Shown: in pieces, positions 1 through 64,000 of the stretch
Position numbering within the stretch: the first letter of the stretch is position 1
Layout of the letters: every line of letters begins with the position of its first letter
Origin: Phocaeicola plebeius
GTDB lineage: Bacteria; Bacteroidota; Bacteroidia; Bacteroidales; Bacteroidaceae
Assembly (NCBI GenBank): GCA_022767125.1
Contig: JALEPZ010000026.1
Span: 1 to 64,000 of the forward strand
Direction of reading: 5' to 3'
DNA: 64,000 nt
Program-made: the position numbers and the translations under genes
The notes under the pieces: generated by a model
The model's input: only the letters and a program-made list of their open reading frames with translations
What the model was told of the DNA's origin: nothing
The model's database searches: none

Positions 1-21
1 TTTGCTAACGCTGCGGCAGTG

Positions 22-149
22 TCAACCACAATCGTGACTAAGTCGCAAACGTATCAACCAAATATAAAAGTAATGTTTAACCAGGTCAACCAACATTAAA
101 AGTAAGGCTTGAAGTAGTCAACCAAAAGCGTTAAACTACAATAATCTGT
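22..149. repeat. Degenerate 32-bp periodic repeat, four units
   Basis: The heptamer TCAACCA starts at 22, 54, 86 and 118, an exact 32-bp period. Units two and three also share a TAAAAGTAA core, while the first and last are more diverged. A 15-bp direct repeat (TGGTACTGGAGTATC) follows at 186-200 and 208-222. No ORF covers the block. It may be the edge of a longer array cut by the window start. Confidence 0.6.
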
Positions 150-294
150 TCAGCCATTCAGTCTCTTTTTTTAGTTTCATTTATTTGGTACTGGAGTATC
201 AATCGACTGGTACTGGAGTATCTCATGGCTGGGACTGCCTATGAAAGTTGACTTACTTTTTGCTCATTCGCAACTTCAGTAGGGTACATACAGC

Positions 295-333
295 AAAGGC
301 ACAAGGAAAGGGGATTCCCTTCCTTGTGCCTTT
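295..333 (-). terminator. Hairpin terminator downstream of clpB
   Basis: Arms of 14 bp (AAAGGCACAAGGAA at 295-308 and its exact complement at 320-333) form a stem about 35 bp past the clpB stop codon. The T-run on the minus strand is short, so this is a strong hairpin but only a moderate intrinsic terminator. Confidence 0.6.
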
Positions 334-367
334 GTAGCCATAGGGGCCGACTGGCGGCCGGGCAGTG

Positions 368-2956
368 TCAGTTCCGGAAACGCAAGCCGTCGCTGCTGCG
401 CTCCACGATGATGGGGCGGGAGCGGTCCACGCGCTGTGCCAGCAACTGCTTCGACAGGTCGTTGAGCAGGTAGCGCTGGATGGCACGCTTCACCGGACGG
501 GCACCGAACTCGGGGTCGAAACCGGCGGAAGCGATGAAGCGGATGGCTTCGTCACTCATGTTCAGCGTGACACCGTTTTCTGCCAGCATCTTCCGGATGC
601 TGTTGACCTGCAGACGGACAATCTGTTCAATCTGCTCTTCGTTGAGCGGCTGGAACATGATGATTTCGTCGATACGGTTCAGGAACTCCGGACGGATGGT
701 CTTCTTCAGCAGGTTCATCACCTCGTTCTTCGTCTGCTCGACAATCTGGTCGTGGTTCTGCGCATTGATGTGCTCGAACTGGCTCTGGATGTACGAACTG
801 CCGAGGTTGGAAGTCATGATGATGATGGTGTTCTTGAAGTTCACCACCCGCCCCTTGTTGTCGGTCAGCCGTCCGTCGTCGAGCACCTGCAACAGGATGT
901 TGAATACATCCGGATGCGCTTTCTCGATTTCATCGAACAGGACTACCGAGTAGGGTTTCCGCCGCACGGCTTCCGTGAGCTGTCCGCCCTCGTCGTAGCC
1001 TACGTAGCCCGGAGGCGCTCCGATAAGCCGCGACACGGTATGCTTCTCCTGGTACTCGCTCATGTCGATACGGGTCATCAGCGATTCGTCGTCGAACAGG
1101 TATTCCGCCAGTGCCTTGGCCAGTTCGGTCTTTCCCACACCGGTCGTGCCGAGGAAGATGAACGAACCGATGGGTCGCTTGGGATCCTGCAGTCCGGCAC
1201 GGCTCCGGCGCACGGCATCGGCCACGGCCGTGATGGCTTCGTCCTGTCCCACTACCCGCTTGTGCAGTTCGTCCTCCAGGTGAATCAGCTTGTCGCGTTC
1301 GCTCTGCAGCATCTTGCTCACCGGTATACCCGTCCAGCGCGATACCACGTCGGCGATGTCTTCGGCCGTCACTTCTTCCTTGATCATGGCGCTGTCGCCC
1401 TGCTTGCGCTTCAGATCTTCCTGGATGCTCTTGATTTCAGCCTCCAGTGCCTGCAGCTTGCCGTAGCGGATCTCGGCCACCTTGCCATAGTCGCCTTCGC
1501 GTTCGGCCTTGTCGGCTTCGAACTTCAGCTGCTCGATGGCCTGCTTGTTGGTCTGTATCTTGTTCACCAGTTCCTTTTCGCTCTGCCACTTGGCCTTGTA
1601 CGAGGTTTCCTGTTCCCGCAGCTCGGCAATTTCCTTGTTGAGCTGGGCCAGCTTGGCTTCGTCTTTCTCGCGCTTGATGGCTTCGCGCTCAATCTCCAGC
1701 TGCTTCAGCCGGCGTTCGATTTCGTCCAGTTCCTCAGGCAGCGAGTCGCGTTCCATCCGCAGCTTGGCGGCCGCCTCGTCCATCAGGTCGATGGCCTTGT
1801 CGGGCAAGAACCGCTCGGTGATGTACCGGTTGCTCAGTTCCACGGCGGCAATGATGGCCTCGTCCTTGATACGCACCTGATGGTGGTTCTCGTAGCGTTC
1901 CTTCAGTCCGCGCAGGATGGAGATGGAGCTGGCGGTGTCCGGCTCGTTCACCATGACGGTCTGGAACCGTCGCTCCAGCGCCTTGTCCTTCTCGAAATAC
2001 TTCTGGTACTCGTCGAGGGTCGTGGCACCGATGCTGCGCAGTTCGCCACGTGCCAGTGCCGGTTTCAGAATGTTGGCGGCATCCATGGCTCCTTCTCCCT
2101 TTCCGGCCCCTACCAGGGTATGGATTTCATCGATGAAGAGGATGATGTTGCCGTCCGACTTCGTCACTTCGTTGATGACCGATTTCAGCCGTTCCTCGAA
2201 TTCGCCTTTGTATTTGGCTCCGGCTACCAGGGCACCCATGTCGAGCGAGTAGAGCTGCTTGTTCTTCAGGTTCTCGGGCACGTCGCCGCGCAGGATACGC
2301 TGGGCCAGTCCTTCTACGATGGCGGTCTTACCGGTACCCGGCTCACCGATCAGTACCGGGTTGTTCTTGGTCCGCCGGCTCAGGATCTGCAGTACCCGAC
2401 GGATTTCCTCGTCACGGCCGATGACCGGATCGAGCTTGCCGTTGCGGGCCGCCTCGATGAGGTTGATAGCGTATTTGTTCAGTGACTGGTAGGTGTCTTC
2501 GCTGGACTGGGAAGTGACGTTCTGTCCTTTCCGCAGTTCGTTGATGGCTGCTCTCAGTTCCTTGTCGTTCATGCCGGCGTCCTTCAGGATGGAGGCCACG
2601 GTGCTTTTGACGTTGAGCAGTGCCAGCAACAGGGCTTCCAGTGAAACGTATTCATCTTTCAGCTCCTTCGAGTAGTCGGTGGCTTTCTGCAGCACTTCGT
2701 TGGCTTCGCGGCTCAGGTAAGGTTCGCCGCCCTGCACTTTCGGCAGCGATGCGATTTGCCGGTCGAGCACGGATTCAATCTGTTGTCCGTTGATGCCCAG
2801 CTTCTGGAAGAGAAAATTGGTGACGTTTTCTCCTACTTTCAGCACCCCTGCCAGCAGGTGTTCGGGCTCGATGGCTTGCTGGCCGCGGCTCTGTACGAGG
2901 TTCACCGCTTGCTGCACCGCCTCTTGCGATTTGATGGTAAAGTTGTTGAAGTTCAT
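368..2956 (-). CDS. clpB: ATP-dependent disaggregase chaperone ClpB
   Basis: ClpB is a cytoplasmic hexameric AAA+ chaperone that pulls polypeptides out of aggregates together with DnaK. The 862-residue product matches the usual family length of about 857. In order it shows the Clp-N double repeat (about 1-145), a first AAA module with Walker [10 protein letters not shown] near residue 205, a long charged coiled-coil middle domain (about 400-520) that separates ClpB from ClpA/ClpC, and a second AAA module with GTTGVGKTE near residue 600. The start has a GAAAGGAG-like ribosome site just upstream. It is transcribed divergently from the ABC-F gene across about 590 bp. I found no clean TAnnTTTG box upstream, so heat-shock-type control is possible but not shown. 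Confidence 0.97.
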
Positions 2957-3163
2957 ATCTTTTTCTCCTTTCTATCTGTTGTTAGTCTTTGGTTGTGAAT
3001 CGCTGAGAATAGTTCAAAAGTCTTGCCAAACGCTGGAAAGGCTTCCAGATATGACTTTTTGGCATAACGCGCTGTAAATCAACTGCAATTTTGTCTGTTT
3101 GTGGTACAGGATGGCAGTGAAGGGAGGGACGTCGATCCGTGCTATATATAAAGGTATATTGCG

Positions 3164-3278
3164 ATGCCTGTTCTTGTCCCTCAAGAAGGCTTATTCTTGT
3201 CTCTTAAGAATGCCTGTTCTTGTCCCTTAAGGATGCCTGTCGAAGCCACCCAAGGATGCCTGTCGAAGGAGTGTAAGG
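3164..3278. repeat. 23-bp tandem repeat, five units
   Basis: Five contiguous 23-bp units begin at 3164, 3187, 3210, 3233 and 3256. The consensus is close to ATGCCTGTTCTTGTCCC plus TTAAGG; the last two units keep ATGCCTGTCGAAG and AAGG but differ in the middle. The block lies in the divergent clpB/ABC-F intergenic region (2957-3545), which otherwise holds no gene I can support. Confidence 0.75.
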
Positions 3279-3512
3279 ACTTCGGTCGTTAGGAGGTAAC
3301 ACAGCCTGTCGTTAGACACTGACAACAGCAGTTCTTGATTTAACAGAAAGAAAGATATTGACTTTCTGTAGATGTGAATGGTGCTTTCCCTTTCGCTCGG
3401 AAGAGAAAACCGCTGGAGACCTGTCTTTTTGTCAAAACGGGCGAGTTTGTCCCTGATAGGCTCCTTGAAAAAAAAGAACGGCAGGGATGGGGAGATTGTG
3501 CCTGAAAACTTG

Positions 3513-3520
3513 TAACTTTG
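3513..3520 (+). promoter_or_regulatory. -7 promoter box for the ABC-F gene
   Basis: TAACTTTG matches the Bacteroidetes sigma-ABfr -7 consensus TAnnTTTG exactly and lies 25 bp before the ATG at 3546. Confidence 0.6.
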
Positions 3521-3545
3521 CACGGATTTTACCATTGTAATAACT

Positions 3546-5486
<1,941 letters not shown>

Positions 5487-5524
5487 CTTCCTGCGAGGTG
5501 AAAACTTTTTTAATATCAAGATAC

Positions 5525-7564
5525 ATGAGAAAGATGAATTATGTAGCTACTGCCGCTGTGCTGATGGCGGCAATGGCAGGTGGATGCGCCGGACAAAAAG
5601 GCGCACAGGCCGTGTCGGGCATTGACCGGGCCAACATGGATACCACGGTGGCACCCGGCAAGGACTTTGCCCGTTACGCAACGGGAGGATGGAACGATGC
5701 CCATCCGCTGACAGATGAGTATTCGCGTTACGGGTCGTTCGAAGTGTTGGCCGAGAATAACCAGGAAAAACTGAAGGAACTGATTGAAGGACTGGCGGCA
5801 CAGCAGCACGAAGCCGGTACGGCAGCCCAGAAAATCGGTGACTTGTATAACCTGGCCATGGACAGTGTGACCCTGAACGAGCAGGGCATGGCACCGGTAA
5901 AGGCGCAGTTTGACAAGATTGCTGCCCTCGGCGACCCGTCCCAACTGCTGCCGATGGTGGCCGAACTGGCTAAACAGGGGGTCGGTACGTACTTCTCGTC
6001 GTATGTGTATGCCGACCCCAAGAACAGCGAACTGAACATTTTCCAGCTGGCGCAGGGAGGCATTAACCTGGGAGAAAAAGAATACTATCTGGCCACCGAC
6101 AGCGTGACCGAGAACATCCGCCAGCAGTACAAGGAGTATATTGTCCGCTTGTTCCGGCTGGCCGGTTGCGAGGAAGAGGCTGCCCGTCAGAAAGCGGCCG
6201 ATGTGCTTGAAATCGAAACGCGCATTGCGGAGAAGTCGTTCAGTGCCGTACAGCGCAGAGACCCCGAAGCCAACTACCACAAGATGACCTATGCGGACTT
6301 CCAGCAGCAGTTTGCTGGGGTTGATTGGCCCGGCTATCTCCGTGCCTTCGGTATCGATGGCCTGGACGAACTGAATGTGGAGCAGGTAGAGCCGATTCAG
6401 GAAGTGGTGAAACTGGCCAACACCTTGCCAATGTCCAAACACATCGCTTACTTGCAGTATAACCTGCTGGATGCAGCGGCTCCTTACCTGAGCGACGATT
6501 TCGTGGCCACCCGTTTCGACTTCTACGGAAAGGTGCTGAGCGGTCGTCAGGTGAACCGTCCGCGCTGGAAACGGGCTGTCGGTTCGGTTGACGGCCTGTT
6601 GGGCGAACTGGTAGGCCAGATGTACGTGGAAAAATATTTCCCTGCTGCCGCCAAAGAGCGGATGCTGCAGCTGGTGAAAAACCTTCAGGTATCACTGGGA
6701 CAGCGCATCGATGCACAGGAATGGATGTGCGACAGTACCAAGGCCAAGGCGCACGAGAAGTTGGCAGCCTTTACGGTGAAGATCGGATATCCCGACAAGT
6801 GGAAGGATTATTCCGACCTTGATGTGCAGAAGGATTCCTATTGGGCCAATGTCTGCCGGGCCGCAGCGTGGGGCGTGAAGGATATGTACAGCCGGGTGGG
6901 CAAGCCGGTAGATAAGAGCGAATGGCTGATGACACCGCAGACGGTGAATGCCTATTACAATCCTTCCACCAACGAAATCTGTTTTCCGGCTGCCATCCTG
7001 CAGTATCCGTTCTTCGACATGAATGCCGACGATGCCTGCAACTACGGGGCCATCGGTGTGGTGATCGGCCACGAAATGACGCACGGATTCGACGACCAGG
7101 GCCGTCAGTTCGACAAGAACGGTAACTTGAAGGACTGGTGGACAGCAGAGGATGCCGCCCGTTTCAAGGAACGTACGCAGGTGATGGTGGACTTCTTCAA
7201 CAAGATTGAGGTGTTGCCGGGCCTGTTTGCCAACGGTGAACTGACATTGGGCGAAAACATTGCCGACCATGGCGGCTTGAAGATTGCCTTCCTGGCGTTC
7301 CGGAATGCCACGAAAGATGCACCGCTGGGCGTAGAGAACGGTTTCACGCCCGAACAGCGTTTCTTCCTGTCGTATGCCCTGCTGTGGGCGGGCAACATCC
7401 GTGACGAGCAGATTCGTGTCTATACCAAGTCTGATCCGCACTCACTGGCCCGCTGGCGCGTGAACGGTGCGTTGCCGCACATCCCGGCCTGGTACGATGC
7501 CTTCGGCATTACGGAAGGCGATGCCATGTATGTGGCACCGGAAGCACGGGTCAATGTTTGGTGA
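5525..7564 (+). CDS. M13 family zinc metallopeptidase lipoprotein
   Basis: This is a neprilysin/PepO-type endopeptidase that cleaves oligopeptides outside the cytoplasm. The start at 5525 is preferred over the longer ORF because it places a lipoprotein signal at the N terminus, with lipobox MAGGC near residue 20. The zinc motif GHEMTHGFDDQG carries HExxH, and GENIADHGGL supplies the third zinc ligand and the ExxxD motif. The C terminus (LPHIPAWYDAFGI) is the usual M13 ending. About 680 residues is normal for the family. It lies 38 bp after the ABC-F gene and may be co-transcribed; a strong hairpin follows. The product is probably anchored to a membrane facing the periplasm or the cell surface. 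Confidence 0.93.
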   Translation: MRKMNYVATAAVLMAAMAGGCAGQKGAQAVSGIDRANMDTTVAPGKDFARYATGGWNDAHPLTDEYSRYGSFEVLAENNQEKLKELIEGLAAQQHEAGTAAQKIGDLYNLAMDSVTLNEQGMAPVKAQFDKIAALGDPSQLLPMVAELAKQGVGTYFSSYVYADPKNSELNIFQLAQGGINLGEKEYYLATDSVTENIRQQYKEYIVRLFRLAGCEEEAARQKAADVLEIETRIAEKSFSAVQRRDPEANYHKMTYADFQQQFAGVDWPGYLRAFGIDGLDELNVEQVEPIQEVVKLANTLPMSKHIAYLQYNLLDAAAPYLSDDFVATRFDFYGKVLSGRQVNRPRWKRAVGSVDGLLGELVGQMYVEKYFPAAAKERMLQLVKNLQVSLGQRIDAQEWMCDSTKAKAHEKLAAFTVKIGYPDKWKDYSDLDVQKDSYWANVCRAAAWGVKDMYSRVGKPVDKSEWLMTPQTVNAYYNPSTNEICFPAAILQYPFFDMNADDACNYGAIGVVIGHEMTHGFDDQGRQFDKNGNLKDWWTAEDAARFKERTQVMVDFFNKIEVLPGLFANGELTLGENIADHGGLKIAFLAFRNATKDAPLGVENGFTPEQRFFLSYALLWAGNIRDEQIRVYTKSDPHSLARWRVNGALPHIPAWYDAFGITEGDAMYVAPEARVNVW

Positions 7565-7581
7565 TATTGCTGAACACTGAA

Positions 7582-7640
7582 CAGAAAGAAAGGAAGACAC
7601 AAAGGAAGAAAATATTTCTTTGTGTCTTCCTTTCTTTCTG
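7582..7640. terminator. Bidirectional hairpin between M13 peptidase and tdh
   Basis: Perfect 23-bp arms (7582-7604 and 7618-7640) enclose a 13-bp AT-rich loop. The hairpin sits between two convergent genes, so it can serve as terminator for both. Confidence 0.8.
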
Positions 7641-7709
7641 TTCCAGCCCTTATTCCTTTCGCTGGCTATTCAAGGAAGAACATCCGGTTGGACTTTCGCA
7701 ACCTGATGC

Positions 7710-8738
7710 TTATTTTTCCCAGTCGAGGATGACCTTTCCGCACAGTCCGGACTCCATGACATCGAAGCCCTTCTGGAACTCTTCGATGGGGAAGTGGTGC
7801 GTGATGACCGGTGTCAGGTCGAGACCCGACAACAGCATCTGCTCCATCTTGTACCAGGTCTCCCACATCTGACGGCCATAGATACCCTTGATGGTCAGCG
7901 CCTTGAAGATGATCTCACTCCAGTCTACGGTGGTGCTGGGCGGCAGGATGCCCAGTTGGGCGATCTTCGATCCGTTGTACATGTGGGCCACCATGTCGCG
8001 GAAGGCGACCGGCGAACCCGACATTTCCAGACCTACATCGAAGCCGCGGATACCCATTTCCTTCATCACACCTTCCACCGTTTCCCCCTTGGCGGCGTTC
8101 ACCGTGCGAGTGGCCCCCATGCGGCGGGCGATGTCCAGCCGGTAGTCGTTGAGGTCGGTCACAATGACGCGCTTGGCACCGGCGAAGCGGGCAATGGCGG
8201 TGGCCATCGTACCGATCAGTCCGGCCCCGGTAATCAGTACGTCTTCACCCAGCAAGGGGAAGGAGAGGGCCGTATGGGTGGCATTGCCGAAGGGGTCCAT
8301 GATGGCCGCCATATCGTCGGAGATACGGTTGTCCAGTTTCACCACGTTCGATTCGGGGATACACAGGTATTCGGCAAACGCACCGTCGCGGTTTACGCCC
8401 ACACCGATGCTGCTCTCGCAGATGTGCTGCTTGCCCCGCCGGCAGTTACGGCACTGGCCGCAGGCAATGTGCCCTTCACCCGTCACGCGGTCGCCCACTT
8501 TCACTTTCTGTACACCCGCACCCACTTCGGCGACGATGCCTACGTATTCGTGACCGATGGTCATCGGGGTCTTGATGGTCTTCTGGCTCCATTCGTCCCA
8601 TTTGTAGATGTGTAGGTCGGTACCGCAGATGGCGGTTTTCTTAATCTTGATGAGGACATCGTTCACGCCCACTTCGGGAACGGGAACATCGTCCATCCAT
8701 ATGCCTTTTTTCGGCTCTTTCTTTACTAATGCTTTCAT
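7710..8738 (-). CDS. tdh: L-threonine 3-dehydrogenase
   Basis: Tdh oxidises L-threonine to 2-amino-3-ketobutyrate with NAD. The 342-residue product is a zinc medium-chain dehydrogenase: catalytic-zinc region [13 protein letters not shown] followed by GHE, structural-zinc cysteines [15 protein letters not shown], and nucleotide-binding GAGLIG. The ORF track extends the frame to 9056, into kbl, but the conserved N terminus MKALVKKEP begins at 8738, 28 bp after the kbl stop, so that start is used. With kbl upstream in the same orientation it completes the threonine-to-glycine route. Confidence 0.95.
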
Positions 8739-8766
8739 AGTCGGGAAAATTTGATTGGCTGAAAAA

Positions 8767-9954
8767 TTAGTTGATAACACCCAGTTCCTTGCCGATCTTG
8801 GTAAAGGCAGCGATACACTTGTCGAGGTGTTCGCGCTCGTGGCCGGCAGAAATCTGTACTCGGATACGGGCTTCACCCTTCGGAACGACCGGATAGAAGA
8901 AGCCGGTGACGTAGATGCCTTCTTCCTGCAGGCGGGCAGCCATCTGCTGGGAGAGCTTGGCATCGTAGAGCATGACGGCACAGATGGCCGACTGGGTCGG
9001 CTTGATGTCGAAACCGGCAGCCAGCATCTTTTCGCGGAAATAGTCGGTGTTGGCATGCAGCTTGTCCTGCAGTTCGTTGGTCTCGTCCATCATCTGGAAC
9101 ATCTTGATGCCGGCAGCCACGACCATCGGGGGCAAGGAGTTCGAGAAGAGGTACGGGCGCGAACGCTGGCGCAGCATATCGATGATTTCCTTCTTGCCGG
9201 TGGTGAAACCGCCTACGGCACCGCCGAAGGCCTTGCCCAGCGTACCGGTGATGATTTCAATCTTGCCGCGCAGGTTGTGCAGTTCGGTCACCCCTCGTCC
9301 GGTACGTCCTACCACACCTGCTGAGTGCGATTCGTCCACCATGACCATGGCATTGTATTGGTTGGCCAGTTCGTAGATCTTGTCCAGCGGGCAGACATTG
9401 CCGTCCATCGAGAAGACACCGTCGGTGACGATGATGCGGAACCGGCAGCCGGCAGCTGCCTTCAGCTTTTCTTCCAGGTCGGCCAAGTCGGCATTGGCAT
9501 AGCGGAAACGCTGTGCCTTGCAGAGGCGCACGCCGTCGATGATGGAAGCATGGTTCAGGGCATCCGAGATGATGGCATCTTCCGGACCCAGCAACGGTTC
9601 GAATACGCCGCCGTTGGCATCGAAGCAGGCAGCGTAGAGGATGGTATCTTCCGTGCCGAAGAAATTGGCAATGGCCTTTTCCAGGTCCTTGTGGCGGTCT
9701 TGTGTGCCGCAGATGAAGCGTACGGATGACATGCCGTAGCCCCGTTCGTCCATGGCCTGCTTGGCCGCTTCAATCAGTGCCGGGTGGTTGGCCAGGCCCA
9801 GGTAGTTGTTGGCGCAGAAATTCAAGACGGTTTTTCCGGCTACAGTGATTTCAGCACGCTGGGGCGAGCAGATGAGGCGTTCGTTCTTGTACAGGCCGGC
9901 TTCCTGGATGGAAGCCAGTTCAGCAGAGAGATGTTTCTGAAAATCGGTATACAT
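8767..9954 (-). CDS. kbl: Glycine C-acetyltransferase (2-amino-3-ketobutyrate CoA ligase)
   Basis: Kbl is a PLP enzyme that splits 2-amino-3-ketobutyrate with CoA into glycine and acetyl-CoA. The 395-residue protein shows the alpha-oxoamine synthase features: [13 protein letters not shown] near the N terminus, [10 protein letters not shown], and the PLP-lysine segment [10 protein letters not shown]. It is first in a two-gene operon with tdh and has a -7 box (TACCTTTG) about 70 bp upstream. Related enzymes (serine palmitoyltransferase, BioF) share the fold, but adjacency to tdh makes Kbl the clear choice. Confidence 0.95.
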
Positions 9955-10022
9955 GATTGTATCGTTTAGGTTAATAATTAAGGTAGGTAAGTGGGCCAGT
10001 CAGGGCAGTGGCTTACCTTCTG

Positions 10023-10030
10023 CAAAGGTA
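10023..10030 (-). promoter_or_regulatory. -7 promoter box for kbl-tdh
   Basis: The minus strand reads TACCTTTG, an exact TAnnTTTG match. A TTG lies 17 bp further upstream (10048-10050). It is divergent from the radical SAM promoter. Confidence 0.6.
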
Positions 10031-10124
10031 CTAAATTTTGGCGGTAACAACGATATGTAGGAGAAAAAATATCCTAAATCATGAAAACTCTTCTGACAAT
10101 GGGTTGTATGTGGCGCTTTTTCTG

Positions 10125-10132
10125 TATTTTTG
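10125..10132 (+). promoter_or_regulatory. -7 promoter box for the radical SAM operon
   Basis: TATTTTTG matches TAnnTTTG, with TTG at 10104-10106 giving an 18-bp spacer. The ATG follows at 10157. Confidence 0.65.
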
Positions 10133-10156
10133 CACTCGCAAATCAAAAAATGACGT

Positions 10157-11092
10157 ATGGAGCCGAAGGTACGCTATCAGGATTTTTCCGCTTTTCTGGC
10201 CGGACGGTTTCGCACCAAGGTGCAGAAAGTGTCTGTGAATGCGGGATTCACGTGCCCCAACCGCGACGGACGGGTGGGGGTGGGTGGCTGTACGTACTGC
10301 AACAACCAGACGTTCAATCCTGCTTATTGCCGGACGGAGAAGAGCGTGGCGCAGCAGGTGGAGGAGGGAAAGGCATTCTTTGCCCGCAAATACCCTGCGA
10401 TGAAGTACCTGGCTTATTTCCAGGCCTACACGAATACCTATGGAGCGACAGATGCCTTGCGTCAGCTCTACGAGGAGGCCTTGTCGGTCGACGGGGTGGT
10501 GGGACTGGTCATCGGCACACGCCCCGACTGTATGCCCGATGCGTTGCTGGATTATCTGGAGCAGTTGGGCCGCCGGACTTTCGTGCTTGTGGAATACGGC
10601 ATCGAGAGTACGTCGGACGCCACGCTGAAACGGATCAACCGGGGACACGACTTCGCCTGTACGCAGGAGGCGGTGCACCGGACGGCAGACTGTGGCCTGC
10701 TTGTGGGGGGACATGTCATTCTGGGATTGCCCGGCGAAGGACATGACGAACTGATGCGTCAGGCGGAGGAGATTTCGGCCTTGCCCTTGGATACCCTGAA
10801 GATGCACCAGCTGCAGCTGATTAGGGGAACCCGTATGGCCGAAGAGTATGCCCGTCATCCCGAGGACTTCCGCCTCTACACGGCGGACGAGTACATCGAC
10901 CTCGCCATCGACTACGTGGAGCATTTGCGTCCCGGCCTGGTGCTGGAGCGGTTTGTCTCGCAGTCGCCCAAAGAGTGGCTCATCGCCCCCGACTGGGGAC
11001 TGAAGAACCACGAGTTCACCGCCAAGGTGAGGCGCCGGATGGAGGAACGCGATGCCTGGCAGGGAAAGCAGTGGAAGGCAAGAAAGAACTAA
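10157..11092 (+). CDS. Radical SAM protein, YhcC/TIGR01212 family
   Basis: The protein has the unusually long cysteine motif of the YhcC group: CPNRDGRVGVGGCTYC, where the first Cys is separated from the CxYC pair by eleven residues. This should bind a 4Fe-4S cluster and S-adenosylmethionine. It is 311 residues with a typical radical SAM barrel (IGTRPDCMPD, EYGIES, GHVILGLPGEG). The substrate of this family is not established. It is the first gene of a likely four-gene operon with a flavodiiron protein, a Sua5-like protein and MscS. Confidence 0.88.
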   Translation: MEPKVRYQDFSAFLAGRFRTKVQKVSVNAGFTCPNRDGRVGVGGCTYCNNQTFNPAYCRTEKSVAQQVEEGKAFFARKYPAMKYLAYFQAYTNTYGATDALRQLYEEALSVDGVVGLVIGTRPDCMPDALLDYLEQLGRRTFVLVEYGIESTSDATLKRINRGHDFACTQEAVHRTADCGLLVGGHVILGLPGEGHDELMRQAEEISALPLDTLKMHQLQLIRGTRMAEEYARHPEDFRLYTADEYIDLAIDYVEHLRPGLVLERFVSQSPKEWLIAPDWGLKNHEFTAKVRRRMEERDAWQGKQWKARKN

Positions 11093-11119
11093 ATTTATAT
11101 ATATTCAGGAAACACAGTT

Positions 11120-12310
11120 ATGGAATTGAAAGGAAAAGTACATTACGTGGGTGTGAACGACCGCACCAAAGCATTGTTTGAAAACCTCTGGCCGTTACCT
11201 TACGGCGTGTCGTACAACTCGTATCTGATTGCCGACGACGACATGGTGGCACTGGTAGATACGGTCGATGTGGCATTCTTTGAACTCTATTTGAAGAAAA
11301 TCCGTAGCGTCATCGGTGACCGCAAGATAAATTATCTGATCATCAACCACATGGAGCCCGACCACTCCGGCTCCATCTCCCTCATCAAGCAGTATTACCC
11401 CGACATCGTGCTGGTGGGCAACAAGAAGACATTCGATATGGTCGAGGGATATTACGGTGTGACGGGCGACCGCTACGTGGTGGCCGACGGCGATTTTCTG
11501 AAGCTGGGACATCACAACCTGCGCTTTTATCTGGTGCCGATGGTCCACTGGCCCGAAACGATGGTGACCTTCGACGAGACGGAAGGCATCCTGTTCTCCG
11601 GCGACGCTTTCGGCTGCTTCGGTGCCCTGAACGGAGGGTGCATCGACCGTTGCATCAATACCGACATCTACTGGGACGAAATGCGCCGCTACTACTCGAA
11701 CATTGTGGGCAAGTTCGGCAATCCCGTCCAGAAGGCCCTGCAGAAATGCAGCGGGCTGGACATCAAGATGATCTGTCCGACGCACGGACCGGTATGGGAG
11801 GAATACATTCCGAAAGTGGTGGCCCTCTACGACCAGTTGAGCCGCTACCAGGGAGAAGACGGCGTGGTCATTGCCTACGGCACCATGTATGGCAACACGG
11901 AGGAACTGGCGGAAGCCATTGCCGAAGAATTGAGCCGTCAGGGGGTGAAGAACATCATCCTGCACAATGTGTCGCACACGCACCATTCGTACATTCTGGC
12001 CGACATCTTCAAGTACCGGGCCCTTATCGTGGGATGCACCACTTACAACATGCACCTCTATCCGGAGATGGAAGCCCTGCTCAGCAAGGTGGCTGCCCGC
12101 GAGATGAAGAACCGCCTCATCGGCTATTTCGGTTCGTTCACGTGGGCCAGCGCGGCGGTGAAGAAGCTGGCCGAGCAGGCTGAGAAACTGAAGTTCGAGG
12201 TGGTGGGCAACCCCATCGAGATGAAGCAGAGCATGAAGGCGGACAACTATGCACAGGCGAAGGAACTGGCGAAGGCCATGGCGGAACGCCTGAACGCCGG
12301 GAAGGCTTAA
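11120..12310 (+). CDS. Flavodiiron protein (A-type flavoprotein)
   Basis: Flavodiiron proteins reduce O2 or NO to protect anaerobes. The N-terminal metallo-beta-lactamase-like half carries the diiron motif HxExDH (H77-M-E-P-D-H82) and further histidines in MVHWPETM and CPTHGP. The C-terminal half is a flavodoxin domain with the FMN loop YGTMYGNTEELA near residue 255. At 396 residues there is no extra rubredoxin or NADH-oxidase domain, so it is a class A enzyme needing separate electron donors. It starts 27 bp after the radical SAM gene. Cytoplasmic oxygen detoxification is the likely role. Confidence 0.93.
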   Translation: MELKGKVHYVGVNDRTKALFENLWPLPYGVSYNSYLIADDDMVALVDTVDVAFFELYLKKIRSVIGDRKINYLIINHMEPDHSGSISLIKQYYPDIVLVGNKKTFDMVEGYYGVTGDRYVVADGDFLKLGHHNLRFYLVPMVHWPETMVTFDETEGILFSGDAFGCFGALNGGCIDRCINTDIYWDEMRRYYSNIVGKFGNPVQKALQKCSGLDIKMICPTHGPVWEEYIPKVVALYDQLSRYQGEDGVVIAYGTMYGNTEELAEAIAEELSRQGVKNIILHNVSHTHHSYILADIFKYRALIVGCTTYNMHLYPEMEALLSKVAAREMKNRLIGYFGSFTWASAAVKKLAEQAEKLKFEVVGNPIEMKQSMKADNYAQAKELAKAMAERLNAGKA

Positions 12311-12331
12311 GAAAGGCAGGAGCAGCGCGGT

Positions 12332-12943
12332 ATGCTATTGAAACTGTACAGCAAGAACAATTCGCCGGAGAGTCTGCAGCGGGTAGCCGATGTGCTGAAC
12401 GACGGTGGGATCATCATCTATCCCACCGACACGATGTATGCCATCGGTTGCCATGCCTTGAAGGAGCGTTCCATCGAACGGATCTGCAAGCTGAAGGGCA
12501 TCGACGCCCGCAAGCATTTCCTGTCCGTCATCTGCTACGACCTGAGCAACATCAGTCAGTACGCACGGGTGGAGAACGCCACGTTCAAGCTGATGAAGCA
12601 GCTGCTGCCGGGACCCTTCACGTTTATCCTGAATGCCGACAGCCGGTTGCCGAAAATCTTCCGCAGCCGGAAGGAGGTGGGCATCCGTGTGCCGGACAAT
12701 CCCATCATCCGCGATATCTGCCGGCTGCTCGACGCACCGATCCTGACCACAACGCTGCCGTTGGAGGACGGCGAGGACATCGAGTACATTACCGATCCGG
12801 AGCTCATCCACGAGAAGTTCGGGGAAGATGTGGACCTGGTCATCGACGGGGGCATGGGCGGTACGGAGCCTTCGACCGTCATCAACTGCTGCGGCGACGA
12901 ACCGGAAATTCTCCGTCAAGGCAAGGGATGGGTGGAACTTTGA
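12332..12943 (+). CDS. Sua5/YciO/YrdC family protein
   Basis: The 203-residue protein has the YrdC fold signature: YPTDTMYAIGCHAL near the N terminus, LPGPFTFIL in the middle and IRVPDNP after it. Members either make threonylcarbamoyl-AMP for tRNA t6A (TsaC/Sua5) or belong to the less defined YciO branch. The segment after the first motif (CKLKGIDARKHF) looks more like YciO, so I do not assign tsaC. It begins 21 bp after the flavodiiron gene and is probably co-transcribed. Confidence 0.85.
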   Translation: MLLKLYSKNNSPESLQRVADVLNDGGIIIYPTDTMYAIGCHALKERSIERICKLKGIDARKHFLSVICYDLSNISQYARVENATFKLMKQLLPGPFTFILNADSRLPKIFRSRKEVGIRVPDNPIIRDICRLLDAPILTTTLPLEDGEDIEYITDPELIHEKFGEDVDLVIDGGMGGTEPSTVINCCGDEPEILRQGKGWVEL

Positions 12944-12978
12944 ACTGAAAAGAATTAACAAAAACTATTGGAGTGAAT

Positions 12979-13830
12979 ATGCTATTTACAACCCTACAAG
13001 TGGTTCTCGATACCACCCAGAAAATCGATGTAGAGAAAATGATTGAGCGCCTGCTGAACTGGGGCATTGAAGTCGGCAAGGATATTATCGGTGCCATCAT
13101 CATTTACGTGGTGGGCCGTTTCATTATCCGGCAGATCAGCCGTTTGGTCAGCAAGCTGCTGGAGAAGCGGAAGCTGGAGATCAGTGTGCAGACCTTCCTC
13201 AAGAGCCTGGTTTCGCTGTTGCTCAACCTCATTCTGGCATTTGCCATCATCGGCAGGCTGGGCGTAGAGACCACCAGCTTCGCAGCCCTGCTGGCATCGG
13301 CAGGTGTGGCAATCGGTATGGCCCTGTCGGGCAACCTGTCCAACTTTGCCGGCGGACTGATTATCCTGGTGTTCAAGCCGTTCAAGGTAGGCGACTACAT
13401 CGAGTCCGGCAGTGTAAGCGGCACGGTGAAGGAAATCCAGATATTCCATACGATTTTGACTACACCCGACAACCGCGTCGTCTTCGTCCCCAACGGATCG
13501 CTGAGCAGCAATGCGGTGACCAACTACAGCAAGGAGGAACTGCGACGGGTGGATTTCAGCTTCGGGGTTGAATACGGTACCGACTTCAACAAGGTCCGTC
13601 AGGTGCTGGGCGAGATTTTCGCGGCGGATGCCCGCATCCTGCAGTCGCCCGAACCGTTTGTCGCCTTGGGCGAACTGGCCGACAGCAGCGTCAATATCAC
13701 GGTGCGCGTATGGGTGAAGGCTGCGGACTACTGGGACGTGAAGTTCGGTATGAACCGTACGGTCTATGCTACGTTCAACGAGCGGGGCATTGGTTTCCCC
13801 TTCCCGCAGCTGACGATTCATCAGGGATGA
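12979..13830 (+). CDS. Small-conductance mechanosensitive channel (MscS family)
   Basis: MscS channels open under membrane tension to release solutes in hypo-osmotic shock. The 283-residue product has about three N-terminal membrane segments, the pore helix region ASAGVAIGMALSGNLSNFAGG, and the beta domain after it (VGDYIESGSVSGTVKEI, NRVVFVPNGSL). Length matches E. coli MscS (286). The ORF track opens at a GTG at 12973, but ATG at 12979 lies 5 bp after a GGAG site and is preferred. It is last in the 10.1-13.8 kb cluster. The next 170 bp hold a dispersed repeat element. Confidence 0.92.
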   Translation: MLFTTLQVVLDTTQKIDVEKMIERLLNWGIEVGKDIIGAIIIYVVGRFIIRQISRLVSKLLEKRKLEISVQTFLKSLVSLLLNLILAFAIIGRLGVETTSFAALLASAGVAIGMALSGNLSNFAGGLIILVFKPFKVGDYIESGSVSGTVKEIQIFHTILTTPDNRVVFVPNGSLSSNAVTNYSKEELRRVDFSFGVEYGTDFNKVRQVLGEIFAADARILQSPEPFVALGELADSSVNITVRVWVKAADYWDVKFGMNRTVYATFNERGIGFPFPQLTIHQG

Positions 13831-13835
13831 TGGGC

Positions 13836-13981
13836 GAGCCTGTCCGAAAACCTTGGGCCACCTATCCATCTGTCATGCTGAACGGAGTGAAGCATCTGAA
13901 TGCATCCACTTGCGCTAACAGATTTCTCTCCGTTCGAAATGACAGGGAAAAAGGAAAGCGGAAAACAATTCCCGGACAGCC
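13836..13981. repeat. Dispersed composite repeat element, copy 1
   Basis: The element begins with GAGCCTGTCCGAAAACC and GGCCACCTATCC (13836-13867). It continues with an imperfect palindrome bounded by TGTCATGCTG (13871) and AAATGACA (ending 13944), and closes with CGGACAGCC (13974-13982), roughly inverted to its start. A reverse-oriented copy lies at 40203-40315. Two palindrome-only relatives are at 51040 and 58072, and a truncated copy is at 27487. Confidence 0.75.
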
Positions 13982-14003
13982 TGGGGTGCATGGTAGTCTG
14001 TTC

Positions 14004-16013
14004 CTATTTTTTGTTTTTCTTTCGCAGTTCTTTGGCTATCCGGTAGTGGATGGCTGCCTCCGACGTCTTTCCCGCCTTTTCCAGTGCCTCTCCGAAACAG
14101 TCATGGGCACCGGCATGGTCGGGTCTCACGCTGGTCGCCTTGTCTAAGTCAGCCACGGCCCCCTCGGTGTCGCCGGTATGCAGGCGCAGCTTGCCTCGGT
14201 TGTAGACAGCCTTGAACGAATGCGGCTGTATCCGGACGGCCTGGTTGAGGCACTCCTCCGCTTCTTGCACCCGTCCGTCGTTGAAGAGGGTGACTCCCTT
14301 CCGTACCCAGGCATCCGTATACTCCGGATAGAGGGCGATGGCCTTGTCGAAGTTGGCGAGGGCCGCCCTCGAGTCGTGGGCTTCGGTGATGCAGGCATTG
14401 CCCAGCTGGTAGTATTCGCGGGCGTACTTCTCCATCTGTTTCCGCTGTTCGCGCAATTGTTCTTTCAGCCGGCTGTTTTCTTCCTTCAGCCGAGGGATGA
14501 TGCTTAGCTTATGGCGCAGGAACCGCTGGACGAGGGGCTTCTCGATGTCGTAGCGCGAATGGATGGCCCGGAAGAAATGGCTCAAGAATCCGCTGAAGTC
14601 GTCCTGGTCGAAAGCGCGTATGGCGGCCACATATTCCACGTCCGCCTGGGCGGCCTTCATGGCCCGGTCGATGGCCTGCCGGTTGTTGAAGCTGCGTGCA
14701 AAGTTCACGATATCCTGTCGTACGAAAATGTCCGACCGGTTGATGGGCCGCTTCAGGGTGATGCCGTCGAGCGAGGTGCATCGGCTCAAGGCTACATACG
14801 CCTGTCCGCCGGCAAAGACCCCGCCGGAGAAGTCGACGACCGCCCTCGTGAAAGTCAGTCCCTGGCTCTTGTGGACGGTGATGGCCCAGGCCAGTCGGAT
14901 AGGGTATTGCGTAAACGTGCCCAGCTCTTCTTCCTCTATTTTCTTCTCCTCCTCGTTGTAGCGGTAGCGCACGTTGCTCCAGGTCTCCTTTTCTACATCA
15001 AACATCCGTCCGTTTTCTGCCTCAATCTGCAGGACGCCTTCCTCGTCCATCCCCGTAATGGTGCCGATGGTCCCATTCACCCAGCGTTTCTGCTGGTCGT
15101 TTTTCACGAAGATGACTTGTGCGCCCAGTTTCACCACCAGCTCCATCTGGGTGGGCAGGCTGTTTTCGGGAAACTCCCCGTGGATGTCGCCTCTCAGGGT
15201 GACCGGATCGCCCGGCAGTGCGGCCAACCGCTGCTCGTTGATGAAGTCCACGGTGTCGCGGCGGGTGGCGAGGGTGATGTAAAGGTCGTTGGTGGCAGCC
15301 GGTGTCTCTGCCGTGCAGACCCGCGTATTCAGCAGCTGCAAGTCGGTCGTACCAATGGTGTTGTTGCGGATGCGGTCGAGTACCCCCACGAAGACCGGAT
15401 CGCGCTGGCGGTAGACCTTGGTCAGTTCGATGGCCACCAGTTCCATCTCCTGGAACACCCGTGCGGAAAAGAAGAAGGGATTCGGATAGAATCGGTTCAG
15501 GATGTCGCGCTGGTCGGCAGTGACCACCGGTTCCAGCTGGTAGACATCGCCTACCAGCAGCACCTGCTTGCCGCCGAACGGCTCGCGCAGGTTCTTCGAA
15601 TACACACGCAGTACCTTGTCGATGAAGTCAATGATGTCCGCCCGTACCATCGAGATTTCGTCGATGATGACCAGCTCGATGTTCTCGATCAGCTTCCGGT
15701 GGTCGGCCGAATATTTCAAGGAAGCCTGCAGCTTTCTGCCGCTGATGCTGTAGTTCGGATCGTCGGGCAGCAGCGGATGGAACGGCAGCTTGAAGAAACT
15801 GTGGAGGGTGCTGCCGCCGGCATTGATGGCAGCGATACCGGTAGGGGCCAGTACCACGTGTTTTTTCTTCACCGTCTGGCAGACATATTTCAGAAAGGTC
15901 GATTTACCCGTACCTGCCTTCCCCGTCAGGAAAACCGACTGGCGGGTGTATTGGATGAGCTTCAGTGCGTTCTGGAACTCCTCGTTGCTGGTGTCAATGG
16001 CAGAGACATTCAT
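14004..16013 (-). CDS. Pif1-like DNA helicase with C-terminal TPR repeats
   Basis: This is a superfamily 1B helicase: Walker A GKAGTGKSTFL near residue 35, motif Ia APTGIAAINAGGSTLHSFF, Walker B VIIDEISMV, motif III LLVGDVYQLEPV, motif V AWAITVHKSQG and motif VI YVALSRCTSLDG. That is the Pif1/RecD2 pattern, so it should translocate 5' to 3' on single-stranded DNA. After the helicase core comes a charged coiled region (about 500-555) and at least three TPR repeats (about 560-660), which probably bind protein partners. An exact -7 box lies only 7 bp upstream of the ATG, which suggests a leaderless transcript. The gene stands alone, with its 3' end near a repeat element. Confidence 0.9.
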   Translation of the reverse strand: MNVSAIDTSNEEFQNALKLIQYTRQSVFLTGKAGTGKSTFLKYVCQTVKKKHVVLAPTGIAAINAGGSTLHSFFKLPFHPLLPDDPNYSISGRKLQASLKYSADHRKLIENIELVIIDEISMVRADIIDFIDKVLRVYSKNLREPFGGKQVLLVGDVYQLEPVVTADQRDILNRFYPNPFFFSARVFQEMELVAIELTKVYRQRDPVFVGVLDRIRNNTIGTTDLQLLNTRVCTAETPAATNDLYITLATRRDTVDFINEQRLAALPGDPVTLRGDIHGEFPENSLPTQMELVVKLGAQVIFVKNDQQKRWVNGTIGTITGMDEEGVLQIEAENGRMFDVEKETWSNVRYRYNEEEKKIEEEELGTFTQYPIRLAWAITVHKSQGLTFTRAVVDFSGGVFAGGQAYVALSRCTSLDGITLKRPINRSDIFVRQDIVNFARSFNNRQAIDRAMKAAQADVEYVAAIRAFDQDDFSGFLSHFFRAIHSRYDIEKPLVQRFLRHKLSIIPRLKEENSRLKEQLREQRKQMEKYAREYYQLGNACITEAHDSRAALANFDKAIALYPEYTDAWVRKGVTLFNDGRVQEAEECLNQAVRIQPHSFKAVYNRGKLRLHTGDTEGAVADLDKATSVRPDHAGAHDCFGEALEKAGKTSEAAIHYRIAKELRKKNKK

Positions 16014-16020
16014 ACTCCGA

Positions 16021-16028
16021 CAAAAATA
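16021..16028 (-). promoter_or_regulatory. -33/-7 promoter abutting the Pif1-like helicase start
   Basis: The minus strand reads TATTTTTG (exact TAnnTTTG), and TTG at 16051-16049 gives a 20-bp spacer. The -7 box ends 7 bp before the ATG, so the predicted 5' leader is only a few bases. Confidence 0.55.
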
Positions 16029-16246
16029 GCGACAATTTGCGAGAATCGCAAGCCGGCACTGTCCGTTTTATGCGACGCTGCACAAATATTGAGGGACGTA
16101 AGCTGGACTGTTGGCACCGAACGATGGTTTTCAGCGTCTGTGACAGATGCGTTCAAGGATGCCCCGAAGGAGCCGGCAGGAGGATTCCTGAAAAATATTG
16201 TAGTGTATTTTTGGGCCAAGATGTAGTTATTTTCAGCAAAATTATG

Positions 16247-16254
16247 TATCTTTG
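16247..16254 (+). promoter_or_regulatory. -7 promoter box for the HTCS gene
   Basis: TATCTTTG is an exact TAnnTTTG match 42 bp before the chosen ATG (16297). It overlaps the TTG at 16252 that opens the ORF-track frame, which argues against that longer start. Confidence 0.6.
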
Positions 16255-16296
16255 GCATCAGTTGCTATAATTTATGAACCGTCTAATAGGTGTACT

Positions 16297-19200
16297 ATGC
16301 ATAACACATTGAACAATAAATTGCGGCATTGTCTCTTATGGCTTCCGTGCCTCTTTCTCTGGGCCTGTGGCGGTCCACAGGAGCCCCTGTACCGGATTGG
16401 TGTTTCTCAGTGTAGCGGCGGTTACTGGCGAGAAAAGCAGAACAACGAGATGCGGCGCGAGGCATTGCTCCACGAGGGGGTGAGCCTGGAGTTCCGTTGC
16501 GCCGTCGATGACAATGCCCGGCAGACCGCCGACATCCAGTATTTCATGGACCAGCGGGTAGATCTGCTCGTGGTGTCGCCCCACGACGTGGACGCGCTGG
16601 CGGGCATCGTTGCGAAGGCCTACGACAGTGGCATCCCTGTCCTGCTTTTCGACCGCTATGTCAAGGGTGACCGCTATTCCGCCTTTGTGGGCGGCGACAA
16701 CATCGGGGTCGGCAAGATCATGGCAGCCTATGTGGCCACGCGGCTTCCCCAGGGAGGGACGGTGCTGGAGCTGATGGGCGACATGCAGACCTCTCCTGCA
16801 CGGCAGCGCCATGAGGGCCTGCTGGCCGGCCTGAAGGAGCGGACGGACATCTGCCTGCTGGCTTCCGTGGACGCTGGATGGCTGGGGCCGCGTGCCGCCG
16901 CGGCGGGCGATTCGCTGCTGCGCGTCTATCCGGATGTGGACATTGTGGTGGCACATAGTGACTTCATGGCCAAAGAGGTCAAGAAGGTGGCCGACCAGTT
17001 GCTGCCGGGCCATGACATCCTTTTCGTAGGGGCCGACGGCTTCGGCTCGCCGGGGTTGGGGGTTGAGGCGGTCGAGACAGGCGAAGTGGATGCCACTGCC
17101 ATTTATCCTACGGGCGGAGATGCCATTATCCAGACGGCCCTGAAGCTGCTGCGGGGAGAGCCGTGTCCCCGCGAGACCTTGCTGCCCAGCCACCTGGTCA
17201 GCACCCCTCAGGAAGCCACTCTCCTTATTAATATGGATCGGGCGCTCACCGCCGAAGTGGAGCGGGTGGAAGGCATGCACCACCGCGCTGTGTTTTATCT
17301 CGAGCAAAGCCACGTGGAGCGGATGATGCTGTATGCTACCTTGGGCATCCTGGTGCTGGCGTGCCTGCTGTGCGTGGCCCTTTACCGGCTGAACAAGATC
17401 CGCAAGCAGGCCAACCGCCGCCTGCGCGAACAGCAGGACACCTTGCGCAGGCACAATGAGCAGCTGCTCACCATGACGAAAGACCTTGAGGAGGCCACCA
17501 ACGCGAAACTGGTGTTTTTCACCAACATCTCCCACGATTTCCGCACGCCGCTCACCCTGATTTCCGCTCCGTTGGAACAGGCGGTCCAACAGTTAGATGC
17601 GAAAATGGATGCCCATGTTGTGCTTCCGTTGCTGCAGATTGCCCAGCGCAATGTGCGTGTGTTGCTGGACTTGCTCAACCAGATACTCGACTTCCGGAAG
17701 GTGGAGAACGGCAAGATGAGGCTGAACCGGAGTGAGGCGGACTTGCGCGAGGCCTTCCGGCAGTGGCACGAGTCGTTCGCCACCTTGGCGGAGCGGAAGG
17801 GCATCCACCTGCAGCTGGTGGTCAACGAGGCGGACTGGAGGGTGAGGGTGGACGTGCGAAAGCTGGAGCGGATGGTCTATAACCTGATCGGCAACTCCAT
17901 CAAGTTCACCGCCCGTGGAGGAACCATTGCCTTGGAATGTCACCTTGGGGAGGAGCTGACGGTGACCGTGCGCGATACGGGAGCGGGAATCGACAAGGAG
18001 AACCTCAGCCGGATTTTCGAGCGTTTCTATCAGATAGACAGTTCCAACATGGAAGGGGCGGGCATCGGACTGGCACTCGTGAAGAAATATGCCGAGCTGA
18101 TGGGGGGACAGGTCAGGATTGCCTCCCGGACGGAAAGCAGCGGGACGGAGGGGACCGGGACTGCCATTACCATTGTCATTCCTGTGCGGGAAAAGGTGGT
18201 GGGCATCTTGGCCGATGAGCAGGAGAAGCCCTCGCAGGCGGCTGTGTCTGCCGCCGTTCCCTTGCAGTACCTGGCACCGGAAGGCCTGATTGCCTGTTCG
18301 GACCTTCCGACATCGACCAGCGAAGGACAGCCGCCTGTCACCGAGGATGAGCCGTTGCCCGTTGTCCTGGTCATCGATGACAATGCGGACATGCGTGCGT
18401 TCGTCTCTTCATTGTTTGCCGGAAAATACCGGGTGCTGGAGGCGGTGGACGGACAGCAGGGCTGGGAACTGGCCAGGGAGAATGTGCCCGACATTATCCT
18501 CTGCGACGTCATGATGCCGGTCATGGACGGGATGGAGTGTTGCCAGCACCTGAAGACAGATATGTGTACCAGCCATATTCCTGTCATCATGCTGACGGCC
18601 TGTACGCTCGACGAGCAGCGGGTGCAGGGACTGGCGTGCGGGGCGGAGGCTTACTTGTCAAAACCTTTCAGTGCGCCTGTGCTCCTGGCGCAGGTGGAAA
18701 CCTTGCTGGCCAACCGTGCGAGGGTGCGACGGTTGTCACAGCTCTCCGGCCTTCAGGGGGAAGCTGCCGTCCCCGATCCGGCAGCCGTGCCGGCAGGGTC
18801 GCCGGCGGCTCAGACGGAGTCATCGCCGGCCCAGGAGGCAGCTCAGGAGGCGGACCAGGAGACCCAGGAGGAACTGTCGAGGTACGACAAATTGTTCCTG
18901 GAGAAACTGACAGCGGCCATCATGGGCAACTATTCCGACGAACAGTTCAGTGTGGAGGCATTGGCGCGGCTGCTCTGCCTCAGCCGTACCCAGCTCTACC
19001 GGAAGACGAAGGCACTGACCGGCAACAGTCCCGTGGAACTGATCCGGAACACGCGCCTGGAGCAGGCGCACCGCCTGCTCACCACCACCCGGATGGACAT
19101 CTACGACATCGCCGGTGCCGTGGGCTTTGGCGATCCTGCCTACTTCTGCAAATGCTATAAGAGCTGCTATGGTCGGCATCCCAAGGATGTCCATGACTGA
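16297..19200 (+). CDS. Hybrid two-component system regulator with periplasmic-binding-protein sensor
   Basis: This 967-residue protein combines sensor, kinase and transcription factor. In order: a hydrophobic N terminus with a lipobox-like LFLWACG; a LacI/ribose-binding-type periplasmic domain (about 30-325; motifs RIGVSQCSGGYWREKQ, VVSPHDVDAL, VGADGFGSPG); one membrane segment near 350; a histidine kinase with ISHDFRTPLTLIS and ATP-binding motifs GNSIKF, DTGAGI and GAGIGLAL; a receiver (VIDDNADMR, CDVMMPVMDG, LSKPF); and an AraC-type DNA-binding domain. This layout matches BT1754 of B. thetaiotaomicron, which binds fructose and controls the fructan PUL. It sits just upstream of susCD in the same direction and is followed by a hairpin, so it likely has its own transcript and activates the susC promoter. 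Confidence 0.93.
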   Translation: MHNTLNNKLRHCLLWLPCLFLWACGGPQEPLYRIGVSQCSGGYWREKQNNEMRREALLHEGVSLEFRCAVDDNARQTADIQYFMDQRVDLLVVSPHDVDALAGIVAKAYDSGIPVLLFDRYVKGDRYSAFVGGDNIGVGKIMAAYVATRLPQGGTVLELMGDMQTSPARQRHEGLLAGLKERTDICLLASVDAGWLGPRAAAAGDSLLRVYPDVDIVVAHSDFMAKEVKKVADQLLPGHDILFVGADGFGSPGLGVEAVETGEVDATAIYPTGGDAIIQTALKLLRGEPCPRETLLPSHLVSTPQEATLLINMDRALTAEVERVEGMHHRAVFYLEQSHVERMMLYATLGILVLACLLCVALYRLNKIRKQANRRLREQQDTLRRHNEQLLTMTKDLEEATNAKLVFFTNISHDFRTPLTLISAPLEQAVQQLDAKMDAHVVLPLLQIAQRNVRVLLDLLNQILDFRKVENGKMRLNRSEADLREAFRQWHESFATLAERKGIHLQLVVNEADWRVRVDVRKLERMVYNLIGNSIKFTARGGTIALECHLGEELTVTVRDTGAGIDKENLSRIFERFYQIDSSNMEGAGIGLALVKKYAELMGGQVRIASRTESSGTEGTGTAITIVIPVREKVVGILADEQEKPSQAAVSAAVPLQYLAPEGLIACSDLPTSTSEGQPPVTEDEPLPVVLVIDDNADMRAFVSSLFAGKYRVLEAVDGQQGWELARENVPDIILCDVMMPVMDGMECCQHLKTDMCTSHIPVIMLTACTLDEQRVQGLACGAEAYLSKPFSAPVLLAQVETLLANRARVRRLSQLSGLQGEAAVPDPAAVPAGSPAAQTESSPAQEAAQEADQETQEELSRYDKLFLEKLTAAIMGNYSDEQFSVEALARLLCLSRTQLYRKTKALTGNSPVELIRNTRLEQAHRLLTTTRMDIYDIAGAVGFGDPAYFCKCYKSCYGRHPKDVHD

Positions 19201-19245
19201 TGCCTTTCGCGTGCATGATACATGCGGTTGTAAAGATGTTCCATA

Positions 19246-19295
19246 AGAGTAAGGTTGCAACAAATGTTCAGAGTGTTGCAACCTTATTCTTTTTC
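19246..19295 (+). terminator. Terminator after the HTCS gene
   Basis: Arms at 19246-19261 and 19275-19290 pair over 16 bp with one G-T wobble (core AAGGTTGCAAC) and are followed by TTTTCT. It separates the HTCS transcript from susC. A near-match -7 box (TAATTTCG, 19314-19321) follows and could be the regulated susC promoter. Confidence 0.7.
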
Positions 19296-19448
19296 TGCTC
19301 CCGTCCATCGTTGTAATTTCGCAGCGAGCTAATGAAATGAAAAACACTGGCGGACCTTTTTTCTGTACAGCGTGTTGGCGTTGTTTCAAAGGCGATAAAG
19401 AACGGAAGTGAGCAATAACATCAATATGAACAAAAAAACACATTTATC

Positions 19449-22400
19449 ATGAAGCGAAGTATTTTCTTAGGCCTCGTCTTTCTGATGATGGGCACCCTAT
19501 GGGCAGCCGCCCAGACGGTGAAAATCACGGGAAGTGTCGTAGGCAAGTCAGACGGCGAGCCGCTTATCGGCGCCACCGTCAGAGAAATGGGTTCCCAGCG
19601 TGCCACCATCACCGACATCGACGGAAATTTTGCCCTCGATGTGGAGCCAGGGGCCGAGTTGCAGTTCTCGTATGTGGGCTACGAGCCGCTGACCTTGAAG
19701 GCCGTTGACGGCATGCGGGTAGAACTGTCGGACATGCTGGAGTTGCAGGAGGTAGTGGTGACCGGTTACACCACCCAGCGAAAGGCCGACCTGACGGGCG
19801 CAGTCTCCGTGGTCAGCGTGGGCGACCTTAAAAAGCAGAACGAGAACAACCCCATGAAGGCCCTGCAGGGACGGGTGCCGGGCATGAACATCTCGGCCGA
19901 CGGATCACCGTCGGGAGCCGCTACGGTCCGCATCCGTGGTATCGGTACGCTGAACGACAACGATCCGCTGTACATCATCGACGGAGTGCCCACCAAGGCG
20001 GGCATGCACGAGCTGAACGGCAATGACATCGAGAGCATCCAGGTGCTGAAGGATGCCGCGTCGGCCTCCATCTACGGGTCGCGTGCCGCCAACGGGGTCA
20101 TCATCATCACCACCAAGAAAGGCAAGGACGGCACGGTGAAGGTGGATTTCGACGGCAGTGTATCCGCTTCCGTCTATGCCAACCGCATCAAGACCCTCAA
20201 CGCCCGGCAGTGGGGCGAAGCCTACTGGCAGGCGTGCGTCAACGACGGCAAGGACCCCAACGCCAACAACCTGGGCTACCACTACAACTGGGCCTACGAC
20301 GCACAGGGATATCCTGTCCTCCAGGGGGTCAGCATGAGTGCCTTTATCGACGATGAGGCAACCGTACGGACCGGTGACACCGACTGGTTTGACCAGGTGA
20401 CCCGGACGGGAGTGGTCCAGAACTACAACCTCTCTGTCAGCAACGGCTCAGAGAAGGGAACCTCGTTTTTCTCGCTGGGCTATTATGGCAATCAGGGTAC
20501 CATCAAGACCACTGATTTCAGCCGTATTTCGGCACGTGCCAACAGCGACTACAAGCTGTTCGGCGGGAAGGTGACCCTCGGAGAGAATTTCAACCTGAAC
20601 CGCACCAGCGGCGTGGACGCTGCAGGTAACATCATCGAAAACTCGCTGCAGTTCAATCCGAACTATCCCATCTATGCGGAGAACGGCGAATACGCCCAGG
20701 CACTGGGTGCGTACTCCGAACGCGAGAATCCGTTGAGCATCCTGAAGAACAGCCAGGACAACCGCTATACCCAGTGGCGCATGTTCGGCGATGCCCACCT
20801 GAGCATTCACCTGTTCGAGGGCTTCGACATCCGCTCGACCTTTGGACTGGACTACTCGCAGAAGGAGCAGCGGTTCTTCACCTATCCCATCGCCAACGGC
20901 AAGATGTTCCGCGCCGAGAACGCCTCGGAAAGCAAGCAGGAGCACTGGATGCGCTGGATGTGGAACGCCATCGCCACCTATAACTTCGAGGTGGGCCGCC
21001 ACCGTGCTGATGCCATGGTCGGCATTGAGACCAACCGGCAGGACTATAAGTGGAGCAGCGCCAAGCGCTATGACTATGCCATCCTCACCCCCGACTATAT
21101 GTGGGCATCGGCCGGCGCCGGCCGTCAGGAGGCCAAGGCCAGCAGCGAAGGCTTCTCGTTAGTGTCGTTCTTCGGAAAGGTGAACTATACGTACAACGAC
21201 CGTTACATGGCCTCGTTCACCCTGCGTCGCGACGGCTCCAGCCGCTTCGGTAAGAACAACCGCTATGGTAACTTCCCCTCCGTGTCACTCGGCTGGCGCC
21301 TGTCGGAGGAATCCTTCATGGAATCGTCCAAGAGTTGGCTGGAGACCCTGAAGCTGCGTCTCTCCTGGGGACAGACGGGTAACTCGGAAATCAGCAATAC
21401 GGCCCGTTACACGCTCTTCCAGTCGGTGGTTTCCACAGGACTGTGGGGATCGGGTGCTGCCGGCACTTCCTACGACATCGCCGGCACCAATGGAGGCTAT
21501 GCCCTTACCAACGGCTACATCCGTTCGCAGCGGGGCAATGAGGACATCAAGTGGGAGACCACCACGCAGGTGAACGCGGGAGTAGATTTCGACCTGTTGG
21601 GCAACAAGCTGTACGGTAGTTTCGAGTGGTACCACAAAAACACGAAGGACATCCTTCTCCAGATGGGAGGCATCGCCGCCATGGGCGAAGGCACCTCACA
21701 GTGGATCAATGCCGGCGAAATGAAGAACGTGGGTTGTGAGGCCTCGTTCGGCTGGCGCGACGAGCTGCCCAGCGGTCTCTCGTGGGACATCAGCGGCAAC
21801 ATCGGTACCTATCGTAACACCATCACGAAACTGCCTGCTACCGTAGAGGCCAAGGGAACCTTCGGAGGCAACGGCGTGAAGAGCGTGGTGGGACATCCCA
21901 TGGGTGCCCAGGTGGGCTATATCTACGACGGCATCTTCAAGAGCCAGGAGGAGATAGACAACCACGCCGTGCAGGAAGGGGCCGGACTGGGACGCATCCG
22001 CTACAAGGACCTGAACGAGGACGGCCGGATTACGGAAGCCGACCAGGACTGGATCTATAATCCTACTCCTGATTTCACGTGGGGACTGAACCTGTACGTG
22101 CAGTACAAGGACTTCGACCTGACGCTGTTCTGGCAAGGGGTACAGGGAGTCGATGTGGACTGCCGTGGCTTCAAGACTCAGACCGACTTCTGGGCCAACT
22201 CCAACATCAACGTGCCCTATCTCAACAAGGGAGAGCGGGTGCTCAACGCATGGAGTCCGGCCAATCCGGGCAGCAACATCCCCGCCCTCACCACGTCCGA
22301 CACCAACAACGAAGGCCGCGTGTCTTCCTATTACATAGAGAACGGTTCCTATGCCAAGCTCCGCACCATCCAGCTGGGCTACAACGTGCCGAAAACCCTG

Positions 22401-22559
22401 GTGGAGAAGCTCCAGCTCCAGCGTCTGCGCATGTATCTCTCGGCGCAGAACCTGCTGACCATCAAGAGTGGCGGATTCACCGGTGTCGATCCGGAGAATC
22501 CGGGATTCAACTATCCGATTCCCATGAACTTCACGTTTGGCGTGAACCTGTCATTCTAA
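19449..22559 (+). CDS. SusC-like TonB-dependent outer-membrane receptor
   Basis: SusC proteins import oligosaccharides across the outer membrane using TonB energy. The 1036-residue protein has a signal peptide ending in WAAAQ, an N-terminal carboxypeptidase-regulatory-like domain (GEPLIGATV, DIDGNFAL, FSYVGYEP), a VVVTGY segment, a plug domain (VRIRGIGTLNDNDPLYIIDG) and a long barrel ending in FGVNLSF, the terminal aromatic typical of outer-membrane proteins. It is directly followed by susD, and the operon continues with DUF4960 and GH32 genes. Fructan oligosaccharide is the inferred cargo. Confidence 0.95.
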   Translation: MKRSIFLGLVFLMMGTLWAAAQTVKITGSVVGKSDGEPLIGATVREMGSQRATITDIDGNFALDVEPGAELQFSYVGYEPLTLKAVDGMRVELSDMLELQEVVVTGYTTQRKADLTGAVSVVSVGDLKKQNENNPMKALQGRVPGMNISADGSPSGAATVRIRGIGTLNDNDPLYIIDGVPTKAGMHELNGNDIESIQVLKDAASASIYGSRAANGVIIITTKKGKDGTVKVDFDGSVSASVYANRIKTLNARQWGEAYWQACVNDGKDPNANNLGYHYNWAYDAQGYPVLQGVSMSAFIDDEATVRTGDTDWFDQVTRTGVVQNYNLSVSNGSEKGTSFFSLGYYGNQGTIKTTDFSRISARANSDYKLFGGKVTLGENFNLNRTSGVDAAGNIIENSLQFNPNYPIYAENGEYAQALGAYSERENPLSILKNSQDNRYTQWRMFGDAHLSIHLFEGFDIRSTFGLDYSQKEQRFFTYPIANGKMFRAENASESKQEHWMRWMWNAIATYNFEVGRHRADAMVGIETNRQDYKWSSAKRYDYAILTPDYMWASAGAGRQEAKASSEGFSLVSFFGKVNYTYNDRYMASFTLRRDGSSRFGKNNRYGNFPSVSLGWRLSEESFMESSKSWLETLKLRLSWGQTGNSEISNTARYTLFQSVVSTGLWGSGAAGTSYDIAGTNGGYALTNGYIRSQRGNEDIKWETTTQVNAGVDFDLLGNKLYGSFEWYHKNTKDILLQMGGIAAMGEGTSQWINAGEMKNVGCEASFGWRDELPSGLSWDISGNIGTYRNTITKLPATVEAKGTFGGNGVKSVVGHPMGAQVGYIYDGIFKSQEEIDNHAVQEGAGLGRIRYKDLNEDGRITEADQDWIYNPTPDFTWGLNLYVQYKDFDLTLFWQGVQGVDVDCRGFKTQTDFWANSNINVPYLNKGERVLNAWSPANPGSNIPALTTSDTNNEGRVSSYYIENGSYAKLRTIQLGYNVPKTLVEKLQLQRLRMYLSAQNLLTIKSGGFTGVDPENPGFNYPIPMNFTFGVNLSF

Positions 22560-22593
22560 TTCATCACTCATTATCCAACAAACCGAAAAATAT

Positions 22594-24351
22594 ATGACTA
22601 CCTTTACCAATATGTATCGCAAGGGAGGGATGCTGATGGCCCTCGCACTCTCCCTGTCTCTGGCTGGTTGCAATGATTTCCTGGAGGAGCAAGTTCCCCA
22701 GGGCACACTCACCCAGGAAGAGGTGAAAGACCCCAAACAGATTGACAACCTCGTGGTGTCGGCCTATGCCGGGCTGCTCAGCATCGAGGACATGAACGCT
22801 TCCTTCTCGCTCTGGAACTATGACACCCGTTCGGACGACGCCTACGTGGGCGGCGGTGACTTTTCAGACGGTGAGCCTTTCCACCGGCTGGAGCTGGGCA
22901 CCGGCATACTGACGACCGACTGGCCTTTCGGCTCCATCTGGGGAAAGATGTACCAGTATCTCTCGCGGGTGAACCTGTCGCTCGATGTGCTCTCGCTGGC
23001 CGATGCGGACAATGCCACCATCCGTCAGCGCACGGCAGAAATGAAGTTCCTGCGTGCCTACGGACACTTCCAGCTGAAGCGGCTGTTCAAGAAGATTCCG
23101 TTTGTGAACAAGCCCAACATGACGGAAGAGGACTACAACCAGCTTTCGAACACCGAATATACGAACGACGAGGGCTGGCAGCAGATCATCAACGACCTGG
23201 AAGAGGCGTTCGAGGTGCTGCCCGAGGTGCAGGCCGACAAGGGACGGCCCACGAAGGCCGCCTGTGCCGCTTTTCTCGCCAAGGCCTATCTCTACAAGGC
23301 CTACCGCCAGGACAACGCGGGCAGCAATGCCGTCACCTCCATCAATCAGGAGGACCTGAAGAAGGTGCTGGATTACACGGCCCCCAGCCTCTATCGGGGG
23401 TATGGGCTGGAGAACGACCTTCACAACAACTTCCGGCCGGAAGAGGCTTATGAGAACGGCAAGGAATCCATCTGGGCCATCCAGTACTCCAAGAACGACG
23501 GCACCAACTATGGCAACCTCAACTTCTCCAACCGTCTTATCGTGCCCTGCATCCCCAAGGTCCACGATTCGGGCTGCGACTTCTACAAGCCGTCGCATAA
23601 CCTGGTCAATGCCTACCGCACCGATGTCAACGGCCTTCCCTATCTGGACAGCTTTGCCCAAACCGATTATCAGGTAGGCACTGCCCAGACGGTCGATCCT
23701 CGCCTGTTCGTGACGGTCGGTGTTCCCGGCACTCCGTATATGTTCAATCCCAACTTCCTGATGGAGGAATCGAACACCTGGAGCCGCTCGGGCGGCCAGT
23801 TCGGCTACTTCGTTTCCCTGAAGCAGAATGTCGATCCGGCGCTCACAGGCAGCTACCTCTTCCTTTGCGACTCCCAGTGGGCCAGCTCCATGAACCGTGT
23901 CGTGTTCCGCTACGCCGACGTGCTGCTGATGCGTGCCGAGGCCTGCGCCCAGCTCGGGCAGACCGCCGAGGCGGTGGAACTCATCAACCAGATCCGCCAG
24001 CGTGCCGCAGGGATGGCATCCGGCAGTGTGGTGGCCGGCTATCCCAACCAGTACAATGTGCATTACGCCGTCAGCCTCTACAAGGGTTCCTATAGCCAGG
24101 AAGAGACCCTGAAGATGCTCAAGTTCGAGCGTCGTCTGGAGCTGGCCATGGAGTGCGAACGCTTCTTCGACCTGGTCCGTTGGGGCGATGCCGCTACGGT
24201 CATCAACCAGTATTACACCACGGAAAGCCAGTCGATGAGTTTCCTCAACGGCGCGCGGTTCACGGCAGACAAGAACGAGTATCTGCCTGTCCCCTACGAG
24301 CAGATTGCGGCCTCCGACGGCCACTATGAACAGAACTGTGGCCAGTGGTAA
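22594..24351 (+). CDS. SusD/RagB-like surface glycan-binding lipoprotein
   Basis: SusD proteins form a lid over SusC and bind glycan at the cell surface. The 585-residue product has a lipoprotein signal with lipobox SLAGC followed by NDFLEE, the standard start of mature SusD proteins. TPR-like helices follow, with FLRAYGHFQLKRLF, and the C-terminal motif FERRLELAMECERFFDLVRWGD is a family hallmark. It starts 34 bp after susC. Confidence 0.95.
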   Translation: MTTFTNMYRKGGMLMALALSLSLAGCNDFLEEQVPQGTLTQEEVKDPKQIDNLVVSAYAGLLSIEDMNASFSLWNYDTRSDDAYVGGGDFSDGEPFHRLELGTGILTTDWPFGSIWGKMYQYLSRVNLSLDVLSLADADNATIRQRTAEMKFLRAYGHFQLKRLFKKIPFVNKPNMTEEDYNQLSNTEYTNDEGWQQIINDLEEAFEVLPEVQADKGRPTKAACAAFLAKAYLYKAYRQDNAGSNAVTSINQEDLKKVLDYTAPSLYRGYGLENDLHNNFRPEEAYENGKESIWAIQYSKNDGTNYGNLNFSNRLIVPCIPKVHDSGCDFYKPSHNLVNAYRTDVNGLPYLDSFAQTDYQVGTAQTVDPRLFVTVGVPGTPYMFNPNFLMEESNTWSRSGGQFGYFVSLKQNVDPALTGSYLFLCDSQWASSMNRVVFRYADVLLMRAEACAQLGQTAEAVELINQIRQRAAGMASGSVVAGYPNQYNVHYAVSLYKGSYSQEETLKMLKFERRLELAMECERFFDLVRWGDAATVINQYYTTESQSMSFLNGARFTADKNEYLPVPYEQIAASDGHYEQNCGQW

Positions 24352-24391
24352 TAGAACAACAGCATCCGATTAATCCTAAAACAAGCAGATC

Positions 24392-25804
24392 ATGATGAAG
24401 AATTTAAACAGCCAGCTTTCGAAGCTGTTGCTTTATATGTTGCTTCCCCTGTGGGGAATGATGGGCGTTTCCTGCTCTGAGGACATCACTGGCAGCGTGG
24501 ATGTCAGCGGTATGTGCCTTGTGGAAGAGTTTGAGCTGAACGGCTCTATACGTGCGACGGTGGATGTCGCCTCGCGCCTGATCAAACTGAAGGTGCCGGA
24601 GAACTTCACCGGAAAGGAGAACATGGAGGTGACTGGCCTGCGTCTCTCCGAGGGGGCTACGGCCGACCTGCAGGTAGGCGACCATGCCAATTTCTCGGCC
24701 GACCGGACGCTCCGGGTCACGAACGGCGACCTGGTGATGGACTGGAAGGTCAGTGTGCGCAACGACGAGGCGGTCCTGAAGTTGTTCCTGCTCGAAGGAA
24801 TCAAGGGCGCCATCAACCAACAGACCAAGGAGGTGACCGTGTCTGTGCCGGGTAACAGCACAATCGACCTTTCGAACGCGAAGTTTGAGGCGGTTGTCAG
24901 CGAAGACGCTACCTGTTCGCCCGCCAGTGGAACAGCTGCCAACTTTACCGTACCCGTGGCACTGACCCTCGAGGACAATACGGCCAAGAGCGTGTATGTG
25001 GTCAAGGTCACCAAGATCGAGAATCCCACCGCCATTGTCGTGGGCCTGGCCGATACCATGGAGGAACTGAACGAGGAAGAAAAGGCAGCCGCCAAATGGT
25101 TTACCGGAAATGTGGAGGGAGCCGTCTATGCGTCCTTCAACGACATCGCTGCCGGAAATGTTCCCATGGGTGAGTGCAAGCTGGTGTTCTGGCACCGCCA
25201 CACGTCGGTCTATGGCAATTACAACGGGTTCGCAGGGGCCGAACAGGAGGCGATGCTTGCCCTTCCCCGCCTGAAGGAGTTCTATCAGCAGGGAGGCGCG
25301 TTCGTCCTGGGACGGGCTGCGGTCAACTACGCCATCGCGTTGGGAGCCATGCCGGCAGACGCTTATCCCAACAACTGCTGGGGAGGCGGAGGCGGTGAAG
25401 GGGCCGACCTGATGGGAGACGATCCCTGGCACTTCTACGCTTACGACATCCAGCATGCCTTGTGGCAGGGTCTCGCTACTTATCCCGGTGCGGCTGCCAA
25501 TGCCGTCTATACGCTGGATCCCCACTATACCATCTGCAACTCTACCGCCCAATATGGTTTCTGGGACACGTACCAGGGTGGCAAGGAGGCCGTGGAGGCC
25601 AAGACAGGCGGACGGGCACTGGGTGGCGACAACAGCGTCTCCTCTTGGGAACTGAAGGCGGCCGACGGCACGTTCGGTAAGGGCGGCATCATCTGCCTGG
25701 GCTCCGGACTCTTCGACTGGAACTCTCCCACGGCCTATACCTCCCACTATCATGACAACATGGGCAGAATCATGGAGAATGCAATCAACTACCTTACGAA
25801 GTAA
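24392..25804 (+). CDS. DUF4960 surface lipoprotein of the fructan PUL
   Basis: A 470-residue predicted lipoprotein (GMMGVSCSE near residue 28). The N-terminal half looks like one or two beta-sandwich modules; the C-terminal half is rich in Gly, Trp and His (VFWHRHTSVYGNYNGFAG, DDPWHFYAYDIQHALWQG) and resembles DUF4960, found in the B. thetaiotaomicron fructan PUL at BT1761. By position after susD it fills the SusE/F-like role of an extra surface glycan-binding protein. No catalytic residues are evident to me. The start could be either of two adjacent ATGs (24392 or 24395). Confidence 0.8.
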   Translation: MMKNLNSQLSKLLLYMLLPLWGMMGVSCSEDITGSVDVSGMCLVEEFELNGSIRATVDVASRLIKLKVPENFTGKENMEVTGLRLSEGATADLQVGDHANFSADRTLRVTNGDLVMDWKVSVRNDEAVLKLFLLEGIKGAINQQTKEVTVSVPGNSTIDLSNAKFEAVVSEDATCSPASGTAANFTVPVALTLEDNTAKSVYVVKVTKIENPTAIVVGLADTMEELNEEEKAAAKWFTGNVEGAVYASFNDIAAGNVPMGECKLVFWHRHTSVYGNYNGFAGAEQEAMLALPRLKEFYQQGGAFVLGRAAVNYAIALGAMPADAYPNNCWGGGGGEGADLMGDDPWHFYAYDIQHALWQGLATYPGAAANAVYTLDPHYTICNSTAQYGFWDTYQGGKEAVEAKTGGRALGGDNSVSSWELKAADGTFGKGGIICLGSGLFDWNSPTAYTSHYHDNMGRIMENAINYLTK

Positions 25805-25824
25805 CAATCCAATACTAATCAATT

Positions 25825-27390
25825 ATGAGAACAATGATATATACAACTCTGATGCTGTCAGCCCTCGCGCTGGCAGCTTGCAACGACGATGACTTCGGTC
25901 CCGACCCGTCAAAAGACTGGGCGACGACCACCCAGGTGTTCCACTCAACGGATGAGGCCGGTTTCTCCACCTATTACAATCCGCAGGTAGGACGTTGCGG
26001 CGACCCTATGCCGTTCTATGACAAGAAAGACGGCACGTACAAAGTGATGTACCTGCAGGAATACAACGAGAATGGCTCCTACCGCTTCCATCCCTTCTGG
26101 ACGGTCGAAACCGCCGACGGTGCCCACTACCAGTCGCTCGGTGAATGGGTCGGCACAGGCAGGACCGACACCGAGCAGGATGCTGCGCTGGGCACGGGCT
26201 GCTGCACGTACAACGAGCGGGACGGGAAGTACTACATCTATTATACGGGCCATAACGCCCAGCTCGAGAATGTGGAAGTGGTGATGCGTGCCGTCTCTGC
26301 CGACGGAAAGACCTGGACCAAGGACCCGCTCTTCGCCCTGAAGGGGGCCGACTATGGGTTCTCCACCGTGGATTTCCGCGACCCGCAGATCTTCGAGAAC
26401 GCAGGCCGTTATCACATGGTCATCTCCACGCGGCCGCTCACGGGCGGTGACCCCTGCTTCGCCGAGTTCGTCTCGGAGGATATGGTCAACTGGACCCCGG
26501 CCGGCCGATTCAAGATGATCTGGGACCGCATGCTCGAATGTCCGGACATCTTCCAGATGGGCAACTACTGGTACCTGGTGTACAGCGAGAGCTTTAAGGC
26601 CAGCTGGAGCCGCAAGGTGAAGTATATGATGGCCGATTCGTGGGAGAACCTCAAGAAATGCTTCGATGAGGGTCCCAAGTGGCCGGCCGACGGACGCGAA
26701 GGGGTGCTGGACACACGTGCCTTCTATGCCGGCAAGACGGCCAGCAACGGTACCGACCGCCTCATCTGGGGCTGGTGTCCTTTCCGCAGCGGGGCCAACA
26801 TGTACGAGAAGAACATCAATGTAGGGGCGGGCGACGGCAATGAGCCCAACTGGTCGGGTGCCCTGGTCTGCCACCGGCTGATCCAGCACGAAGACGGCAC
26901 ATTGTCGTGTGGCGAGGTGCCCGGCATCCGCGACAAGTACGCTCAGCCGCAGGAAGTGAAGGTGATGGAGGAAGATGCCGAGCATATCCTCTACAGCCGT
27001 CTGGGCACGCACAATCACCTGTCGTTTACGGTGAAGACCGCTGGCAATACCGATAAGTTCGGCATTTCGGTGGTACGTGGCAGTGACAGCGAGAAATACT
27101 ACACGATGGTGTTCAATCCCGAGAACGAGAACCTGCGCAAGATCAACTTCGAGGAAGAGGGATCGGCAGGCAAAGGGTTTGTGGAGGGAGTCGATGGCTA
27201 TTGCTTCCCCCGTCCGGCCGACAACACGTATAAAATCGACATCTATACCGACAACTCTGTGCTGGTGATGTACGTCAATGACAATGTATGTTACACGAAC
27301 CGCATCTACGGCATCCAGAAGAACTGTTGGAGCATCAACAAATATGGTCATTCCATTACGGTCAGCGATCTTCAGATCAGCCAGTACTAA
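25825..27390 (+). CDS. GH32 family fructan hydrolase lipoprotein
   Basis: GH32 enzymes cleave levan, inulin or sucrose. The 521-residue protein has a lipobox ending in LAAC (C19). The three acidic catalytic positions of the five-bladed propeller can be read: D60 in GRCGDPMPFYD (nucleophile), D186 in DFRDPQIF (transition-state Asp of the RDP motif) and E238 in LECPDIF (acid/base of the EC motif). A C-terminal beta-sandwich follows (about 365-520). The nucleophile motif departs from the usual WMNDPNG, so this is a divergent subgroup; endo-acting or exo-acting mode is unknown. It is last in the susCD operon, 20 bp after DUF4960. A surface lipoprotein GH32 is consistent with outer-membrane fructan cleavage. 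Confidence 0.82.
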   Translation: MRTMIYTTLMLSALALAACNDDDFGPDPSKDWATTTQVFHSTDEAGFSTYYNPQVGRCGDPMPFYDKKDGTYKVMYLQEYNENGSYRFHPFWTVETADGAHYQSLGEWVGTGRTDTEQDAALGTGCCTYNERDGKYYIYYTGHNAQLENVEVVMRAVSADGKTWTKDPLFALKGADYGFSTVDFRDPQIFENAGRYHMVISTRPLTGGDPCFAEFVSEDMVNWTPAGRFKMIWDRMLECPDIFQMGNYWYLVYSESFKASWSRKVKYMMADSWENLKKCFDEGPKWPADGREGVLDTRAFYAGKTASNGTDRLIWGWCPFRSGANMYEKNINVGAGDGNEPNWSGALVCHRLIQHEDGTLSCGEVPGIRDKYAQPQEVKVMEEDAEHILYSRLGTHNHLSFTVKTAGNTDKFGISVVRGSDSEKYYTMVFNPENENLRKINFEEEGSAGKGFVEGVDGYCFPRPADNTYKIDIYTDNSVLVMYVNDNVCYTNRIYGIQKNCWSINKYGHSITVSDLQISQY

Positions 27391-27446
27391 GGGAGGACCC
27401 GACGAAGCTCACGACCCCTGAAAGGACAGTGTCCTTGGGGAAAAGG

Positions 27447-27477
27447 AAAGCCCCGGCTTGTTTCAGGCCGGGGCTTT
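27447..27477 (+). terminator. Terminator of the fructan PUL operon
   Basis: AAAGCCCCGGC at 27447-27457 pairs perfectly with 27467-27477 around a 9-bp loop, about 57 bp after the GH32 stop. A smaller palindrome (AAGGACAGTGTCCTT) precedes it. Confidence 0.8.
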
Positions 27478-27486
27478 GTGTGGGGG

Positions 27487-27546
27487 AGGGGAGCCTGTCC
27501 GAAAACCTTGGGCCACCTATCAAAACCAAGACACCTCGGACAGCCC
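27487..27546. repeat. Dispersed composite repeat element, truncated copy
   Basis: GAGCCTGTCCGAAAACC and GGCCACCTATC repeat the start of the element at 13836. CGGACAGCC about 15 bp later repeats its end, but the central TGTCAT palindrome is missing. Confidence 0.65.
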
Positions 27547-27574
27547 GGGGGTACGTACGGAAGGGGCCCTTCTG

Positions 27575-28381
27575 TCAGAACCGGAGCAGCTGGGCACCGA
27601 CTTGCAGGAACGCCCGGTTGCCTTCCGGGTTCCAGACGGCGGTGACATGGACGGGCAATGAATAGCGGGGCGTGAGGGGCAGCAGGCGGGCGGCATGGAG
27701 CTGCACATGGATTACGCCGGGACGCTGGCTGTAGAACGTGGAGCGGTCGCCCCCCTTCTGAAGGGCGAAGGTGCCCCCGCATCCTGCCGAGAGGGTCCAG
27801 CCGTCGTGCCGGTAGAGGGGATATTCCGCATAGACGAAGGTGGAATACTTGTTGGCGGTGTTGGCGGCATTGCGGTCGCGCCCGAAGACGATGGTGGACC
27901 AGAGCAGCCGCAGCGGAAACCGGGGACCGAACTGGTAGGCCAGCTGGGCATCGAGGAAGCGGCCGGTGGTGCGTGCCGAGTAATTGAAGAATTCCCGGTT
28001 ATTGTACGTGGCACCCGGCGAGAAATTATACGTGTCCCAAAAGGCAAGGGTCCATCCGCCCGTCTTGAACTCGGCAAAGTAGTTGAATTCCTTGTAGTCG
28101 CCCGAGGTGTTCGTGCCGCCCCACAGGCCGAAGCGGACATGGTTCTTCGGGTCGTGCAGGGAGAGGGAGGTCGTCGTGACGCATCCGTCGCTGACCTCGA
28201 TGCCGCGCCACAGGTGGTTGTTCGCCACATTCAGTTCGAAATCGACGGCTGCTGTCCGCGACTGTCCGGCGAGGCCGACGGGGAAGGAGAGGGCTGCCAG
28301 CCCGATGCTGGCAGCCTTTGTCAGCCTACGGACGGCTGCTCGCTGAAGTATAGAAGGAACATAGAGGGACATGACGGTCAT
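27575..28381 (-). CDS. Predicted outer-membrane beta-barrel protein of unknown function
   Basis: I do not recognise a named family. Starting at 28381, the ATG overlaps the dehydrogenase stop codon (ATGA), which implies translational coupling. The 268-residue product has a basic N terminus, a hydrophobic stretch (IGLAALSFPVGLAGQ) likely to be a signal peptide, then alternating short strands rich in aromatics (NHLWRGIEVSDG, FGLWGGTNTSGDY, FNYFAEFKTGGWTLAFWDTYNF) and ends in phenylalanine. This is the pattern of a small porin-like barrel. Its position in the dehydrogenase/symporter cluster suggests a role in substrate entry, but that is inference. The ORF track extends upstream into the dehydrogenase gene and is not supported. 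Confidence 0.65.
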   Translation of the reverse strand: MTVMSLYVPSILQRAAVRRLTKAASIGLAALSFPVGLAGQSRTAAVDFELNVANNHLWRGIEVSDGCVTTTSLSLHDPKNHVRFGLWGGTNTSGDYKEFNYFAEFKTGGWTLAFWDTYNFSPGATYNNREFFNYSARTTGRFLDAQLAYQFGPRFPLRLLWSTIVFGRDRNAANTANKYSTFVYAEYPLYRHDGWTLSAGCGGTFALQKGGDRSTFYSQRPGVIHVQLHAARLLPLTPRYSLPVHVTAVWNPEGNRAFLQVGAQLLRF

Positions 28382-29409
28382 TTTTCGAGATCCACAATCA
28401 CTTTCATGGAAGTTTCCCGGTGCGTGTCGATGAAGCGATAGGCTTCGTCGTAGGCTTCGAAGGCAAACCGGTTGCTGATGAGCGGCTGAAGGTGGATGAT
28501 GTCCCGGCGGACGAAGTCTATGGCTGTAACATAGTCCTCGTGCCGGTACATCATCGAGCCGATGAGGCGCAGTTCGTGCTCGCCCAGGTGGAACATGCTC
28601 AGAGCGGGGTCTTTGGCAAAAACAGCCACCACGACAATGTCGCTGCCCTTTTCGATACATTCCATCATGGAGCGGAGCGACGATTCCACACCGGCTACCT
28701 CAAAACCAACCTGAAAACCTTCTTCACCAAAAATGGCTTGTGTCGCTTCGCGCAACGACTGTTTCGTCACGTTCAGCGTATGGGGGATGCCGCATTCGGC
28801 GGCTTTCTGCAAGCGCAGGTCGCTGACATCGGTGATGAGGACACTCTTCGCGCCCCGGGCCATGCAGAACTGTGCCACCAGGTTGCCGATGGCGCCGGCA
28901 CCGCTCACTACCACGTTCTTGCCCTTCACGTCGGTGCGGTTGGTAGCGTGTGCTCCTACGGCTGACGGCTCAATCATGGCCCCGAAGTCGAGGCTCATGC
29001 CTTCGGGCAGTGTCACGATGCGGTCGTCATCTATTACGAAATAGTCCTGTGCGGCCCCGTCGGCCTGGAACGCCTGTACCCGCAGGTGCTCGCAGACGTT
29101 GTATTGTCCGCGTTTGCAGGGGTTACACTCGCCGCATACCAGTTGAGGGCGGGCTGTCACGGCATCTCCCGGCCGGCAGACAGTGACTGCGCTGCCGCAG
29201 GCCACCACCACGCCGGAGTATTCATGCCCCTGTACCACGGGATAGAACGTGGCAGGATGCAGTCCGTGATACGAGTGGATTTCGCTGCCGCAGATACCGA
29301 TACGCTTCACGTTGACGAGTACCTGATGCTCGGTGAGCTGTTCGGCTGTCGGGGCAGCCACTTCCTTGAATTCAATGTGCTTAGGTTCAACCAATATTGC
29401 TTGTCTCAT
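28378..29409 (-). CDS. Zinc-dependent medium-chain sugar/polyol dehydrogenase
   Basis: The 343-residue protein belongs to the sorbitol/L-idonate/galactitol dehydrogenase group: catalytic-zinc region GICGSEIHSYHG and GHEYSG, four structural-zinc cysteines CGECNPCKRGQYNVC, and the nucleotide motif GAGAIGN. It should oxidise a polyol or sugar acid with NAD(P). It is 66 bp downstream of the GPH symporter and overlaps the next gene by 4 bp. The exact substrate cannot be read from sequence; the neighbouring GPH symporter and LacI regulator indicate one carbohydrate pathway. Confidence 0.85.
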   Translation of the reverse strand: MRQAILVEPKHIEFKEVAAPTAEQLTEHQVLVNVKRIGICGSEIHSYHGLHPATFYPVVQGHEYSGVVVACGSAVTVCRPGDAVTARPQLVCGECNPCKRGQYNVCEHLRVQAFQADGAAQDYFVIDDDRIVTLPEGMSLDFGAMIEPSAVGAHATNRTDVKGKNVVVSGAGAIGNLVAQFCMARGAKSVLITDVSDLRLQKAAECGIPHTLNVTKQSLREATQAIFGEEGFQVGFEVAGVESSLRSMMECIEKGSDIVVVAVFAKDPALSMFHLGEHELRLIGSMMYRHEDYVTAIDFVRRDIIHLQPLISNRFAFEAYDEAYRFIDTHRETSMKVIVDLEK

Positions 29410-29475
29410 AGTCGTAATATTTTTTAATTTCAGTAATTGTTCTGTTTAAATTCTTCATTCTTCATTTCTCATTCT

Positions 29476-30831
29476 TCATTTCTTCCCCAGTTCCTCCACG
29501 ATACGGTTATACGTCTTCTTGTTGAGCGGATAGAACAGCAGACAGCCAGCCGTGATGACCCACAGTACGCCGGGCAAGGTAGAAAAAGCATGCCGCATGA
29601 TGCTGATTACCGTATCGTTCTGCACGGCATTGCTCACATAGCCCGCACTACCCAGTGCCAGGGCGAGCAGTGAGGTGCCCAGTGCCATGCCGATTTTGTT
29701 GCCTAACGACACGAAGGCATATTGGAAACCGTCGTTGCGGATGCCGGTCTTCCATTCGCCGTACTCCACACAGTCGGGGATGATGGCATAGATAGCTGTG
29801 TTGAAGCCCGAGAAGAAGAACTGCGACAGGGCGGCCAGCAGGTAGAACGGGATGGCACTGTCTTTGGGGCTGAAGAAATACAGCCCTATCATGCTCAGCC
29901 CCGTCAGCAGGGAGAAGATAGCTGCCGTCCAGCCCTTGTTCTCCGTCCAGCGGAAGACCATCGGGAAGCAGGCGGCACCGATGATGGAGGGCACGATGAT
30001 GGCGAGCGAGTAGAACGAAAAGAGGTTGGCGGAACCTTCCACATACGTGAAGTAGTAGAGCATATCGGCATTGCGTCCGTAGAGGATAAAGCCGAACAGC
30101 AGTTGGCCGAGCAGTGCCAGCAGGTAAGGACGGTTCTTCATCACCGCTTTCAGCTGCACCCGCAGCGGGAGCCGCTGTTCGCGCGGCACCTCTACCACCT
30201 CGCGGGTCTTGTGGAAGCAGAACAGGTGGCAGGCAGCGAAGATGATGCCGTAGAGGATAGCCACCGACAAGTAGCCGTAGCTCGCATTCTCTCCGCCGAA
30301 CCATTCAATCAGCGGCACGGTCACGATGTTGATGATGCCGATGGCAATCATGGCACTCACCGAGCGGCTGGTGTTGAGCGAGGCCCGTTCGTCGATGTCC
30401 TGTGTCATGGCGCCACACAACGTTCCGTAGGGCAGGTTGACGCAGGTATAGCCCAACACCAGGATGCAGTAGGTCACCGCCATGTAGATGATCTTGGCCG
30501 TCTGGCTCCAGTCGGGGTGTGCCCAGAAGGTCAGCACCAGCACGAGGGCGGTGATCGGTGCTCCGAAGAGCAGCCAGGGGCGGAACCGTCCCCAGCGGGT
30601 GCGGGTCTTGTCGGTCAGCGAGCCGATAATCGGGTCATTGATGGCATCCCAGAAGCGGGACACCAGCATGAGGGTAGCCACGGCTCCCATGCCGATGCCG
30701 AACACATCGGTGTAGAATATCATCAGGAAGTTGCCGACGAACATCCAGCTGAAGTTGCAGCCCACGTCGCCCATTCCATACGCCAGTTTGCTGATCAGGG
30801 AAACTTTCCCTTTGGTTACATTGTCTTCCAT
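29476..30831 (-). CDS. GPH-family sugar:cation symporter
   Basis: A 451-residue, twelve-helix inner-membrane transporter of the glycoside-pentoside-hexuronide family (MelB/YicJ/GusB-like). The hallmark is the segment DPIIGSLTDKTRTRWGRFRPWLL after the second helix, shortened here. It imports glycosides, pentosides or hexuronides with Na+ or H+. It is first in a minus-strand cluster with the dehydrogenase and barrel gene and is divergent from a LacI regulator, with three direct-repeat boxes between them. Confidence 0.9.
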   Translation of the reverse strand: MEDNVTKGKVSLISKLAYGMGDVGCNFSWMFVGNFLMIFYTDVFGIGMGAVATLMLVSRFWDAINDPIIGSLTDKTRTRWGRFRPWLLFGAPITALVLVLTFWAHPDWSQTAKIIYMAVTYCILVLGYTCVNLPYGTLCGAMTQDIDERASLNTSRSVSAMIAIGIINIVTVPLIEWFGGENASYGYLSVAILYGIIFAACHLFCFHKTREVVEVPREQRLPLRVQLKAVMKNRPYLLALLGQLLFGFILYGRNADMLYYFTYVEGSANLFSFYSLAIIVPSIIGAACFPMVFRWTENKGWTAAIFSLLTGLSMIGLYFFSPKDSAIPFYLLAALSQFFFSGFNTAIYAIIPDCVEYGEWKTGIRNDGFQYAFVSLGNKIGMALGTSLLALALGSAGYVSNAVQNDTVISIMRHAFSTLPGVLWVITAGCLLFYPLNKKTYNRIVEELGKK

Positions 30832-30906
30832 TGTACTTGTTGTTTTTGATGGATATTAGATGCTTTTTTGTTACTGATTCTCGTGTGTTTTTGCCTTAAG
30901 ACACTG

Positions 30907-30914
30907 CGAAGGTA
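30907..30914 (-). promoter_or_regulatory. Candidate -7 box for the GPH symporter operon
   Basis: The minus strand reads TACCTTCG, one mismatch from TAnnTTTG, 75 bp before the symporter ATG. Confidence 0.4.
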
Positions 30915-30960
30915 AGGGGTTGATTCGTAGGAAAAAACAGAAAAATGAGAAATGTTTTTT

Positions 30961-31003
30961 GCAACCGTTCCCGCAACCGTTCCCATTTTCCGCAACCGTT
31001 CCC
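30961..31003. promoter_or_regulatory. Three direct repeats, candidate LacI-type operator cluster
   Basis: GCAACCGTTCCC occurs at 30961-30972, 30973-30984 and 30992-31003. The third copy overlaps the expected -33 region of the LacI gene promoter (-7 box TATCTTTG at 31015-31022). The block lies between the divergent symporter and LacI promoters, so it is placed to control both. Confidence 0.6.
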
Positions 31004-31014
31004 GAAATTTTTCC

Positions 31015-31022
31015 TATCTTTG
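31015..31022 (+). promoter_or_regulatory. -7 promoter box for the LacI regulator
   Basis: TATCTTTG is an exact TAnnTTTG match 23 bp before the ATG at 31046. It supports that start over the ORF-track start at 30920, which would translate through the repeats. Confidence 0.65.
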
Positions 31023-31045
31023 CCGAAACTGAAAATCTAACGGAC

Positions 31046-32053
31046 ATGAAATACATAACCATCATCGATATTGCCCGCGAACTGGGCATTTCCAAATCTA
31101 CCGTGTCGAGGGCACTGGCGGGCGATACCCACAATGTGAAGGAGGAAACCATGCGCCGCATCGTGGAGACGGCAGAGCGGATGGGCTACCAGCGGAACGA
31201 GGTGGCCGTCAACCTCCGCAAGCAGAACACCCGGACCATCGGCATCGTCATCCCCGAAGTGGTGACCTCGTTTTTCATGAATTTCATCGAGCAGGCACAG
31301 AAGGAACTGCGCCAGGTGGGCTACCGGGTGGTGATTGCTATCTCCAACGAGGACCCGGAGCAGGAACGGGAGAACCTCCTGATGCTGGAGCAGTGCAGGG
31401 TGGAAGGCATCCTGATGAGCGTCTGTCACAAGGACCGGAACCTCGACCTGTACCGGAAAGTCATCCGCCGGGGCATCCCCATCGTGTTCTTCGACCGTAC
31501 GGTGGAGGGAGTCGAGGCCTCGCAGGTGTGGATGGACGATTACATCATGGCGTTCTTTCTGGTGGAAGCGTTGATCCGGAAAGGGCATCGCCGCATTCTG
31601 CACCTGGCAGGTCCGGCCTACGTGCGCAACGGGGCGGCCCGCAGCCAGGGCTACCGCGATGCGCTGGAGAAGTTCGGCATTCCGTACGACAGCCGCTATG
31701 TCGCCTATGGCGGTCTGAATGCCGACGAGGGCGGAAAGGCCATGGAGGATTTCCTGGCGAAGGGACTGGAGTTTGACGCGGTGTTCGGCTTTACGGAAAC
31801 GGCGACGCTGGGAGCGAAAAGCACCCTGCAGAAGTTCGGCTACCGCATTCCGGAGGAAGTGTCGGTGAGCTGTATCTCCGGGACGGCCCTGTGTACGCTG
31901 GTCCATCCCACCGTCACGGCAGTCGAACAGCCGGTCCACGAGATGGCGCAGACGGCCTGCCGCCTGCTGGTGGCAGGTATCGAGCAGCCTTCGGCCCCGA
32001 AAGAGGAAGTCGTCCTGCGGGGCGAACTGGTGTTCCGTTCGTCCACCCGATGA
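31046..32053 (+). CDS. LacI-family transcriptional regulator
   Basis: The 335-residue protein starts with a LacI helix-turn-helix (ITIIDIARELGISKSTVSRAL) and hinge region, followed by a type-1 periplasmic-binding fold (TIGIVIPEVVTSFFMNFIEQAQ, GIPIVFFDRTVEG, VSCISGTALCTLVHPTVTAVEQP). It probably binds a sugar and represses or activates the divergent GPH symporter/dehydrogenase cluster, and itself, through the repeats at 30961-31003. A degenerate copy of its C-terminal coding segment follows the stop codon. Confidence 0.92.
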   Translation: MKYITIIDIARELGISKSTVSRALAGDTHNVKEETMRRIVETAERMGYQRNEVAVNLRKQNTRTIGIVIPEVVTSFFMNFIEQAQKELRQVGYRVVIAISNEDPEQERENLLMLEQCRVEGILMSVCHKDRNLDLYRKVIRRGIPIVFFDRTVEGVEASQVWMDDYIMAFFLVEALIRKGHRRILHLAGPAYVRNGAARSQGYRDALEKFGIPYDSRYVAYGGLNADEGGKAMEDFLAKGLEFDAVFGFTETATLGAKSTLQKFGYRIPEEVSVSCISGTALCTLVHPTVTAVEQPVHEMAQTACRLLVAGIEQPSAPKEEVVLRGELVFRSSTR

Positions 32054-32086
32054 GGAGGATGACCGGGAGAAGTATCTATCGTGCAG

Positions 32087-32134
32087 CCACCATCACGGCA
32101 GTCGAGCAGCCGGTACGCGAGATGGTGCAGACTG
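32087..32134 (+). pseudogene. Remnant of a second LacI-family gene
   Basis: These 48 bases match 31908-31955 inside the LacI gene with six differences and, in frame, encode TAVEQPVREMVQT, the conserved C-terminal LacI motif. The flanks do not match, so it looks like a leftover piece of a paralogue or a local duplication that has decayed. Confidence 0.55.
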
Positions 32135-32152
32135 ATGAGGCGGAGAAGTACC

Positions 32153-33022
32153 TCACCCGGGGAAGGAAAGGAGGAAGGTGACCGGGTAGCCGCAGACAGG
32201 TGTGTCTGCCAGCCGCAGTTGTCCGCCCAGGGTCACCATTAGCTGGCGGGAGAGGGACAGGCCGATGCCGGAGCCGGTACGCTTGGTCGTGAAGAAAGGG
32301 ATGAAGATTTCCCGTGCCGTTTCGGCAGGAATGGGCGCACCGTTGTTGCTGACCCGCAGACCGTCGTCACAGCGGAGATCGACCTCGGTGGCTCCGGCCT
32401 CCAACGCGTTCTTCAAGAGATTGATCAGCACCTGCCGCAACATTCCAGGGTCGGTGGTCAGGGTCAGGTGCGAGGGCACGTCGATGTGCCATTGCAGGGA
32501 CGGATAGAGGGCCTTGATGCGGTCGATGAACGGCAGCAGCGGCACCTCTTCGGGCACCGGCTCCTGCAGCTGGGTCAGCTTGCGGTAGCTGTCGATGAAG
32601 GCAGACAGGCCCGTGCTGGTTTCGTAGATGGCGCGGATGCCTTCCTCGTAGGGCGTTCCTTGCAGGTCGGGTTGTTGGAGGTAGGCCTGGCTGATGCTGA
32701 TGATGGGCGTGGTGGCGTTCATGATTTCGTGGGTCAGCACGCGCGTCAGCTTTTGCCAGGACTCCACCTCGTTTTGCGCCACTAACGTGCCGATTTCCTT
32801 GCTCAGTTCGTTCAGCGTCTGCTGCAGGGCCCGTTCGGCGGAGAACAGTCCCTTGACAGGCAGCTGGAAGGTGAAGTCGCGGTTGCGGATGGCTTCGCGC
32901 ATCAGGTGCACCCGGAGGTGCAGGAGCCGCAGGTGGCGGTAGTAGCCGGCTGCCGACAGGAGTCCTGTCAGCAGTGCCGTAGCGGTGACAATGAACAGGA
33001 GGGATTCGTTCATGACGCTCAT
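32153..33022 (-). CDS. Membrane-anchored sensor histidine kinase (NtrB-like)
   Basis: The start at 33022 overlaps the response-regulator stop codon (ATGA). The 289-residue protein has one N-terminal membrane helix (LLFIVTATALLTGLLSAAG), a short linker, a phospho-acceptor helix with LTHEIMNATTPI, and an ATPase domain with NLLKNALEAG and GSGIGLSLSRQL. There is almost no extracytoplasmic region, so the signal is probably sensed in or at the membrane or through a partner such as the neighbouring FtsX permease. The ORF track extends 97 residues upstream into the regulator gene in another frame and is rejected. Confidence 0.85.
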   Translation of the reverse strand: MSVMNESLLFIVTATALLTGLLSAAGYYRHLRLLHLRVHLMREAIRNRDFTFQLPVKGLFSAERALQQTLNELSKEIGTLVAQNEVESWQKLTRVLTHEIMNATTPIISISQAYLQQPDLQGTPYEEGIRAIYETSTGLSAFIDSYRKLTQLQEPVPEEVPLLPFIDRIKALYPSLQWHIDVPSHLTLTTDPGMLRQVLINLLKNALEAGATEVDLRCDDGLRVSNNGAPIPAETAREIFIPFFTTKRTGSGIGLSLSRQLMVTLGGQLRLADTPVCGYPVTFLLSFPG

Positions 33023-33543
33023 TGTTTGTTCAGTTTGGCGTACAAGGTCTGCCGGGTAATGCCCAGCAGTTCGGCGGCCCGGCTGCGGTTGCCGTGGCAC
33101 TTCTCCACCACTTTGCGCACGTGGGCGGTCTCCACCTGTTCTAAGGGAACAATCTCTCGGCTGGCATCCACGGCATCCTTCAGCGTGCGGATCAGTTCGT
33201 CGTTGTCCCAGGGCTTGGTCACGAAATCTGCAGCTCCGTTTTTCAGCCCCTTTACCGCCAGTTTCACGTCGGCATACGCCGTCACCAGCACCACGGGGAT
33301 GTCGGGGTGCCATTTGTGGAGGGTGCGGAGCCAGAACAGCCCCTCTTCGCCCGAGTTGACCCCCAGCGAGAAGTTCATGTCGAGCAGGATCACCTCCACC
33401 GCCTCCTGCTGGAGGGTAGCCAGAAGGCGGTCGGGATCGGACAGGGTGATGACCTGCCCGAACGTGTCGCCGAGACAGATCTTGGCAGCCGTCAGCAGGG
33501 CAGGATTGTCATCGACGACCAGAATAGTACCGTATGTTGCCAT
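33019..33543 (-). CDS. Response regulator with Fis-type HTH and no AAA domain
   Basis: The 174-residue protein has a receiver (ILVVDDNPALL, LLDMNF with the phospho-Asp, VTAYAD, TKPWDNDEL) joined by a short linker to a Fis-like HTH (RSRAAELLGITRQTLYAKLNKQ). It resembles an NtrC protein lacking the sigma-54 AAA domain, as in PrrA/RegA-type regulators, so it likely works with the vegetative sigma factor. ATG 33543 is preferred to the TTG at 33570. It is co-transcribed with the kinase and divergent from the ABC/FtsX genes; a palindromic site between them is the probable target. Confidence 0.85.
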   Translation of the reverse strand: MATYGTILVVDDNPALLTAAKICLGDTFGQVITLSDPDRLLATLQQEAVEVILLDMNFSLGVNSGEEGLFWLRTLHKWHPDIPVVLVTAYADVKLAVKGLKNGAADFVTKPWDNDELIRTLKDAVDASREIVPLEQVETAHVRKVVEKCHGNRSRAAELLGITRQTLYAKLNKQ

Positions 33544-33614
33544 AGTCTTTTTCGGATAGATGGATTTCAAGGGCGAAAGTAGTGAAAGATTTCCAGTCGG
33601 TCAAGCCGGAGGAA

Positions 33615-33664
33615 CCGATTGTATGAAAATCATCCGCCTTTCTGTATGATTTTCATACAATCGG
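33615..33664. promoter_or_regulatory. Paired dyad operator between the two-component and ABC/FtsX operons
   Basis: Perfect 19-bp inverted arms (33615-33633 and 33646-33664) enclose 12 bp. Within the right arm is TGTATGATTTTCATACA (33643-33659), a perfect 7-3-7 dyad. The left arm holds TGTATGAAAATCAT, a full half-site plus a partial one, 23 bp away. Such sites suit a dimeric Fis-HTH regulator, and the position is upstream of both promoters. Confidence 0.7.
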
Positions 33665-33708
33665 CCGCCGGGAGCCTGCCCACGCATTGCCCTTTTGTGC
33701 CTTTGCCT

Positions 33709-33716
33709 TACCTTTG
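33709..33716 (+). promoter_or_regulatory. -33/-7 promoter of the ABC/FtsX operon
   Basis: TACCTTTG matches TAnnTTTG, with TTG at 33687-33689 giving a 19-bp spacer. The ATG is at 33746. The paired operator ends about 22 bp before the -33 element, an activator-like position. Confidence 0.7.
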
Positions 33717-33745
33717 CCGCCGTAGAAACAAAACCAACAGTACAA

Positions 33746-34432
33746 ATGATACGCATAGAGAATCTGACGAAAATCTTCCGTACGGAGGAAGTGGAGACCA
33801 TCGCCCTGAACGGTGTCAGCCTTCAGGTAGCGGAAGGCGAGTTTGTCGCCATCATGGGACCATCGGGGTGTGGCAAATCGACCCTGCTGGGCATTCTCGG
33901 CCTGCTGGACTCGCCCACCAGCGGCCGTTATTGGCTCGACGGCAGGGAGGTGGGGCAGCTGAAGGAGAACGACCGTACCCTGTTCCGCCGGGGACGCATC
34001 GGCTTCGTGTTCCAGAACTTCAACCTGATTGACGAACTGACGGTGGAGGAGAATGTCGATCTGCAGCTGAAGTACCTCGGCATCTCCAAGGACGAACGCC
34101 GGCGGCGGGTGCTGGAGGTGCTGCGCAAGGTCAGCCTGAGCCAGCGGGCACGGCATTTTCCTCCCCAGTTGTCGGGGGGCCAGCAGCAGCGCGTCGCCAT
34201 TGCCCGTGCCGTAGTGGGCAGGCCGAAGCTGATACTGGCCGACGAGCCGACGGGCAACCTCGACTCGAAGAACGGGCTGGAGGTGATGGACCTGCTGTCG
34301 CGCCTCAATGCCGAGGGCACCACCATCGTCATGGTGACCCACTCCCTGCACGATGCCTCCCGGGCACACCGCATCGTCCACCTGTTCGACGGACAGGTGG
34401 TGACGGACGAACCACATGTTGAACGATACTAA
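33746..34432 (+). CDS. ABC transporter ATP-binding protein (LolD/MacB type)
   Basis: The 228-residue ATPase has Walker A GPSGCGKST, signature LSGGQQQRVAIARA, Walker B LILADEPTGNLDS and a switch histidine in MVTHSL. This is the MacB/LolD/FtsE subgroup, which partners with FtsX-type permeases. The start at 33746 follows a good promoter; the ORF track runs 17 codons further upstream. The permease gene begins 16 bp later. Confidence 0.92.
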   Translation: MIRIENLTKIFRTEEVETIALNGVSLQVAEGEFVAIMGPSGCGKSTLLGILGLLDSPTSGRYWLDGREVGQLKENDRTLFRRGRIGFVFQNFNLIDELTVEENVDLQLKYLGISKDERRRRVLEVLRKVSLSQRARHFPPQLSGGQQQRVAIARAVVGRPKLILADEPTGNLDSKNGLEVMDLLSRLNAEGTTIVMVTHSLHDASRAHRIVHLFDGQVVTDEPHVERY

Positions 34433-34448
34433 AAAAACAGCTTGAACC

Positions 34449-36821
34449 ATGAAAAGTTATTTCCGCTTTCTGTCGCGCAATCCGCTCTATACCTTTATTA
34501 ATGTCGCCGGACTGGCCGTGTCGCTGATGTTCGTCCTGCTCATCGGCGACTATGCCTGGCGGCAGCTCAGCATCGACCGCTGGCACCGCTATGCCGACCG
34601 CACCTACCTGCTCGCTTCGCAGTCCAACACATACTCCTGGTTAGATGCCAGCCACGGCATGGGGAAGATGTTCCCCGAAATCGAACAGACGTGCTGCCTG
34701 CAGGGACAGGCCGGGAAAATCAAGGCCGGCATCCGCGAGTTTGTGGACAACGATTCGCCGTGCCTGCTGCTGGCAGACTCCACCTTCCTCGATATGTTCG
34801 ACTTCGAACTGCTGGAGGGCGACCGCCGTACGGCGCTCAATGCGCCCGACAAGTGCCTGATTACGGAAACCCTGGCGCGGGACTTGTTCCCCGACCAGTC
34901 GCCGGTGGGGCAGTCGCTCCAGGTGGTGGGCAATCAGTCGGTGTATATGGGCGAATCCACCCTCGATTCCACGCTGGTCTATACGGTGACGGGGGTGCTG
35001 CGCGATTTCGACCGTACCGTCCTGCCCAACGGCCTGAAGTTAGTGGCGAGCATGAGCCGATATCCGCAGCTGATGGGCTACCAGATGAGCAACAACAGCT
35101 TAGCTTATGGCTCCAGCGGGCCGATGCAGACTTACTACCGCTTGGTGCCGGGGGCTTCCCCCACCGTCAGGCAGCAGGAGATGCTGGCCTACCTGCAGCA
35201 GCAGGTGCCCATCCTGGAGCTGGCGGGCGTGAAAGAGGTGCAGCTGATTCCGTTGACCGACTTGCTGTTTGCTCCGCAGAATGAGGGGCTCGGCATGCAG
35301 AAAGGCGACCGCCGTCAGCTGTTTATCCTGCTCTCTGCCATGGTGGCGATTCTGTTCTTCGCCGTCAGCAACTACATCAACCTCACCGTGGCGAATACGG
35401 GATTCCGCGCGAAGGAGGTGGCCACCTGCCGGCTGCTGGGCAGCACCACCCGCGAGGTCGGCATCCGCTTCATCCGCGAATCGACCTTCTTAGTGCTGGT
35501 CTCCTTCTGCTTAGGACTGCTGCTGGCCCTGGCGTTCCAGAACGACCTGCAGACCCTGTTCCGGGGGAAGATGGCCTTGCAGGACGATGTCAGCGTAGGG
35601 TCGGTGGCGGTGTCGGCGGCCTTTGTGCTGGCCCTGGGCATCGTGTCGGGTATTGTCCCCAGCCTGCAGATGGCGCGGTTCAATCCCATGGACATCGCGA
35701 AGGGCACCTTCCGTTTCCGCTCCAAGATGGTGCTGGGCCGCATCTTCCTCTCCCTGCAGAGCATCATCACGTTCGTCATGCTGATGGCGGCGCTGGTCAT
35801 CTTCGTGCAGATCCGCCACTTGGTGTCGGCTCCGCTGGGCTATCACACGCAGAACATCTTCCAGGTACGTGCCGACAACGGCGATGTGCTGGGCGACCGG
35901 CTGAAAAGCCTGCCCTTCGTGAAACAGATAGGCTGTACGGGCGGATCGGGGCTGTCGGGCCATACTAACTCAATGATGACCCGGAAGGATGTCGCCGGAC
36001 AGGCGCATGTCTTCTTCCTGATGGACCTGGACTCCACCGCCATCGACATCTACGGACTCCAGCTGCTGTCCGACCGGGGCATCGGGACCTCCGAAGAAGC
36101 CTGGTACCTGAACGAGGCGGCGGTGCGCTGCATGAAGATGACGATGGACGATACGGAGATTCACTGGGGCGACGGGACGACGGAACCGGTGGCCGGTGTC
36201 TTCCGGGACTTCCACAAGAACCATATCCTCGACGACTACCAGCCCTTCCTGATCCGGATCCGGAATACGGCGAATTTCAAGCATCCAGACTACCTGGTGC
36301 TGACCGACGGGTCTGGCGATGCCTACCGGCAGCTGCGGCAGGCGGTGGTGGAGGCCGACGGCACGGACGAGTCTATCGACTACAAGGTATGTTCGGTCGA
36401 GGAGAACATTGCCAAGGAGTTTGCCGACACGGAGAACATCCTGCACATCATCCTGCTGTTTGCTGTCATGGCCGTGCTGATTTCCGCCATGGGATTCGTC
36501 GGGATGTCGCTCTTCTTCATCCGCCAGCGCAAGAAGGAAATCGGCATCCGGAAGATACTGGGCAGCAGCAGCCGTGAGGTCATCGTCCGCATGCTCCGCC
36601 TGTTCTGTTCGCCCGTCCTCCTGTCGTTCGTGGTGTCGGTCCCGCTCTCGGTGTGGCTGCTCGGCAGCTGGCTGCAGAACTTCAGTTACCGCATCTCCCT
36701 GCATCCCTGGATGTTTCTTGCCGTCGGCGCGGTGCTCCTGGCCATGGCCGTCGTCTCCGTCTTTTTCCAGCTCTGGCAGGCGGTGCACACCAATCCGGTG
36801 GAAAGCGTTAAGGTGGAATAG
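34449..36821 (+). CDS. FtsX/MacB-type ABC transporter permease
   Basis: The 790-residue inner-membrane protein starts with the Bacteroidetes-type N terminus (NPLYTFINVAGLAVSLMFVLL). A periplasmic MacB-like domain follows (about 45-270), then a first FtsX block with about three helices (about 285-450), a second periplasmic domain, and a final FtsX block (about 660-790; FIRQRKKEIGIRKILG). MacB-type transporters do not carry substrate across the inner membrane but transmit force to the periplasm, for efflux or envelope signalling. It forms a pair with the upstream ATPase; no membrane-fusion or TolC gene is nearby. Confidence 0.88.
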   Translation: MKSYFRFLSRNPLYTFINVAGLAVSLMFVLLIGDYAWRQLSIDRWHRYADRTYLLASQSNTYSWLDASHGMGKMFPEIEQTCCLQGQAGKIKAGIREFVDNDSPCLLLADSTFLDMFDFELLEGDRRTALNAPDKCLITETLARDLFPDQSPVGQSLQVVGNQSVYMGESTLDSTLVYTVTGVLRDFDRTVLPNGLKLVASMSRYPQLMGYQMSNNSLAYGSSGPMQTYYRLVPGASPTVRQQEMLAYLQQQVPILELAGVKEVQLIPLTDLLFAPQNEGLGMQKGDRRQLFILLSAMVAILFFAVSNYINLTVANTGFRAKEVATCRLLGSTTREVGIRFIRESTFLVLVSFCLGLLLALAFQNDLQTLFRGKMALQDDVSVGSVAVSAAFVLALGIVSGIVPSLQMARFNPMDIAKGTFRFRSKMVLGRIFLSLQSIITFVMLMAALVIFVQIRHLVSAPLGYHTQNIFQVRADNGDVLGDRLKSLPFVKQIGCTGGSGLSGHTNSMMTRKDVAGQAHVFFLMDLDSTAIDIYGLQLLSDRGIGTSEEAWYLNEAAVRCMKMTMDDTEIHWGDGTTEPVAGVFRDFHKNHILDDYQPFLIRIRNTANFKHPDYLVLTDGSGDAYRQLRQAVVEADGTDESIDYKVCSVEENIAKEFADTENILHIILLFAVMAVLISAMGFVGMSLFFIRQRKKEIGIRKILGSSSREVIVRMLRLFCSPVLLSFVVSVPLSVWLLGSWLQNFSYRISLHPWMFLAVGAVLLAMAVVSVFFQLWQAVHTNPVESVKVE

Positions 36822-36868
36822 GGAAGCGGATATTGCAGGAAGTGCTTGGCGGATGATGAAGATAGTTG

Positions 36869-36876
36869 TATCTTTG
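36869..36876 (+). promoter_or_regulatory. -33/-7 promoter of the ACT/PFL operon
   Basis: TATCTTTG matches TAnnTTTG, with TTG at 36846-36848 giving a 20-bp spacer. The ATG is at 36919. Confidence 0.7.
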
Positions 36877-36918
36877 CACCCGCAAATTTCTAAATTCTTA
36901 TCAAAAGAGAATACAACG

Positions 36919-37191
36919 ATGAACAGAACGATTATTACAGTAGTAGGTAAGGACACCATCGGCATCATTGCCAAAGTGTGTGTGTATCTGGCAGAACACC
37001 AGGTAAATATCCTCGACATTTCGCAGACCATTGTGCAGGAGTACTTCAACATGATGATGATTGTAGACATGGCGAAGCTGGAGATTCCTTTCGAACAGGC
37101 AGCCGCCGAACTTTCGGAACTGGGACAGGGCATGGGCGTACAGGTGAAATGCCAGCGCGAGGAGATTTTCGACATGATGCACCGTATTTAA
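36919..37191 (+). CDS. ACT-domain protein (UPF0237 type)
   Basis: This 90-residue protein is a single ACT domain (TIITVVGKDTIGIIAKVCVYLAEH, then ILDISQTIVQEYFNMMMIVD), similar to the GcvR-related UPF0237 group. ACT domains bind amino acids or other small ligands. It is placed 12 bp before the PFL/DUF711 gene, a pairing conserved in many bacteria and archaea, so the two probably act together. The exact role is unknown. Confidence 0.88.
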   Translation: MNRTIITVVGKDTIGIIAKVCVYLAEHQVNILDISQTIVQEYFNMMMIVDMAKLEIPFEQAAAELSELGQGMGVQVKCQREEIFDMMHRI

Positions 37192-37203
37192 GGAAGAAAG
37201 CGT

Positions 37204-38568
37204 ATGATCAACATATCGGAAGTCATCGAAACCAACCAGATGATCGAGCAGGAGAACCTCGATGTGCGTACCATCACCATGGGCATCAACCTGCTGGATT
37301 GTGCAGACAGCCGGCTCGACGTGCTCTGCCAGAACATCTACGACAAGATTACCCGCCTCGCCAAGGACCTGGTGCAGACGGGAGAAGAGATTTCAAAGGA
37401 ATTCGGCATTCCCATCGTGAACAAGCGGATTTCCGTGACTCCCATCGCACTGGTGGGCGGAAGTGCCTGCCGCACGTCGGACGACTATGTCACCATCGCC
37501 AAGACGCTCGACCGTGCCGCCCGCGCAATGGGGGTCAACTTCCTCGGCGGCTATTCGGCCATCGTATCGAAGGGGATGAGCCGTAGCGACGAGCTGCTCA
37601 TCCGTTCCATCCCCCGGGCATTGGCCGAAACAGACTTCATCTGCAGCTCGGTCAATGTGGGCTCTACCAAGACCGGCATCAACATGGATGCCGTCCGTCT
37701 GATGGGCGACATCGTGAAGGAGACGGCAGAGCGCACGAAGGAACGGATGTCGCTGGGCTGCGCCAAGTTAGTGGTGCTCTGCAATGCCCCCGACGATAAC
37801 CCCTTCATGGCTGGTGCCTTCCACGGCGTGTCCGAAGCCGATGCCGTGGTGAGCGTCGGTGTCAGCGGACCGGGCGTGGTGAAGTACGCCTTGGAGCAAG
37901 TGCGAGGCAAGAATTTCGAAGTCTTGTGCGAGACCGTCAAGCGCACCGCGTTCAAGATTACCCGCGTCGGCCAGTTAGTGGCCAAGGAAGCCTCCCGCCG
38001 GTTGGGGGTTCCCTTCGGCATCATCGACCTTTCGCTGGCTCCCACACCGGCGGTAGGCGACAGTGTGGCGGAAATCCTGCAGGAGATTGGACTGGAGCAT
38101 CCGGGTGCACCGGGCACCACGGCCGCCCTTGCCCTGCTAAACGACCAGGTGAAGAAAGGCGGAATCATGGCTTCCTCTTATGTGGGCGGCCTGAGCGGCG
38201 CGTTCATCCCGGTCAGCGAAGACCAGGGCATGATCGATGCCGTAGAGGCAGGTGCCCTGACCATCGAGAAACTGGAGGCGATGACCTGTGTCTGCTCCGT
38301 GGGCCTGGACATGATTGCCATTCCCGGCTCCACTTCGGCCGCCACCATTGCCGGCATCATTGCCGACGAGGCCGCCATCGGCATGGTGAACCAGAAGACC
38401 ACGGCGGTGCGTGTGATTCCGGCCGTAGGCAAGGAAGTGGGCGACCGCGTAGAGTTCGGCGGACTGCTGGGCTATGCTCCCATTATGCCTGTCAGCCCCT
38501 TCGGCTGCGATGCCTTCGTGAACCGTGGCGGACGCATTCCTGCTCCGATCCACAGCTTCAAGAACTGA
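37204..38568 (+). CDS. PFL family protein (DUF711/UPF0210)
   Basis: The 454-residue protein fits the DUF711 family, which is distantly related to pyruvate formate-lyase in fold but has no proven reaction. Seen here: an N-terminal segment [14 protein letters not shown], Gly-rich stretches ([27 protein letters not shown]) and a C-terminal [20 protein letters not shown]. Length is typical. It is translated right after the ACT protein, which may be its regulatory partner. No membrane segments or signal peptide are seen. Confidence 0.88.
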
Positions 38569-38612
38569 CGGAATTACTTTCCCAAAGAACAGACGGAAAC
38601 TTTCCCCATAAA

Positions 38613-38660
38613 AAAACAGGGAGACGCGAATTTCTTCGTTGCGCCTCCCTGTTTCTGTTT
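38613..38660. terminator. Bidirectional terminator after the PFL gene
   Basis: AAACAGGGAG-CGC on the left pairs with GCG-CTCCCTGTTT on the right across a short loop. The T-run is best on the minus strand (CCCTGTTTTTTTATGG), so it would end a leftward transcript from 38.88 kb as well as the PFL transcript. Confidence 0.75.
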
Positions 38661-38758
38661 ACGTTTTTCGTCAAAGTCGGCAGACCTCGACAAAACAATT
38701 ATTCACTCTATCACTTATGTCCGTAGGGTCTCTTACGGGAACATTCCTGTGGAATGTG

Positions 38759-38845
38759 TCAGAACTGCAACCCTCTGCTGTTGAGTTCGTTTTCTCCCAT
38801 TCTTGCCAGTCCTCTCAAGAGGACATTCATAATCTTCTTCTTCAT
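38759..38845 (-). CDS. Possible 28-codon small protein gene
   Basis: This ORF is too short for the ORF track. On the minus strand it reads MKKKIMNVLLRGLARMGENELNSRGLQF and stops. It is preceded by an exact -7 box (TACATTTG, 38884-38877) about 32 bp upstream and followed by two hairpins (ACATTCC-tgt-GGAATGT at 38741-38757, and CCGTA/TACGG) and the strong minus-strand terminator at 38.61-38.66 kb. The basic N terminus and Leu-rich start are plausible for a small peptide, but this may equally be a structured noncoding RNA of about 260 nt. I do not recognise the sequence. Confidence 0.4.
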   Translation of the reverse strand: MKKKIMNVLLRGLARMGENELNSRGLQF

Positions 38846-38876
38846 GTTTAGTTATCCTGTTTTTTGTTTGACGCTG

Positions 38877-38884
38877 CAAATGTA
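38877..38884 (-). promoter_or_regulatory. -7 promoter box for the small transcript
   Basis: The minus strand reads TACATTTG, an exact TAnnTTTG match. No clear -33 TTG is seen at the usual distance. Confidence 0.5.
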
Positions 38885-39049
38885 GGGGGATTCTCCTTCC
38901 GTTGTTATCCGTCGGAGCTGGTTTTTCAAGAATGGAGGCACTTTCTTGATTCACGTCAAGCGGGTTCGATAACCACAAAGGATATCTATTCTTCAAAGCA
39001 GGGGTCTGGATGGTAACGACATCGATAATGCTATAGACATTGTTTTCAA

Positions 39050-39335
39050 TCAAATCGAACGAAGGGAGGGAACATTGACAAGGATATATGACAACATCGC
39101 AAGCAATAGAATTCGTTTGCTCTCTCTTCGAACTCTCACCATGACAAGATCATTGACTCCATGGGATTCCCTTATGGAATTGTTCTTCTGAGTCTTTTTC
39201 TTCATGTATCTTCGATTCAAAGAGAATGTTTCGCGGGACAAAATGGGACAAAAACGTGCTAAAAAACAGCAAAATTTGGCTGGTACAGATGTCGTTGATG
39301 ATGACTCGACAGTGGTCGTTGGTAATCTTGCTCAT
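39050..39335 (-). other. Overlapping small ORFs downstream of a predicted promoter
   Basis: Two minus-strand ORFs overlap in different frames: one of 61 codons starting MSKITNDHCRVIINDICTSQ (39335-39150), and one of 51 codons starting MKKKTQKNNSIRESHGV (39205-39050). An exact -7 box (TAACTTTG, 39424-39417) lies about 80 bp before the first. Base composition is AT-richer than neighbouring genes. Neither product is recognisable. They may be decayed fragments of one gene split by a frameshift, or chance ORFs. Confidence 0.25.
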
Positions 39336-39416
39336 AGTGTGTGGTTTTAATGGTGAATACTCAGTTTTGTTGTGCCGAGGATGGGGGGGCCGGACCCATC
39401 TTCCCGTTCACAGGAG

Positions 39417-39424
39417 CAAAGTTA
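39417..39424 (-). promoter_or_regulatory. -7 promoter box upstream of small ORFs
   Basis: The minus strand reads TAACTTTG, exact TAnnTTTG. No clear -33 element. Confidence 0.4.
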
Positions 39425-39820
39425 GGGAAAGTCTGCGGGGCCGATGTCGTTTAGTGTCGTTAACTCGGCGGGATTTTATAAGAAAAGCCGTTGTAAGTTC
39501 CTGATAATGGCTGTTGTAGAAGAATTATAACAGTTATTCTTATGGGTTGAGAAGTGCGGTTGTTCCAGTGTATGATTCGCCCATAGTGCGGCGGATGAAC
39601 CGCACTTCGCACAGGGTGAGGAGGAGGGCGGCGGTCGAACTGTTGTCCGTCGGCGGTGAGCAGGCGGTAGAGTTCGGGGCAGCGGCGGAGAAGGAGCGGT
39701 AAGGTGAGGCGAGCGGAAGGAGTAGTTACCTGTTAACATCTATTTACAATAGAGAAGATTTTATACCCCTCTCCGGACGGTTGGTGGAAATCACTGTGGA
39801 GTGCGGCAAAACGGTGGATT
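39425..39820. other. Intergenic stretch with an 11-bp inverted repeat
   Basis: GAAGTGCGGTT at 39551-39561 is exactly inverted at 39598-39608. A GC-rich minus-strand stretch (39560-39720) can be read as LTLPLLLRRCPELYRLLTADGQQ but has no credible start, so it may be a gene fragment. Nothing else supportable is present. Confidence 0.3.
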
Positions 39821-40068
39821 GTGTTCATTATTTCATTAGTCATTATTTCATTAAGACACTGCACAACTTTACGGAGGAAACACCTATCCAAATCAATATA
39901 TATAATATAATAATATATATATATATATAATATTATATATATATTATTATATTATATATATTGAGTATTTTACCACCCCCTCTTGTCCGAAGACTTGCGG
40001 GGGTGAAAAGGAGAAGGTAACAATAGGAAGTGTCTTAATGAAATAATGACTAATGAAATAATGAACAC
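39821..40068. repeat. Inverted 39-bp repeats flanking a long AT palindrome
   Basis: A 39-bp sequence starting GTGTTCATTATTTCATTAG lies at 39821-39859 and is exactly inverted at 40030-40068. Between them, 39895-39962 is an almost pure A/T palindrome with arms of about 28 bp. The 39-mer is itself a near-duplication of the 15-mer TCATTATTTCATTAG. The locus could extrude a large cruciform or form a long RNA hairpin. Confidence 0.8.
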
Positions 40069-40202
40069 TTTGAGAAGATGGGATGAGATATTTTGTTTAT
40101 GAGATAATAAAATAAATTAGTAATTATTATAATTATAGAGGTGCCTCTTTTCTTTCTTTTCCCTGTCATTCGGAATGAAGTGAGGAATCTCTTTCTTTTC
40201 CC

Positions 40203-40315
40203 TGTCATTTCGAACGAAGTGAGAAATCTGTTCGCGCAAAGTGGATGTATTCAGATGCTTCACTCCGTTCAGCATGACAGTTGGATAGGTGGCGCAGGGT
40301 TTTCGGACAGGCTTC
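40203..40315. repeat. Dispersed composite repeat element, copy 2 (inverted)
   Basis: A palindrome from TGTCATTTCGAACGAAGTG (40203) to GCATGACA (ending 40279) is followed by GGATAGGTGG and GGTTTTCGGACAGGC. Together this is the reverse complement of the element at 13836-13944. A half-copy (TGTCATTCGGAATGAAGTG) precedes it at 40164. Confidence 0.75.
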
Positions 40316-40323
40316 CCCTAAAT

Positions 40324-40542
40324 GTGTTCATTATTTCATTAGTCATTATTTCATTAAGACGTTTCCATTCCGTTCAAGTGTTCATTATTTCATTAGTCAT
40401 TATTTCATTAAGACGTTTCCCATTCCGTCGAGGCTCCTCAAATGTTCATTATTTCATTAGTCATTATTTCATTAAGACGTTTCCCATTCCGTCGACGTTC
40501 CTCAAGTGTTCATTATTTCATTAGTCATTATTTCATTAAGAC
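40324..40542. repeat. Tandem array, four direct copies of the 37-bp repeat
   Basis: The 37-bp core shared with 39821-39859 recurs at 40324, 40378, 40442 and 40506 (the third begins ATG instead of GTG). Separators are GTTTCCATTCCGTTCAA in the first gap and a 27-bp GTTTCCCATTCCGTCGA-type sequence in the next two, giving periods of 54, 64 and 64 bp. ORF-track frames here only translate the repeats. Confidence 0.85.
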
Positions 40543-40593
40543 GCTGCACTGCCTCAAAAAAACTTTGTGCCTCTGTGTTGAATCAAAGTGCAC

Positions 40594-41091
40594 TCAGAAT
40601 TTCAGCCGCTGGAATTCCTGCTCGAAGTTGGGCGTAAAGACACCTTTCCCGATGTGGGCACGAATTTCCTCCACCGGCCAGAACCTGCCGCCATCCAGTT
40701 CCTGGCTGGGACGGACAGCCCCGTCGTAGACCGTCTTGAAGCTGAACACCAGTTCGCGTTCGCGGGCCGACTCGAACACATACCGCGTCAGCGGTTCTGG
40801 CGTAAACTCCTCAATGCCCAGTTCTTCGCGCACTTCGCGGCGAAGGGCGATGTCCACGCTTTCGCCCAGGTCGACATGCCCTCCTACGGCCGTGTCCCAT
40901 TTGCCGGGCTGGATGTCCTTCCATTCCGGACGCTTCTGCAGGTAGAGTTCGCCCCGGCTGTTGAATACGTGCAGGTGGACCACCGGATGCAAGAGCCGGC
41001 TACCGTTGTGGCACTCGCCGCGCGAGGCGGCTCCCGTGATGTTTCCGTCTTCGTCTACCACCGGAAACATTTCTTCGTTATTGTCTTTCAT
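40594..41091 (-). CDS. Nudix hydrolase, isopentenyl-diphosphate-isomerase-like
   Basis: The 165-residue protein carries a complete Nudix box (G-x5-E-x7-REVREELGI in the GGHVDLGESV region, about residues 69-91), which binds Mg2+ for diphosphate hydrolysis. The N terminus (FPVVDEDGNITGAASRGECH) and HPVVHLHVF match the IDI/YfcD-like branch. The substrate is unknown. The start at 41091 is chosen because an exact -7 box lies at 41124-41117; the ORF-track start at 41190 is upstream of that promoter. Confidence 0.87.
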   Translation of the reverse strand: MKDNNEEMFPVVDEDGNITGAASRGECHNGSRLLHPVVHLHVFNSRGELYLQKRPEWKDIQPGKWDTAVGGHVDLGESVDIALRREVREELGIEEFTPEPLTRYVFESARERELVFSFKTVYDGAVRPSQELDGGRFWPVEEIRAHIGKGVFTPNFEQEFQRLKF

Positions 41092-41116
41092 ACTGTTTTC
41101 TTTTTTAAAATCTCTG

Positions 41117-41124
41117 CAAAGATA
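41117..41124 (-). promoter_or_regulatory. -7 promoter box for the Nudix gene
   Basis: The minus strand reads TATCTTTG, exact TAnnTTTG, 25 bp before the Nudix ATG. Confidence 0.6.
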
Positions 41125-41147
41125 CACCATTGCCGTCGATTTATCTT

Positions 41148-41155
41148 TATCTTTG
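41148..41155 (+). promoter_or_regulatory. -7 promoter box for the iron alcohol dehydrogenase
   Basis: TATCTTTG, exact TAnnTTTG, 27 bp before the ATG at 41183. Divergent from the Nudix promoter. Confidence 0.6.
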
Positions 41156-41182
41156 TGGGACAATCTGTAAAAACAAGCAACG

Positions 41183-42358
41183 ATGAACAATTTTGTATTT
41201 TATAGCCCTACCGAATTTGTGTTCGGCAGGGAGACAGAGAAACAGACCGGACAGCTGGTGGCCCGTTACGGGGGCCGGCGGGTACTGGTGGTGTACGGAG
41301 GCGGATCGGTGGTCCGCAGCGGACTGCTGCAGCGGGTGGAGGACACTTTGCGCGAGGTCGGACTGGTGTATGTGGAACTGGGCGGTGTGCAGCCGAACCC
41401 TATCGACACGAAGGTGTATGAAGGGATTGAACTGGCGCGTCGGGAAGGAGTGGATTTCCTGCTGGCGGTAGGCGGCGGCTCGGTGATTGATACGGCCAAG
41501 GCGATTGCTGCCGGAGTACCTTACGAAGGGGACTTCTGGGATTTCTATGCCGGTACGGCCAAGGTGGAGAAGGCCCTGCCGGTCGGTGTTGTGCTGACCA
41601 TTCCGGCGGCGGGCAGCGAAGGCTCGGGCAATACGGTCATCACGAAGGTGGAGGGACTGAGGAAGCTGGGATTGCGCACGGTGTATGAGCTGCGTCCCCG
41701 TTTTGCCGTGATGAATCCGGAGCTGACCTTTACGTTGCCTCCGTTCCAGACGGCCTGCGGCATCTGCGACATGATGATCCATATCCTCGAACGGTATTTC
41801 ACCAACACGGAGGAGGTGGAAATCGGCGACCGTCTGTGCGAAGGGACGTTGCTGGCCATCATCCGCGAGGCCTATAAAGTGAAGCAGCATCCCGATGACT
41901 ACCAGGCACGGGCCAACATCATGTGGTGTGGCACGATTGCCCACAACGGCACCTGCGGGGTAGGCAGCGAGGAGGACTGGGCTTCCCACTTCCTGGAGCA
42001 TGAAATCAGTGCCCTGTATGGAGTGACGCACGGAGCCGGACTGGCGGTCATGGTGCCGGCATGGATGACCTTCATGGCTTCCCATCATCCCGAAAAGGTG
42101 GCACAGCTGGCCGAGCGGGTGTTCGGGGTTCCTGTGTCGGAAGACAAGGAGGAGATGGCACTGGCCGCCGTGGCGCGTCTGAAGCATTTCTTCCGCTACA
42201 TGGGCCTGCCTGTCAATTTCCGGGAACTGGGCATCGAGCAGCCCGACATCGATGAACTGGTCCGCAAGCTCCACGAAAACAAGGGAGACCGCCTGGGCAA
42301 TTACATGAAACTGACCATGGACCAGTGCAGGGAAATCTACGAGCTGGCCTGCCGGTAA
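41183..42358 (+). CDS. Iron-containing alcohol dehydrogenase (BdhA/YqhD-like)
   Basis: The 391-residue enzyme is a group III metal-dependent dehydrogenase, which reduces aldehydes with NAD(P)H. It shows the GGGSVIDTAKAIA nucleotide loop near residue 97 and metal-binding residues in CGICDMMIHILERYF and HEISALYGVTHGAGLAV. The sequence is closest to butanol dehydrogenase/YqhD-type enzymes, which detoxify or ferment aldehydes. It ends one base before the convergent Crp/Fnr gene stop. Confidence 0.92.
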   Translation: MNNFVFYSPTEFVFGRETEKQTGQLVARYGGRRVLVVYGGGSVVRSGLLQRVEDTLREVGLVYVELGGVQPNPIDTKVYEGIELARREGVDFLLAVGGGSVIDTAKAIAAGVPYEGDFWDFYAGTAKVEKALPVGVVLTIPAAGSEGSGNTVITKVEGLRKLGLRTVYELRPRFAVMNPELTFTLPPFQTACGICDMMIHILERYFTNTEEVEIGDRLCEGTLLAIIREAYKVKQHPDDYQARANIMWCGTIAHNGTCGVGSEEDWASHFLEHEISALYGVTHGAGLAVMVPAWMTFMASHHPEKVAQLAERVFGVPVSEDKEEMALAAVARLKHFFRYMGLPVNFRELGIEQPDIDELVRKLHENKGDRLGNYMKLTMDQCREIYELACR

Positions 42359-42359
42359 T

Positions 42360-42923
42360 TCAGTGTTGCGCCCGGATGCGGCTGAGCGTGTAGATGGACA
42401 CGCCCAAAAAGGCTGCCACGTATTTCAGCTTCACCCGGTTGATGAGGCCGGGATAGCGGAGCAGAAAGTGCTCGTAGCGTTCTTTCGGGGAGAGCTGCAG
42501 ACGGTCCAAAAAGATGTGGCTCAGCTCTTTGTTGACATCCTGGTGCAGCACGCGCCCCCAGTTGGCAATGTCGATGTACTGCCCGTAGAGGGCATTGAGC
42601 CGGTCGATGGGCAGCACGTAAATCTCGCAGTCCTCGATGGTCTCGATGCTCTCGATGGAGGGGTGGCTGTAGTAGAGCGAGTCCATCCCGAAGGTCACGT
42701 CGCCCTCCTTGCTGAACCAGGTGGTGGTGTCCATGCCGTCGTGATGGAACACTGACCGGGCCACGCCTTTCTCGATGAAATAGACCAGTCGGTCGGTGTG
42801 GCCGGAAGCCACTATGCACGTCTCGCGGGGGTAGAACCTTCGTTCCATCCCCGCGGTGAGTGCGTGCAGCGCCTCGTCCGATACGGGATAGGTGGCGCGT
42901 ATTTTCGCTATGATGTTCTGCAT
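42360..42923 (-). CDS. Crp/Fnr-family regulator
   Basis: The 187-residue protein has an N-terminal cyclic-nucleotide-binding-like beta roll (RETCIVASGHTDRLVYFIEKGVARSVF) and a short C-terminal helical region (RVKLKYVAAFLGVSIYTLSRIR) that forms an HTH. No Fnr-type N-terminal cysteine cluster is visible, so it is not an iron-sulfur oxygen sensor. ATG 42923 is chosen because the -7 box TACCTTTG lies at 42958-42951; the ORF-track frame opens at a TTG within that box. The promoter sits inside the 3' end of the acyltransferase gene. Confidence 0.87.
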   Translation of the reverse strand: MQNIIAKIRATYPVSDEALHALTAGMERRFYPRETCIVASGHTDRLVYFIEKGVARSVFHHDGMDTTTWFSKEGDVTFGMDSLYYSHPSIESIETIEDCEIYVLPIDRLNALYGQYIDIANWGRVLHQDVNKELSHIFLDRLQLSPKERYEHFLLRYPGLINRVKLKYVAAFLGVSIYTLSRIRAQH

Positions 42924-42930
42924 TCGTTGC

Positions 42931-44115
42931 TTATTTCTTGGCTGACGGTGCAAAGGTACGGAATTTCTGCCGTTTCGACAACCATTTCCGCACCGGCTCG
43001 TCGTAGAGTTTCAGGCAGGCCCAGGCTACGAGAATGTTCCAGCCATAGACGCAGAGGGCCGTCTGCCAGGTCTCGCCGAAAGAGAACTGCTCAGTGCGGA
43101 TGAGCCAGGCATAGAACAGGTACATGAAGGGGTAGTGGACGATGTAGAGCGGGTAGGAAAGGTCGCCCAGGAAGCGGCAGATGCGGGTGGAGACGGGGTC
43201 GGTGGTGTCGCCCGACGCGCCGATCCAGACGAGCACGGGGAACACGCAGGCGATGCAGAACATCTCGAATACGCCGTTCCAGAGCAGGGGCGTGTCGGCC
43301 GCGAAATAGGGGACGAACAACAGGGACACCAGAACGGCGGAACAGATCCAGAACGCGCCGCGCACCGGCCGCGGACGGAACCGGCGTGAGAGCAGCAGGC
43401 CGACGGTGAAGGGGAAGAGCATGCGGAGCAGCCCTCCCGTGAAATTGACGCTGTCCAGGGTCCAGCCCACTCCGATGCAGCCGTAGCCCGAGGCGTTGGT
43501 CACGGCAAACACCGTGAGGGCACCGCCGAGGAGGAGGGTCAGTGCCAGCAGGGCCTTGTGGGACAGGCGGCGGATCCACAGGGCATAGAGCAGGTTGCCG
43601 ATGTACTCGAAGAAAAGAGACCAGGCGGGACCGTTCAGGGGGAACAGCTCGCCGTTGCCGCGCACCTCGTAGCAGCAGCCGGGGATGGCGGGCAGGAGCA
43701 GCAAGCCGAAGAGCAGGGCCAGTAGGACGTAGGGAAGGCCGACGTGGGTGCCGTCCCACTGCACACTGCCTTGCACTAAGAAGGTGATGGCACCGATCAG
43801 GGCACCCAGGATGACCATGGGATGGAGACGGATGAGGCGTCGGCGGAGGAAGTCGCGGAAGGTCATCGACCGGTTCCAGCGGTCGTCGTAGGCATAGCCG
43901 ATGACGAAGCCGGACAGCATGAAGAAGAAGTCAACGCATAGGTAACCGTGGTTGATGCACTCTACGGTGGGCTTGGCACCGGCGAAGGCATAGCCTTCGA
44001 ACACGTGATACCACACCACCAACAGGGCGGCTACGCCCCGCAGCCCGTCCAGCAGGTGGTAGTGGGGCTTGGTGTCGCTGAAAGCGGCAGAGGAGGAAAT
44101 GTCGCAGTTTTTCAT
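42931..44115 (-). CDS. Acyltransferase-3 family membrane protein (OafA-like)
   Basis: These inner-membrane enzymes transfer acyl groups to surface sugars. The 394-residue protein has about ten hydrophobic segments. Near the N terminus it shows the conserved LDGLRGVAALLVVWYHVFEG (catalytic His) and FFFMLSGFVIGYAY, followed by FLRRRLIRLHPMV. The start at 44115 follows an exact -7 box at 44160-44153. It is followed 7 bp later by the Crp/Fnr ATG. The acceptor is unknown. Confidence 0.88.
   Translation of the reverse strand: MKNCDISSSAAFSDTKPHYHLLDGLRGVAALLVVWYHVFEGYAFAGAKPTVECINHGYLCVDFFFMLSGFVIGYAYDDRWNRSMTFRDFLRRRLIRLHPMVILGALIGAITFLVQGSVQWDGTHVGLPYVLLALLFGLLLLPAIPGCCYEVRGNGELFPLNGPAWSLFFEYIGNLLYALWIRRLSHKALLALTLLLGGALTVFAVTNASGYGCIGVGWTLDSVNFTGGLLRMLFPFTVGLLLSRRFRPRPVRGAFWICSAVLVSLLFVPYFAADTPLLWNGVFEMFCIACVFPVLVWIGASGDTTDPVSTRICRFLGDLSYPLYIVHYPFMYLFYAWLIRTEQFSFGETWQTALCVYGWNILVAWACLKLYDEPVRKWLSKRQKFRTFAPSAKK
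42951..42958 (-). promoter_or_regulatory. -33/-7 promoter of the Crp/Fnr gene inside the acyltransferase CDS
   Basis: The minus strand reads TACCTTTG with TTG at 42981-42979 (20-bp spacer). Both elements lie within the last 17 codons of the acyltransferase. Confidence 0.6.
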
Positions 44116-44152
44116 TTTCAGGATAATTTTAATAGGTGATACATAAGTGGGG

Positions 44153-44160
44153 CAAAGGTA
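44153..44160 (-). promoter_or_regulatory. -7 promoter box of the acyltransferase gene
   Basis: The minus strand reads TACCTTTG, exact TAnnTTTG, 37 bp before the ATG. Confidence 0.55.
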
Positions 44161-44194
44161 CGGACATTTCTTCGTCTGTTTTTTGCTTTTGGGC

Positions 44195-44245
44195 AAAAAC
44201 AAGCGCCCAAGAAGGGGGTAGGCTCCTTGGACGCTCGTTTTTTTT
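44195..44245. terminator. Bidirectional terminator downstream of the DUF349 gene
   Basis: AGCGCCCAAG (44202-44211) pairs with CTTGGACGCT (44226-44235) with one wobble. T-runs occur on both sides (GTTTTTTTT on plus, TGTTTTTG on minus). It separates the DUF349 gene from the acyltransferase. Confidence 0.7.
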
Positions 44246-44291
44246 CGTTTCCGTATAGGGTTTGCCGGCTGTCTGCCGGGCCTTCAGGCGG

Positions 44292-46088
44292 TCATTCGGC
44301 CTTCTCGTCGAGGGCAGCGATCTTCTTCTGCACCAGTTCCAGCTCGCCTTTCAGCCGCTCGATCTTGCGCTGGATTTCGGTGACCAGGCTGTTGCCCTTC
44401 TTGGACGACAGGTTGAGGAAGCCGAGGTTGTTCTCGTAGGTCAGGATGTCGCTCTTCAGGCTTTCGTAGTTGCGCACCAGCTTCTCGCGTTCGCGCGAAA
44501 GGCTCTCGCCTCCCCGGCTGATGGACGACTTGAACTTGTTCAGCCGCTTTTCGGAGGCGGTGATGTTCAGCTTGGCAAACAGCTTGTCGACCAGCTGGTG
44601 GAACGTGTCGTACAGGCGGTCTTTTTCCTTATAAGGCACGTGGCCTATGGCGTTCCATTCCTTGATGAGTTGCCGGGTGCGGTCGGAAGTGGCATTGTCG
44701 GTGGTGCCTGCTTCGTCCAGAGCGGCCAGCTGGCGGATAATCTCCTCTTTCTTGGCCATGTTTTCCGTTTCCACCGAACGCTGGGAGGACGTCATCTTGG
44801 CCTTCTGTTCGAAGAAATAGTCGCAGGCGCCGATGAAGCGTTTCCAGATGGCGTCGGAATGCTTTTTGGCCACCGGCCCGATGGTCTTCCATTCCTTTTG
44901 CAGCCGCGTCAGCTGTTCGGAAGTCGTTTTCCAGTCGGTGCTGTTCTTCAGGGTTTCCGCCTGTTCGCAGAGGGCCCGTTTCTTCTCCAGGTTGTCGGCC
45001 ATGTTCTCCTTGACAGACTTGAAGAAGGCCGCCTTGCGCTGGAAAAAGTCATCGCAGGCTGCGCGGAAGCGTTCGAAAATCTTCACGTTCATCTTCTGCG
45101 GAGCATAGCCGATGGTTTTCCATTTAGCCTGCAGGGCCAGGATTTCCTTGGTCTTTTCCTCCCAGTCGTTGAACGTCTTGAGCGTATCGTATTCCATGGA
45201 TTCTGCGATTTCGCAGATCACCGTCTTCTGGTCGAGGTTGTGTTGTTCGCGCTCTTTCAGCTGCTCGAAATGCTGCTGGTGGCGGCGGTTGACCGTGGTG
45301 GAGGCTGCCTTGAAGCGAGCCCAGATGCGTTCGCGCAGTTCTTTGGCCACGGGGCCGATGCTGCGGTATTCCTGGTGCAGCTTCTGCAGCTGGTGGAAGG
45401 CGGAGATGACATCGGCCTCTTCGGCCAGTTTCTCGGCGGCCTCACACAGACGTGTCTTCTGCTCCAGGTTCTTCTTGAAGTCGTATTCGCGGAACTCGTT
45501 GTTCAGCTTCACGCGGTCGTAGAACTTCTCCGTGTAGAGCTGGTAGCTCTTCCACAGTTCGTTGACCTTGGCGGCCGGCACTGCCTTGATGTCGTTCCAT
45601 TCCTGCTGCAGCTGCTTGAAGTCGTTGTAGATGATCCCTGTGTCTTCCCCGCTTTCCGTCAGTTCTTTCATCCGTTCCAGCAGGGCGAGCTTCTTCTGCA
45701 GGTTCTCTTCGAGCAGCTGTTCCTGTTCGGCAGCCAGTGCGCTTCGTTTTTCCTTGATGGAACTCATTACTTCCTTGAAGACATTCTCCATCGGGTCGGG
45801 TGCAGGAGTGAAGTCGTCCGGATTTCCGCCCTCTTCCATAAAACTCTTGCGTGCTGCTTCTTGTGCTGCCTTGTGGTTCTTGTAGAAGGTTTGTTTCAGG
45901 TAGTCGATTTCCTGCTTGTCAGCTTCGCAAGCGTTGAGGTCGATTTCTCTCAAGCGGTTGATGACATCCTCTTGAGTGGATTGCTGTGCATACGTAACGT
46001 GTTGGGTTTCGTCGGCAGCGGGAGTTGTCGTAGCGGCAGCTGCTTCTGTCGCTTCAGGCAAAGGGCGGTAGGTTTCGTTCAATTCCAT
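44292..46088 (-). CDS. DUF349 repeat protein
   Basis: The 598-residue protein is highly charged and helical, with about five copies of the 70-residue DUF349 repeat. Each contains a W-x5-PxxK-xxWxxF-like core, for example KWKTIGYAPQKMNVKIFERFRAACD and EWKTIGPVAKKHSDAIWKRFIGACD in part. The N-terminal about 60 residues are low-complexity and rich in Ala, Thr and Glu. The family is widespread in Bacteroidetes; its biochemical role is not established. It stands alone between mgtE and a terminator. Confidence 0.9.
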   Translation of the reverse strand: MELNETYRPLPEATEAAAATTTPAADETQHVTYAQQSTQEDVINRLREIDLNACEADKQEIDYLKQTFYKNHKAAQEAARKSFMEEGGNPDDFTPAPDPMENVFKEVMSSIKEKRSALAAEQEQLLEENLQKKLALLERMKELTESGEDTGIIYNDFKQLQQEWNDIKAVPAAKVNELWKSYQLYTEKFYDRVKLNNEFREYDFKKNLEQKTRLCEAAEKLAEEADVISAFHQLQKLHQEYRSIGPVAKELRERIWARFKAASTTVNRRHQQHFEQLKEREQHNLDQKTVICEIAESMEYDTLKTFNDWEEKTKEILALQAKWKTIGYAPQKMNVKIFERFRAACDDFFQRKAAFFKSVKENMADNLEKKRALCEQAETLKNSTDWKTTSEQLTRLQKEWKTIGPVAKKHSDAIWKRFIGACDYFFEQKAKMTSSQRSVETENMAKKEEIIRQLAALDEAGTTDNATSDRTRQLIKEWNAIGHVPYKEKDRLYDTFHQLVDKLFAKLNITASEKRLNKFKSSISRGGESLSREREKLVRNYESLKSDILTYENNLGFLNLSSKKGNSLVTEIQRKIERLKGELELVQKKIAALDEKAE

Positions 46089-46220
46089 CGTATGAGATTT
46101 TAAAGATAGTATTTTCTTCTTCCGAAGATATTCTCGACAAATTAAGCTAAAAAGTTTTATTTATCATAGTCTTTTTTCGATTTTTTTCTAAAAACACGAA
46201 AAAAAGTCATAGAGGGCAGC

Positions 46221-47561
46221 CTAAGAGAGCATCACGGTGATGCCCATGTAAATCAGCATGCCGATGATGTCGTTCGTGATGGAGATGAACGGTCCCGTAG
46301 CGATGGCCGGGTCTACCTTCAGCTTTTCCAGGGTCATGGGTACCAGCGTGCCGAAGATGGAGGCGAACATGACGACGGCAAACAGGCTGATGGAGACGGA
46401 GTAGCATACCGTGGCAGTGGGTCCGAAGCGGACGAAGTTGTAGACATACACCAGCATGGAGATGATGCTGGCATTGATGAGGGCCACGACCGACTCTTTC
46501 AGGATCTGCTTCCACGTGTTGTCCGAGTCGAGCGAATTGTTGGCCAGTCCCTGTACGACCAGGGCCGACGACTGGGTACCCACGTTTCCGCCCGTACCGC
46601 CGATGAGCGGAATGTAGAGGGCCATTTCGGGATGGGCGGCAAAGGTGGTGTCGAAATTGCCGAGAATCATGGAGTTGGCAATTCCTCCGAACATGCCGAT
46701 GAGCAGCCAGGGCAGGCGGGCACTGGTCTGGCGCAGCACGCTGTCGTCCGACTCTACGTCGGTTGACAGACCGGATGCCAACTGGTAATCGCGTTCGGCC
46801 TGTTCGCGCACCTCGTCCATCACGTCGTCTACGGTGATGCGTCCCACCAGCCGGCCGATGCTGTCCACCACGGGGACGGCCACCAGGTTGTATTTCTCGA
46901 TGGCCTGCACCACCTCTTCGATGGGCGTGTCCACCCTCACGGAGATGGGGTCTTTCTTCATCACGTGCTTCACCTTCGATACCGAGGGGCTGGTCACCAT
47001 CTTCTTCAGGGGGAAGACGCCGCGCAGCCGTTCGTCGTCGTCGACCACGTAGACATAGTAGATTTCGTCCATATCTTCGGCCTGGAGGCGCATTTCGCGC
47101 AGGCATTCGGGCATACTCCAGTTCTCGTTGACAATGACCATTTCCGTGCCCATCAGACCGCCGGCGGTGTCTTCGTCGTACTTCAGCAGGTCCACGATGT
47201 CGCCGGCCTGCTCGATGTCCTCGATGTGGGAGAGGATTTCCTCCTGCTTGTCTTCGTCCATCTCGCGGATGATGTCGACGGCATCGTCCGAGTCCATGTA
47301 GTCCACGAACCGTTTGGCGATGGTTTCGGAGGGCAGGATGTCGAGAAATTCCTTTCGGGCATCTTCGTCCATCTCGATGAGCACGTCGGCCGCTTTCTCG
47401 TTGTCCAGCAGCAGGTAGATGAACCGTGCCTCTTCTGCATCCAGTTCGTTGCACAGCTCAGCGATGTCTGCCGGGTGGAGTTCGCCCAGCAGCTCTTTCA
47501 GTTCGTCCGACTTCTTGTCGGCAATCAGTTCCGATACTTTGTTTACTTCTTCGTTTTCCAT
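46221..47561 (-). CDS. mgtE: Magnesium transporter MgtE
   Basis: MgtE is a Mg2+-gated channel in the inner membrane. The 446-residue protein has the N-terminal acidic helical domain (LLGELHPADIAELCNELD), a CBS pair (about 130-255, with VDTPIEEVVQAIEKYNLVAVPVVD) and a five-helix C-terminal domain. The latter carries the pore segment GGTGGNVGTQSSALVVQGLA and IATGPFISITNDIIG. It starts 13 bp after rsmA, so the two form an operon. Confidence 0.95.
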   Translation of the reverse strand: MENEEVNKVSELIADKKSDELKELLGELHPADIAELCNELDAEEARFIYLLLDNEKAADVLIEMDEDARKEFLDILPSETIAKRFVDYMDSDDAVDIIREMDEDKQEEILSHIEDIEQAGDIVDLLKYDEDTAGGLMGTEMVIVNENWSMPECLREMRLQAEDMDEIYYVYVVDDDERLRGVFPLKKMVTSPSVSKVKHVMKKDPISVRVDTPIEEVVQAIEKYNLVAVPVVDSIGRLVGRITVDDVMDEVREQAERDYQLASGLSTDVESDDSVLRQTSARLPWLLIGMFGGIANSMILGNFDTTFAAHPEMALYIPLIGGTGGNVGTQSSALVVQGLANNSLDSDNTWKQILKESVVALINASIISMLVYVYNFVRFGPTATVCYSVSISLFAVVMFASIFGTLVPMTLEKLKVDPAIATGPFISITNDIIGMLIYMGITVMLS

Positions 47562-47574
47562 ACGGACAGTCGTT

Positions 47575-48366
47575 TTATAAAGATTCCGCCAGGGCTTGTT
47601 CTACCCGGTTGGTGAGGTCGACAAAGTCGGCTACCGAGAGTTGCTCAGGCCGTTTGTTGAAGAGGGGGTCTGCGCTCAGCGGGTGCCCTTTTTCCAGGAT
47701 GGGGGAGATGGAGTTGCGCAGGGTCTTGCGGCGCTGGTTGAAGGTGGTCTTCACGATTTGCTTGAACAGCCGCTCGTTGCAGCCCAGTTCCTGCGTGTCG
47801 TTGCGGGTCATGCGGATGACCGCACTCTTTACCTTGGGAGGAGGATTGAACACGTGCTCATGGACGGTGAACAGGTATTCCACCCGGTACCATGCCTGGA
47901 TCAGCACGCTCAGGATGCCGTAGGTCTTGCTGCCCGGCGCGGCGGCTATGCGTTCGGCCACCTCTTTTTGGATCATGCCCGTGCAGCAGGGGATGAGTTG
48001 CTTGTAGTCGAGCATCTTGAAAAAGATCTGGCTCGATATGTTGTAGGGGTAGTTGCCGGTCAGGACGAACGGCCGTCCGCCGAATACCTCGTCGAGCCGC
48101 ATCTTCAGGAAATCCTGCTCGATGATGTGGTCGCCCAGCTGGGGAAAGTGCTCGTGCAGGTAGGCCACCGATTCGTAGTCCAGCTCCACGGCCTTCACTT
48201 CCCTCCCTTTGGGCAGGAGGAACTGGGTAAGCACCCCCATGCCCGGCCCCACTTCCAGTAGGGGCAGGCCCGGACAGGCGTCCACCGTGTCGGCGATGGC
48301 CTGGGCTACCTGCAGGTCCTTCAGGAAATGCTGCCCCAAAAACTTCTTTGGCTTTACTGATTTCAT
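47575..48366 (-). CDS. rsmA: 16S rRNA dimethyladenosine transferase RsmA (KsgA)
   Basis: RsmA dimethylates two adjacent adenosines in helix 45 of 16S rRNA with SAM. The 263-residue protein has KKFLGQHFLKD at the N terminus, SAM-binding LLEVGPGMGVLT and catalytic NYPYNISS. Length is normal. It precedes mgtE on the minus strand and has its own -7 box (48403-48396). Confidence 0.96.
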   Translation of the reverse strand: MKSVKPKKFLGQHFLKDLQVAQAIADTVDACPGLPLLEVGPGMGVLTQFLLPKGREVKAVELDYESVAYLHEHFPQLGDHIIEQDFLKMRLDEVFGGRPFVLTGNYPYNISSQIFFKMLDYKQLIPCCTGMIQKEVAERIAAAPGSKTYGILSVLIQAWYRVEYLFTVHEHVFNPPPKVKSAVIRMTRNDTQELGCNERLFKQIVKTTFNQRRKTLRNSISPILEKGHPLSADPLFNKRPEQLSVADFVDLTNRVEQALAESL

Positions 48367-48380
48367 TCCTTATTATTTAT

Positions 48381-48403
48381 TATCTTTGCGACGTGCAAAG
48401 ATA
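48381..48403. promoter_or_regulatory. Face-to-face -7 boxes for rsmA and the flippase-like gene
   Basis: TATCTTTG at 48381-48388 (plus) and its inverted copy CAAAGATA at 48396-48403 (minus) form a TTATCTTTG/CAAAGATAA inverted repeat around 7 bp. The two promoters point toward each other, so the first bases of the transcripts should overlap. Confidence 0.6.
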
Positions 48404-48431
48404 ACATTAATCTTTAATATAGGAATAAGTT

Positions 48432-49442
48432 TTGGAACGAAGTACGATAAAAAAGAGGATAAACAAGTCCTTGCAGGTGGGTTTCCCGCTTCTTCTGGGG
48501 GCCGCCATTCTGGTCTGGACCTATCATGGATTCGATTTTGCCCATCTGTGGAGCGTGTTCGACCAGGGTATCGATTACGGATGGATGGGCGTGTCGCTGC
48601 TCTTTGGCGTCCTGGCCCATGTGTTGCGGGGCTGGCGGTGGAACCTGGCCCTGGCTCCTTTGGGGGAATTTCCCCGCCGTTCCGACAGTGTCTATGCCGT
48701 CTTCGTGTCTTATGCGGCCAATCTGGTGCTGCCCCGGGTGGGGGAGGTGTCGCGCTGCGGCATCCTGGCCAAGTATGACGGGGTGTCGTTTGCCCGTTCG
48801 CTGGGGACGGTGGTGACCGAGCGGCTGGTCGATTCGGTGTGCATCCTGCTCGTCACGCTGTCCACCCTGCTGGTGCAGTCGTCGACGTTTGCCCGTTTCT
48901 TCCACCAGACGGGGACCGACGGGGCCTTCTTTCTCCACCTCTTCTCGACCACCAATTTCTACATCACCCTCCTTTGCCTGGCGGCAATGGGGGTCCTGGC
49001 CGTCTGGCTGGTGCGCAACCTCACCCTCTTCGGCCGCCTGCGGGGGCTGTTGCAAGGCATCTGGCAGGGCTGTCTGTCCATCCGCCATGTTCGCCGTCCC
49101 TGGCTTTACCTTATATATACTATAGGCATCTGGGCCTGCTACTTCTTCCATTTCTATCTCACCTTCTACTGTTTCAGCTTCACGGCCCATCTGGGGTGGG
49201 CGGCCGGCATGGCCTTGTTCGTGGCCGGCAGCATAGCGGTCATCGTCCCTACCCCCAACGGAGCCGGGCCGTGGCACTTTGCCATCATCACGCTGATGAT
49301 GATGTATGGCATCCCGAAGGAGGATGCGGGAATTTTTGCCCTGATTGTGCATGGAATCCAAACTTTTTTATTAATTTTGTTGGGTATTTACGGATTGGTG
49401 GCTTTGCCGCTGACCCACCCACTATCAACTCAAAAAAAATAG
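48432..49442 (+). CDS. Flippase-like membrane protein (YbhN/UPF0104 family)
   Basis: This 336-residue inner-membrane protein has about eight hydrophobic segments and matches the lysylphosphatidylglycerol-synthase TM region/UPF0104 family. Typical motifs are HVLRGWRWNLAL, NLVLPRVGEVSRCGIL (the conserved PxRxGE) and PTPNGAGPWHF near the C terminus. The role is probably lipid or glycolipid movement; no soluble aminoacyl-transfer domain is present. The start is a TTG at 48432 preceded by AGGAAT; no ATG is available upstream. pepD follows after 4 bp. Confidence 0.85.
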   Translation: MERSTIKKRINKSLQVGFPLLLGAAILVWTYHGFDFAHLWSVFDQGIDYGWMGVSLLFGVLAHVLRGWRWNLALAPLGEFPRRSDSVYAVFVSYAANLVLPRVGEVSRCGILAKYDGVSFARSLGTVVTERLVDSVCILLVTLSTLLVQSSTFARFFHQTGTDGAFFLHLFSTTNFYITLLCLAAMGVLAVWLVRNLTLFGRLRGLLQGIWQGCLSIRHVRRPWLYLIYTIGIWACYFFHFYLTFYCFSFTAHLGWAAGMALFVAGSIAVIVPTPNGAGPWHFAIITLMMMYGIPKEDAGIFALIVHGIQTFLLILLGIYGLVALPLTHPLSTQKK

Positions 49443-49446
49443 TCGT

Positions 49447-50904
49447 ATGAGCGAAATCCTTTCATTAGCGCCACAACAAGTGTGGAAAAACTTTTATGCG
49501 TTAACGCAAGTTCCCCGTCCGTCCGGGCATCTGCAGCAAATCCAGGCCTTCCTGCTGGAGTTCGGCCGGCAGGCCGGAGTGGAAACCTTCCAGGATGAGG
49601 CGGGAAACATCATCTACCGCAAGCCGGCTGCTCCGGGCATGGAGAACCGCAAGACGGTTATCCTGCAGGCACACATGGACATGGTGCCGCAGAAGACCAA
49701 GGACACGCAGCATGATTTCGAGAAAGACCCTATACAGACCTATATCGACGGCGAATGGGTGCGGGCCAAGGGGACGACACTGGGCGCCGACAACGGTATG
49801 GGGGTGGCGGCCATCATGGCCGTGATGGAAGACAAGACCCTGAAGCACGGTCCGCTGGTGGGACTGGTGACGGCCGATGAGGAGACCGGTTTGTTCGGGG
49901 CCTTCGGCCTGAAGCCCGGCACCATCGAGGGAGATATCCTGCTCAACCTCGACTCGGAGGAGGAAGGCGAGCTGTACATCGGCTGCGCCGGCGGCGAGGA
50001 CCTGAGCGCTACCCTGGAATACAAGGAAGCACCGACCGACCCGGACGACGTGGCCTTGAAGGTGACGCTGAAGGGACTGCGCGGTGGGCATTCCGGCCTC
50101 CAGATCGGCTGGGGACATGCCAACGCCAACAAGCTGATGGCCCGCTTCCTGAATCAGGTGATTGCCTATGACGAGGCGTGCCTCGTGTCGTGGAACGGTG
50201 GCAACATGCGCAACGCCATCCCGCGCGAGTGTGAGGTGGTCATCACCGTACCGCCTTCTGAAGTGGAAGACGTAGAGGCCTTTGTGGGCGAATGCGAGCA
50301 GGTGTGGCGCGATGAGTTCGCTCCCATTGAGGAAGGACTGAGCTTCCAGTGCGAACGGGTGGAACTGCCTGCGCTGATGGTGCCCGAAGAAATCCGCGAC
50401 AACCTGGTGGATGCCATCTATGCCTGCCCGAACGGCGTGGAGCGGTTCATTCCTACTATCCCCGACACGGTGGAGACCTCGTCGAACCTGGCCATCGTGG
50501 AGATTGGCGGCGGCAAGGCGTCCGTGCAGGTGCTGACCCGCAGCGCGCGTGAGTCGATGAAGGATTATCGCAACACGGCGTTGGAGAGCTGTTTCTCCAT
50601 GGCCGGCATGCACGTGGAGCGCAGCGGCAGCTATTCGGGCTGGGAGCCGGATGTCAACTCGCCTATCCTGCACGCCATGAAGAAGAGCTATGCGGCCCAG
50701 TTCGGTGCGGAACCCGAAGTGAAGGTCATCCATGCGGGTCTGGAATGCGGTATCATCGGTGCTGTCATTCCGGGGCTGGACATGATTTCCTTCGGTCCTA
50801 CGTTGCAGTGCCCGCACACGCCCGAAGAGCGTTGCCTCATCCCGACGGTCGGCAAGTTCTACGACTTCCTGCTGGCTACGCTGGAGAATACGCCCGTGAA
50901 GTAA
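49447..50904 (+). CDS. pepD: Aminoacyl-histidine dipeptidase (PepD, M20)
   Basis: PepD is a cytoplasmic zinc dipeptidase with broad specificity including Xaa-His. The 485-residue protein has the M20 metal motifs LQAHMDMVPQ, GADNGMG and ADEETGLFG (general-base Glu), then a dimerisation lid domain with RGGHSGLQIG and a C-terminal ECGIIGA segment. It is translated almost directly after the flippase-like gene. Confidence 0.94.
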   Translation: MSEILSLAPQQVWKNFYALTQVPRPSGHLQQIQAFLLEFGRQAGVETFQDEAGNIIYRKPAAPGMENRKTVILQAHMDMVPQKTKDTQHDFEKDPIQTYIDGEWVRAKGTTLGADNGMGVAAIMAVMEDKTLKHGPLVGLVTADEETGLFGAFGLKPGTIEGDILLNLDSEEEGELYIGCAGGEDLSATLEYKEAPTDPDDVALKVTLKGLRGGHSGLQIGWGHANANKLMARFLNQVIAYDEACLVSWNGGNMRNAIPRECEVVITVPPSEVEDVEAFVGECEQVWRDEFAPIEEGLSFQCERVELPALMVPEEIRDNLVDAIYACPNGVERFIPTIPDTVETSSNLAIVEIGGGKASVQVLTRSARESMKDYRNTALESCFSMAGMHVERSGSYSGWEPDVNSPILHAMKKSYAAQFGAEPEVKVIHAGLECGIIGAVIPGLDMISFGPTLQCPHTPEERCLIPTVGKFYDFLLATLENTPVK

Positions 50905-50931
50905 AGGTGCGTCACGGTAGTGTACCTGACG

Positions 50932-51114
50932 ATTGGACATTCTGAATGGAAGGGCATTCCCTACCCAATTGTCATTCTGAATGGGAAGGAATTCCCTACC
51001 AGATTGTCATTCTGAATGGAAGGGCATTCCCTACCAAATTGTCATTCTGAACGTAGTGAAGAATCTGTAAGCACCAGTGTATGTATTCAGGTTCTTCCCT
51101 TCGTTCAGAACGGC
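50932..51114. repeat. Three 35-bp tandem repeats joined to a dispersed palindromic element
   Basis: Units starting ATTGTCATTCTGAATGG or close variants and ending TTCCCTACC begin at 50932, 50968 and 51003 (35-36-bp period). The fourth start at 51038 leads into the TGTCATTCTGAACGTAGTG palindrome (51040-51114), also seen at 58072. The whole pepD-GNAT gap is filled by this block. Confidence 0.8.
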
Positions 51115-51153
51115 AAATAAATTGTTAGCCATTTTTTTTAACAGCATCCTTCT

Positions 51154-51594
51154 ATGAAACAACCTCTCGAAATACGTTGCGTAACGGAACCGCTCGACGA
51201 CTATGTGGAGGCGGTCCGTCGTCTGCTGGGCCAGCTCACCACCCGCCCCATTGCCTTTGGGAAGACGGAACTGGAGCAGCTCCTTGCCGACGAATCCTCC
51301 CGGCTCTATGTGGCCTGCCTGGATGGTACCGTCGTGGGAATGGCCACCGTAGGCACCTACCTCTGTCCCACCGGCCGGAAATTCTGGCTCGAAGACGTAG
51401 TGGTGGACGAGGCATACCGCGGCAGGGGAGTGGCCCGCGCCTTTCTCGAAACGGTGGTCGACGGCCTGCACCTGAGCGGGACCGAGAAGCTCTATCTCAC
51501 CTCCAATCCCTCCCGCATTGCGGCCAACCGGCTCTACCAGTCGATGGGCTTCCAGTCTAAAATCACGAATGTGTATTACAAGACTCCGGAGTAG
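51154..51594 (+). CDS. GNAT-family N-acetyltransferase
   Basis: The 146-residue protein is a single GNAT domain with the acetyl-CoA-binding motif VVVDEAYRGRGVARAFLETVV and a C-terminal SNPSRIAANRLYQSMGF, the usual motif B of small-molecule or peptide acetyltransferases. The substrate is unknown. Its last 32 bp overlap the convergent DUF4435 gene. Confidence 0.87.
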   Translation: MKQPLEIRCVTEPLDDYVEAVRRLLGQLTTRPIAFGKTELEQLLADESSRLYVACLDGTVVGMATVGTYLCPTGRKFWLEDVVVDEAYRGRGVARAFLETVVDGLHLSGTEKLYLTSNPSRIAANRLYQSMGFQSKITNVYYKTPE

Positions 51595-52585
51595 CGGGAG
51601 CCTTCAGCGTCTTCAGAAACCGTTCCACGTCGCGCCGGATCTGTTGGTAGAGGGGGCACTGTTTGTAGTTCGTGTTCTTGCGCAACACCTGGTCGACCCC
51701 TACCACCAACCGGTCGTAGGCATGCAGCTCGTTTTGTAGCTGCACCTTATGCAGGGCCAGCTGGTGTATCTGCTCTTCGCGTTCGCGGCGCAGGCTGTTG
51801 CAGACGGGAACCAGCAGGCGCAACACCACATTGTTCATGATGTGGTGGCCCTGGATGAACAGGTAGGTGGTGTCGGGCGTGACGCCCAGCTCTCCGAATT
51901 CCTGTTTCAGCTGCTCGATTTCTCCGAGGGCGGCGGGGTGTGCCTTCTCCAGGCTGTGGAGCTTCTTGTTCACCCGCCGGGCCATCTGTGCCAGACAGGT
52001 TTCGGGGTGGTGGGGATTCACCGCGTCGAGCCGAACGAACGAGCAGAAGTCCAGCAGCGAGAACTCCGACTGGTCCTTCTGGCGATAGAACCATACGGAC
52101 CATGCAAACAGCGGATAGGCGATGCGCGAATATTGGCGCATGAACTCCGCATAGTCGATAAGGGGATGGTCGTTCAGGGTCGCCGTCACGCAGACCTCGT
52201 GGAGCGATTCGGCATAGCAGAGGAAGTTCTCGATGGCATAGGCATAGGTCTGCAGGACATAGGGATTTCCGAGCATATAGCGCGAAGTCTGCGTACGGCC
52301 TTGCAGCAGGAAGTCGTAGTCGCTGTCGACACAGGCAATCATGTTCCTTCCCAGCTGGTTCATCAAAACCGTTTTCTTCCCCTTGGCCAGCGAACTTCTC
52401 GACGGGAGCATCACCTCGAAATAGCGTGTCTGGTCTTCATAGTCGGCCAGGATGGAACGCCAGAACAATACGTCGTCGTAGCTTTCCACGTAGGCTACAA
52501 TCTTTCGCCTGGCGCATTTCGGCCTCAGGTTGTTGGCTGCCTCAATGTAGCGCGACGATAGGTTGTCCGTCAGTCTTTTTCCCAT
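51563..52585 (-). CDS. DUF4435 protein, TOPRIM-like (AriB-like)
   Basis: The 340-residue protein begins with a TOPRIM-type domain: a conserved Glu in IVAYVESYDDVLFW (about residue 34) and the DxD motif in IACVDSDYDFLL (about residue 85). The remainder is helical. DUF4435 proteins paired with an AAA ATPase are the effector (AriB) of PARIS anti-phage systems, where AriB acts as a nuclease released from the ATPase. Here it lies 25 bp after an AAA ATPase gene in the same order, ariA then ariB. Whether this pair is a defence system or a conserved Bacteroidales housekeeping pair cannot be settled from sequence. Confidence 0.7.
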   Translation of the reverse strand: MGKRLTDNLSSRYIEAANNLRPKCARRKIVAYVESYDDVLFWRSILADYEDQTRYFEVMLPSRSSLAKGKKTVLMNQLGRNMIACVDSDYDFLLQGRTQTSRYMLGNPYVLQTYAYAIENFLCYAESLHEVCVTATLNDHPLIDYAEFMRQYSRIAYPLFAWSVWFYRQKDQSEFSLLDFCSFVRLDAVNPHHPETCLAQMARRVNKKLHSLEKAHPAALGEIEQLKQEFGELGVTPDTTYLFIQGHHIMNNVVLRLLVPVCNSLRREREEQIHQLALHKVQLQNELHAYDRLVVGVDQVLRKNTNYKQCPLYQQIRRDVERFLKTLKAPATPESCNTHS

Positions 52586-52610
52586 AGCTTGCCTCCTCTC
52601 CTTGTCGCGG

Positions 52611-53435
52611 TCAGTAGGAAGTAATGTCGCTCACCTCGGTCACGGCATCGATCCATCCGTTCATGATGAGGGCCGGCGAGTGGGTGGTCATGATGACCTG
52701 CGTGTTCGGATTCAGCTCACGGATCAGTTCGATGAGCCGCTGCTGCCACTCCACGTGGAGCGAGATTTCGGGTTCGTCCATGAAGAGCGCACAATGCTCG
52801 AAGTCCTGCACCAGTACGGTGAGCAGGATGACGAGCATCTGTTTCTCGCCCGAAGAGAGCTGGTAGGGGGTCAGTGTGTCGCCGTCTTGTTCAAACAGGA
52901 TTTCGTTGCTCTTGCGCAGGATGCGTTTCCCCGTTTCGCTGAACAGGTCGTCCATCAGGTCCTGGAACCGGGTCTTGGCCTTCGAAACCTCCGCCGCCCG
53001 GACTGTGTCTTCGGGCCGGCCACTGGTCAGCAGTTCGATGATGCGGTTGCCGATGTTCACCTGGTAGTCCAGGTACCGGCGTTGCAGCTGGTAGATCTGC
53101 CAGTCCAGTTCGGTCCGCACGTTCTGGTTCCCGATTTTCTCGATGAGCGTAGAGCTGATGAGCGGGCGGTCGAAACTGCGGATGACGTTGAAGGGGATAT
53201 AGGTGGCATCGGCCGGAGAGAACTCGAAATGTACCCCCGCTCTGCCGCCGTTGCTGAGTGCCCCGCCCTCCAGGTCGTCCAGGCTTTTCACCGAGTTGTT
53301 CAGGATGGTGCTTTTCCCGATGCCGTTCACGCCGCTCAGAATGTTCACGTCCGGCCGCAGGTCCCAGGAGATGTTCTTCCGTCCCCACAGCCCGATGATT
53401 TCAATGCGTTTGATGTACTCCGCTTGCTTTTTCAT
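52611..53435 (-). CDS. AAA family ATPase, SMC/ABC-like (AriA-like)
   Basis: The 274-residue ATPase has Walker A GVNGIGKST near residue 37, an ABC-type signature LSSGEKQML, Walker B CALFMDEPEISLH and a switch histidine in MTTHSPALI. The short insert between these motifs resembles AAA_15/21 (OLD/RecF-like) ATPases and lacks a long SMC coiled coil. ATG 53435 is chosen because the -7 box lies at 53468-53461; the ORF-track start is 24 bp further upstream, next to the box. With the DUF4435 gene 25 bp downstream it forms a PARIS-like pair. Compared with described AriA proteins of several hundred residues it is on the short side. Confidence 0.75.
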   Translation of the reverse strand: MKKQAEYIKRIEIIGLWGRKNISWDLRPDVNILSGVNGIGKSTILNNSVKSLDDLEGGALSNGGRAGVHFEFSPADATYIPFNVIRSFDRPLISSTLIEKIGNQNVRTELDWQIYQLQRRYLDYQVNIGNRIIELLTSGRPEDTVRAAEVSKAKTRFQDLMDDLFSETGKRILRKSNEILFEQDGDTLTPYQLSSGEKQMLVILLTVLVQDFEHCALFMDEPEISLHVEWQQRLIELIRELNPNTQVIMTTHSPALIMNGWIDAVTEVSDITSY

Positions 53436-53460
53436 GGTGCTCAGGTTTTGCTGTTGCAAA

Positions 53461-53468
53461 CAAAGTTA
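53461..53468 (-). promoter_or_regulatory. -33/-7 promoter of the AAA/DUF4435 operon
   Basis: The minus strand reads TAACTTTG with TTG at 53491-53489 (20-bp spacer). Confidence 0.65.
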
Positions 53469-53573
53469 GCAGATTCCTTCGACATATCCAACTCTTCCCG
53501 GTTTTTTTTGTCCCGGGGCCCCGGTCGCTCCATTCTGACGGGAGAATCCTTGCAGGTTATCAAAAAAGATATG

Positions 53574-53581
53574 TATATTTG
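53574..53581 (+). promoter_or_regulatory. -33/-7 promoter of the small helicase-associated-domain gene
   Basis: TATATTTG matches TAnnTTTG, with TTG at 53550-53552 (21-bp spacer). The leader carries AAAGGAGG (53596-53603) ending 6 bp before the ATG, a canonical Shine-Dalgarno site that is uncommon in Bacteroidetes. Confidence 0.65.
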
Positions 53582-53609
53582 CCAAATAATTCAATAAAGG
53601 AGGTATATC

Positions 53610-53840
53610 ATGACCAGAGAGGAACTTTGGGAGAAAAACTATGCAGCCGTATGGCAGTTTGTGCAGCAGAACCACCGGGGCCCGTCGCGCCATCACAAGG
53701 AGGAATTCCGCCTGCTGAACTGGATGAAGTATAATCGCAAGATATTGAACCAAAAGCAGATGGAGCCCGTCCGGAAGGAGAAGTTCCAGAAGCTGCAGGA
53801 ACTGATTCATTCTTTCCATCGGGTGAATCAGTATATGTAG
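53610..53840 (+). CDS. Small helicase-associated-domain-like protein
   Basis: The 76-residue product (starts MTREELWEKNYAAVW) consists of one unit resembling the helicase-associated domain (PF03457-like): conserved aromatics spaced as W-x3-Y-x3-W, a basic loop HRGPSRHHKEEFRLLNWM and RKEKFQKLQEL. It is otherwise only helix-forming and basic. Strong promoter and Shine-Dalgarno sequences show that it is a real gene. It may bind nucleic acid. It is divergent from the AAA/DUF4435 pair and convergent with mltG. Confidence 0.75.
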   Translation: MTREELWEKNYAAVWQFVQQNHRGPSRHHKEEFRLLNWMKYNRKILNQKQMEPVRKEKFQKLQELIHSFHRVNQYM

Positions 53841-53888
53841 GCACGTCCTGCCAACACAAAGACACAACGGGCACCAAGGGATTTCGGC

Positions 53889-54923
53889 TCACGGCTTGAT
53901 CTTCCTCCGGTTCAGCTCCTGCTGGTAGCGGCGGGCGTTGCGCTGGTGTTCCGTCAGCGTAGTGGCAAAGTTGTGGAAGCCTGAGAAGTCTTCTTTGGCA
54001 CACATGTAGAGATAGGTATGGCGGGTGTAGCCCAACACGCTTTCCAGCCCGTTGGGGGTGGCTATGCGGATGGGGCCCGGAGGCAGTCCGGCCTGCCGGT
54101 AGGTGTTGTAGGGACTGTCCGTTTCCAGATGGGCGTAGAGAATCCGTCGCAGGCCGAAATCCTGCAGGGCGAACTTCACGGTGGGGTCGGCCTGCAGGGG
54201 CATTCCCCGGTGCAGCCGGTTGATGTAGAGCCCGGCCACGAGGGGTTTCTCGGCTTTCTGGGCCGTCTCCTCTTCGACGATGGACGCCAGTGTGGCCACT
54301 TCTACCGGCGTGAGTCCGATGGCGGCAGCCTGCGCCCGGCGCGTCTCGTTCCAATACCGGTTGTACTCCCGTTTCATCCGGAGCAGCAGATCGTGGGGCG
54401 AGGTGGTCCAATACACTTCGTAGGTGTCGGGAAGGAAGAGGGCCGGCAGGGTGTAGCGGTCGAAGCCCAGGCTGTCCGTAAAGACGCTGTCGGCGATGAC
54501 ACGGGCAAAGGCAGCCGAGTCGGCCATCAGTTTCCGGCCCATGAAGCCGGCCAGGCGGTCGAGGGTGCGCACGCTGGGCACGACCAGCCGGACGGGGGTC
54601 TGGTGGCCGTAGCGCAACTGGCGGAAGGCATCGAGTGCGCTCGTAGCGGCATCCATGCGGTAAGCGCCGCAGTGCACCTGTTCCGGATAATGGTAGAGGG
54701 CGGAAAGCAGCCGGAAGCCGGTCAGGGAAGTGGCGTTCAAGTCGCGCCGCAACTTGGCATAGACGGAGTCGGCCGTGTCGTCGGCATCGATGTAGAGCAC
54801 GACGGGACGGGCTGTATGGAAAGGACGGTGGGTGAGGAGACAATAGCCGCCGGCCAGCGTGGCAACGGCCAGCACTGCTGCCGTCAGGGCGGAGATCAGG
54901 AACAGCTTTTTCTTTCGGGTCAT
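53889..54923 (-). CDS. mltG: Endolytic peptidoglycan transglycosylase MltG
   Basis: MltG cleaves nascent glycan strands and sets their length. The 344-residue protein has an N-terminal membrane anchor (LISALTAAVLAVATLAGGYCLL), a LysM-like region, and the YceG core with catalytic Glu in LASIVEEETAQKAEKP and the motifs MPLQADPTV and GLPPGPIRIATPNGLESVL. It faces the periplasm. An exact promoter lies at 54978-54971. Confidence 0.94.
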   Translation of the reverse strand: MTRKKKLFLISALTAAVLAVATLAGGYCLLTHRPFHTARPVVLYIDADDTADSVYAKLRRDLNATSLTGFRLLSALYHYPEQVHCGAYRMDAATSALDAFRQLRYGHQTPVRLVVPSVRTLDRLAGFMGRKLMADSAAFARVIADSVFTDSLGFDRYTLPALFLPDTYEVYWTTSPHDLLLRMKREYNRYWNETRRAQAAAIGLTPVEVATLASIVEEETAQKAEKPLVAGLYINRLHRGMPLQADPTVKFALQDFGLRRILYAHLETDSPYNTYRQAGLPPGPIRIATPNGLESVLGYTRHTYLYMCAKEDFSGFHNFATTLTEHQRNARRYQQELNRRKIKP

Positions 54924-54970
54924 GGTTTTTCCTTCGTTTTTTTATACAGGCTTGGTTGGACAGGCCGCCG

Positions 54971-54978
54971 CAAAGGTA
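54971..54978 (-). promoter_or_regulatory. -33/-7 promoter of mltG
   Basis: The minus strand reads TACCTTTG with TTG at 55001-54999 (20-bp spacer). Confidence 0.65.
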
Positions 54979-55021
54979 CGCACTTGCCGCCGTTCCTGCA
55001 AGCGGAAGGCGGGAAAAAGCG

Positions 55022-55378
55022 TCAGGTCCCCTCGAACTTCCGTTTCAGCACCTGGTTGAAGACCCACAGCAGGGGGAGCGACAGCAGCAAGGGCAGGGTA
55101 AACCCGTTGTTGAGCAGCAGCTGCAGCCAGGCCGTCGTATGGCGCAGTCCCTCCTTCAGGGATTCGCCGTAGAACCAGCAGCCGGCAAAGACCAGGCCGC
55201 CCACCATCAGGCAGCAGGTGGCCACCATGGCGACGAACAGCCACTTCTCCTGGGCATGTTCGCGCCGGCGTTGTTCTTCTTCGATACGCTGCAGGGTGCG
55301 GTACGTGAAATTGCTCGGCAGTCGCAGCTGCGGCGAGCTGCCCAGGGCTTTTCGGATTCCTTTGTCAGTCGGGTTCAT
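55022..55378 (-). CDS. Putative anti-sigma factor, membrane protein
   Basis: The 118-residue protein overlaps the sigma-factor stop codon by 4 bp (ATGA). It has a short N-terminal cytoplasmic part (LRLPSNFTYRTLQRIEEEQRRREH) and two hydrophobic segments (LFVAMVATCCLMVGGLVFAG and LLLNNGFTLPLLLSLPLLWVF). Small membrane proteins coupled to an ECF sigma gene are often anti-sigma factors, but no zinc-type HxxxCxxC motif is seen. The assignment rests on context. Confidence 0.6.
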   Translation of the reverse strand: MNPTDKGIRKALGSSPQLRLPSNFTYRTLQRIEEEQRRREHAQEKWLFVAMVATCCLMVGGLVFAGCWFYGESLKEGLRHTTAWLQLLLNNGFTLPLLLSLPLLWVFNQVLKRKFEGT

Positions 55379-55929
55379 CGTTTTTCCTCCTCTTTCATCA
55401 GTAGGTAGAGCTTCTTCCGGATGCGGTGAAGCTTCACCTTCAGGTTGTTTTCGGTTTGTTTCAGTATTTCAGACAGCTCAGCGACGGACTTCTCCTCCTC
55501 GTAGAACAGGGTGACGATGGCCTGTTCCTCGGGCGAAAGGCGGCGGATGGCACGTTGCAATAGGTGGATGCGGCTTTCCTCCTCGCTGTCCAGCGACTCG
55601 TCGATTTCCGTGTCCGAGAGCTGGTTCCATAGCCGTTCGTCGCAGGTGAACGTGTCCTGCGTCGCCCGCTTGCGCAGGGCCGACAGGGCCGTGTTGTAGG
55701 CGATGCGGTAGATCCACGTCGAGAAGCTGCTGTTTCCGCAGAACGAAGACAGATGGCTGAAAGCTTTCATGAAGGTGTCCTGTGTCAGCTCTTCCGCGTC
55801 TTCTTCCGAGTCCACCATACGGACAATCAGGGTGAATACCTGTTGTCCGTAGGTGTCCATGAAATAGGAAAACGCTTCGGTCTTTCCTCCCAGCACCTGT
55901 GCGATAATATGTAGCTCATCTTTCTTCAT
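55375..55929 (-). CDS. ECF-type RNA polymerase sigma factor
   Basis: The 184-residue protein has sigma region 2 (YGQQVFTLIVRMVDSEEDAEELTQDTFMKAF, with FSTWIYRIAYNTAL) and region 4 (LSPEEQAIVTLFYEEEKSVAELSEIL, then VKLHRIRKKL). It lacks regions 1 and 3, as in ECF sigma factors. It is coupled to a membrane protein that may restrain it. Targets are unknown; such sigma factors often regulate their own promoter, but none matching TAnnTTTG is seen upstream. Confidence 0.9.
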   Translation of the reverse strand: MKKDELHIIAQVLGGKTEAFSYFMDTYGQQVFTLIVRMVDSEEDAEELTQDTFMKAFSHLSSFCGNSSFSTWIYRIAYNTALSALRKRATQDTFTCDERLWNQLSDTEIDESLDSEEESRIHLLQRAIRRLSPEEQAIVTLFYEEEKSVAELSEILKQTENNLKVKLHRIRKKLYLLMKEEEKR

Positions 55930-56010
55930 TCTCTACCCTATAGACGCACAAAAGTCCGGAAGGTTACTTGCTGTGCTCCAGAATCGGGGCATTTTTTTCG
56001 TCGGGGCCGC

Positions 56011-57957
56011 CTATTGCGGATCGGCTGAATACGTAATGTCTTCCAGCGAACGGTGGCCGTCGGGGGTGGTGAACACGGCGGTGAACATCCATTTCACCAG
56101 TCGCGTTTCCGGCTGGCGGAATCGGCCGACGGGCAGCTTCAGGAAGAGCCGGTTCCACCCCTTCTGCAGGGTCACCTGCAACGGTGGGCGGCTGGTGCAG
56201 TTCTCGTTGCGCAGCGGCTGTTCGTTGGTGCGCTCCGTGTGGTTGTTCTGCCACACGGGCGGCAGCAGTTCCTCTCCGTTCAGCCAGGCACGGCTACCCT
56301 TGTAGTCCCAGGTGCCCGGGCGCGGAGGCAGGTCGCTTTCCGAACGGCTGTAGTTCTGGAATTCGAGCAGCAGGCCCGCCGGCTGCCGGCGCGGCGAGTA
56401 GACCCAGGTGGTGGCATAGGCCGTATGGTTCTCCTGCGGGTGGGCGTAGTAGGCCGGGACAGTAGTGCCCCATACGTGGCGCAGGTAGATGCCTGCCCCG
56501 TGGATGGTGCCGCTGCCGTAGGTCTTGCCCTCGTAGGTATAGGCCGTGTCCGTCTGTTCTTCGGGCGGGAAACGGCGGCTCAGGTCGCCCTCGTTGGGGA
56601 AGGCGTCCGTGATGCGCCAGCAGACCTGGCTCTGGCGGACATACGGGAACGGCTCTCCCTTCAGGTGGTGGTCCTTGTGCCAGAGCATCCGCTCCTCGAA
56701 GTCGGCAAAGCGGCGGTTGGCCTCCGGCGTGTCGTTCCAGAGCATCGTGCACCGGCCGTCGAAGTACCCTTCGCCGCCGCCCCTCCACGTGCGTTCGGCG
56801 AAGGCCAGCATCGTGGCGTAGAAATTGTTGTCGGCCAGCAGTTGGGGCACATTGTCGATGTAGCGGTCGTTCCAGTAGGCAAGGATGCTCCCCGCCAGGT
56901 CGTCACTGCCCTGCGGCTGGCCGTAGACGGTGCTGTTGTAGAGGGCCACCACGTCGTTGAACAGGTCGAAATGGTTGATGTAATGGAAGCGGCAGTCGAT
57001 GGCCGGGATGCCCGGCTGCGCCTTGCCCCGGTAGCTCCAGAGCTGCGTCATGTCGATTTCGCCGGGCCGGTACGACCAGCCGGGGTTCCACGAGATGACC
57101 TTCTTGCCCTTGGCCCGGACGTAGGCCACCATTTCCGGCACGAAGCGGGGATTGGTGAACTTCACTTCGTCGGTCCCGATGTGGAGGTAGGGAACCTCCG
57201 CAAAGGTTTCGCAGGCCTCGTCGATGAGTTCCTTCAGGAGGGCCGTTCCCCGTTCGCTCTGCATGTCGCAGCCGAAGGTCCGCTCGAAGGCAGCGGCATG
57301 GCCGGGCATATCGATTTCGGGAATCAGCAGCACGTGGTGTTTCCGGCAGAAGTCCGCCAGTTCCTTGGCCTCCTGCTGCGTGTAGTAGAGCCCCTTCTGG
57401 CGTTCCATGTTCTCCGCCGCATTGAGCTGGGGATAGCGTTTGCTCTCCAGCCGCCAGGCCTGGTTCTCCGTGAGGTGCCAATGGAAGGTATTGATCTTGT
57501 AGCGGCTCAGCAGGGCGATTTCTTTCTTCAGCTCTTCGAGCGGGAGATAGCTGCGTCCGGTGTCGTGCATGAATCCGCGGATGCGGAACGCGGCCCAGTC
57601 GGTGATTTCGCACACGGGCAGTTTCTTGCTGCCCTCTTTCAGCTGTGCCAGCGTCTGCAGCCCCCGGAAGGTACCGGCTTCGGTAACGGCATAGAGCAGG
57701 ATGCTGTCCTTGCGGATTATCAGGCGGTACGCCTCGTCCTGCAGGTCGCCTGCCTCGTCAATGCGGGCGGTGCGGTGGCAGGCCAGCGGAAGTTCGGCCC
57801 TTACTTGTCCTTTTCCCGTAACCACCTGCTGCGGGGCAGGCAGTAGACGTCCGATGCCGACATGTGTGGATTGCGCAGCTTGTGTAGGCTGAGCAGCTTG
57901 TGCGGGCTGAGCGGAAAGGGCGGTGAAAAGAAGCGTATAAAGAATGTTTTTCATCAT
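56011..57957 (-). CDS. GH20 beta-N-acetylhexosaminidase
   Basis: GH20 enzymes remove terminal GlcNAc or GalNAc. The 648-residue protein has a signal peptide and an Ala/Gln-rich linker of near-repeats (TQAAQ), a GH20b domain, and the catalytic barrel with RGFMHDTGRSYLP, WHLTENQAWRLE, PEIDMPGHAAAF and the catalytic Asp-Glu in HIGTDEVKF. A C-terminal beta-sandwich follows (about 490-645). It comes after the sialidase gene but is separated from it by 209 bp holding a palindromic repeat. Likely periplasmic or surface, acting on desialylated host glycans. Confidence 0.92.
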   Translation of the reverse strand: MMKNILYTLLFTALSAQPAQAAQPTQAAQSTHVGIGRLLPAPQQVVTGKGQVRAELPLACHRTARIDEAGDLQDEAYRLIIRKDSILLYAVTEAGTFRGLQTLAQLKEGSKKLPVCEITDWAAFRIRGFMHDTGRSYLPLEELKKEIALLSRYKINTFHWHLTENQAWRLESKRYPQLNAAENMERQKGLYYTQQEAKELADFCRKHHVLLIPEIDMPGHAAAFERTFGCDMQSERGTALLKELIDEACETFAEVPYLHIGTDEVKFTNPRFVPEMVAYVRAKGKKVISWNPGWSYRPGEIDMTQLWSYRGKAQPGIPAIDCRFHYINHFDLFNDVVALYNSTVYGQPQGSDDLAGSILAYWNDRYIDNVPQLLADNNFYATMLAFAERTWRGGGEGYFDGRCTMLWNDTPEANRRFADFEERMLWHKDHHLKGEPFPYVRQSQVCWRITDAFPNEGDLSRRFPPEEQTDTAYTYEGKTYGSGTIHGAGIYLRHVWGTTVPAYYAHPQENHTAYATTWVYSPRRQPAGLLLEFQNYSRSESDLPPRPGTWDYKGSRAWLNGEELLPPVWQNNHTERTNEQPLRNENCTSRPPLQVTLQKGWNRLFLKLPVGRFRQPETRLVKWMFTAVFTTPDGHRSLEDITYSADPQ

Positions 57958-58071
57958 ATGTAGTAGGATATAGGGGTTACCTTCATTTTCAGTACTTTTC
58001 CGGTATTTTTTTTAGTGCATTTTCCAGTACTTTTCCAGTACTTTTTAATTGTTCTTTGTCATTTTTTTTCT

Positions 58072-58148
58072 TGTCATTCTGAACGTAGTGAAGAATCTGT
58101 AAAGCGTTAGTGTATGTTTACAGATGCTTCACTCCGTTCAGCATGACA
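58072..58148. repeat. Dispersed palindromic element between nanH and GH20
   Basis: A 77-bp imperfect palindrome from TGTCATTCTGAACGTAGTG to CCGTTCAGCATGACA. It matches 51040-51114 closely and the centre of 13836-13981 and 40203-40315. Upstream at 57990-58050, TTTTCCAGTAC-like direct repeats fill the rest of the gap. Confidence 0.75.
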
Positions 58149-58166
58149 ATCAGGAAGAGAGATGCT

Positions 58167-59783
58167 TCACTTCACCAGTTCTTTCAGTTTCACAGTCTGG
58201 AACGTCATGTGCGCCACACTGCTTTCGTAGAAGATGCCCACGGTTTCCTGGTCCACCATGCTCAGGCACGAGTAGCCCCAGTTATACCCTTCGTCCATCA
58301 GGACTTGATGTTCGGGCAGCCAGGTCTTGCCACCGTCGGTGCTCACCTTGATGGTGATGTCCTTGCGGTCGCGGGTAGAGTTCGGATTGGAGAAGATGAG
58401 CAGATCCTTGCCCAGCACATTGTCCTTCGCCTTCACACTGATGAGGCTCGCCATGCAGATGGGTTCGATGAGCGCCGTGCGCGACGATTCGTGTTCTTTC
58501 CAGGTCTGGCCCAGGTCCGTCGTGGTATAGACCGCACGGCTGCCGCCCCGGTTGTCACGCATGTTCAGCATCAGCACCCCCGGCTCCACCTCGGCCACCT
58601 GTGCCTCCGTGGTGTTGGTGCGGGCATGGTTGTGGATGGTCCAGTGTTCGCCGCCGTCCTTGCTGTACATGATGCCCGCATTCGGGATGCGGTCTTTGCC
58701 GATGTATTGGATGGGGAAGACCAGTGTGCCGTCGGCCATCGTGATGCCCCGTCCCGGTCCCTGCAGCAGGAAGTACCATTCCGGCTTCTTCACCTGCTCG
58801 GTGATGTTGATGGGCGCCGACCACGTCTTGCCGTCGTCCGTGCTCTTCGTCATCACCAGCTGGGCCGTGTGGCTCTTGTCCATGCCCGGGTGTGAGCTGA
58901 ACCAGGCCCGCTGGTTGCCCATGCCGTGGGTCCAGGCCGCCACAATCCATACGGTGTTGGTCTTCGTGTCTACCAGGATGGAAGGGTCGCCCACGCCGTT
59001 CTGTGCCGAGGGAAGTCCACCTTCCTCGCCGAAAGCCAGGGGCAGGCGCATCTTCTCCCACGTCTTTCCCCCGTCCGTACTGCGGCTCAGACCGATGTCC
59101 ACGTGCTCCTGCAGGTCGACGGAGCTGTTGTAGCGCACATCATACACCCCCAGCAGCGTCCCCTTGTTGGTGGTCACCAGTCCCGGGATGCGGAAAGCGG
59201 CCGATCCGTCGTCGCCGGCATGGCGCACGCCCACGCCCACCCGGTGGGCTACAGGCGCCGACACCGTCTTCACCGGATGCTCCTTTCCATCGGCCTTCGC
59301 GGCAGCAATGTCGGCCGTGATCTTCAGGTCCAGCGGAGCCTGCGGCTGCAGTTCGAGGCTTACCCAGAAGAAATTATAGCCCGGGAAGAGCGGCTGTCCG
59401 CCTTTCAGCGTCAGCGTGCGCTGCGGAGCGGCCTCCGACTTCAGGATGGAGTAGGAGGGGTTGGCCGCCCGGGTCTGTCCCGGCTTGTAGCTCGAAATGT
59501 ATTCGGCAGGGGCAAACCGCTCCTTGAGGTAATCCTGACGCGCGTCGGTGCCGCTGTAGTACAGCTTCACCGACTTGATCTGCTGCAGGGGCACCTCGTC
59601 GGCAAAGCGCAGGGTCACTTCGTCAAGCCGGCGGGTCTCCGTGGCGTGGATGCGCAGCTGCATCAGCACATTGTCCTGACGTTCTATCAGCAGGGGAATC
59701 TGCTGCTGCCGCACGTAGAGCGTGTCGGCAGCCTTGGCGGAAAAGGCAGCCAGCAAGCCGGCTGCCAATAGGAATTGTTTCAT
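58167..59783 (-). CDS. nanH: Exo-alpha-sialidase (GH33)
   Basis: Sialidase releases terminal sialic acid from host glycans. The 538-residue protein has a signal peptide (LLAAGLLAAFSAKA), an N-terminal carbohydrate-binding-like domain (about 20-175), and a GH33 propeller. The propeller starts with the arginine motif AFRIPGLV and contains five Asp-boxes (S-x-DGGxTW type: STDGGKTW, STDDGKTW, SKDGGEHW, TTDLGQTW and STDGGKTW). It is 18 bp after the nanT gene in the sialic-acid operon. Confidence 0.95.
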   Translation of the reverse strand: MKQFLLAAGLLAAFSAKAADTLYVRQQQIPLLIERQDNVLMQLRIHATETRRLDEVTLRFADEVPLQQIKSVKLYYSGTDARQDYLKERFAPAEYISSYKPGQTRAANPSYSILKSEAAPQRTLTLKGGQPLFPGYNFFWVSLELQPQAPLDLKITADIAAAKADGKEHPVKTVSAPVAHRVGVGVRHAGDDGSAAFRIPGLVTTNKGTLLGVYDVRYNSSVDLQEHVDIGLSRSTDGGKTWEKMRLPLAFGEEGGLPSAQNGVGDPSILVDTKTNTVWIVAAWTHGMGNQRAWFSSHPGMDKSHTAQLVMTKSTDDGKTWSAPINITEQVKKPEWYFLLQGPGRGITMADGTLVFPIQYIGKDRIPNAGIMYSKDGGEHWTIHNHARTNTTEAQVAEVEPGVLMLNMRDNRGGSRAVYTTTDLGQTWKEHESSRTALIEPICMASLISVKAKDNVLGKDLLIFSNPNSTRDRKDITIKVSTDGGKTWLPEHQVLMDEGYNWGYSCLSMVDQETVGIFYESSVAHMTFQTVKLKELVK

Positions 59784-59801
59784 GGCGGATCAAGTTTTGG
59801 T

Positions 59802-61031
59802 TTATTCTACATTATCGGTTTTCGGATGCAGGCAATACAGCTGCACGGCCAGGGCCACGGCCACTACGGCAGCCAGCATCGCAAAGCCCAGACCCAGGTC
59901 GCCGTTGTCGCTCCAGGTGCCCAGCAGATAGGTGATGAAAGCACCCGCAAACACGCCGACCATGTTCATCACCCCGTAGGCCGTGGCCCGCTGGCGCGAC
60001 GAAACAAACTGGCAGAGGATGGGCATGTTGTTGGCATCGAACATGCCGAAGCCGATGCCGAACAGCAGGCCGGCGGTGACGATGGCAAAGACATTATGCC
60101 CGAAGCCCAGCAGCAGCAGCGAGGGGATGGTCAGCCCCAGGCCGATGGCACCGGTATAGACGCGGCCCCGCAGGTTCTTCTGCGCCCAGCGGTCGGAGAG
60201 GGCCCCGCCGGCCAGTACGCCGATGAACGACGAAAGGGCGATGGTGATGGTCGACAGCGGTCCGGCTTCGGCCATCGGCATTCCCAGGTTCTCCGAGAAG
60301 AGGGTAGGCAGCCAGTTCTTGGTGGCCCATCCCGGCAGGCTGGGAACGGCAAAATAGAGCAGGATGACCCAGAAGGCGGCGTTGGTGAACAGCGACTTCA
60401 GGCTCGTGCCCACGCTTTCCTTCTGCACGGGCTTCGGCTTCTCCGTCGGCACGTGCTCGGTCTTCTTGTCGCGCAGGAAGAGCATTAGCACCAGGGCATA
60501 GGCAATGCCGATGATGCCGAACCAGTGGAACGTGGTGTGCCAGGAGAAGGCGGCCGCTACGGTGGCCCCGAAACCGCCTACCGCCTGGCCGGTGTAGAGA
60601 CCGGTCATGTGGATGCCCACGGCGATGGAACGCGACTTTCCGCTATGGTAGTCGGCGATGAGCGACAGGCCCGCAGGGATATACAACGCTTCGCTGACCC
60701 CCATCAGTGAGCGGAGCCAGAACACCTGGTCGAACGTGGTGGCCACTCCCATCAGGTAGGTCACGGCCGACCATACGAACAGGCTGCCCACGATGAGCCA
60801 CTTGCGGTTCAGGCGGTCGGCGATGATGCCCGACACGGGACTCATCAGTCCGTAGATCCATAGGAAGGCGGCCATCAGGTAGCCGAAGTTTTCTGCCGAC
60901 TGCAGTTCCGTGATGTCCATCTGCATGGCGTCTTTCATGGTACTCAGCATCTGCCGGTCCATGTAGTTGAGCAGTGCCACGCCCCATAGGAGGCCGACAA
61001 CTACCCAAGGATAGATTTTGGAATTTTTCAT
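59802..61031 (-). CDS. nanT: MFS sialic acid transporter NanT (Bacteroides type)
   Basis: The 409-residue protein is a twelve-helix major facilitator of the anion:cation symporter group (YMDRQMLSTMKDAM, DRLNRKWLIVGS and GVSEALYIPAGLS motifs). It corresponds by position to NanT of the B. fragilis nanLET operon, which imports N-acetylneuraminate across the inner membrane. It lies between nanE and the sialidase gene, with short gaps (48 and 18 bp). Confidence 0.88.
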   Translation of the reverse strand: MKNSKIYPWVVVGLLWGVALLNYMDRQMLSTMKDAMQMDITELQSAENFGYLMAAFLWIYGLMSPVSGIIADRLNRKWLIVGSLFVWSAVTYLMGVATTFDQVFWLRSLMGVSEALYIPAGLSLIADYHSGKSRSIAVGIHMTGLYTGQAVGGFGATVAAAFSWHTTFHWFGIIGIAYALVLMLFLRDKKTEHVPTEKPKPVQKESVGTSLKSLFTNAAFWVILLYFAVPSLPGWATKNWLPTLFSENLGMPMAEAGPLSTITIALSSFIGVLAGGALSDRWAQKNLRGRVYTGAIGLGLTIPSLLLLGFGHNVFAIVTAGLLFGIGFGMFDANNMPILCQFVSSRQRATAYGVMNMVGVFAGAFITYLLGTWSDNGDLGLGFAMLAAVVAVALAVQLYCLHPKTDNVE

Positions 61032-61079
61032 GTCTTAGAATTTCAATTAGCAATCGTTTTTTCGAAGGTGCCGGTACGC

Positions 61080-62258
61080 TTATCCCAGCATTTCCTGGCA
61101 CAGCGCATAGGCCTTCACCATCATGCGCGGGATGTGGAACGGACCTTTGAAGATGTTGCCCTTTGCGGGTTGGGCCACACTGCCGTCGCGGTGCAGGTAG
61201 CCGTACCATTCGCCGAACTCATGGTCGGGGAAGTGCGCATACGTCCACTCGCTGATCATCCGGTGGCGTTCCAGGTATTTCTCGTCGCCCGTCAGCTTGT
61301 AGGCATACAGGGTGGCGATGATGGCCTCGGTCTGCGGCCACCAGAACTTCATGTCCTGCGAGTAGTCCTGCGGCGGGAAGTTCTTGCAGTCGCGGAAGTT
61401 GATGATGCCGCCGAACTCCTTGTCCCAGCCCCATTCCCACGACCAGTCGAGGATGGTCAGTGCCAGGTCGGTCAGTTCCTTGTCGCCGCCGCGGTCCATG
61501 GCCACGTCGAAGAGGAACCAGGACGTCTCGATGCAGTGGCCCGGGTTGATGACCCGTCCGTTGATGGTGTCGATAAACTCCCCGTTGGGTCCCACTGTCT
61601 CGAGCAGGGCCTTGAATTCGGGATGGATGAAGTAGGTCTTCAGCGCGTGGAGTGATTCGTCGATCTGTGCGTCCAGTTCCGGGTCGTCGATTGCTTTCTT
61701 GATGCGCGAGGCCACGTTGATCATGATCATCGTGATGGAGTGGCCCTGCATTTCCACGGTGGGCAGATACTTCGGGGCCAGCAGTCCCGGGGTGGCGAGG
61801 AAGCGGCGCATGTCCTTGAAGACGGCCAGTGCCTTCTCGGCATACTCCCGGCAGCCTGTGGCGAGGCTGTATTCGGCCATGGCGATGGCTGCAAAGCTTT
61901 CGCTGAAGATGTAGCGGCGCTTGCGCAGCGGAGTACCGTCGGCCGCCACTTCAAAATACATCCGCCGGTCGGTGTCGAAGCAGTGGGCCTCGATGAAGTC
62001 GAGGGTCGACTTGGCTGCCTCCAGGTATTCCGGCCGTTTCTCTACATGATTATAGGCAAAGCAGCAGGTGAAGGCAAAGCGTCCCTGGAACCATACCGAC
62101 TTGGTGCTGTCCATGAGCTTCCCCTCGCGGTCTACACAGGTGTACACGCCCCCGTGCTCCTTGTCCCATCCGTGTTCCAGCCAGAAGGGGAGGATGTTCT
62201 CTGTCAGGTCCTCCTTATATAAGGAGGACCAGTAGCTGAGGTAATTCTGTTTTTCCAT
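61080..62258 (-). CDS. nanE: N-acylglucosamine 2-epimerase (NanE, RenBP type)
   Basis: The 392-residue enzyme interconverts ManNAc and GlcNAc. It has the (alpha/alpha)6 fold of the renin-binding-protein family, not the TIM-barrel NanE of E. coli. Motifs include HGWDKEHGGVYTCVDREG, KSVWFQGRFAFTCC and WWPQTEAIIATLYAYK, with catalytic histidines in the C-terminal half. It is the second gene of the nanLET cluster, 16 bp after nanL. Confidence 0.93.
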   Translation of the reverse strand: MEKQNYLSYWSSLYKEDLTENILPFWLEHGWDKEHGGVYTCVDREGKLMDSTKSVWFQGRFAFTCCFAYNHVEKRPEYLEAAKSTLDFIEAHCFDTDRRMYFEVAADGTPLRKRRYIFSESFAAIAMAEYSLATGCREYAEKALAVFKDMRRFLATPGLLAPKYLPTVEMQGHSITMIMINVASRIKKAIDDPELDAQIDESLHALKTYFIHPEFKALLETVGPNGEFIDTINGRVINPGHCIETSWFLFDVAMDRGGDKELTDLALTILDWSWEWGWDKEFGGIINFRDCKNFPPQDYSQDMKFWWPQTEAIIATLYAYKLTGDEKYLERHRMISEWTYAHFPDHEFGEWYGYLHRDGSVAQPAKGNIFKGPFHIPRMMVKAYALCQEMLG

Positions 62259-62274
62259 ATGCCTTTCTCCGGTA

Positions 62275-63192
62275 TTAGAATTGGTTGCAGCGTCCGAAGA
62301 AGCCGATGGCCTCCAGTTCGGCCTTCATGCGGGCCTCCTCTTCGTCGGTCATGTTCTGGAACGGCGTGCGGTTCTTGCCCAGGTCCAGTCCGATGAGCTT
62401 CATGATACGCTTGCCGCCCACGATGTTGCCGCGGAAGTGGCAGATTACGTTGATGACCTCCTGCGAGAAGTTCTGCAGTTCGCGTGCCTTTTCCAGGTCA
62501 CCGGCCTTCCAGGCCTCGATGATGCCCGTCAGGCAACGGCCGTTATAGTTGGTCGTTCCGCCGATGCCGCCCTGTGCGCCACCCATGGCGAGGCTGGGCA
62601 GGATGGTTTCGTCCTGACCGTGCAACATGTCGAACTTGCCGTTCTTGTAGAGGCGGCACTGGTTGTATTCGTAGATGCTTTCAAAGGTGTACTTGATGCC
62701 TGCAAAGTTCGGGATCCGTCCGTCCACGGCTTTCAGCAGCTCCACCATCGGGAGGAAGGCGCCGTTGAAGGCGGGGATATGATAATAGTAGAACGGCAGT
62801 TCGGGAGCGCCGGCAGCGATTTCCTCGCAATATTTCACCAGCTCTTCGATGCGTCCGATCTTCGGGAAGGGAGGAGCCATGGCACCGATGCCCCATGCTC
62901 CGATCTTTTGGGCATGTTCGGCCAGCATCTTGCTGGCTTTCACGCAGCAGCTGCCCACATGGACAATCACCTTGAAGCCTTCGGGGGCCACTTCCATCCA
63001 GCGTTCGGCCAGGCGCATACGTTCTTCTTCGGTCAGCATGTAGCCTTCGCCCGAAGACCCGTTGATGAACACACCTTTCAGGCCGTTCTTGGCCAACATC
63101 TTTGCATAAGCCTCGATGGGTTCGAGGTTGACTTCTCCATTTTCATAAAAAGGAGTAAAGGGAGCGTCGATAAGTCCGATTATCTTTTCCAT
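62275..63192 (-). CDS. nanL: N-acetylneuraminate lyase
   Basis: This class I aldolase splits Neu5Ac into ManNAc and pyruvate. The 305-residue protein has the DapA/NanA barrel with the carboxylate loop NGSSGEGYMLT, the Tyr in PFYYYHIPAF and the Schiff-base Lys in FAGIKYTFES (about residue 167). It is first in the sialic-acid operon and has a full promoter upstream. The order lyase, epimerase, transporter is that of the B. fragilis nanLET operon. Confidence 0.94.
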   Translation of the reverse strand: MEKIIGLIDAPFTPFYENGEVNLEPIEAYAKMLAKNGLKGVFINGSSGEGYMLTEEERMRLAERWMEVAPEGFKVIVHVGSCCVKASKMLAEHAQKIGAWGIGAMAPPFPKIGRIEELVKYCEEIAAGAPELPFYYYHIPAFNGAFLPMVELLKAVDGRIPNFAGIKYTFESIYEYNQCRLYKNGKFDMLHGQDETILPSLAMGGAQGGIGGTTNYNGRCLTGIIEAWKAGDLEKARELQNFSQEVINVICHFRGNIVGGKRIMKLIGLDLGKNRTPFQNMTDEEEARMKAELEAIGFFGRCNQF

Positions 63193-63232
63193 AATTCCAT
63201 AGATTTTTTTAAATGGTTAATAAATTATGCGG

Positions 63233-63240
63233 CAAATATA
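63233..63240 (-). promoter_or_regulatory. -33/-7 promoter of the sialic-acid operon
   Basis: The minus strand reads TATATTTG with TTTG at 63262-63259 (18-bp spacer), 40 bp before the nanL ATG. The following 300 bp to 63493 hold no gene I can support. Confidence 0.7.
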
Positions 63241-63493
63241 CGGATTTGTTTTGTAATACAAAGCGAACAGGTCGCTTTTTTTTGAAAAAAACTTTGCATG
63301 TCCCTTTTCCCGCATCGTCTTCGTGACAAATGACATTCCCCGTTGCCCATATGCTACTGTTCACCGAACGGATTGACAAGTCTGCAGGCTGTTTATAGTG
63401 AACGTTGGCTTAGCTTTATTCTTGTTCACCAATGGGCTTTGGATGGTCGGAACATTATGACCAGCAAAAGTATGGAATCTCGCGGATTATTTC

Positions 63494-63501
63494 TATATTT
63501 G
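63494..63501 (+). promoter_or_regulatory. -7 promoter box for the terminal AAA-ATPase gene
   Basis: TATATTTG, exact TAnnTTTG, 41 bp before the ATG at 63543. Confidence 0.5.
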
Positions 63502-63542
63502 CGGGAGAGAACGGAAGTGGAACCTTTAATAAACGTTGGACG

Positions 63543-64000
63543 ATGAAATACCCGATAGGCATACAGAGTTTTGAACAGATTATCCGCGAAGGATATGTAT
63601 ATGTAGATAAGACAGAGTTGGTGTACCGCATGGTCACTGAAGGAAAAATCTATTTCCTGAGTCGCCCCCGCCGGTTCGGCAAGAGCCTGCTGGTCTCTAC
63701 ATTGGAGAACTATTTCCTGGGCCGGAAAGAACTGTTCAAAGGGCTGGCGATGGAGCGGCTGGAGACGGAATGGAAGCAGTACCCCGTGTTCCATATCGAC
63801 TTCAACGGCGGGAACTTCGAGAAGGACGGCGAACTGGAAAGGCGGATAGAAGGTTACATCGACGACTGGGAACTTCTCTACGGCAGCCATCCGCACAAGC
63901 GGACAATGGGTGAGCGCTTCGCCTACGTGCTGCAGCAGGCGCACGAGCAGACGGGCCGGCGGGCGGTGGTGCTGATTGACGAGTACGACAAGCCGCTGCT
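63543..64000 (+). CDS. AAA-ATPase-like/DUF1703 protein, truncated by window end
   Basis: The frame is open to the end of the window (152 codons). It begins MKYPIGIQSFEQIIREGYV and shows the AAA-ATPase-like Walker A SRPRRFGKSLLVSTLENYF and Walker B VVLIDEYDKPL. This is the N-terminal half of a Bacteroidetes-wide family that usually carries a C-terminal PD-(D/E)XK nuclease-like DUF1703 domain, not visible here. Many copies are typical per genome; the role is unknown, with mobile-element or defence functions suspected. Confidence 0.85.
   Translation, partial: MKYPIGIQSFEQIIREGYVYVDKTELVYRMVTEGKIYFLSRPRRFGKSLLVSTLENYFLGRKELFKGLAMERLETEWKQYPVFHIDFNGGNFEKDGELERRIEGYIDDWELLYGSHPHKRTMGERFAYVLQQAHEQTGRRAVVLIDEYDKPL

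Follow-up and report, generated by a model that had tools for sequence, protein, structure and literature searches.

A TGTC-tagged, REP-like hairpin dimer in a MITE-like cassette, amplified in the lineage of Phocaeicola plebeius

What kind of element is the palindromic sequence that lies between two convergent genes, a few nucleotides past the stop codon of the left one, in a 64,000-nucleotide stretch of Phocaeicola plebeius DNA (the window), and how did it spread? A sequence-only reading had taken it for one full copy of a dispersed palindromic family of intergenic regions and had proposed a genome scan for more. The host genome, a 3.1-Mb draft in 125 contigs that is 92.8% complete and in which the window is contig 40, was compared among 61 genomes of the genus. 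A BLAST search of the host genome with the 146-nt element gave at least 63 matches, at least about 40 of them covering most of the element, and both counts are lower bounds because 40 of 122 candidates were scored. Full-length copies elsewhere in the genome were 85-97% identical to the one in the window, and the median pairwise identity of 23 full copies was 0.88. The left arm occurred exactly 26 times versus 0 in the control, and a degenerate arm with one mismatch allowed occurred 114 times versus 14. Searching for the hairpin unit with the pattern GTCATNNNGANNNNNNNGANNNATC, which leaves all stem positions after AT free, we found 182 units in the host genome versus 0 in the reversed control, and 29 versus 0 in 315 kb sampled without regard to the element. 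The dispersed family is therefore borne out by the long matches and the units, and the copy placed at 13836 proved complete, at 13837-13982.

From the outside inward, the composite consists of a run of about five Gs, the arm AGCCTGTCCGAAAACC, a spacer of about 20 nt, hairpin unit A, a spacer of about 25 nt, the inverted hairpin unit B, an A/G-rich spacer, the arm AATTCTCGGACAGCCT and a second G run on the same strand as the first (Table 1). The outer arms read AGCCTGTCCGAAAAC ... ATTCTCGGACAGCCT, and inside them the two hairpins lie about 25 nt apart with their tags outward; the dimer spacing in the genus Phocaeicola is about 50 nt. Non-coding, 146-150 bp long and bounded by AGNCTGTCCGARAAY terminal inverted repeats, the composite agrees in these three traits with a MITE (70-300 bp). 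Extra tandem units are present in some copies. Whole copies of 146-150 bp align end to end at unrelated sites; arms and core have spread together.

Table 1. Features of the composite and of its relatives in the window
Feature	Position	Strand	Remarks
Complete composite element: arm, unit A, spacer, inverted unit B, arm	13837-13982	+	full-length copies at unrelated genome sites
Left arm AGCCTGTCCGAAAACC	13837-13852	+	arm searches; pairs with right arm in predicted fold
Hairpin unit A, GTCATGCTGAACGGAGTGAAGCATC	13872-13896	+	T of tag at 13871
Hairpin unit B, GTCATTTCGAACGGAGAGAAATC	13921-13943	-	2 nt below usual unit length in this copy
Right arm CAATTCCCGGACAGCCT region	13967-13982	+	inverted relative to left arm
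Left flank GGGCG (usually GGGGG)	13832-13836	+	possible target-site copy
Right flank GGGG	13983-13986	+	same strand as left flank; possible target-site copy
Arms-only deletion form, 55 nt	27492-27546	+	both ends, no hairpin units; flanks GGGG and GGGGG
Inverted incomplete copy	40165-40313	-	left arm 40299-40313; CGGACAGCC right arm missing; extra tandem unit 40165-40189
Tags-outward hairpin dimer	40204-40278	.	inside the 40165-40313 copy
Three degenerate 35-bp tandem half-units, then hairpin dimer	50935-51115	+	no arms
Hairpin dimer	58073-58147	.	no arms

The window holds one complete copy, one arms-only form, one copy that lacks an arm and carries an extra unit, and two armless hairpin pairs. 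The sequence-only reading had located all five and needed amendment in detail. The copy at 27487, described as truncated, is indeed reduced, but by loss of its interior and not of an end; that at 40203, described as full and inverted, is inverted but incomplete; and those at 51040 and 58072 are the bare palindromes described, except that the dimer at 51040 is preceded by tandem half-units (50935-51039), which suggest local tandem growth of units. Tandem AT-rich repeats (GTGTTCATTATTTCATTAGTCATTATTTCATTAAGACGTTTCC) at 40320-40450 directly adjoin the incomplete copy. A second arms-only form, with another breakpoint than the one in the window, lies elsewhere in the host genome (C62:11560) within an IS1182 remnant that is itself cut short (C62:11450-12000). 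Since their breakpoints differ, the arms-only forms look like independent internal deletions.

The hairpin unit has the consensus TGTC-ATnnY-GA-nn-nnn-nn-GA-RnnAT-CT, that is, a 5-bp stem, tandem GA/GA, a 2-bp inner stem and a triloop, mostly GNA. The three free stem pairs were complementary in 73/74, 72/74 and 73/74 units from the host's own loci, compared with 36, 55 and 55 after shuffling; these are counts of copies, not of independent events, and the covariation agreed between four outside data sets and 19 distinct sequences of the host. Changes of stem type affect both sides (TTC/GAA, GCT/AGC, CCT/AGG, TCT/AGA), inner stems come as AC/GT, GC/GC, CC/GG or CT/AG, and G-T wobble is nearly absent from the stems, also across phyla and in viral contigs. 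When GA was left free and complementarity was demanded instead, GA/GA was present in 291 of 296 units, a set collected partly with the GA pattern; it includes the own-genome loci (70 of 72), which were gathered independently of that pattern by BLAST, arm searches or whole contig stretches. The base before GTC was T in 70/72 units of the host and in 200/222 from elsewhere (C in 1 and 16, respectively), and the downstream CT, with T after the C, was present in 207/222 units, beyond which the sequence varies. Dimers at the host's own loci comprised 28 with tags outside, 2 with tags inside and 9 in tandem, with similar proportions elsewhere. All 28 tags-outside dimers were heterodimers in stem type; pairing is therefore kept within the unit and broken at the same positions between units. 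Predicted folding energies of single units were modest and not exceptional, so the case for a hairpin rests on covariation, not on stability. The covariation indicates that the structure of the hairpin is maintained, probably in single-stranded DNA or in a cruciform and not in a strand-specific RNA. The unit may also account for recurrent peptides, such as CHSERSEES and ILSEAKNL, at predicted protein ends.

Copy number rose in the host lineage and differs widely between congeners. A scan of the genus counted 150, 114, 107, 85, 84, 83 and 78 units in seven other congeners, 2 in the sister species and closest relative (G013) and 0-5 in many others. The sequence-only reading would have been refuted had all relatives carried copies at identical positions with no sign of mobility; the element is absent from five orthologous intergenic sites of G013, where intergenic DNA is too diverged for exact boundaries to be aligned. 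Another congener, G030, has full composites at 70-78% identity that keep the same plan, and thus the composite predates the split from G030 and has diverged by species.

The hairpin unit itself ranges much further. A phylum scan returned at least one unit match in 180 of 297 genomes and more than 100 in some, and single matches may be due to chance. The exact 26-mer GTCATTCTGAGCGAAGCGAAGAATCT occurred in at least 15 phyla among the matches listed, many of them MAG records in which single assignments may be wrong. Their names include Acidobacteria, Bacteroidales, Chloroflexi, Lachnospiraceae, other Clostridia, Nitrospinota, Nitrospirae, Ignavibacteria, Planctomycetes, Cyanobacteria/Gastranaerophilales, Helicobacter, Poribacteria, Omnitrophota, Delta- and Gammaproteobacteria, Verrucomicrobia, Elusimicrobia, Actinomycetota and a CPR genome. 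The degenerate unit was found in 118 stretches of viral contigs, some adjoining capsid or other head genes. Several phage-like contigs (for example L477, L465, L524 and L463) carry it beside major head and other structural genes, and in L463 a unit is apparently read in frame within a terminase-like ORF. The generic unit was the only form in viral contigs: searches there for the arm and the own-type unit found none, nor did a search of phages and plasmids for the whole composite.

Comparison with known systems places the unit close to one published group. Repeats tagged CGTC or TGTC, which include dRS3 of Neisseria, are reported from five phyla, mostly as tags-outside dimers, with no link to transposases in the available text of Di Nocera et al. 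(2013, PMC3733652). According to that text, they share with the host unit a GTC tag (often TGTC), A-T pairs at the stem base, mostly tags-outward dimers, frequent heterodimers, an intergenic location and the lack of a transposase gene. However, their stems measure 8-9 bp, their loops 4-5 nt and their tails are mostly CCA-like, whereas the host unit has 5 bp, GA/GA, 2 bp and a triloop, followed by CT; and the five published phyla compare with the at least 15 listed for the exact 26-mer. On this published description of stem, loop and tail, as far as the text was available, we filed the unit as a related variant of these repeats and not as a member. GTAG-tagged REPs and BIMEs with their RAYTs are likewise short intergenic palindromes in dimers and clusters, but the host unit has a TGTC tag and no RAYT. 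MITEs of IS1182-like type are likewise non-coding and about 150 bp long, with terminal inverted repeats that resemble the ends of IS1182 elements in the genus, but no matching autonomous element was found for the host composite. BrickBuilt of Porphyromonas gingivalis (PMC4596501), compared by description only, is also an intergenic Bacteroidales element with internal repeats between small inverted ends, but consists of 23-nt minisatellite bricks instead of a hairpin dimer, and the Bacteroidetes-dominated TnpA-REP subclass 2.6 (PMC6006769) is transposase-linked and a separate case. Searches of the published literature by sequence or peptide gave no match, and no Rfam family matched the window above a gathering score. 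The label REP- or MITE-like given by the sequence-only reading thus holds for the dispersed, intergenic, palindromic nature and lineage-specific copy number of the family, but neither a RAYT nor an autonomous element with the exact arms accompanies it.

The element is real: it combines a REP-like hairpin dimer with a MITE-like cassette and has been amplified in this lineage. We consider it probable that it is a non-autonomous repeat, the dimer riding in the cassette and being amplified in trans. The copies, their anatomy, the covariation, the patchy distribution, the lack of a RAYT and the absence at the sites of the closest relative are solid observations. The TGTC-tagged dimer, tags outward, would be carried between inverted arms, which are similar to the ends that IS1182 elements have in the genus (GAGGCTGTCTCAAAAT). 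An autonomous element with exactly these arms (AGCCTGTCCGAAAACC / AGGCTGTCCGAGAAT) was not found in the 125-contig draft or in the genus; IS1182 elements were rejected as the exact partner, the ends in the genus being related only and the host's own IS1182 remnants having other ends. The genus IS1182 elements (L228-L240) end in terminator-like hairpins of their own (GAGGCTGTCTCAAAAT...ATTGAGATGGCCTCT), and each end may block read-through. Both ends of the composite carry about five Gs on one strand, a direct repeat such as target duplication would leave, in otherwise unrelated flanks. Insertion into G runs by a DDE transposase would explain these flanks, and such an enzyme, acting in trans on the arms, is a candidate mover that we regard as an even call. 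In the host genome the orientation of the G run relative to the core is constant, and the two flanks correlate weakly once their G richness is allowed for (k=6: 38 of 5000 shuffles), so these runs could be part of the element itself. In the composites of G030, both ends have direct C or G runs, whose orientation relative to the core can be either way.

Alternatively, the hairpin dimer alone could be mobile, as a REP- or BIME-like unit moved by a non-RAYT factor, with the arms being a palindromic target or terminator that receives dimers. Armless dimers exist in the window and in the genus, the host species has terminator-like stems that share the GGCTGTCC/GGACAGCC motif (L033), and REP dimers nested in longer palindromes are described for two organisms, A. 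variabilis and H. neapolitanus, in the available text of PMC3733652. However, dozens of copies preserve the arms along with the core and the spacers, and the breakpoints of the arms-only forms differ, as those of deletions would, and do not reveal a common empty target. We judge this alternative unlikely.

We also considered whether the element is functional in the host as RNA, a bidirectional terminator or mRNA 3'-end stabiliser selected at each site, a role that the sequence-only reading had allowed for. With genes called by a simple codon-score caller written for this analysis, composites with callable neighbours lay between tandem, convergent and divergent genes in 16, 10 and 8 cases (background 109, 21 and 24), a modest convergent excess (10/34 versus 21/154, p=0.04), and none interrupts a called gene. 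Copies were at a median of 56 nt from gene 3' ends versus 174 nt from 5' ends, and the whole element folds well as predicted RNA (z=-3.4), with the arms paired. These features would suit an RNA element, but a scan of the complete copy for intrinsic terminators (a GC stem followed by a T run) gave one weak site versus 0.5 expected, and 8 of 34 composites lie between divergent genes. Moreover, strand preference of single units relative to genes was not significant (24:23 across phyla, 43:26 in viral contigs), G-U pairs are virtually missing, and the sister species has no copies at the same loci. The evidence does not support a role as a terminator or as a strand-specific RNA, and we hold selection for one at each site to be quite improbable. 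Because there is no terminator beyond chance and no significant strand preference, tolerated insertion is favoured over a conserved RNA job. At present the host is probably little affected, with copies tolerated between genes and lying closer to their 3' ends.

A RAYT with matching ends, for which the sequence-only reading had suggested a search, was not found. The Y1 transposase domain (PF01797) is absent from the host genome and from the other congeners in which more than 80 units were counted. Y1 transposases are present in six congeners, and no hairpin unit lies beside the RAYT at their loci. The RAYT of G016 (L142) is surrounded by its own tandem repeat family of AACCTCTCCGAGGTTGCAGAGTGTGCAAGG type, unrelated to the composite, and the Y1 transposase gene of G054 (L141) lies inside a CRISPR array, with 18 repeats of GTCGCACCCTGCGTGGGTGCGTGGATTGAAAC around it. 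The surroundings of units from many phyla yielded a single Y1 protein, at a distance of about 4 kb from the nearest unit. A recurrent neighbour gene was rejected as mobiliser; the recurrent clusters that were inspected encode phage structural proteins and no transposase. A classical RAYT-mobilised REP, its transposase lost or in the missing 7% of the draft, was already disfavoured and is very improbable, as the REP-like size, dimers, intergenic location and the Y1 genes of congeners are set against these findings and the lack of a GTAG tag.

Returning to the composite non-autonomous repeat, the hairpin pair would be an older and wider repeat family, given that armless dimers also exist, and the version with arms and core a later derivative. 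More tentatively, and with considerable doubt, the 25-nt GA/GA hairpin may be one trans-phylum selfish repeat family, more mobile than any host lineage, carried by phages and copied by a non-RAYT process (for example, hairpin-dependent copying of single-stranded DNA at replication forks); here a transposon-like cassette would have captured the hairpin, and the two would have been amplified together.

RAYTs account for most REPs, but not for the transposase-free repeats with a GTC tag. The GA/GA hairpin provides a sharp, searchable signature, made of stem covariation, near-invariant GA/GA and a dimer spacing of about 50 nt in the genus. With copy numbers from 2 to about 180 between close relatives and presence in many phyla and in phage contigs, a hunt for the responsible factor, through copy-number association or phage transfer, is directly feasible, and this repeat is well suited to testing how repeats of its kind spread.
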